Shown here: in pieces, positions 1 to 39,680 of the stretch
How positions within the stretch are numbered: position 1 is the stretch's first letter
How the letters are laid out: each line of letters begins with the position of its first letter
Source: an uncultured Actinomycetes bacterium
GTDB lineage: Bacteria > Actinomycetota > Actinomycetes > Mycobacteriales > Mycobacteriaceae
Assembly: GCA_903862565.1 (NCBI GenBank)
Contig: CAIOYU010000196.1
Span: 1-39,680, forward strand
DNA: 39,680 nucleotides
Direction of reading: 5' to 3'
The notes under the pieces: generated by a model
What the model saw: only the letters and a program-made list of their open reading frames with translations
What the model was told of the DNA's origin: nothing
The model's database searches: none
Program-made: the position numbers and the translations under genes

Positions 1-195
1 GCGTCGAGAACATCATCGGGCGCAGCCCGGCCGGCGAGCCAGGCGTTGGCCCACACAGACAGTGAAACGCTCGGGCACCACATGATGCTGGAGAGTGTAA
101 TTGGTCGGCCGCCCGTCGGTCGCGGCGTCGCCGGACAGCCGCCAGGGCAGGTCCACGGACCGCTCGTGTCGGGGCGGTGCGCGTATCGTGGTGCC

Positions 196-630
196 ATGCC
201 CGTGGCGCTGATCTGGCTGCTGTTCGCCCTGGGACTTGCCGCCTCCGAGGTGCTCACCGGTGACATGTTTCTGCTGATGCTCGGCGGCGGTGCGCTGGCG
301 GCAGCCGGTTCCAGTTGGCTGCTCGGCCCGCCGGTCTGGGCCGATGGCGCGGTCTTCCTGGTGGTGTCGGTCTTGCTGCTTGCGTTGGTGCGACCCGCGC
401 TGCGGCGTCGGCTGACCTCCGGGCAGGGTCTGCTCGAGCCGGTCAAGGCACTGGAGGGCAAGCACGCACTGGTCCTTCATCAGGTCACCCACGAGCACGG
501 CCAGGTGAAGCTCGACGGCGAGGTCTGGTCCGCCCGCGCCTACAACGAGGCTGACGTCTACGAACCCGGCGATCACGTGACGGTCATGCACATCGACGGC
601 GCTACCGCCGTCGTCTGGCACAATCCCTAA
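196..630 (+). CDS. NfeD-like membrane protein
   Basis: ORF 46..630 with internal ATG at 196 ([29 protein letters not shown]...); two TM stretches then a C-terminal OB-like domain ([30 protein letters not shown]); immediately upstream of an SPFH gene, the classic NfeD pairing. Confidence 0.85.
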
Positions 631-639
631 GGAGTCGAG

Positions 640-1794
640 ATGGACGGTGCCACAACAGGTTTGGTGGTATTGGCGGCGCTGGTGCTGTTCGCCGTCATCA
701 TCGTCGCGAAATCGGTTGCGCTGATCCCGCAGGCGGAGGCCGCGGTGATCGAACGACTCGGGCGGTACAGCAAGACGGTGTCCGGGCAGCTCACGTTGTT
801 GATCCCGTTCATCGACCGGATCCGCGCCCGGGTCGACCTGCGCGAGCGAGTCGTGTCGTTTCCGCCGCAACCGGTGATCACCGAGGACAACCTCACCGTC
901 AACATCGACACGGTGGTGTATTTCCAGGTCACCAACCCCCAGGCGGCCGTGTACCAGATCAGCAACTACATCGTCGGTGTCGAACAGTTGACCACCACCA
1001 CGCTGCGCAATGTCGTCGGCGGAATGACCCTCGAGCAGACGCTGACCAGCCGGGACAAGATCAACGCCCAGTTGCGTGGCGTGCTGGACGAGGCCACCGG
1101 GCGGTGGGGCCTGCGGGTGGCCCGGGTCGAGTTGCGCAGCATCGACCCGCCGCCGTCCATCCAGGACTCAATGGAAAAGCAGATGCGAGCCGACCGGGAG
1201 AAGCGGGCCATGATCCTGACCGCTGAAGGCACCCGCCAGGCGCAGATTCTGGCGGCCGAGGGCGGCAAACAGGCGGCCATCCTTGCTGCCGAAGGGGAAC
1301 GGCAGTCGCGCATACTGCGTGCGGAAGGTGAACGGGCCGCCCAGTATCTACAGGCGCAAGGCCAGGCCAAGGCGATCGAGAAGACCTTCGCTGCGATCAA
1401 AGCCGCCCGGCCGACTCCTGAACTGCTGGCATACCAGTATCTGCAGACCCTGCCGCAGATGGCCCAGGGCGAGGCCAACAAGGTCTGGATGATCCCCAAC
1501 GACTTCGGTTCGGCGCTGCAGGGCTTCGCGAAACTGCTGGGCGCGCCGGGCTCGGATGGCGTGTTCCGTTATGAGCCCTCTCCGATGGACTCGGTATCGT
1601 CTGCGCCCCAGGACGATTCCGAAGAGGTCGCCGACTGGTTCACCACCCAGACCGACCCCGCGATTGCCCAGGCGTTGGCCAATGCCGAGGCCGCGGCCCG
1701 GGCGCCGGTGTCCGCTGTCGAGCCCTCCGGGACAATCGGGTCCGGGGCGTTCGAGGCGAGCGCGATCGAAGCGCCGCCGACGGCCCAGAGTTAG
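640..1794 (+). CDS. SPFH/band-7 (stomatin-like) protein
   Basis: AAVIERLGRYSKTVSGQLTLLIPFIDRIRARVDLRERVVSFPPQPVITEDN is typical band-7; AEGERQ repeats follow. Confidence 0.92.
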   Translation: MDGATTGLVVLAALVLFAVIIVAKSVALIPQAEAAVIERLGRYSKTVSGQLTLLIPFIDRIRARVDLRERVVSFPPQPVITEDNLTVNIDTVVYFQVTNPQAAVYQISNYIVGVEQLTTTTLRNVVGGMTLEQTLTSRDKINAQLRGVLDEATGRWGLRVARVELRSIDPPPSIQDSMEKQMRADREKRAMILTAEGTRQAQILAAEGGKQAAILAAEGERQSRILRAEGERAAQYLQAQGQAKAIEKTFAAIKAARPTPELLAYQYLQTLPQMAQGEANKVWMIPNDFGSALQGFAKLLGAPGSDGVFRYEPSPMDSVSSAPQDDSEEVADWFTTQTDPAIAQALANAEAAARAPVSAVEPSGTIGSGAFEASAIEAPPTAQS

Positions 1795-2507
1795 TCGCGC
1801 CGCGCCAACCGGGTCTCATAGATCAGCCCGGCGATGCCCAGGCTTGCCGTGCACACCGACACCAACACCAGCAGCGGGCTGACGTTGCCGGTCATGGCGT
1901 CGCCAAGGATGACCACCGCCAGCGTTCCGGGCACCACGCCCACCAGAGTGGCCAGGGTGTAGGGCAAGGCCTGGACCGCCGAGGCGCCGGCGGCATAGTT
2001 GAGCACCGAGAACGGGACAGCCGGAATCAGCCGCAGCGAGAGAACCGCCGGCCAGCCCCGTTCGCGAAGCCGGGTGTCGATCAACGCCACCCGGGGATGT
2101 CCCACCTCGCTGAGTTGCCACCCCAGCGACCGCACCGCAAGCAGAGCGATCAGCGCGCTCAGGGTGCTCGCGACAATGGCGATCGCCGATCCCAGCACGG
2201 GGCCGAACAGCAGGCCGGCGGCGAGCGTGAAGGCGGTGCGGGGAAACGGAAGTGCCGTCATGACCACATGAGCGCCCAGGAACGCCAGCGGAAACCAGGC
2301 CCCGAGGGAGGTGGACCAATCCCGCAGTTGCACCGCCGTCGGCATCGGCACCAGCAGCACCACCGCGACGACGATGACGGCCGCCGCTGCGGTCAGCATG
2401 ATGCGGGTGCGACTTACCTGCCGGGCAGTCGTGACGAGCGCCGAGCCCACGCTTCTGAGGGCACTCAGGACCGTCCGCGAGAAGGACCTCGAGAAGGGCG
2501 GCGGCAC
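1791..2507 (-). CDS. TVP38/TMEM64 (SNARE-associated/DedA-like) family membrane protein
   Basis: PFPRTAFTLAAGLLFGPVLGSAIAIVASTLSALIALLAVRSLG and LRLIPAVPFSVLNYAAG motifs; probable GTG start at 2507 inside the longer ORF 1791..2744. Confidence 0.85.
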   Translation of the reverse strand: MPPPFSRSFSRTVLSALRSVGSALVTTARQVSRTRIMLTAAAAVIVVAVVLLVPMPTAVQLRDWSTSLGAWFPLAFLGAHVVMTALPFPRTAFTLAAGLLFGPVLGSAIAIVASTLSALIALLAVRSLGWQLSEVGHPRVALIDTRLRERGWPAVLSLRLIPAVPFSVLNYAAGASAVQALPYTLATLVGVVPGTLAVVILGDAMTGNVSPLLVLVSVCTASLGIAGLIYETRLARRD

Positions 2508-2610
2508 GCTGTCCAAGGCTACGGGTCGATCCTCTAGCCTGAGGGGCAGGTGGCCCGCCGCGTCTGATACCGCGTCCGATGCGGGCCGCCGCCGACAACA
2601 GGAGTCGCCG

Positions 2611-4491
2611 GTGTCTCTGGCCGCAGAGCAGGACTTGGAAGGCGCGCGCACCCGGTGGCGCGGCGCCGTCGCCGACGTTTTGGTCAAGAGCGCACGGCGG
2701 GACCGTGACTCCTTACCTGTCGAACCTGAACGGCTCCTGGACACTGCGACCTATGAGGGCTTCCCGGTGCGGGCCCTCTACACCGCACTCGACGCCCTCC
2801 CGGAAGCACCGCTGCCGGGGCACTGGCCGTTCATCCGCGGCGGCGACCGGGACCGGGACATGCTTTCCGGCTGGAAGGTGGCCGAGGAGTTCGGCCGGGG
2901 CCCGGCGTCCGGCCGGGTCGACCCCCGAGCCGTCAACGCCGAAGTGCTTGCCGCCCTTGTCGACGGGGTGAGCGCGTTGGTCCTGCGGGTCGGCACCGAC
3001 GGCCTGGCCGCCGCGGACATACCCCGCGCGTTGGAGGGTGTCTACCTGGAACTCGCTCCGGTGTCGCTGGATGCCGGCGCCGACTTCCGGACTGCCGCGG
3101 AGTCGCTGCTGGAACTGGTCGCCGGTGCGAGTGAGAGCACCGCAGGCGGCATTGTGATCGATCTGGGTGCCGACCCGCTGACCGCGCCACTTGGCGATTT
3201 TTCTGGCCGGAACCTCGCTGCCCCGACTGTCGATGACGTCATTGCCACAGCCGCGGTCGCGGCCCGCCGGGTCGGCGTCCGGACGGTCACCGTCGACGGT
3301 CCGGCGTTTCACAACCGCGGGGCCAGTGCCGGTTGGGAACTCGCCGGTGTCGTCGCCGCAGGTGCGGAGTACCTGCGACTGCTGGCCGGAGCCGGCATGA
3401 GCGCCGCTGATGCGTTGCGGCAGATCAGCTTCCGGCTCGTGGCCGACGACGATCAGTTCATGACGATCGCGAAATTCCGGGCGGCCCGATTGCTGTGGGC
3501 CCGGGTTGCCGAGGTGCTGGGCGATCCCGACGGCGGCGCAGTGCGCCTGCACGCCGTGACCTCGCTGCCCATGATGACCCAACGCGATCCCTGGGTGAAC
3601 ATGCTGCGCACCACGATTGCCGCGTTCGGCGCCGGAGTCGGAGGAGCGGACACCGTCGAAGTCCTCCCGTTCGACGTGGCCATCCCGGGCGGCTATCCGG
3701 GCGTGCGGTCCGGGTTCGCCCGCCGGATCGCCCGCAACACCCAGCTGCTGCTCCTCGAAGAGTCGCACATCGGCCGGGTGCGCGACGCGGCCGGAGGGTC
3801 CTGGTACGTCGAGGACCTGACTGAAGCCCTTGCCGAGCAGGCCTGGTCGCACTTCCAGCAGATCGAGGCCCGCGGTGGATTCCCCGCCGCTCACGATCTC
3901 GTCATCGAACAGATCGAGGACGTTCGGAGTCGCCGTGCGGCGGATGTCGCGCATCGCCGCACCTCCATCACCGGGGTCAACGAATTCCCGAATCTGGGTG
4001 AACCGGCTCTGCCGCCAGCGGATTCACCGCCGAATGTGGAGCGCTACGCCCACGCATTCGAGGCGCTCCGCAACAGGTCGGATGCCCATCTGGAGCGCAC
4101 CGGCGCCCGTCCACGAATGCTGCTGCTACCACTAGGGCCGTTGGCGGAGAACAACATTCGGGCCACCTTCGCGGCGAACCTACTGGCCTCCGGCGGTATC
4201 GAGGCCAGCAATCCCGGCACCGTCGAAGCAACCGGTGTTTCCGGCGTGATCGCGGGCACCACCGCTGCAGTCGTCTGCGGCACCGACGCCCGGTACGCCG
4301 CGGAACTCCCCGGCATCGTGACCGCCGCCCGCGCGGCGGGATGCACTCACGTGTACCTGGCCGGCCCAGAGAAAGCCGTCGCGGCTGCGCTTGCCGGCGC
4401 ACCCGCGGACGCCCGGCCGGACGGTTATCTGAGCGCCACAATCGATGCGGTCGAAGCGCTTTCGGGCCTACTCGACCGATTGGGAGCGTGA
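2611..4491 (+). CDS. mutA: methylmalonyl-CoA mutase small subunit
   Basis: ORF 2311..4491; GTG at 2611 with upstream [31 protein letters not shown]-type MCM fold, [30 protein letters not shown]; directly followed by mutB. Confidence 0.93.
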
Positions 4492-4496
4492 CCGAG

Positions 4497-6721
<2,225 letters not shown>

Positions 6722-6728
<7 letters not shown>

Positions 6729-6760
6729 GGACGTGAGTTGAGGACTCGAGTCGAGGACTT
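6722..6760 (+). repeat. 13-bp tandem repeat x3 (GAGTYGAGGACNN) plus partial fourth unit spanning the mutB stop and meaB 5' region
   Basis: gagttgaggacgt|gagttgaggactc|gagtcgaggactt|gagctgATGgg read directly; each unit carries a GAGGAC SD-like core. Confidence 0.9.
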
Positions 6761-6766
6761 GAGCTG

Positions 6767-7750
6767 ATGGGAGACAACGCCATTCACGGGCTGGCCGAAT
6801 CGCTTCGCCGTGGCGACAGGACTGCGCTGGCGCGGGCGATCACGCTCGTCGAATCGACCCGCGCCGACCACCGCGAGCAGGCACAGCGCCTGCTGATGGA
6901 GCTGATGCCCTGTGCCGGTTCGGCCATGCATGTGGGCATCACCGGTGTGCCCGGGGTGGGCAAGTCGACCACCATCGAGGCGCTGGGGATGTACCTCATC
7001 GAGCAGGGACACCGGGTTGCGGTGCTGGCGGTCGACCCGTCGTCCACCCGCACCGGTGGCTCGATCCTGGGGGACAAGACCCGGATGGCCCGGCTGGCGG
7101 TGCACCCGCAGGCCTACATCCGGCCGTCACCCACGTCGGGAACCCTCGGCGGTGTCGCCAGGGCGACCCGCGAGACGATCGTTCTTCTGGAGGCCGCCGG
7201 GTTCGACATCGTGTTGGTGGAGACCGTCGGGGTGGGACAGTCCGAGGTGGCGGTTGCCAACATGGTCGACACCTTCGTCTTTCTCACCCTGGCCCGCACC
7301 GGTGACGAGCTTCAGGGCATCAAGAAGGGCGTGCTGGAACTGGCGGACATCGTGGTCGTCAACAAAGCCGACGGCGAACACGCGATCGAGTCCAAGGCTG
7401 CGGCACGTGAGCTCGTCGCCGCGATCCGATTGATCTATCCGCGGGAAACCCTCTGGCGGCCACCGGTCTTGACGATGAGCGCGCGCGAGGGAACCGGGCT
7501 GACCGAGTTGTGGGACACCGTCCTGCGGCATCGGGATGTCCTCGTCGCAGCGGGGGAGTTCGACGCCCGCCGCCGGGCCCAGCAGGTCGAATGGACCTGG
7601 TCGATGGTGCGTGACGCCGTCCTGGACCGGGTGCACAATCACCCTGCGGTCAAGGACGTCCGGCTGGAGGTCGAACGGCAGGTCCGCGACGGCGAAATCA
7701 CCCCCGCCCTTGCTGCCCAACGGATTCTGGACGCCGCCGGCCGCTCCTAG
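6767..7750 (+). CDS. meaB: methylmalonyl-CoA mutase-associated GTPase MeaB (ArgK/LAO family)
   Basis: [18 protein letters not shown] Walker [39 protein letters not shown]. Confidence 0.96.
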
Positions 7751-7805
7751 TTAACAGATTGGCAAATTAGCTGTGCCCGCTGTGGGCTGTGGTTACTGTC
7801 GAAGT

Positions 7806-9077
7806 ATGAGCCAGGGAACACCTGGAAATCGGAAGTCGGGCCTGCCCCGCGGGGTGCAGGGTGAAGCCGACCCGAGCTTCGCGTGTGCCGTGCGCGGATT
7901 CGCGAACATGTTTCCTCATCCGCGGTTCGGCGGCGGGGCGTTGGCCGTCTATCTCGACGGTCAACCCGTCGTCGACGTATGGACGGGTTGGTTGGACCGG
8001 CGCGGCAGGAACCACTGGGGAGCCGACACCGCGCCCATGGTGTTCTCGGCGACCAAGGGAGTGGCCTCCACCGTCATCCACCGACTGGCCGACCGCGGAC
8101 TGATCGACTACGACGTGCCGGTCGCCCGGTACTGGCCGGAGTTTGGCGCCAACGGCAAAGCCGAGATCACCGTCCGCGACGTCATGCGGCACCGCGCCGG
8201 CCTGTCCCACCTGGGCGGGGTGCGCAGACGTGAACTGCTGGACCACCACCACATGGAGGAGCGGATTGCGGCGGCGCCGGTCGGACGCCACTTCGGCAAG
8301 TCCGCCTACCACGCGCTGACCTACGGGTGGCTGCTGTCCGGCCTGGCCCGGTACGTCACCGGCAAGGGGATGCGGGAACTGATCCGCATCGAAGTCGCCG
8401 AACCGCTCGACACCGACGGAATCCACCTCGGTCGTCCCCCCGCCGGAGCGCCGACCCACATCGCCAAAATCATCGGCCCGCAGTTCAACATCCCCAATCC
8501 GGTGTTCAACGCCGTCGCTCCGGCGGTGGCGGCGCTGGAGGTGTCGGCGGCGTTCGGCTCGATGTACTTCCCGGGAATGCGGACCGTCGTCCAGCGCGAT
8601 ATCCCACTGCTCGACACCGAACTGCCCTCGGCGAACGGAGTCGCCACGGCGCGGGCGCTGGCCAGGATGTACGGCGCCATCGCCAATGGCGGCGTGATCG
8701 ACGGGACGCGGTATCTGTCGGCGGAGCGCGTCGCGATGCTGACCGGTCGCCGTGACCTGCGCCCGGACCGCAACCTGATCATGCCGCTGGCGTTCCACCT
8801 CGGCTATCACGGTCTGCCGGTGCCCGGTGTTCTGCCCGGATTCGGCCACGTCGGTCTCGGCGGATGCTTCGGCTGGGCCATCCCGGAGTCCGGTCTGGCG
8901 TTCTCGCTGGTGCACAACCGGCTGCTGACGCCGTTCCTGGTGTCCGACCAGACCGGATTCATCGGAACCGCGGCGCTGGTCCGGCTCGGTGCGGCGGAGG
9001 CCCGCAAGCATGGTTTCGCGCCGGTCACGGAGTTCGGGTCGACCTTCGGTTCTATTCCCGCTGCTGCCGCCGGCTGA
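7806..9077 (+). CDS. lipL: serine hydrolase of the beta-lactamase/LipL esterase family
   Basis: FSATKGVASTVIHRLADRGLIDYDVPVARYWPEF (SxxK), HRAGLSHL, Y-x-N-like and HVGLGGCFGWAIP motifs; ATG at 7806 in ORF 7773..9077. The symbol rests on synteny after meaB. Confidence 0.85.
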   Translation: MSQGTPGNRKSGLPRGVQGEADPSFACAVRGFANMFPHPRFGGGALAVYLDGQPVVDVWTGWLDRRGRNHWGADTAPMVFSATKGVASTVIHRLADRGLIDYDVPVARYWPEFGANGKAEITVRDVMRHRAGLSHLGGVRRRELLDHHHMEERIAAAPVGRHFGKSAYHALTYGWLLSGLARYVTGKGMRELIRIEVAEPLDTDGIHLGRPPAGAPTHIAKIIGPQFNIPNPVFNAVAPAVAALEVSAAFGSMYFPGMRTVVQRDIPLLDTELPSANGVATARALARMYGAIANGGVIDGTRYLSAERVAMLTGRRDLRPDRNLIMPLAFHLGYHGLPVPGVLPGFGHVGLGGCFGWAIPESGLAFSLVHNRLLTPFLVSDQTGFIGTAALVRLGAAEARKHGFAPVTEFGSTFGSIPAAAAG

Positions 9078-9861
9078 CGTCGCTGCCGCTGCCGTGCGCC
9101 CGCCGGCGCGCTGCGTCGTGGGCGTTCTGCTCTGCGCGAAACATGCCCCCACCTGCTAAAAGGCGACGTCAGGGGTGTCTCGTTGACTGACGGCACCCCG
9201 GTTCGCCGGTGACGTAGCTAACACAGCAACGGCCGTCAAAGAAGTACGTTATCGAACGTTAATGGGGTTTCGGTGGGTCCCAGATCCGACTTCTGGCTCT
9301 TTTATCAGGGAAACTATAAGTGGCAATAATAATCTTAGGAAAAATTCCGCAATGGATTTGCTGGACAATTCTATTGGCGCGTTTAAGGACAACTAATAAT
9401 TGTGTCCTGCGAATTGATGGGGACTGTTCCGCCGGCATGATCCTGTGCGCCGGCTGTCCGGCCGATATGGTTGCCTGTCGGTCTCGTGTTTGGCAGAAGT
9501 ACCTGTTCAAAGGGATTTTTGCCACCTCCATTTGCCTTAGCAGTTGTTCGCTGGGACGACCGGGCCGGCACCGGTACCCACATCGGTTCGGCGGTCTCGC
9601 GACCCGTCCCGGGGCGGGTATTCCGGTGTCGTCGGGCCTGAAGTTCAGGCGCATTGTGTTTAAGAAAAAGACGTTTGCTGGAGTGATTAATGGGCTAATT
9701 CGGCCCGCGACACGCCCAGCGAAGTCGCCACCGAGCGTCCCGACGGTGTTCACGGTGGGCCGAATCCGGGCTGTGGCGCCGGCATCAGGCCGATTTAATG
9801 GCCAGTTCACGATAGATTTCGGGATGTGACGCTGCTACCGGGATGGCCCGGATTCAGCGCC

Positions 9862-9879
9862 CTGAGACCTAGGTCTCAG
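9862..9879. promoter_or_regulatory. 18-bp perfect palindrome upstream of the PKS (candidate operator)
   Basis: CTGAGACCTAGGTCTCAG equals its own reverse complement. Confidence 0.6.
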
Positions 9880-9954
9880 CTAACAAAACCGGCCCCGCTC
9901 TGGCCTAAACGCAGAAGGCGCGATAACGTTCGCTCATGACGTTTTCCGACAAAG

Positions 9955-9984
9955 CGATTTTCCTCGCGTTAATGTCGAAAATCG
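9955..9984. promoter_or_regulatory. inverted repeat (8-bp arms, 14-nt spacer) next to a possible -10 (TAAGCT, 9988..9993) of the PKS gene
   Basis: CGATTTTC-ctcgcgttaatgtc-GAAAATCG read directly; the promoter call is tentative. Confidence 0.45.
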
Positions 9985-10108
9985 GCTAAGCTAAACCCCA
10001 ACGCTGGCAACTTCTCAGCGACGTCGACGCCACCAACGGTCCGTCCCGTGAAGTTCCTGCAGCGGGGACACACCCGCTGAGCATCTGACGAACGATGAAG
10101 GACGAGCT

Positions 10109-13100
10109 GTGAGTGAAGTGCGCGGTAAATCCCTGACGCCGATCGCGATTGTCGGCATGGCGTGCCGGCTGCCGGGCGGTATCGACTCCCCGCGGAAGCT
10201 GTGGGAAGCGCTGCTGCGCGGCGACGACCTCATCACCGAGGTGCCTGCCGACCGCTGGGATGTCGAGGAGTACTTCGACCCGCAGCGCGGCGTGCCCGGC
10301 CGTTCGATTTCCAAGTGGGGCGCCTTCCTCGACGATCCGATGGGCTTCGACGCCCCCTTCTTCGGACTCGACGACGCCAAGGCCGCGGCCATCGATCCCC
10401 AGCATCGCCTCCTCATGGAGACCTCATGGGAGGCCATCGAGCACGCCGGAATCGACCCGACCTCGCTGGCCGGCTCGTCGACCGGGGTGTATCTCGGGCT
10501 GTCGCACGATGACCACACCTCCCGCGCGTTGGATGCCGGCGCGTACGGGTACACCGAGACCGCGTACTGCATGGCCTCCGGGCGGGTCGCCTACGTCCTC
10601 AACGTCAACGGTCCCGCGTTGACCTTCGACACGGCCTGCTCCTCGGGTCTGCTCGCTGTCCACATGGCTGCCCGTGGCCTGCACTCCGGCGAGACCGACA
10701 TGGCCCTGGCCGGCGGCTGCATGGTGATGACGGAGCCTCGCAAGAACGCGTGGGCCTCAGCTCAGGGCATGTTGTCACCGACCGGGCGCTGCAAGGCGTT
10801 CGACGAGTCGGCCAACGGATTCGTCCGCTCCGAGGGCGCCGCCGTGCTGCTCCTGAAGCGACTGTCCGACGCCCAGCGCGACGGCGACAACATCCTCGCC
10901 GTCCTGCGCGGTACCGCTTCCAACTCCGATGGCCGTACCCGCAACATCGCCACCCCGTCGCTGGACGCGCAGGTCTCCGCCACCCGCGCCGCCCTCCTGG
11001 CATCGGACGTCGACCCGGACACGATCGGTGCGCTGGAGGCCCACGGCACCGGGACGCCCGTCGGCGACCCGATCGAATTCGGCAGCCTCGCAACGACGTA
11101 CGGCAAGACCGGCACGGTTCTGCTGGGGTCGGTCAAGTCCAACCTCGGCCACACCGAGGCGGCTGCGGGCGCGGTCGGCCTGATCAAGGCCGTCCTGGAA
11201 CTCCAGCACGGTGTCGTGCCGCCGATGGTGCACTTCAACCGTCTCCCCGACAAGCTCGCCAAGATCGAGACCGGCCTGACCGTGCCGCGGGAGGCCACCT
11301 CGTGGCCGGAGGGCCACGGCGACGTTCGCCGCATGGCGATCTGTTCCTACGGCATCTCGGGCACCAACGTGCACGCCATTCTCGAGCAGGCCCCGCAGGT
11401 CGAGGATGCCGACGCCACCGGTGAGCCGGTCGACGGCCCCATGGTCTTCGCACTGTCCTCGACCTCGGCCGACAGTCTCCGCAGCACCGCGGGTCAGCTG
11501 GCCGACTGGGTCGACGGCAACGACGTGCCGCTGGCCGACCTGGCCTACACGCTGGCCCGCCGTCGTGGCCGCCGCTCGGTCCGCACCGGGCTAATTGCCG
11601 AGAGCCGCTCCGATCTGGTCGGCGCCCTGCGCGCAGTGGCCGGCGGTGACGAGCCCTATCCGGCCGCCGTCGGACACGACGATCGCGGACCGGTGTGGGT
11701 GTTCTCCGGCCAGGGGTCGCAGTGGGCCGGTATGGGGGCCGAGCTACTGGCCTCCGAGCCCGCGTTCGCCGCAACGATCGCCGAACTGGAACCGCTGATC
11801 GCCGCCGAGTCCGGCTTCTCGATCACCGAGGCGCTGCTGGCGCCCGAGACGGTGACCGGCATCGACCGCATCCAGCCCAGCATCTTCGCCATGCAGGTCG
11901 CGATGGCCGCCACCATGAAGTCCCACGGGGTCGTCCCGGGCGCGGTCATCGGCCAGTCCCTCGGCGAGGTCGCCGCAGCGGTGGTCGCCGGGGCGTTGTC
12001 GCTCGTTGACGGTGTCAAGGTCATCTGCCGTCGCTCGGTGCTGTGCCGCGAGATCGCCGGCGGCGGCACCATGGCATCGGTTGAGATGCCCGCCGCGCAG
12101 GTCCGCGCCGAACTCGAGGCTCACGGCATCGAAGACGTGACCATCGCGGTCGTGGCGTCTCCGACGTCGACGGTCATCGGCGGCGCCGTCGAGACCGTCC
12201 GCCGCCTGGTCGCCGACTTCGAGCAGCGCGAGATCATGGCGCGCGAGATCGCCGTCGACGTCGCCTCGCACACCCCCCACGTCGAGCCGGTGCTCGCTGA
12301 GCTGGGCGCGCTGCTTCAGGACCTGACCCCGATGGCGCCGGAGGTGCCCTACTACTCGGCGACGCTGTTCGATTCGCGTGAGCAGCCGTACTGCGACGCC
12401 GAGTACTGGCTGGACAACCTGCGCTACACCGTGCGGTTCTCGGCTGCGGTCCAGACCGCGCTGGAGGATGGTTTCCGGGTGTTCGCCGAACTGTCGCCGC
12501 ACCCGGTGGTGGTCCGGGCGATCGACCAGATCGCCGCCACACTGGAAATGCCCGCCACCGCCATCGCCGGCATGCGCCGCGGCCAGGAGATGCCGCACGG
12601 ACTCCGCGGCCTGCTGGTCGACCTGTACGCCGCCGGTGCGGCCGTCGATCCGGCCGCGACGCTGCCCGAGGGCCAGCTGGTCGACGCACCGCTACCCGCC
12701 TGGACCCACCGCAAGCACGTCCTCGAGCTCCCGACCGCGGACCGGGGCGCGCACCTGGTCGCGGCCCATCCGCTGCTCGGTTCCCACGTGCGCCTGCTCG
12801 ACGAGCCCGAGCGGCACGTCTGGCGGGCCGAGGTCGGCACCGCCGCCCTGTCCTGGCTGGCCGATCATCAGGTTGAGAGCGTCTCGGCCATGCCGGCTGC
12901 GGCGTTCTGCGAGATGGCGCTGGCCGCCGCCCGGACCACGATCGGCGACATCGCCGAGGTGTGGGACGTGCGCTTCGAGCGGACACTGGAACTCGCGGAC
13001 GAGACGGCGGTCAACGCAACCGCGTCCGCGCAGGCTTCCGGATTGTTCGATTTCGTGGTCGAGACCGGCCAGGGCGGAGAGCGCGAGCGCCGCGCCAGTG

Positions 13101-16100
13101 CCGTGCTGCACGCCGTCGAGAACCCCGATGACGACCGGCCGGCCGGCTACGACACCGCTGCGTTGATCGCCGCGCTGCCCAAGCGCACCGACGGCGCCGA
13201 ACTGCGCAAGTGGTTCGAGGTGCGCGGCGAGGTGTTCGGGCCCGCGTTCTCGGCGCTGAGCGCGGTCAACACCGCCGACGGTGACAACACCATGGTGGCC
13301 GAGATCGCCCTGCCCTCGGCGATCCGTGACCAGCAGAATGCCTACGGGGTGCACCCGGCACTGCTGGAGGCGTGCTTCCAGTCAGTGGCCGCGCATCCAG
13401 GCGTCCAGATCCACGGCGGCCGCCTGCTGCCGCTCGGTGTCCGGCGGCTGCGTACGTACGGACCGGCCAACAAGGCGCGCTTCTGCGTGACGCGCGTGGT
13501 CAGCCAGCTCGACGGCTCCGCCGTTGAGGCCGACCTCCACCTGATCGACGAGCGTGGTGCGGTTCTGCTGGCCGTCGAGGGCCTGTCCATGGTCGCCGGC
13601 ACACCGGACAACGGCCGACTGCTCGACGAGCGTTTGCTGGGCATCCAGTGGAGCAAGAAGACGCTGCCCGCCCTCGGCGAGGACGTGAACCCGGGCACCT
13701 GGCTGCTGGTGAACACCACCGACTCGGCGGACCTGCTGACCTCCGAGCTGGCCGACGCCCTCAAGCTCAGCAACGCCGACGTCACGGTGATGTCGTGGCC
13801 GCGGAGTTCCGATCACGTGGCCAACGCCGCACGGATGACGACCTACATGGCGGAGAGCAGCTTCGGCAGCATCGTCGTGGTCTCCGCGCCGCGTAACGGC
13901 TGCCCGCCGGAGCAGATGGTGCACCGTGGCGCCGACCACGTGCGCCACCTGGTACGCATCGCGCGGGAACTGGCCGACGATTCCGCAGAGGCTCCGCGGC
14001 TCTATGTCGTGACGCGGAACGCCCAGACCGTCTGCCCCGATGACCGGCCGAACCTCGAGCAGGCCGGCCTGCGGGGGCTGCTCCGCTCCATCGGCGCCGA
14101 GCACCCCCACCTGCGTCCGACGCAGATCGACGTCGACGAGAACACCATCGGCAAGTCCATCGCCCACCAGCTTCTGCTCGGTTATGACGAGGACGAGACC
14201 GCCTTCCGCAACGACGAGTGGTACACCGCTCGCCTGACCCACGCCCCGCTGCAGGCCGGCGAGCGGTTCACCACCGTCGTCGAACACGATCGGGACGGCA
14301 TGCGCCTGGAGATCCGGACCCCCGGTGACCTGGGAACGCTGGAACTGACGTCCTTCGAGCGGGTCGCTCCGGGACCCGGCGAGGTGGAGATCGCCATCAC
14401 CGCGTCGAGCCTGAACTTCACCGACGTGCTGGTCGCCACCGGCCAGTACCCGGGCGATGCGGGCACCCCGCGGCTGGGCAGCGACTTCGCCGGTGTCGTC
14501 ACCGCCGTCGGTCAGGGAGTCAAGGCGCACCGCGTCGGCGACCATGTCGGCGGCATCTCGCCCAACGGTTGCTGGGGCACCTTCGTCACCTGCGACGCCG
14601 ACCTGGCCGTGGCGCTGCCGCGGGGTCTGCGCGACGACCAGGCCGCGGCTGTGACCACGGCGGTCGCCACCGCCTGGCACGGTCTGAACGACCTGGCCCG
14701 GATCAAGACCGGCGACAAGGTGCTGATCCACTCCGCAACCGGCGGCGTCGGTCAGGCCGCCATCGCGATCGCCCGTCGTGCAGGTGCCGAGATCTTCGCC
14801 ACCGCAGGCAGCGAGGAACGCCGGAACCTGCTGCGCAGCATGGGTATCGAGAACGTCTACGACTCGCGCAGCATCGCCTTCGCGGAGCAGATCCGTCGGG
14901 ACACCGACGGCTACGGCGTGGACATCGTGCTGAACTCGCTGACCGGTGCCGGCCAGAAGGCCGGTATGGAACTGCTGGCTTTCGGCGGACGCTTCGTCGA
15001 GATCGGCAAGACCGACTCCGGTGATGCCCAGACGCTCCCGTTCCGCCGCAACATGTCCTTCTACGGAGTGGACCTGGCGCTGATGTGCTCCACCCACCCC
15101 GACCAGGTCCGTGAGCTGCTCAACACCGTGTACCGGCTCACCGCCAAGGGTGTTCTGCCGCACCCGCAGGCGACGCACTACCCGCTGACCGAGGCTGCCG
15201 CCGCGATCCGCGCCATGAGCGCGGCCGAACACACCGGCAAGCTGATCCTCTCGGTGCCGCGGGTCGGCCACAGCACGGTCGTGGTTCCGCCGGAGCAGGC
15301 CCGCGTCTTCCGTCGCGACGGTTCCTACATCGTCACCGGTGGCCTTGGTGGGCTGGGCTTGTTCCTGGCTGCCAAGATGGCCGACGCCGGTGCGGGCCGG
15401 ATCGTGCTGAACTCCCGTTCGGCGCCGAAGCCGGCGGCGATGGCCGAGATCGAGCGGATGCGTGCCCAGGGCACCGAGGTCGAGGTCATCACCGGTGACA
15501 TCGCTCTCGCCGGAACCGTCGACAGGCTGGTGGCCGAGGCCACCGTGAGCGGCTTGCCGGTCCGTGGCGTGCTGCACGCAGCCGCGGTCGTCGAAGACGC
15601 GATCCTGACCAACATCAGCGGCGAACTGATCGAACGGGACTGGGCGCCAAAGGTTTACGGCGCATGGCATCTGCACCGGGCGACCGCGACGCAGCCGCTG
15701 GACTGGTTCTGCTCGTTCTCCTCGGCCGCTGCGCTGATCGGCTCGCCGGGTCAGGGTGCCTACGCCGCTGCCAACAGCTGGCTGGACGCCTTCACCCAGT
15801 GGCGCCGTTCGCAGGGGCTGCCGGCCAGCGCGGTCGCGTGGGCCGCGTGGGACGAGATCGGAGCGGGCAAGCACCTGGCGCAGTCGGGGACCACCGCGAT
15901 GATCAATCCGGAGGAGGGCGCCTACGCGTTCGAGGCGCTGCTGCGCCACAACCGGGCCTACGCCGGCTACTCGCCGGTGGCGGGTGCGCCGTGGCTCACC
16001 GATCTCGCTGCCCGCAGCCCCTTCGGCGGGGAGTTCGCCTCCAGCACCGACCATTCCGTGGAGACCAGCGGTTTGCGGGCCGAGTTACACTCGCTCCCGC

Positions 16101-16348
16101 GGGAGGAATGGTCGCCTCGGGTGCGGCGCCTGGTGACCGAACACCTGGCTCTGATCCTGCGGTCATCGGTCGATCCCGACCGGCCGATCATGGAATACGG
16201 CCTCGACTCCCTGGGGCACCTCGAGCTGCGTACGCGGCTGGAGAGCGAGACCGGCGTCCGGGTCCGGTCCACGGACATCACGACGGTCCGCGGCCTGGCC
16301 GATACCCTGTGCGAGTCGCTGGTGGGCACGCTGGCGGCAGCCCGCTGA
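10109..16348 (+). CDS. Mas/Pks5-like iterative type I polyketide synthase (KS-AT-DH-ER-KR-ACP)
   Basis: [14 protein letters not shown] and [20 protein letters not shown] plus VASH (methylmalonyl-type); [85 protein letters not shown]; 2079 aa. Confidence 0.97.
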
Positions 16349-16376
16349 GCCGGGCGCCGAACAGGAAGCGAGTTCA

Positions 16377-17810
16377 GTGGTCGCGTTAACGGCAATCCAG
16401 GACTGGGTGGGCGCGCCGGGCTCCGTGGTGTCATGGAGCCCGGCCCCCGCCTGCGCGGAAAAGGTCCGGCAGGCCACCGCCAGCGACGTCCCGCCGAGTT
16501 TTCAGCAGGAACAGCACATCCGGGCCTACCGGCAGCATGCGGCGGACGGGCTGGAGATGGCCCGGCTGATGATCCCGTCGTGGAAGATCGCCGGGCGGTG
16601 CGACCTGCGGGCGATGAGCTACGTGATCAACGCCTACCTGCGCCGCCATGACACTTACCACAGCTGGTTCGACTTCGACGAGGCCGACCGGGTGGTGCGC
16701 CATACGGTCAGTCCGGAAGACATCAAGCTGGTGCCAACCAGCCATGGGGAGATGAACTCGGCCAAGTGGCAGGCACAGGCCTTGGACGTGCCCGGCCCGC
16801 TGGACTGGGACTGCTTCCGGTTCGGCGTGATTCAGCGAGCCGACCACTTCACCTTCTATGCGAGCATCGACCACCTCCACGCCGATGCGATGTTCGTCGT
16901 GGCGCTGTTCGTCGAGATCCATTCGAACTATGCCGCCGTCGTCGAGGGCGGCGTTCCGGTCCGGCTTCCCGAGGCCGGCCGCTACGCCGACTACTGCATC
17001 CGGCAGCGTGACTACACCTCCGGTCTGACGCTGGAGTCGCCAGAGGTCGTCGAGTGGTTGGAGTACCTGCGCAAAAACGGCGGGACCCTACCGAAATTCC
17101 CGATGCCGCTGGGTGATCCGAACATCCCCTGCACGGGCGAGCTCAACAAGATCAGGCTGATGGACGTGCGCGAGAGCGACCGGTTCGAGGCCGTGTGCGC
17201 CTCGGCGGGGGCACGGTTCATCGGTGGGGCTTTCGCCTGCGCCGCGCTTGCCGAACGCGAACTCACCGGTATCGACACCTACAACGTCATCACGCCGACC
17301 ACCACGAGGCAGACCCAGGCGGAATTCGCCACCACTGGTTGGTTCACCGGCGTCGTGCCGATCTCCGTTCCGGTCGCCGGCAAGTCGTTCGCCGAAACCG
17401 CCAGGGCCTGCCAGCAGGCCTTCGACGCCGGCATGCATCTGGCGCAACTGCCGATCGAACGGGTGCTGGAGCTGGCGGCGCCATTGCCCGACATCCGCAA
17501 GGCCGGCCCCGGTGTGCCGATGCTCTCGTATTTCGACACCAGCCTGCCTCCCTTGGATCCCGTCGTGATGGGCAAGTGGCGCGAGCAGGAGGGCACGCTG
17601 TACACCGGTGTCGGCGCGGCCAGTCAGATGGGGATGTGGGTGAACCGCGGCTCCGACGGAACGGTCATCTCCGTCGGCTACCCGGACAACCCGGTCGCCC
17701 GCGAATCGGCGACCCAGTACGTTGAGCTGATGAAAATGTTCTACCTGCGGGCCGCCGACGGCCGCGCCGACGCGTTGTCCTCGCCGCGGATTCCGCGGGC
17801 GACGGTCTGA
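16377..17810 (+). CDS. polyketide-associated acyltransferase, PapA3-like
   Basis: Starts LTAIQDWVGAPGSVVSW; QQEQHIRAYRQHAADGLEMARLMI; YVINAYLRRHDTYHSWF; HxxxD motif in FYASIDHLHADAMFV; GARFIGGAFACAALAERELTG. Confidence 0.92.
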   Translation: MVALTAIQDWVGAPGSVVSWSPAPACAEKVRQATASDVPPSFQQEQHIRAYRQHAADGLEMARLMIPSWKIAGRCDLRAMSYVINAYLRRHDTYHSWFDFDEADRVVRHTVSPEDIKLVPTSHGEMNSAKWQAQALDVPGPLDWDCFRFGVIQRADHFTFYASIDHLHADAMFVVALFVEIHSNYAAVVEGGVPVRLPEAGRYADYCIRQRDYTSGLTLESPEVVEWLEYLRKNGGTLPKFPMPLGDPNIPCTGELNKIRLMDVRESDRFEAVCASAGARFIGGAFACAALAERELTGIDTYNVITPTTTRQTQAEFATTGWFTGVVPISVPVAGKSFAETARACQQAFDAGMHLAQLPIERVLELAAPLPDIRKAGPGVPMLSYFDTSLPPLDPVVMGKWREQEGTLYTGVGAASQMGMWVNRGSDGTVISVGYPDNPVARESATQYVELMKMFYLRAADGRADALSSPRIPRATV

Positions 17811-17826
17811 CCGACGGGCTGCGGCG

Positions 17827-19287
17827 GTGGAATCTCTGGAGTCGAAATCTCTGGAACGGGTGAGCGACCTCGACCATCGGGGTGCCGGGGAGCAGGACGA
17901 TCTTCTCTGCTACGCAGACCAGGCGCTGTTCCTGTCGTTGCGTGCCACCGGGCAGGAGTCGGTTGCCCAATTCACTTGGATCTATGAACATCCCGTCGAT
18001 TTCGATCGGCTGAAACGGTTTCATCAGAACCTGGGCTACGGGCTTCTGGGTCGTCGGATCGAGCGTTCGAGCCTTCCCTTCGGACGTCATCGATGGGTCG
18101 CCTCACTGGGTCCGTCCGCGCCACTGGACATCAGCAGCACCCCCCGCCCGCGATCGGAGTTCACCGACTGGCTCGACGAACGTGCGCAGGTGTCGGCGGA
18201 TCCGGAATTCGGTCCGGGCTGGCATCTGAGCGCGGCCATGTTCGACGACGGATCGACCGCGATCACGATCGTCGCCTCGCACTGCCTCGTCGACGGAATG
18301 GGCCTTTTGGAGACGTTGATCAATGCGATCAACGACACCCCCCGTGACTTGGGTCTGTCGGCGCCGCATGCCCGCACTCGGCGGCAGGCATTGCGCGCCG
18401 ATATCCGCGAGACGATTCGAAGCGTCCCCGACACCGCCAAAGCGCTCGGGGTGGGGGCGCGCCTCGGTGTTCGTCGCTGGCGTGAGTCCCGGCGCGACAA
18501 GGTCTCTCGCGACGGCGGCGTGTCCCGGGATGCCACCGCTGCACCGACACGACCGGTGACGTCCGACCTGGCGTCGGGGGCATCGGCGTCCCGTGAGGTG
18601 ATCGCCCCGGCAGTGATCGCCGTCGTCGATTGCCAGGCGTGGGACAGTCGCGCCGAGGCGCTTGGCGGTAACAGCCATTCGCTGTTCGCCGGGTTCGCCG
18701 CGAAACTCGCCCAACACGTCGGGCGCACCCGGGCCTCCGACGGCGCCGTGACGTTGATGATTCCGGTGAACGAGCGAGAGCCCGGTGACACCCGGGCGAA
18801 CGCGGTGACGATCGGATATGCCAGCCTGGACCCCGCGTCGGTGACCACCGATCTGACCGAGGCACGTGCGCAGATCCGCCAAGTCCTGACCTCGGTTCGG
18901 GAAGTCCCCGACGAGACGCTGCGGACACTGCCGTTGATTCCCTTCGTGCCGAAGCGGGCTGTCGTTGGAACCGCGAGTCTGGCAATGGGTTTGGGCGCTG
19001 ACCTGCCGGTCTCCGCCTCGAATCTGGGCGACGTGGACGCCGCGGTCCTCCGTGCCGACGGAACCGATGCCGAAGGCTTCATCATCCGCGGGGTCGACGG
19101 CCGCGTCACCCAGGAGTTGCTCGAGCGGCGCCACGGCTATCTCACCGTGCTCTGCAACCGGTCGGCCGGCAAGGTCTTTCTCTCGGTGATCGGTTACCGG
19201 CCCGGGGGAGAGAACACGAAGGCGGCACTGCGCGCACTTGTCGTAGAGACCCTCGCGGAGTTCGGCCTGTCCGGAACCGTCGAGTAG
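17827..19287 (+). CDS. HxxxDG condensation/WS-DGAT-like acyltransferase, copy 1
   Basis: IVASHCLVDGMGLLE (HxxxDG); RFHQNLGYGLLGRRIERSSLPFGRHRWV; C-terminal ENTKAALRALVVETLAEFGLSGTVE. GTG start uncertain; 17860 is an alternative. Confidence 0.82.
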   Translation: MESLESKSLERVSDLDHRGAGEQDDLLCYADQALFLSLRATGQESVAQFTWIYEHPVDFDRLKRFHQNLGYGLLGRRIERSSLPFGRHRWVASLGPSAPLDISSTPRPRSEFTDWLDERAQVSADPEFGPGWHLSAAMFDDGSTAITIVASHCLVDGMGLLETLINAINDTPRDLGLSAPHARTRRQALRADIRETIRSVPDTAKALGVGARLGVRRWRESRRDKVSRDGGVSRDATAAPTRPVTSDLASGASASREVIAPAVIAVVDCQAWDSRAEALGGNSHSLFAGFAAKLAQHVGRTRASDGAVTLMIPVNEREPGDTRANAVTIGYASLDPASVTTDLTEARAQIRQVLTSVREVPDETLRTLPLIPFVPKRAVVGTASLAMGLGADLPVSASNLGDVDAAVLRADGTDAEGFIIRGVDGRVTQELLERRHGYLTVLCNRSAGKVFLSVIGYRPGGENTKAALRALVVETLAEFGLSGTVE

Positions 19288-19313
19288 CGGCTTGCACCAC
19301 TCACATCGCAGAC

Positions 19314-20678
19314 GTGGCAATGGAGGCTGACCGGGTGACCCCACAGGACGAGCATCGGCTGACGTACCTCGACCAGACCGCGTTGGAACTCGCCCGGGCG
19401 ACCGGTCGGGGCCAGTTGATGCAGTGCGTGTGGGTCTACGAGCATCCGCTCGACTACCAAGGACTCGAACGGTTCCACCGCAACTGTGCCGAGTCGATCG
19501 GCAACCGGCTCATCGAACGCTCGCCACTGCCGTTCGGGCGACACCGGTGGGTGCGCGCCGGTGGGCCTCCGCCTCCGATCCGCATCGCTGAGAAGCCAAG
19601 GCCCCGAGAGGAATTGCTGGCCTGGGCCGACGAGCTCGCCAACCTGCCCATCGACTCGGTGAACGGACCTGCCTGGAACCTGGTGGTTCAGCCGCTCGCC
19701 GACGGATCCACGGCGGTCAGCATGATCGCCTCACATCAGATCTTCGACGGCGTCGGCGCCATTTTGGCCATCTACGAAGGGGTCATCGGCAGCATCCGCG
19801 ATACCCGGTACGAGGTGTCGGGTTCGCGTAGCAAGGGCAGGGCCCTTCGCGCCGACGCCCGTCAGGCACTGCGTGACCTGCCGGAAACCCTGCGCACCGC
19901 CAGGAAAGCCGCCACGATGTACCGCGCCAAGCGCGAGGAGTTCGCGGCCGCGCGCACCCCACACCTCTCCGGCGAGGATTCCCGTCGGGTCGTCGTGCCG
20001 GCGATCGCGATCTATGTCGGTATTCCGGAGTGGGATGCCAAGGCGCAATCCCTTGGCGGGAACAGCTATTCGCTGCTGGCCGGATTTGCGGCCAAACTCG
20101 GGGAGCGCCTGGGCCGCCGTCGCGCCGACGGCGACGTCAGCCTGATCATCGCCATCAACCTCCGGGAGAACTTGGCAGACGACCGGGCTCTGGCCATGGC
20201 GTTCGCCAATGCGACGGTCGATCCGACCACTGTCACCGACGATCTGACGGCGACCCGTGCGGCGGTTCGGGAAGCACGGGAGAAGGCCAAGAACGAGCCG
20301 GACCCGACCATCGAGTTGCTCTCCATCGCCCCCTGGCTTCCACAGAGCGCGATCAAAGGGCTTGCCGAGGTGATGTTCGACTACTCAGAGAGCCTGCCCG
20401 TGTCGTGTTCGAATCTGGGTGACCTGCCGCCGGAAGTCGCCCGGATCGACGGAACCGATGCGGAATACGTCTTCATCCGCGCCATGGACACCAACGTCAC
20501 GTTGGGGGAGTTGAAGCGGTCCAAGGGCCAACTCGTCCTGGTGTCGGGACGTATCAATGGCACGGTGTCGATCTCGGTCGAGGCCTACCAACTCGGGGCG
20601 GAGAACACCAAGGAACGGCTGCGCGACATTGCCGAACAGACCCTCGCCGAGTTCGGGCTCAGCGCCGTCATCGACTGA
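19314..20678 (+). CDS. HxxxDG condensation/WS-DGAT-like acyltransferase, copy 2
   Basis: MIASHQIFDGVGAIL (HxxxDG); RFHRNCAESIGNRLIERSPLPFGRHRWV; ENTKERLRDIAEQTLAEFGLSAVID; clear paralogue of the preceding gene. The start could be ATG 19320. Confidence 0.82.
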   Translation: MAMEADRVTPQDEHRLTYLDQTALELARATGRGQLMQCVWVYEHPLDYQGLERFHRNCAESIGNRLIERSPLPFGRHRWVRAGGPPPPIRIAEKPRPREELLAWADELANLPIDSVNGPAWNLVVQPLADGSTAVSMIASHQIFDGVGAILAIYEGVIGSIRDTRYEVSGSRSKGRALRADARQALRDLPETLRTARKAATMYRAKREEFAAARTPHLSGEDSRRVVVPAIAIYVGIPEWDAKAQSLGGNSYSLLAGFAAKLGERLGRRRADGDVSLIIAINLRENLADDRALAMAFANATVDPTTVTDDLTATRAAVREAREKAKNEPDPTIELLSIAPWLPQSAIKGLAEVMFDYSESLPVSCSNLGDLPPEVARIDGTDAEYVFIRAMDTNVTLGELKRSKGQLVLVSGRINGTVSISVEAYQLGAENTKERLRDIAEQTLAEFGLSAVID

Positions 20679-21431
20679 TCAGAGTCGGCTGAAACCGACT
20701 GCGACCAAGACGAACCCGGCGATGCCGAGCAGGATGGCGTAGTCCTGGCGACGGCGGGCGAGTACCCACGTCCGCAGCCCCTCCAGGAATCGGATGGTGC
20801 GATCCTTGGCCACCACGTAGCTGAAGATCGGAACCAGCAGAACGGCGTTCGCGATGGTCAGGAACGTGAACAGTGCCGTGACCTGAAGCTTGTCCGACAT
20901 TCCGGAACTGGCGATCAGCAGCAGCAGGGCCATGTAGTCAACGGAGGGCAGTGCGTTGCCGATTCCGAGGACGATGGCCAGGACCGGGGAACTGCCCTGC
21001 ACCAGTTTCGCCGCCCAACCGGGCAGGTTGCTGGTGATCCGTTCGACACGGGCGATTCCCGCGTGCTGCGGCGTTCCCGGCAGCGGTTCGCCGTCCGGTC
21101 CGGCGGCCTGGTCGCCGTCTGTTCCGGCACCCTCCGGTGCGCGGCGCTTGCCGAAGGAGATGTTGCTCCCCAGCACCGCTGCGGCGATGAGTGCTACTGC
21201 CCCGACGCCGATCTGTACCTTTGCGCTGCTGGAATCCCCGCTCAGGAAAGAGCCCCGGTGAATGAGGGAGAGAATGAGCAACCCTGCAGATCCGGCCACC
21301 AGGAAACTGGTGATGAGGAATGCCACCAACTGCCGGATTGGGTGCGGCCGGATCAGCAGCAGGCCGATGATGGCAAGGCGGTTCGGTTCCAGGTTCAACG
21401 CAAGAGCGAGAATCAGAACCGTCGTCCACAT
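20679..21431 (-). CDS. Gap/Sap-like (GPL-addressing protein family) integral membrane protein
   Basis: MWTTVLILALALNLEPNRLAIIGLLLIRPHPIRQLVAFLITSFLVAGSAGLL and repeated TM segments; adjacent to mmpL. ATG at 21431 preferred over the ORF start at 21515, which would overlap mmpL. Confidence 0.82.
   Translation of the reverse strand: MWTTVLILALALNLEPNRLAIIGLLLIRPHPIRQLVAFLITSFLVAGSAGLLILSLIHRGSFLSGDSSSAKVQIGVGAVALIAAAVLGSNISFGKRRAPEGAGTDGDQAAGPDGEPLPGTPQHAGIARVERITSNLPGWAAKLVQGSSPVLAIVLGIGNALPSVDYMALLLLIASSGMSDKLQVTALFTFLTIANAVLLVPIFSYVVAKDRTIRFLEGLRTWVLARRRQDYAILLGIAGFVLVAVGFSRL
20683..20700. terminator. possible hairpin at the convergent gene junction
   Basis: AGTCGG-ctgaaa-CCGACT perfect 6-bp stem just after the TGATCA double stop; no T-tract. 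Confidence 0.3.
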
Positions 21432-21463
21432 GATTGTCGAGACTACCGTCGACCGGGAATCGT

Positions 21464-24400
21464 CTAGGAATTGTGCCGTCTGTTGGCGGGGAGGGCCTTC
21501 CACTTCGACGGCCACCAGTTCGCCTTGCCGACCAGAACCGCGGTAGCAGGCACGGTGATGGTGCGAACCAGGAAGGTGTCCAAGAGAATCCCGACGCCGA
21601 TGATGAAGCCCATCTGTACGAGCGTGGTGATGCTGGAGAACTGCAGACCTGCCATCGACGCGGCGAAAATCAGACCCGCAGCGGTGATGACGCCACCGGT
21701 CTGGGTGATGGTCCTGATGACGCCCAGGCGGATTCCCAGAGGTGGCGATTCGTCGCGGATTCGGGAGATCAGCAGCAGGTTGTAGTCGGCGCCGACCGCG
21801 ACGAGGATGATGAAGGTCAACCCCGGCACGCTCCAGTGCAATTCCTGGTGCAGTCCGTACTGGAACGTCAGGACTCCCAGGCCGAGCGCAGACAGGTACG
21901 AAACAACCACCGAGACAATCAGATACAGCGGGGCCACCAGTGCCCGCAGCAGGACGATCAGAATGCTCAGCACGACGATGATCGTCAGCGTGACGATCAA
22001 TCTCAGATCGCGGTTGTAGTAATCCCTGGTGTCGCGCAACGTGACTGAGAATCCGCTCATGGCGATGTCGGCATCACTCAAGGTGGTGTTGGGCTGGGCG
22101 CTGCGCGCGGCCGCCAGGATGGCATTGACTTGATCCATCGCTTCCGAACTGAACGGATTCAGCTTGCTCTGGACCAGGTATCGGGCGGTGTGCCCGTCCG
22201 GCGAGAAGAATATCGCCGCTGCCTTCTTGAATTCCTCCCCGGTCAGGATCTGCGGGGGCACGTAGAAACCCGCCATCGCCGGCGTCGTCGCTTCGCGTTT
22301 GATGCTGAGCAGGAATTGCGACGCCAAGGTGAGCCCGTCTCGCAGTTGTTTGGTCTGGCCGACGACGAGGTTTACCCCGTCGGCCATCTGCCGACTTGCC
22401 GCCGCGAGTTTAGCGACGCCCTGATCCACCAGGGTCAGCTGATCCTGCAGATCCGCAGGGCTGTTGATACCGGAGGACCGCAGTGCCTCGGTGAGGTTGT
22501 TCAGCGCACCCGCGGCGTCGTTGCCGCTCGAGCCGGGAATGAGGGTGCCGGGAACCTGGCCGCCCGGAAGCTGGCCCGCCGGAAGCTGAGCGCCCGGAAG
22601 CTGGCCCGCCGGAACTGGAAGGTGGTTGGCCGGGCTCGGGACGGTGCTGGTGGGTGCGGGAACTTGGCTGGTGGGCAAGGGGTTTGGCGTGGTGGTGGTG
22701 GTTATCGGAGTGGGTCGTTCCTTGGCCGGCCCGCCGTAGATCGGTCGCTCACTGGCCGTTGCGGGGCTCGGCTCGGTGACGGGTCCGGGAAGCCCGGTGC
22801 CGGTGTGCTGATCGGCGGGTCCGGGGAGTTGGTTGCCGGGGCCCACGATCCGGTCTCCGGCGAAAGCCTGGAGTTGGCGGGCGAGGCCGGAGATCTGGTC
22901 GAGAAGGACGCTCGCGTCGGCGCTCTGATGCAGCTGAGCGCGGTTGGTGACGCAGACGGGGTCGGCATCGCAGTTCGGATTGTTGTCCAGAGCGTCGAGG
23001 ACGGGCTGAACCGACTCGCTGAACGACTGGACGGCGTCGGTGGCATTGGTGCCGAGCACGTTTCCGAGTTGGTGGACGGCGTCGAGCAGCTTGTTGGTGA
23101 CGTCGATCTCCTGGATCGCCCTGCTCCCGCCGAGGTGGTTCTGACCTGCGGGCCCGGCGGTCTGTCCGGGGTTCTGCACCGGAGGCATCGAGGAGATCGC
23201 GATCAGCAGTCCGCGGACGGTGGCGATGCCCTGGCTTACCTGTCCCTGGAGGGAGTCGAGCAGATCGGCGATCTGGGTGGCGCCGTTGGCCAGCAAGTTC
23301 AGTTCGGAGTCGTAGGAGCTGATCACCGAGGAGGCCAAGCCGAGCTTGCTCCCCACCTCGCCCACCTGGAACGAGATGCGGGTCTGCTCCAGGGATTCCC
23401 CGGTAGGCCGGGTGATGCCGCGCACGATGTCGATATCGGGCACCTGGCTGATCCGGAACGCCATCTGTTCCATGTCGGCGAGTGCCTTGGCGGTGCGCAG
23501 ATCGTGCGGCGAGTGCACCAGAATGTATTGCGGCAGGCTCGTGTTCAGCGGGAAGTGCTGGGTGATCGCGTCGTAGCCGCGGATGCTCTCCGTTTCGGGA
23601 GGCAGTGCCTTGCGATCGTCGTAGTTGAATTTCGCCAGGCTGACCGAGCCGGCCAGGATCGCCAGGATCACCAGGCTGGCGATCAGGTGCCCGGCGGGTT
23701 TACGCGCGATCCTGATGCCCGAGCGTTTCCAGAACCGGCTGGTCAGGTCGCGCCGGGGCATCGCCCATCCCCGTCGCCCGACCAGGACCAGCAGGGAGGG
23801 CAGGAAGGTCAGGGCGCCGGCACAACCGACGCAGATCGCGACGGCCAGCGCCACACCCACAGTGGAGAACACCGTCAACTTGGTGAAGATCATCCCGAGG
23901 AACGTGACCGCCACAGTGGCGGCGGACGCGGTGATGACCTTGCCGACCGAGTTCAGTGCGCTGGGTATCGCCTGGTCGGCGGTCTGGCCGAGTCGGATGA
24001 AGTCGTGGTACCTGCTGATGAGGAATACCGCGTAGTCGGTTCCGGCTCCCGCCATCATCGCCGTGAGCAGCACGATGGTCTGGGTCGAGATCTCCAGGCC
24101 CAACACCCCGAGGCCGGCGATCACACCCTGCGCGGCGACCAGCGACACCCCGATGGTGATCAGCGGGAGCATGATCGTCAACGGATTGCGATAGACCATC
24201 AGCAGGATGAACAGAAGTGCGGTGACGGTGGCCACCTCGACGGTCACCCGGTCGCGCTCGCCGATGTCCTGGACGTTGTCCAATGTCGCGGCCGGCCCCG
24301 TGAGATAGGCGGTCACCGTCGTGCCCGCCACCGTCTTGCGGACGATGTCCATCAGTTTCTTGGTCGTCGCCGTCGCACTCGGAGAGCCCAGAGTGTCCCG

Positions 24401-24856
24401 GAGGCTCACCGGCAGCAGCCAGGCCTTCCCGTCCTTGCTGCCCAGGACCTCCTTCAGCGCCGGGACAGAGATGAAGTCCTGAACCGCCGAGACGCCCTTG
24501 CTGTCCGCCTTCAGCTTGGTGACGAGGTCGCGGTACACCCGCTCATCGGCCGATGACAGTCCGTTGTCATTGATCAGAACGACCAGGAGGATGTTTTCGG
24601 AGCCGCCCTCCTTGTAGGCGTCCATCATTTCCATGCTCGCCACCACTGACGGAGCGTTGGCCGGAAGAATATTGGACGGCGCTCGCTGGGCGAGGACGGG
24701 AAGGGAGGGGAAGGAGGCGGTGAGTCCGGCTCCCACAGCGATCCAGAGGGCGATTACCAGCCATGGCCAACGGACGACAACGCGACCGATCGCGCCGAAA
24801 ACGCCACCTCCGCGTGCAGCCGTCTGCGTCTCCGGCGGGAGGCTCTCTGAGGCCAC
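21464..24856 (-). CDS. MmpL family RND lipid transporter
   Basis: [19 protein letters not shown]; two sets of RND TM bundles ([42 protein letters not shown]); large Pro-rich second extracytoplasmic loop. Confidence 0.95.
   Translation of the reverse strand: [1130 protein letters not shown]
22548..22616. repeat. 15/30-bp tandem repeats in mmpL encoding a QLPxG-rich segment
   Basis: cccggaagctggccc/gccggaagctgagcg/cccggaagctggccc/gccgga; the protein reads [22 protein letters not shown]. Confidence 0.8.
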
Positions 24857-24942
24857 CGGCCCATGGTACTGACCTGCAGGGAAATGCCTCGGTCGGCGCT
24901 CTGCACGGGTCGTCGTCGGCAGGCTCTAGACTTGGCGGCAGC

Positions 24943-25156
24943 GGTGTTGATCCGGCCATCACCGGGGAGCCTCCGGAAGAACCGCGGAACCCAGGTCCCG
25001 TCCTTGGGCGTGCGAAGTAGAACCGGACGGGCGGGCCCGTCACAGCCCAGTTGAGCGACGCGCGAGTGATCGTGCGTAAGCGGGGTGGTACCGCGGCGCT
25101 CGCGCACCCGCGCGTCGTCGTCCCCGTGCCCGAACCGGCACAGGAGTCCCGCGACC
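24943..25156 (+). promoter_or_regulatory. T-box riboswitch leader of ileS (translational type, tRNA-Ile)
   Basis: T-box bulge motif GGGGTGGTACCGCGG (25082..25096); ATC specifier candidate in ccggccATCaccggggagcctccggaagaac; AGTAGAACCGGACGGG..GGCCCGTC stem; located directly upstream of ileS. Candidate -10 TAGACT at 24927..24932. Confidence 0.92.
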
Positions 25157-28100
25157 GTGATCGAGCCCAATCCGACGGTGCCCAACCCGGGCCACACCGG
25201 CTACCCCAGGCAGTCTGGCGGCTCTCCCGATTTCCCCGCCCTGGAACGTGAGGTCCTTGCCTACTGGGCGGACGACGACACCTTCCGGGCCAGCGTCGAA
25301 CAGCGCGAAGCGGCGCCGGAATATGTCTTCTACGACGGACCGCCGTTCGCTAATGGCCTGCCGCACTACGGGCACCTGCTGACCGGTTACGTCAAGGACA
25401 TCGTTCCCCGCTACCGGACCATGCGCGGCTACAAGGTCGAACGCCGGTTCGGCTGGGACACCCACGGACTGCCGGCCGAACTCGAGGTTCAGCGCCAACT
25501 CGGCATCACCGACAAGGCGCAGATCGAGGAGATGGGCATCGAGACGTTCAACGACGCCTGCCGGGACTCGGTGCTCAAATACACCAACGAGTGGCGCGCC
25601 TACGTCACCCGCCAGGCCCGCTGGGTCGACTTCGACAACGACTACAAGACGCTCGACCCGTCGTTCATGGAATCGGTCATCTGGGCGTTCAAACAGTTGT
25701 GGGACAAGGGCCTTGCCTATGAGGGCGTACGGGTGCTGCCGTACTGCTGGAACGACGAGACCCCACTGTCCGCCCACGAACTGCGGATGGACGACGACGT
25801 CTACCAGAGCCGCCAGGACCCGGCCGTCACCGTGGGATTCCGGGTCGACGCCCCGGGCTCCGAACTTGACGGCGCCTACCTGCTGGTCTGGACGACGACG
25901 CCGTGGACCTTGCCGTCGAACCAGGCCGTCGCGGTGAATCCCGAGGTGACATACGTCGTCGTCGCCCACGACGGTCGCCGGGTCGTTCTCGCGCAGGCGC
26001 GCCTCGCGGCCTACGCCCGGGAACTGGGGGAAGAGCCAGAGGTCATCGGCTCCTACACCGGGGAACAACTGCTGGGTCTGCGTTATCTGCCGCCGTTTCC
26101 GTACTTCACCAACTCCGAGAACGCTTTTCAGGTTCTGCGTGGTGATTTCGTCACGACCGAGGACGGCACCGGGATCGTGCACATGGCACCGGCCTACGGC
26201 GAGGACGACAAGGCGACCACCGACACCGTCGGCATCGTGCCGGTCACCCCGGTGGACGCCAAGGGCCGGTTCGACGCCTCCGTTCCCGATTACCAGGGCC
26301 TGCAGGTCTTCGACGCCAACCCGCAGATCATCCGCGACCTGAAGAACGGCACCGGTTCGGTGGCGGTCAACGCACCCGTGCTGATCCGCCACGAGACCTA
26401 CGACCACCCCTATCCGCACTGCTGGCGTTGCCGCAATCCGCTGATCTACCGCGCGGTGTCGTCGTGGTTCGTCAAGGTCACCGAGTTCCGGGACCGGATG
26501 GTCGAACTGAACCAGGAGATCACCTGGTATCCCGAGCACGTCAAGGACGGCCAGTTCGGCAAGTGGCTGTCGAATGCGCGGGACTGGTCCATCTCACGAA
26601 ACCGCTACTGGGGCACGCCGATTCCGGTATGGGTTTCCGATGACCCCGCCTACCCGCGCATCGACGTGTACGGCAGCCTCGACGAACTCGAGCGCGACTT
26701 CGGCGTGCGTCCGGACAACCTGCACCGGCCCTACATCGACGAGCTGACCCGGCCCAACCCCGACGACCCGACCGGTCACGCGACCATGCGCCGTATCGAG
26801 GACGTCTTCGACGTGTGGTTCGACTCCGGGTCGATGCCCTACGGGCAGGTGCACTACCCATTCGAGAACACCGACTGGTTCCTCGGTACCGATTCCGTCG
26901 ACCCTGACAAGCAGGTCGACGGTGCCGATTCCGTCGACCCTGACAAGCAGGTCGACGGTGCCGATTCCGTCGACCCTGACAAGCAGGTCGACGCCCACTT
27001 CCCGGGCGACTTCATCGTCGAATACATCGGACAGACCCGCGGCTGGTTCTACACACTGCACGTGCTGGCGACCGCACTGTTCGACCGGCCGGCCTTCAAA
27101 ACCTGTGTGGCCCATGGCATCGTCCTGGGCAACGACGGCCAGAAGATGAGCAAGTCGCTGCGCAACTACCCCGACGTCAACGAGGTGTTCGACCGCGACG
27201 GCTCCGATGCCATGCGCTGGTTCCTGATGGCCTCGCCGATCCTGCGGGGCGGGAACCTGGTCGTCACCGAGCAGGGGATCCGGGAGGGTGTTCGGCAGGT
27301 GCTCCTGCCGCTGTGGAACGCCTACAGCTTCCTGGCGCTCTATGCGCCGACAGTCGGCACGTGGCGCACCGATTCGCCGCATGTGCTGGACCGCTACATC
27401 CTGGCCAAGCTCGCCGCCCTGCGCGACGACCTGACTGCGGCGATGGATGTGTGCGACATCTCGGGGGCGTGCGAGCAACTGCGCCAGTTCACCGAGGCCC
27501 TCACCAATTGGTATGTGCGGCGGTCCCGTTCGCGCTTCTGGCATGAGGACTCCGACGCGATCGACACCTTGCACACCGTGCTGGAGGTCACCGCCCGGCT
27601 CGCGGCCCCACTGCTGCCGATGGCATGCGAGGTGATCTGGCGGGGCATCACGGGGGAGCGGTCGGTTCATCTGACGGACTGGCCGCAGGCCGGTGTGGTG
27701 CCCGCGGACCCCGAGTTGGTCGCCGCCATGGACCAGGTGCGCGAGGTTTGCTCGGTGGCGTCGTCGCTGCGTAAGGCCAAGAAGCTTCGGGTGCGCCTTC
27801 CGCTGCCGAAAATCACCGTCGCAGTGGATGATCCGAGTCAGTTGCGACCGTTCGCCGAACTGATCGCCGATGAGCTCAACGTCAAGGCCGTCGAACTCAC
27901 CGATGACATCGCCGCACATGGACGTTTCGAGTTGTCGGTCAACGCACGGGCTGCCGGCCCACGGCTGGGCAAGGCGGTCCAGGACGCGATCAAAGCGGTC
28001 AAGACCGGCCAGGGTGTGCTGAACCCCGAAGGCACCCTGAGCGCCGGCGCGGTGGTGCTGAACCCCGACGAGTACAGCTCACGGTTGGTGGCAGCCGACC

Positions 28101-28414
28101 CGGACAGCACCGCGGCGTTGCCCGGCGGGGCGGGCCTGGTGGTCCTGGACGGCGCGGTGACCCCCGAACTTGAGGCCGAGGGCTGGGCCAAGGACCGCAT
28201 CCGCGAACTGCAGGACCTGCGCAAGTCCTCGGGTCTGGAGGTCAGCGACCGGATCACGGTGGTGATGGCGGTGCCGCCGCAGCGTGCCGCATGGGCAGCC
28301 ACCCACCGCGACCTGATCGCCGGTGAGATCCTGGCCACGGGGTTCGAATTCGGAGAGCCCGCCGACGGTGTCGAGATCGGCGACGCCGTGCGGGTGGCTA
28401 TCCGCAAGTCCTGA
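25157..28414 (+). CDS. ileS: isoleucyl-tRNA synthetase
   Basis: [27 protein letters not shown] (HxGH); [17 protein letters not shown]-like; [16 protein letters not shown] (KMSKS); GTG start at 25157 with AGGAG at 25142..25146. Confidence 0.98.
26885..26992. repeat. 36-bp in-frame tandem repeat x3 inside ileS
   Basis: GGTRCCGATTCCGTCGACCCTGACAAGCAGGTCGAC at 26885..26920, 26921..26956 and 26957..26992; only one base differs (A at position 4 of unit 1). Encodes (G[T/A][10 protein letters not shown])x3. Confidence 0.98.
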
Positions 28415-28436
28415 CCGTTCCGCAAGTCCTGACCGT
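28401..28436. repeat. 18-bp tandem duplication across the ileS stop codon, with a degenerate third copy at about 28442..28458
   Basis: tccgcaagtcctgaccgt x2, then tccgcaagcccgatcgt. Confidence 0.9.
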
Positions 28437-28554
28437 TGATTTCCGCAAGCCCGATCGTTGATTGAGGACCCACGCAGACAAAGTGCGAGGTGGACTGCTG
28501 CGTGGCTCCTCACTCGGCGCAGATGCGCGCGTCGCGCTGACGGAGAATGGGCGT

Positions 28555-29925
28555 GTGTCGCGCTGGGTTCTGCATTTCGACATGGATGCCTTCTTCGCAT
28601 CCGTCGAGCAGTTGACCCGACCCACGCTGCGCGGCAGACCGGTCGTGGTCGGGGGCACCGGCGGACGCGGTGTGGTGGCTGGCGCCAGTTACGAGGCCCG
28701 CGCCTTCGGGGCGCGCTCGGCGATGCCGGTGCACCAGGCCCGCCGGCTCATCGGGGCCGGCGCGGTCGTGCTGCCGCCGCGCGGTGCGGTGTACGGCGTG
28801 GCCAGCCGCCGGGTGCTGGAGGCGGTCCGTGCGCTGGTGCCCGTCCTCGAACAACTGTCCCTCGACGAGGCCTTCGGCGAGCCCGCTGAACTCATCGGGG
28901 CCACTCCTCGGGAGGTGGAACGGTTCTGCGCGGGCCTGCGGGCGCGGGTTCGGGAGCGGACCGGGCTGGTCGCCTCGGTGGGGGCCGGGTCGGGCAAGCA
29001 GATGGCCAAGATCGCCTCCGGGTTGGCCAAACCCGACGGCGTGCGGGTGATTCGGCGCGATGAGGAGCGACTGCTGCTTGACGGGCTGCCGGTGCGCCGG
29101 CTGTGGGGAATCGGCCCGGTCGCCGAGGAGAAGCTGCATCGTCTGGGCGTGGAAACCGTCGGGCAACTGGCCGCGCTGTCCGATGCCGAGGTGGCCGACA
29201 TCCTGGGAGCGACGGCGGGGCCCGCCCTGCACCGGCTGGCCTGTGGCATCGACGACCGCCCGGTGGCCGAGCGCGCCGAGGCCAAACAGATCAGCGCCGA
29301 GTCGACCTTCGGTGCCGATCTGACCACCCTGGACCAACTCCGCGAGGCGGCCGGGCCGATCGCCGAGCACGCCCACCGCCGGCTGACCCGCGACGGGCGC
29401 GGCGCCCGTACCGTGACGGTCAAGCTCAAGAAGTCCGACATGTCGACCCTGACCCGCTCGGCGACCCTGCCGTATGCGACGGCCGACTCCGCGACCCTGG
29501 CGGCCACCGCGAGACGGCTCCTACTCGATCCGCGTGAGATCGGCCCGATTCGGCTTCTCGGCGTTGGGTTCTCCGGTCTCAGCGACGTGCGCCAGGAATC
29601 GCTGTTCCCGGAACTCGAGCAGTTGGAGGTCGAGTTCACCGACAATCCGCCTACCCCCATGTTTGCCGATCCGGCGGCCGAGACCGGGGGCTGGCGGGTG
29701 GGGGACGACGTCGCCCATCCCGACTACGGCCACGGTTGGGTGCAGGGCGCCGGCCACGGCGTGGTCAGTGTTCGGTTCGAAACCCGGAGCAGCGGCCCCG
29801 GGGTCATGCGCACCTTCCCGATCGACGCCGCCGGCTTGAGCCCGGCCGACCCACTGGACAGCCTGGACTGGCCCGCCAGCGCCGAGGTGTCAGCCCAGGC
29901 GGGCGACGACGTCGCCGACGGGTAG
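28555..29925 (+). CDS. dinB: DNA polymerase IV (Y-family)
   Basis: [76 protein letters not shown] start at 28555. Confidence 0.95.
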
Positions 29926-30834
29926 GCCCGCTGCGAGGGCCGCCATCACCAGCACGCGGGCCTGGCCCGCCCGCAACCGCGGAACCATCACCGCGCCGGC
30001 CGCCTCCAGATCGTGCGCGGGCCCGTAGGCCGGCCACGTCCCACCACCGATCACCCGGGTGCTCACCACGACTGCCACGCCTCGCGCGCAGGCCCTGGCC
30101 ACTGCCTGGATCATCGCGGTGCCGGCGTTGCCCGCTCCCATGCCTTTGAGCACGAGGCCGCGGGCGCCCGCGGCGATGAACGCGTCGATCGCGGTGCCGT
30201 CGGCTCCCGGGTACGCGGCGACGATGTCCACCCGGGGGGTGGATCGCAGGCCGGACAGATAGGGCCTGCGGGCTGCGCCGGTCGAGGTGAACACCCCATT
30301 GGCGACGGTGCCCACCTGCGTCCCGCTGAAGACCTCCGGGCTGCTGACCTTCGTCATGCCCACCGGTTCCTGCACGATGCCCCCGAAGCTGACCAGCACC
30401 CCCTGTCCGCGGGCCGCGGGGCTGGCGGCGACCGTCAGCGCGTCGCGAAGGTTCGCCGGGCCGTCGGGCTCGGGATCGTCGGCGGGACGGGCCGACCCGG
30501 TCAGGACCACCGGGACGTCGCCGTCGTAGCCGAGTTCGAGCCAGAGCGCGGTTTCCTCCATGGTGTCGGTGCCGTGGGTGACCACGATTCCGTCGGCTCC
30601 GTTGGTGACCGCGTGGTCCACGGCGTCCCCGATGCGCAGCCAGTCGGCGGGGGTGAGCTGGGAACTGTCCAGCGACATCAGGTCGACCACCTCGACGTCG
30701 TGGTCTGTGACGCCCAGTGTGCTGACCAGCTCAGCGCCGGCGTGCGCCGGTCGCAGCGCCCCGTCCGCCCCGCTACTGGTCGCGATTGTGCCGCCGGTGG
30801 TGATCACGACCAGGTGTGCCATGCCCGTCATCAT
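29890..30834 (-). CDS. ansA: L-asparaginase
   Basis: [38 protein letters not shown]; converges with and overlaps dinB by 36 bp. Confidence 0.95.
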
Positions 30835-30855
30835 CCCAGTACCGGGCTTTAGTGA

Positions 30856-31464
30856 ATGATGGGGACCGTGACTGAGGACTCCGATCGGGCAACACTCCCG
30901 GTGCAGGCGCCGCCGCGCCGGCGGGTGCGTCTGCTGGTTTCGGTGGCCGCGACCGTGCTGGCACTGGACATCATCACCAAGGTGCTCGCGGTCGCACTGC
31001 TCACCCCGGGCCAGCCGGTCTCAATCATCGGCGACACCGTCACCTGGACGTTGGTGCGGAACTCCGGCGCCGCGTTCTCGATGGCGACCGGCTACACGTG
31101 GGTGCTGACGCTGGTGGCCACCGGGGTGGTGGCCGGGATCATCTGGATGGGACGCCGTCTGGTGTCGCCGTGGTGGGCTGTCGGGCTGGGAATGATCCTC
31201 GGTGGGGCGCTGGGCAACCTCGTCGACCGGTTCTTCCGCTCGCCGGGCCCGCTGCGCGGCCATGTGGTCGACTTCCTGTCCATCGGCTGGTGGCCGGTGT
31301 TCAACGTCGCAGACCCGGCCGTGGTGGGCGGGGCGATCCTGCTGGTGGGGCTGTCGCTGCTGGGGTATGACTTCGACGCCTCCGGGCGCAGGAGTGCGGA
31401 GCCATTGGCGGGTGCGGAGCCGGAGGCGGTGGCCGAGAAGCCCGGCGCCGAGTCGGCCGGATGA
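30856..31464 (+). CDS. lspA: lipoprotein signal peptidase (SPase II)
   Basis: [61 protein letters not shown]. Confidence 0.96.
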
Positions 31465-32387
31465 CGGAGCGCTCCATGCCGGTCCCGGATGGCTTGGCCG
31501 GGATGCGGGTCGACGCCGGCCTGGCTCGGCTGCTGGGTCTGTCACGCACTGCTGCGGCCACGGTTGCCGAAGAGGGCGGTGTGCACATCGAGGGCGTGCA
31601 GGTGGGCAAGTCGGACCGGCTGGAGGCCGGGGCGTGGCTGACCGTCCAATTGCCGGAAGCGCCTGCGCCGGTGGAGAATACGCCCGTCGAGATCGAGGGC
31701 ATGACGATCCTGTATTCCGATGCCGACATCGTCGCGGTCGACAAGCCGCCGGGTGTCGCCGCGCATGCCACGGTGGGCTGGCATGGCCCGACGGTGCTGG
31801 GCGGCTTGGCGGCCGCAGGCTTCCGGATCAGTACCTCGGGCGTTCATGAACGGCAGGGCATCGTGCATCGCCTCGACGTGGGCACCTCCGGAGTGATGGT
31901 GGTCGCCCTGTCGGAACGGGCCTACACCCTGCTCAAGCGCGCTTTCAAGCAGCGCACCGTCGACAAGCGGTATCACGCTGTGGTGCAAGGACATCCGGAT
32001 CCGTCCAGCGGAACCATCGATGCGCCGATCGGCCGCCACCGCGGCCACGACTGGAAGTTCGCGGTCACCGAGGACGGCCGGGCCAGCATCACTCATTACG
32101 ACACCCTCGAGATGTTCCGGGCGGCAAGCCTTCTCGACATCCACCTGGAGACCGGCCGCACGCATCAGATCCGCGTGCACTTCGCCGCACTGCACCACCC
32201 CTGCGCCGGGGACCTCACCTACGGCGCCGACCCGGTGCTGGCCAAGCGGCTGGGATTGGAGCGCCAGTGGCTGCATGCCCGGTCGCTGGCATTCGCCCAC
32301 CCCGACGACGGCCGGCGGATCGAGATCACCAGTCCGTATCCGGCTGACCTCCACCATGCGCTGGACGTGTTGCGCGCCGAGTCGTGA
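31461..32387 (+). CDS. RluD-family 23S rRNA pseudouridine synthase
   Basis: [83 protein letters not shown] overlap with lspA. Confidence 0.95.
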
Positions 32388-33301
32388 GCGGCGCCGGGGA
32401 GCACACCCGTGGGGACAGGGCGGGGTTGCTCTACGGACTTTGCGCCTATGGGCTGTGGGGAGTGTTCCCGGCGTTCTTTCATCTGCTGGCGCCGTCCGGA
32501 GCGCCCGAGGTGCTGGCCCACCGCGTCGTCTGGACAGTCGGGCTGATGGTGGTGGTGCTGGCGGTCATCGGGAGACTGGGCGACCTGCGGACCATCAGCC
32601 GGCGCACCTGGCTTCTGCTGGCTGCGGCATCGGGGCTGATCTCGACGAACTGGCTGATCTACATCTGGGCGGTCAACTCGGGCAACGTGGTTGATGCCGC
32701 TCTGGGCTACTTCATGACCCCGTTGGTCAATGTGGTGCTCGGGGTGGTGTTTTTCTCCGAGCGACTCAACCGCATCCAGATCCTGGCCCTGCTGCTCGCC
32801 AGTGTCGCGGTCGTCCTGTTGTCGACCGGTATCGGAGGGCCGCCGCTGATCGCGATCGGTCTGGCGTTGTCATTCGGCCTCTACGGCGCTGTCAAGAAGG
32901 TCGTTCCGACCGATCCGCGGGTGAGTGTCGCGGTGGAGACCGGCATCGCTGCCCCCTTTGCACTGGTCTACCTCATCGTCATCCAGTTCAGCGGTGACGC
33001 CGATTTCATCAACCACGGACCGGCGCACATCGCGCTGATGATGCTGTGCGGGCCGGTCACGGCAGTCCCGCTGCTGTGCTTCGCTGTCGCCGCCCACCGA
33101 CTACCCCTGGTCACCCTCGGTTTGCTGCAGTACCTGACCCCGTCGATGCAGTTGACGTGGGGAGTCCTGGCCGGCCATGAGCGCATGCCACCGGTGCGAT
33201 GGGCCGGCTTCGCCCTCATCTGGATTGCGCTGGCAATCTTCAGTGGTGACGTGTTTTCTCGCACATTCCGGGCTCGCACAGGTAACTTGCACGCATCATG
33301 A
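32384..33301 (+). CDS. rarD: RarD/EamA-family transporter
   Basis: [85 protein letters not shown] overlap with the upstream gene. Confidence 0.93.
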
Positions 33302-33888
33302 CTGACACCAAGCGCCGAAAGCGGCGCATCTTGATCGCCATCTTGGCGACGCTTGCGGCAGTTGCGACCGTCGTTCCGATGGTGTGGGGCCTGCTGGCGC
33401 CGTTCTTCAACAATCAGGCTGACAACGCGGTGACGCCCACGACCACCAAACCCGCGCTGACCATCAAGCCGCTGCCGGTGCGGCCAGTCGTCAGCGCCTT
33501 CGTCACCACGCCTGCGCAATGCCCACCAGTGCCCAAGGCCCCGGTGGCGGCAGACAAGCCGCTTCGGATCTGCGACATCAACAAGACCGCGGTCTACGAA
33601 CTCGGCCCGGAGGCGTTGCGACTGCAGTTGACCAACGCCGATTCGATCCGCAACCCGCTGACCGGCGTCCAACTCGTCCAGATGACGATGACGAACGAGT
33701 CCGCGGAGCAGTTCGGGAAGTACACCGCCGGTCAGGTGGGTAAACAAGTCGCGTTCGTCCGGGCCGGGACGGTGGTCTGGGGACCCAAGATCACCGGCGC
33801 CATCGACGGGCAGGTGCTTCAGCTTTCCGGCGATCTGACCCCTGAGCAGGCCAAGGATATCGCCCGGAAACTCAAAGACGAGGCCTGA
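33298..33888 (+). CDS. single-TM anchored protein with a SecD/SecDF P1-head-like domain
   Basis: N-terminal TM (RILIAILATLAAVATVVPMVWGLLAPFF); C-terminal MTNESAEQFGKYTAGQVGKQVAFVRAGTVVWGPKITGAIDGQVLQLSGDLTPEQAKDIARKLKDEA resembles the SecD P1 head subdomain. Confidence 0.75.
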   Translation: MTDTKRRKRRILIAILATLAAVATVVPMVWGLLAPFFNNQADNAVTPTTTKPALTIKPLPVRPVVSAFVTTPAQCPPVPKAPVAADKPLRICDINKTAVYELGPEALRLQLTNADSIRNPLTGVQLVQMTMTNESAEQFGKYTAGQVGKQVAFVRAGTVVWGPKITGAIDGQVLQLSGDLTPEQAKDIARKLKDEA

Positions 33889-33959
33889 CCCGGCCCGGAG
33901 CGGGACACGTCGGGCGACACGCCGAAGGGGTCGGTGGGCAGCCCTAGACTGGCAGCCCT

Positions 33960-36900
33960 ATGGGCATTTCTCACGGCGGGTCCTTCGTGCACCTGCACAA
34001 CCACTCCGAGTACTCGATGCTCGACGGTGCCGCCAAGATCACTCCGATGCTGGCCGAGGCGCAGCGGCTGGAGATGCCCGCGATCGGCATGACCGACCAC
34101 GGGAACATGTTCGGTGCCAGCGAGTTCTACATCGCCGCCACCCGGGTGGGCATCACGCCGATCATCGGGGTCGAGGCCTACGTCGCCCCCGGTTCACGCC
34201 TGGACACCCGCCGGATCCTCTGGGGCGACCCGAGCCAGAAGGCCGACGACGTCTCCGGCAGCGGTTCCTACACCCACCTCACGATGGTCGCCGAGAACGC
34301 CACCGGCCTGCGCAACCTGTTCAAGCTCACCTCGTTGGCCTCTTTCGAGGGCCAGTTGGGGAAGTGGGCGCGGATGGACGCCGAAATCATCGCCGAGCAC
34401 GCCGAGGGGATCATCGCCACCACCGGCTGCCCGTCCGGGGTGGTGCAGACGCGGCTCCGGCTGGGCCAGGACGCCGAGGCCCTCGCCGCTGCCGCCCAGT
34501 GGCAGGAGATCTTCGGCCGCGAGAACTACTTCCTCGAGGTCATGGACCACGGTCTGTCCATCGAGCGCCGGGTCCGCAACGGACTGCTGGACATCGGCCG
34601 CAAGCTGGGCATCCCGCCACTGGCCACCAACGATTGCCACTACGTCACCCGGGAGGCCGCGCACAACCACGAAGCGCTGCTGTGCGTCCAGACCGGCAAG
34701 ACGCTCTCGGACCCCAACAGGTTCAAATTCGACGGTGACGGCTACTACCTGAAGTCGGCCGCGGAGATGCGGGCACTGTGGGACAACGAGATCCCGGGGG
34801 CCTGCGACTCCACGCTGCGGATCGCCGAGCGAGTTCAGCCCTACGACGACGTGTGGACTCCGCGCGACCGGATGCCGGTGTTCCCCGTCCCCGAGGGACA
34901 CACCCAGGCGACGTGGCTGCGCCGTGAGGTCGACGCCGGCCTGGAGCGCCGGTTCCCCGGCGGGGTTCCCGCCGAGTACACCGATCGTGCCGCCTACGAG
35001 ATCAGCGTCATCTGCGACAAGGGGTATCCGTCCTACTTCCTCATCGTCGCGGACCTGATCGGCTATGCCCGTTCGGTCAATATCCGGGTGGGCCCCGGCC
35101 GTGGTTCGGCGGCGGGCGCACTGGTGGCCTACGCGCTGCGGATCACCGACATCGACCCGATCGAGCACGGCCTGCTCTTCGAACGCTTCCTCAATCCCGA
35201 ACGCGCGTCGATGCCCGATATCGACATCGACTTCGACGACCGCCGGCGCGGCGAGATGGTGCGCTACGCGGCCGAGAAGTACGGCAGCGACCGCGTGGCC
35301 CAGGTGATCACCTTCGGCACCATCAAGACCAAAGCGGCGCTGAAGGATTCGGCCCGGGTGCACTACGGCCAACCCGGGTTCGCGATCGCCGACCGGATCA
35401 CCAAGGCGCTCCCGCCACCGATCATGGCCAAGGACATCCCGCTGTCGGGGATCACCGACCCCACCCATGAGCGGTACAAGGAAGCCGCCGAGGTCCGCAG
35501 TCTGATCGACACCGACCCCGACGTGCGCACCATCTACGAGACCGCTAGGGGTCTGGAGGGCCTGGTCCGCAACGCCGGCGTGCACGCCTGCGCGGTGATC
35601 ATGAGTTCCGAACCGCTGATCGAGGCGATCCCGCTGTGGAAACGCCCTCAGGACGGCGCCATCATCACCGGCTGGGACTATCCGTCGTGCGAGGCCATCG
35701 GCCTGCTCAAGATGGACTTCCTGGGCCTGCGCAACCTGACGATCATCGGCGACGCGCTGGAGAACATCAAGGCCAACCGCGGTGTCGATCTGGTGCTCGA
35801 GTCGCTGACACTCGACGACCCGGCCACGTACGAACTGCTCTCCCGCGGCGACACCCTCGGGGTGTTCCAGCTCGACGGCGGTCCGATGCGAGACCTGTTG
35901 CGGCGCATGCAACCCACCGGGTTCGAGGACATCGTGGCCGTCCTGGCCCTCTACCGGCCCGGCCCGATGGGCATGAACGCCCACAACGACTACGCCGACC
36001 GCAAGAACGGCCGCCAGGCGATCAAGCCGATCCACCCCGAACTGGCCGAGCCGCTGCAGGAGATCCTGTCCGAGACCTACGGCCTGATCGTCTACCAAGA
36101 GCAGATCATGCGCATCGCGCAGAAGGTGGCCGGCTACTCACTGGCCCGAGCCGACATTCTGCGGAAAGCCATGGGCAAGAAGAAACGCGAGGTCCTGGAG
36201 AAGGAGTTCGAGGGCTTCTCCGAGGGCATGAAGGCCAACGGCTTCTCCGCACCTGCCGTTAAAGCCCTGTGGGACACCATCCTTCCGTTCGCCGACTACG
36301 CGTTCAACAAGTCCCACGCTGCGGGCTACGGGCTGGTGTCGTACTGGACCGCGTACCTCAAGGCGAACTATCCGGGCGAATACATGGCAGGTCTGCTGAC
36401 CTCGGTCGGTGACGACAAGGACAAGGCGGCGGTGTATCTGGCCGATTGCCGCAAACTCGGCATCACCGTGCTGCCCCCGGACGTCAACGAGTCCGAACTC
36501 AACTTCGCCTCGGTGGGCACCGATATCCGCTTCGGCCTCGGCGCGGTGCGCAACGTGGGCGCGAACGTCGTCAGTTCGCTCATCGCTACCCGCGCCACGA
36601 AGGGCAGATTCGGCGACTTCTCCGACTATCTGCACAAGATCGACATCGGTGCCTGCAACAAGAAGGTCACCGAATCGCTGATCAAGGCGGGTGCGTTCGA
36701 CTCGCTGGGGCATCCCCGCAAGGGCTTGTTCCTGGTGCATTCCGATGCCGTCGAATCCGTGCTGGGAACCAAGAAAGCCGAGGCGATAGGCCAATTCGAC
36801 CTGTTCGGCGGCGGCTCGGACGACGGTGCCGGCGGCGATGCGGTGTTCACCATCAAGGTTGCCGACGACGAGTGGGAAGACAAGCACAAACTCGCGCTGG

Positions 36901-37511
36901 AACGCGAGATGCTCGGCCTCTACGTGTCGGGCCATCCGCTTGACGGTGTCGCACATCTGTTGGCCGCGCAGGTCGACACCCATATTCCGGCAATCCTCGA
37001 CGGAGATGTCGCCAATGACGCCCAAGTCCGGATCGGCGGCATTCTGGCCGCCGTCAACCGACGGGTCAACAAGAGCGGAATGCCCTGGGCCTCTGCACAG
37101 TTGGAGGATTTGACCGGCGGCATCGAGGTGATGTTCTTCCCGCAGACGTACTCGCTGTTCGGAGCGGAGATCGCCGACGATGCCGTCGTACTGGTTGGCG
37201 CCAAGGTGCGCATCCAGGATGACCGCATCACCTTGATCGCCAACGACCTTGTGGTGCCTGACTTCTCGAACGCTCAGCAGGATCGCCCGCTGTCGGTGAG
37301 CCTGCCCACCCGGCAGTGCACGATGGACAAGGTGACCGCTCTCAAGCAGGTGCTGTCGCGGCACCCTGGCACCTCCCAGGTTCACCTGCGCCTCATCAGC
37401 GGCGACCGGATCACCACCCTGGAACTGGACCAGTCGCTGCGGGTTACACCGTCGTCGGCATTGATGGGCGACCTGAAGGCACTTCTCGGACCCGGCTGTC
37501 TGGGCGGTTAA
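33960..37511 (+). CDS. dnaE1: DNA polymerase III alpha subunit
   Basis: [19 protein letters not shown] (PHP); [86 protein letters not shown]. Confidence 0.98.
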
Positions 37512-37545
37512 CCCAGCGCTGTGCGGCTTCCCGCGCGGGTAGCCC

Positions 37546-38682
37546 TCAGTGCTGTGCGTCCGTGATCTCAGCCTGCGGACGCTCGAGGTCGTAGGCGTCG
37601 TACACGAACCCCAGGTCGCGGCGGATGCGTTCGGGATCGAGGTTGAATTTCTCGGGCGAATGCTGGTGCTTGCTCTTGTAGGTGCGCTGCTTCTCGTGCT
37701 GAGCATGCACCTCGTCGAGGAAGGCCTGCGGCGGTTCGATCTCGATGAAGTCGAGAATCCGCTTCATCGTGGGTTCGAGGTTGTGCAGGAGGTCGGTGTA
37801 GCGGACCACGCAGAGGTTCTTCTCGGGGATCGCCCCGGAGGTCTGGGCCTCGTAGAAGGTGCGCAGCAGGTCCCCGGAGGCTTGGTAGAGGTTTTCGACC
37901 CAGCGTTGCTGGTCGGCGGGGCTGGTTTTGTTGAAGGCGTCGTAGCCGTTCTCCAGGACCCCGGCGATCAGGGACATGCCGGAGGGGATCACCTCGACGG
38001 GGTCGCGGATGATGTAGACCAGTTTCGCGTCGGGGTAGCGCTGCAGGACTTCCTCGATGCGGAAGGTCAGCATCGAGGTCTTGGCCAGGACCCGCTTGGC
38101 CTTCTTGTAGACCAGGTTCCGCCGCCAGATCGCCTCGTGATAGCCGAAGAAACGGTCCTTCTCGGCCTCGGAGACCCCGGAGATGCCCATCTCCTGCTTG
38201 GACAAGGCGCTGCCCCAGTGGTCCTGCCAGGCCAGGAAGTAGGCCCAGGCGAACGGCCCGTCCAGGGTCCGCAGGAACCAGGCCACGTCATCGGTTTCGA
38301 TGCCGCGCAGGTTGGTGTCGTGGACATCGGAGGGGTGGTAGCGGGCGGGGTTGAGCCGGTCGATCCGCGGGACGATCCGCCCGAGTAGCTTGCGGGCGGT
38401 GATCGCCGGGAACATCATTTCCCACAACTCGAAGGCCGCCATGTCCCCGGCATTGAGAAGCAGCCGGTGCAGGAACGTGGTCCCGCTGCGGGGGTTGCCC
38501 ACGATGAAGATCGGCCGATCGATCGGCTGGGTCTTCACTGCGGGGAACAGAACGTTGTCCGCGGCCATGGTGGCCGCGGAGATCCCCTCACGCACCTGTA
38601 GCGCGGCAAACGTCCCGATCGGGCGCAGCCGTGTGCCGAACGTGGAGCTGATCGTGCGGTACAGGTTCAGATACCGGCTCAC
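37546..38682 (-). CDS. sulfotransferase family protein (PAPS-dependent type)
   Basis: PIFIVGNPRSGTTFLHRLLLNAGDMAAFELWEMMFP (5'-PSB loop) and YIIRDPVEVIPSGMSLI (3'-PB); GTG start at 38682 overlaps the upstream stop. Confidence 0.9.
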   Translation of the reverse strand: MSRYLNLYRTISSTFGTRLRPIGTFAALQVREGISAATMAADNVLFPAVKTQPIDRPIFIVGNPRSGTTFLHRLLLNAGDMAAFELWEMMFPAITARKLLGRIVPRIDRLNPARYHPSDVHDTNLRGIETDDVAWFLRTLDGPFAWAYFLAWQDHWGSALSKQEMGISGVSEAEKDRFFGYHEAIWRRNLVYKKAKRVLAKTSMLTFRIEEVLQRYPDAKLVYIIRDPVEVIPSGMSLIAGVLENGYDAFNKTSPADQQRWVENLYQASGDLLRTFYEAQTSGAIPEKNLCVVRYTDLLHNLEPTMKRILDFIEIEPPQAFLDEVHAQHEKQRTYKSKHQHSPEKFNLDPERIRRDLGFVYDAYDLERPQAEITDAQH

Positions 38683-39680
38683 CGGCTGGCCTCTGCACCG
38701 ACACCGGCTGTGGCGGCTGGGGCACCGACGCCGTCTTCCCAGACCGCGGTGGCCGCGACGATGGTGAACCCCGCCGCCGCGCTGCCCAGCACGATCTTGT
38801 CCCCGTGTGCGACCCCACCGTGGCGCATCCGGTGATCCAGGGCCAACGCCCACGCGGTGCTGGCGGTGTTGCCGTAGAGGGCATGGGTGTGGATCGCGGC
38901 ATCGGGCTTGGCCCCGAGCTGGCCGAAGATCTTGTCCAACACCGCCTGGCTGGGCTGGTGGAACGCATAGTGGTCGACCTCATCGGCATGCCAGCCGGCA
39001 TGGTCGAGCATCTTCTTGACCTCGGGCACCACATGCACCGACAGGGCGAACAACTCCTTGGACTGGGAGGTGAAATGCCCATCGACCGGTGCCCGGCACA
39101 GATCCCAATGCTCCGAGCGGGTCTTGTGGATCAACTCCACCAACCGCGCCCCCCCGGTGGCCAACGCCTCCCGGGTCACCAGCAACGCCGCCGCGGCGTT
39201 GCCCAACGTCAACCCCGCCACGTTGACCATCACGTCCTCGAGGTTCTGCATGTCGTAATTGATCCGGTCCCGGGTGATCTCCCCCGAACAGATCAACGCG
39301 GTCTGGATGTCCTCATGCAACGCGAAATACCCGGCCGCGACGTGCAAGGCCTCCAACAACCCCGCACACGCACACGTCACGTCCAACGCCACCAACGGCC
39401 TGGCCCCCAACCGGCCCGCGACCTCGGTCGCGGTGGCCGGCTCGAACGCATCCCGGGCCACACCGCCGTAAATCAGCAGGTCCACATCCGTGGCCGCCAC
39501 ACCATTGTCGGCCAGACACGCCGCCGCCGCCTGCGCCGCGAACTCACCCGGAGACACCAACGTCTCACCCTCGAGATACCGCATCTTGGTATTACACCGA
39601 TCGAACACCCACCGAATGATTTGCTCGACAGGCTCCCAATCATTTGCCGAACCACGGAAAGCATCCCGCGCCCACGACAA
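38679..39680 (-). CDS. 3-oxoacyl-ACP synthase III (KAS-III/FabH-like), 5' end outside window
   Basis: LDVTCACAGLLEALHVA (catalytic Cys), YAFHQPSQAVLDKIF (His), THALYGNTASTAWALAL (Asn), GDKIVLGSAAAGFTIVAA; the upstream ~40 N-terminal residues are probably past 39680. Confidence 0.9.
   Translation of the reverse strand: MSWARDAFRGSANDWEPVEQIIRWVFDRCNTKMRYLEGETLVSPGEFAAQAAAACLADNGVAATDVDLLIYGGVARDAFEPATATEVAGRLGARPLVALDVTCACAGLLEALHVAAGYFALHEDIQTALICSGEITRDRINYDMQNLEDVMVNVAGLTLGNAAAALLVTREALATGGARLVELIHKTRSEHWDLCRAPVDGHFTSQSKELFALSVHVVPEVKKMLDHAGWHADEVDHYAFHQPSQAVLDKIFGQLGAKPDAAIHTHALYGNTASTAWALALDHRMRHGGVAHGDKIVLGSAAAGFTIVAATAVWEDGVGAPAATAGVGAEASR

Follow-up and report, generated by a model that had tools for sequence, protein, structure and literature searches.

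The 39,680-nucleotide stretch of mycobacterial DNA analysed here (the window) bears, between lipL and ileS, a compact group of six genes that is probably a variant of the Pks5/LOS type of locus. It would direct the synthesis of a triacylated, methyl-branched acyltrehalose exported by an MmpL-Gap pair, with FadD provided in trans. The PKS-PapA-AT1-AT2 cassette type is known; the variant of the window is devoid of a glycosyltransferase (GT) gene and has a divergent KS domain.

Gene content of the lipL-ileS interval

The six ORFs that a preliminary description had reported between lipL and ileS were found in place, on the same strands and with the expected domains. The first (10109..16348, plus strand) encodes a Mas/Pks5-type iterative reducing polyketide synthase (PKS), as indicated by KS-AT-DH-ER-KR-ACP domain matches and by trees. 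It is followed on the same strand by genes for a PapA acyltransferase with the motif HLHAD (16377..17810; domain match, nearest solved chain and tree) and for two tandem HxxxDG acyltransferases, AT1 (17827..19287; motif HCLVDG, WS/DGAT-BAHD-condensation fold; motif, predicted structure and tree) and its paralogue AT2 (19314..20678; motif HQIFDG; motif and tree). These four genes are separated by 16-28 bp and are convergent with two genes on the minus strand, which encode a Gap/Sap-type small membrane protein (SfLAP, PF11139 match; 20679..21431) and an MmpL RND-type lipid exporter of the MmpL8/10 side (21464..24856; PF03176 and tree). The Gap ORF is open to 21515. As its aligned homologues begin with MWTTVL, the start was placed at the Met at 21431, and the in-frame extension to 21515 is probably untranslated. 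In the MmpL protein, one periplasmic loop contains a low-complexity insert rich in Pro and Gln, about 110 aa long, with a 15-bp tandem repeat at 22547-22618.

The slot is bordered by mutA-mutB-meaB-lipL to its left and by ileS to its right. That a methylmalonyl-CoA mutase adjoins a PKS using methylmalonyl may be due to chance. As the preliminary description had also observed, the lipL-ileS interval of the window holds neither a GT nor a FadD gene; genes for Chp1, PapA2 and Stf0 were likewise not found in this interval. An Rfam search gave no match.

The AT-rich intergenic region 5' of the PKS gene (9078..10108) has the lowest GC content in the window (57.6% vs 67.1%) and holds nearly all of its lowest-GC 300-bp segments. 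The intergenic region upstream of the PKS has the same length, 1,020-1,040 bp, in eight related slots. Judged from the GC profile and this length, the region is likely the PKS promoter. In M. smegmatis, MSMEG_4727 belongs to an island with a similar AT-rich, Lsr2-type promoter setting and is silenced by Lsr2 (PMC8125055); by analogy, the region of the window is a possible Lsr2 target.

The slot in other mycobacteria

Among 80 Mycobacterium genomes, the meaB-ileS distance ranges from about 3.5 kb to 114 kb, compared with 17.4 kb in the window. About 20 of the 80 have an "empty" slot of about 3.5-5 kb (that of G039 holds lipL, one DUF gene and a gene for a 197-aa protein), many others have 40-114 kb, and eight have a 17-kb slot. 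With few exceptions, the latter have the meaB and ileS genes nearest to those of the window. The slot is a genus-wide glycolipid hotspot, and with such wide variation the large region of M. tuberculosis, previously taken as the reference state, does not fit that role.

The PKS-PapA-AT1-AT2 order is shared by many Mycobacterium genomes, often in this slot and in other cases at another site. In the 17-kb clade (G295, G241, G004, G136, G322, G009, G098 and G172), lipL is followed by PKS-PapA-AT1-AT2, convergent, as in the window, with Gap and then GT and, in seven of the eight, DUF247; S197 and ileS come next in the forward direction. The slot length is nearly identical to that of the window and the 1.03-kb promoter gap is shared, but GT and S197 (with DUF247 in seven of eight) occupy the place of MmpL, and the slot carries neither MmpL nor FadD. 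The lineage of the window itself is represented by seven sampled relatives, each grouping with it in one or more of the trees for PapA, the PKS C-terminus and MmpL; they have the same convergent layout where contigs allow. G025 and G209 share one order, PKS-PapA-AT1-AT2 convergent with Gap, GT and MmpL, followed by ileS. The slot of G194 has the same gene set as the window and that of G210 has it with Gap inverted. In G032 and G127, MmpL adjoins Gap, and a GT is probably absent. GT is therefore kept in the slots of G025, G209 and the 17-kb clade.

In the PKS C-terminal and PapA trees, the window falls in a 7-row clade with G025, G032, G111, G194, G209 and G210 (support 99). A genus-wide MmpL search was run on 248 genomes with the N-terminal 640 aa as query. 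In the MmpL tree, the window lies in an 8-row clade (support 100). This subclade joins further MmpLs encoded in the slot on the MmpL8/10 side and is distinct both from the cassette MmpLs of genomes such as G354 and G042 and from the MmpL of the G237 LOS region. Since slot position, promoter gap and these three trees agree on one lineage, a horizontal insertion of the whole cassette was rejected. The slot comparison revealed a hotspot with a recurring core, and the cassette is lineage-typical and vertically inherited, with one recurrently lost GT, and not the product of a recent exchange. The "reduction" seen in the window is the loss of GT and two other slot genes from this inherited locus. 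The simplest history would start from an ancestral set with GT and MmpL, with repeated loss of GT in this lineage and loss of MmpL in the 17-kb clade. The slot combines a stable PKS-PapA-AT1-AT2 core with exchangeable GT, FadD and exporter modules.

In slow growers (M. marinum, M. kansasii and, as a remnant, M. tuberculosis), the pks5-papA4-mmpL12 LOS region occupies the same slot as the cassette of the window. The labels given to the loci of relatives (SL-1-like, PAT-like, Mas, LOS) come from synteny. One PKS of the LOS-type genome G237 groups near the window PKS (91/92), but the slot of G237 spans about 71 kb, with two PKSs and sugar genes, and its MmpL belongs to another clade. The LOS island of M. 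smegmatis, MSMEG_4727-4737, also has a Mas-like PKS of the same family. We take 5bp1 and 5bp4 to be solved parts of this PKS, MSMEG_4727. In the KS-AT tree, the MSMEG_4727 crystal sequence 5bp1 is found with the loci of the same cassette located elsewhere than in the slot, apart from the window PKS. Loci of this group share the PKS-PapA-AT-AT arrangement, but the island lies at a different chromosomal site, 5bp1-type loci include FadD and more genes, and the window PKS is in another subclade. The island makes LOS in M. smegmatis (PMC8125055; PMC11139207).

The polyketide synthase and the acyltransferases

The AT domain of the window PKS has the methylmalonyl-type motif VASH. In the KS-AT tree (45 rows), the enzyme groups with the slot PKSs and Mas, on the Pks5 side, as the Mas/Pks5-like label of the preliminary description implied, and is split from the SL/PAT clade with 100/100 support. 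It has the longest end branch of this tree (0.61). This length is mainly due to the KS domain (10109-11560), which has diverged much further than the remaining domains: identities with G025 are 65% for KS, 78% for AT, 70% for DH, 78% for ER, 82% for KR and 78% for ACP, whereas the KS of G025 is 86-87% identical to those of G295 and G009. As AT to ACP are ordinary, non-orthology of the PKS as a whole was rejected. In the KS tree, the KSs of eight other lineage members form a 100/100 clade that does not include the window KS, and constraining it into this clade was not rejected at the 5% level (AU p=0.064). Together these data suggest, but do not prove, that the KS was replaced from another PKS. 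Fast change specific to the KS is a possible alternative reading, and an assembly chimera at about 11.5 kb, in the KS/linker region, a further one. No plasmid donor of the KS was found, the best match being 48%.

Two motifs of the window PKS are also altered. The GHSxG motif of the AT domain reads GQSxG (residue 616), which is unique among the 30 PKSs covering the motif, and the DH motif HPALLDACFQ has Glu instead of Asp at residue 1087, a change otherwise found only in the SL-1-type PKS of G073. In PKS DH domains, this Asp is the catalytic residue. The two substitutions could reflect an altered or weakened PKS activity.

The PapA protein has a condensation fold, and its nearest solved chain is M. 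tuberculosis PapA2 (6AEF, E 2e-160). It had been described as PapA3-like: the PapA assignment stands, but the subtype is indistinguishable here from PapA1/2/4, PapA2 being the only member of the PapA1/2/3/4 group yielded by the PDB. Its predicted role is to transfer the product of the PKS from the ACP onto the sugar core. Both AT1 and AT2 contain the HxxxDG motif. The predicted structure of AT1 (mean pLDDT 89), the one of the pair used for fold comparison, is two-lobed and matches the condensation, BAHD and WS/DGAT folds. Pfam WS_DGAT_cat gives weak matches, obtained for 21 of 40 AT relatives, and the AT1/AT2 pair falls below the Pfam cut-offs; the acyltransferase label is based on fold and motif. 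AT1 (27 rows, support 99) and AT2 form separate clades, each genus-wide, and judged from this tree they are an ancient, conserved pair of paralogues. At E<=1e-60, 310 of 396 genomes contain relatives, and a scan of genome contigs yielded only 5 distant ones. Our literature search found no paper on the AT1/AT2 pair and none naming MSMEG_4729.

Proposed product and competing explanations

In the proposed pathway, a FadD encoded elsewhere would activate a fatty acid, and the PKS would elongate it with methylmalonyl-CoA to a multimethyl-branched acid in a few cycles of full or partial reduction. PapA would transfer this acid from the ACP to trehalose or to a different sugar core. Two more acyl groups would be attached by AT1 and AT2, each specific for a position or an acyl-CoA of its own, and MmpL and Gap would export the triacylated product. 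The core sugar, the acyl lengths and the donors of AT1 and AT2 are not readable from sequence; ancestry and parts come from the locus itself, and the acyl chemistry, the acceptor and the sequence of the steps are modelled on MAS, LOS, SL-1 and PAT. Acylation of a pre-existing core, as put forward in the preliminary description, was judged a fair inference. Since the window is devoid of the GT kept in sister genomes, glycosylation of its product is probably lower than in classical LOS, except if a GT is supplied in trans.

The source assembly is a draft of 781 contigs (96.6% complete, 5.6% contaminated) and probably a MAG, so that a GT could lie in an unassembled part. A second ileS fragment (L120, G000:C86) is 83-84% identical to that of the window, and an AT2 homologue (L119, G000:C748; 67%) lies beside a GSDH/PKD-domain protein. 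Both probably derive from contamination by another mycobacterium that has a similar cassette, and given this ileS fragment and the contamination figure, contaminant genes may be mixed in. The best FadD of the genome (57%) is on C243, a FadD-Gap-MmpL contig; a PAT/SL-type PKS on C17 marks a separate locus, and several other AT relatives are present. A TPP-side PKS beside a GPL-type NRPS is found on C285/C78, separate from the window, where no PKS adjoins a GPL locus with FadD.

According to one alternative, the window holds a normal LOS locus whose GTs act in trans, giving a glycosylated acyltrehalose and making the missing GT unimportant. LOS genes can be scattered, and one GT is retained within the cassette of the sisters G025 and G209, but the only homologue of the cassette GT in the same genome is 52% identical and lies on the GPL-type NRPS contig C78, where it is probably a GPL glycosyltransferase; we consider this alternative unlikely. 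The orthology to one characterised locus that would have contradicted the preliminary description is partial: PKS, PapA and the two ATs are members of the LOS-type cassette family, with a Pks5-side Mas-like PKS next to PapA according to the KS-AT, PKS C-terminal and PapA trees, but the gene set differs, without GT or FadD in the locus, and the MmpL is on the MmpL8/10 side instead of being of MmpL12 type.

A more far-reaching proposal is that a KS acquired from another Mas-like PKS and the DH Asp-to-Glu change would give a hydroxyl-bearing methyl-branched chain of altered length. Joined with two other acyls to trehalose that carries no further sugar, and exported through a pump of the MmpL8/10 type, it would form a new class of triacyltrehalose from a LOS locus. 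It appears distinctly doubtful.

The exporter could also point to a system like those of SL-1 (pks2-papA1-mmpL8-sap) or DAT/PAT (pks3/4-papA3-mmpL10), which share with the window an MmpL8/10-side MmpL, Sap/Gap, a Mas-like PKS and PapA. MmpL12 is the LOS exporter, while the trehaloses exported by MmpL8 and MmpL10 are partly acylated and are completed outside (PMC12507525); here too, the product would be finished outside the cytoplasm. The window PKS scores 3269, above the NCBIfam Pks2 equivalog cut-off of 2400, but the KS-AT tree keeps it out of the Pks2 clade. Moreover, there is no Chp-type gene, Stf0 or second PapA, and the SL/PAT-like loci examined lack AT1/AT2, which makes this explanation quite improbable. 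Finally, a decaying locus, with relaxed selection on the PKS and no product, is very improbable: the PKS differs from 25 other PKSs at 24 sites that are invariant among them, the second-highest count of the 26, besides its GQS and DH substitutions, but all six frames are open and the KS Cys-His-His, ER, KR and ACP motifs are intact.

For the Pks5/LOS-type variant favoured here, the naturally occurring GT-plus and GT-minus sisters offer a direct test of the contribution of the GT and of which AT sets which acyl.

Two further features were observed to the right of the cassette. The ileS gene contains an in-frame 36-bp tandem repeat (26884-26993, 3.1 copies, 98% match), corresponding to a 12-residue repeat in IleS. 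Most other Mycobacterium IleS alignments break at about query residues 575-612, and the repeat looks like an insertion absent from most of the genus. A Sulfotransfer_3 family protein is encoded on the minus strand (37546-38853), downstream of dnaE1 and at a distance of about 12 kb from the cassette.
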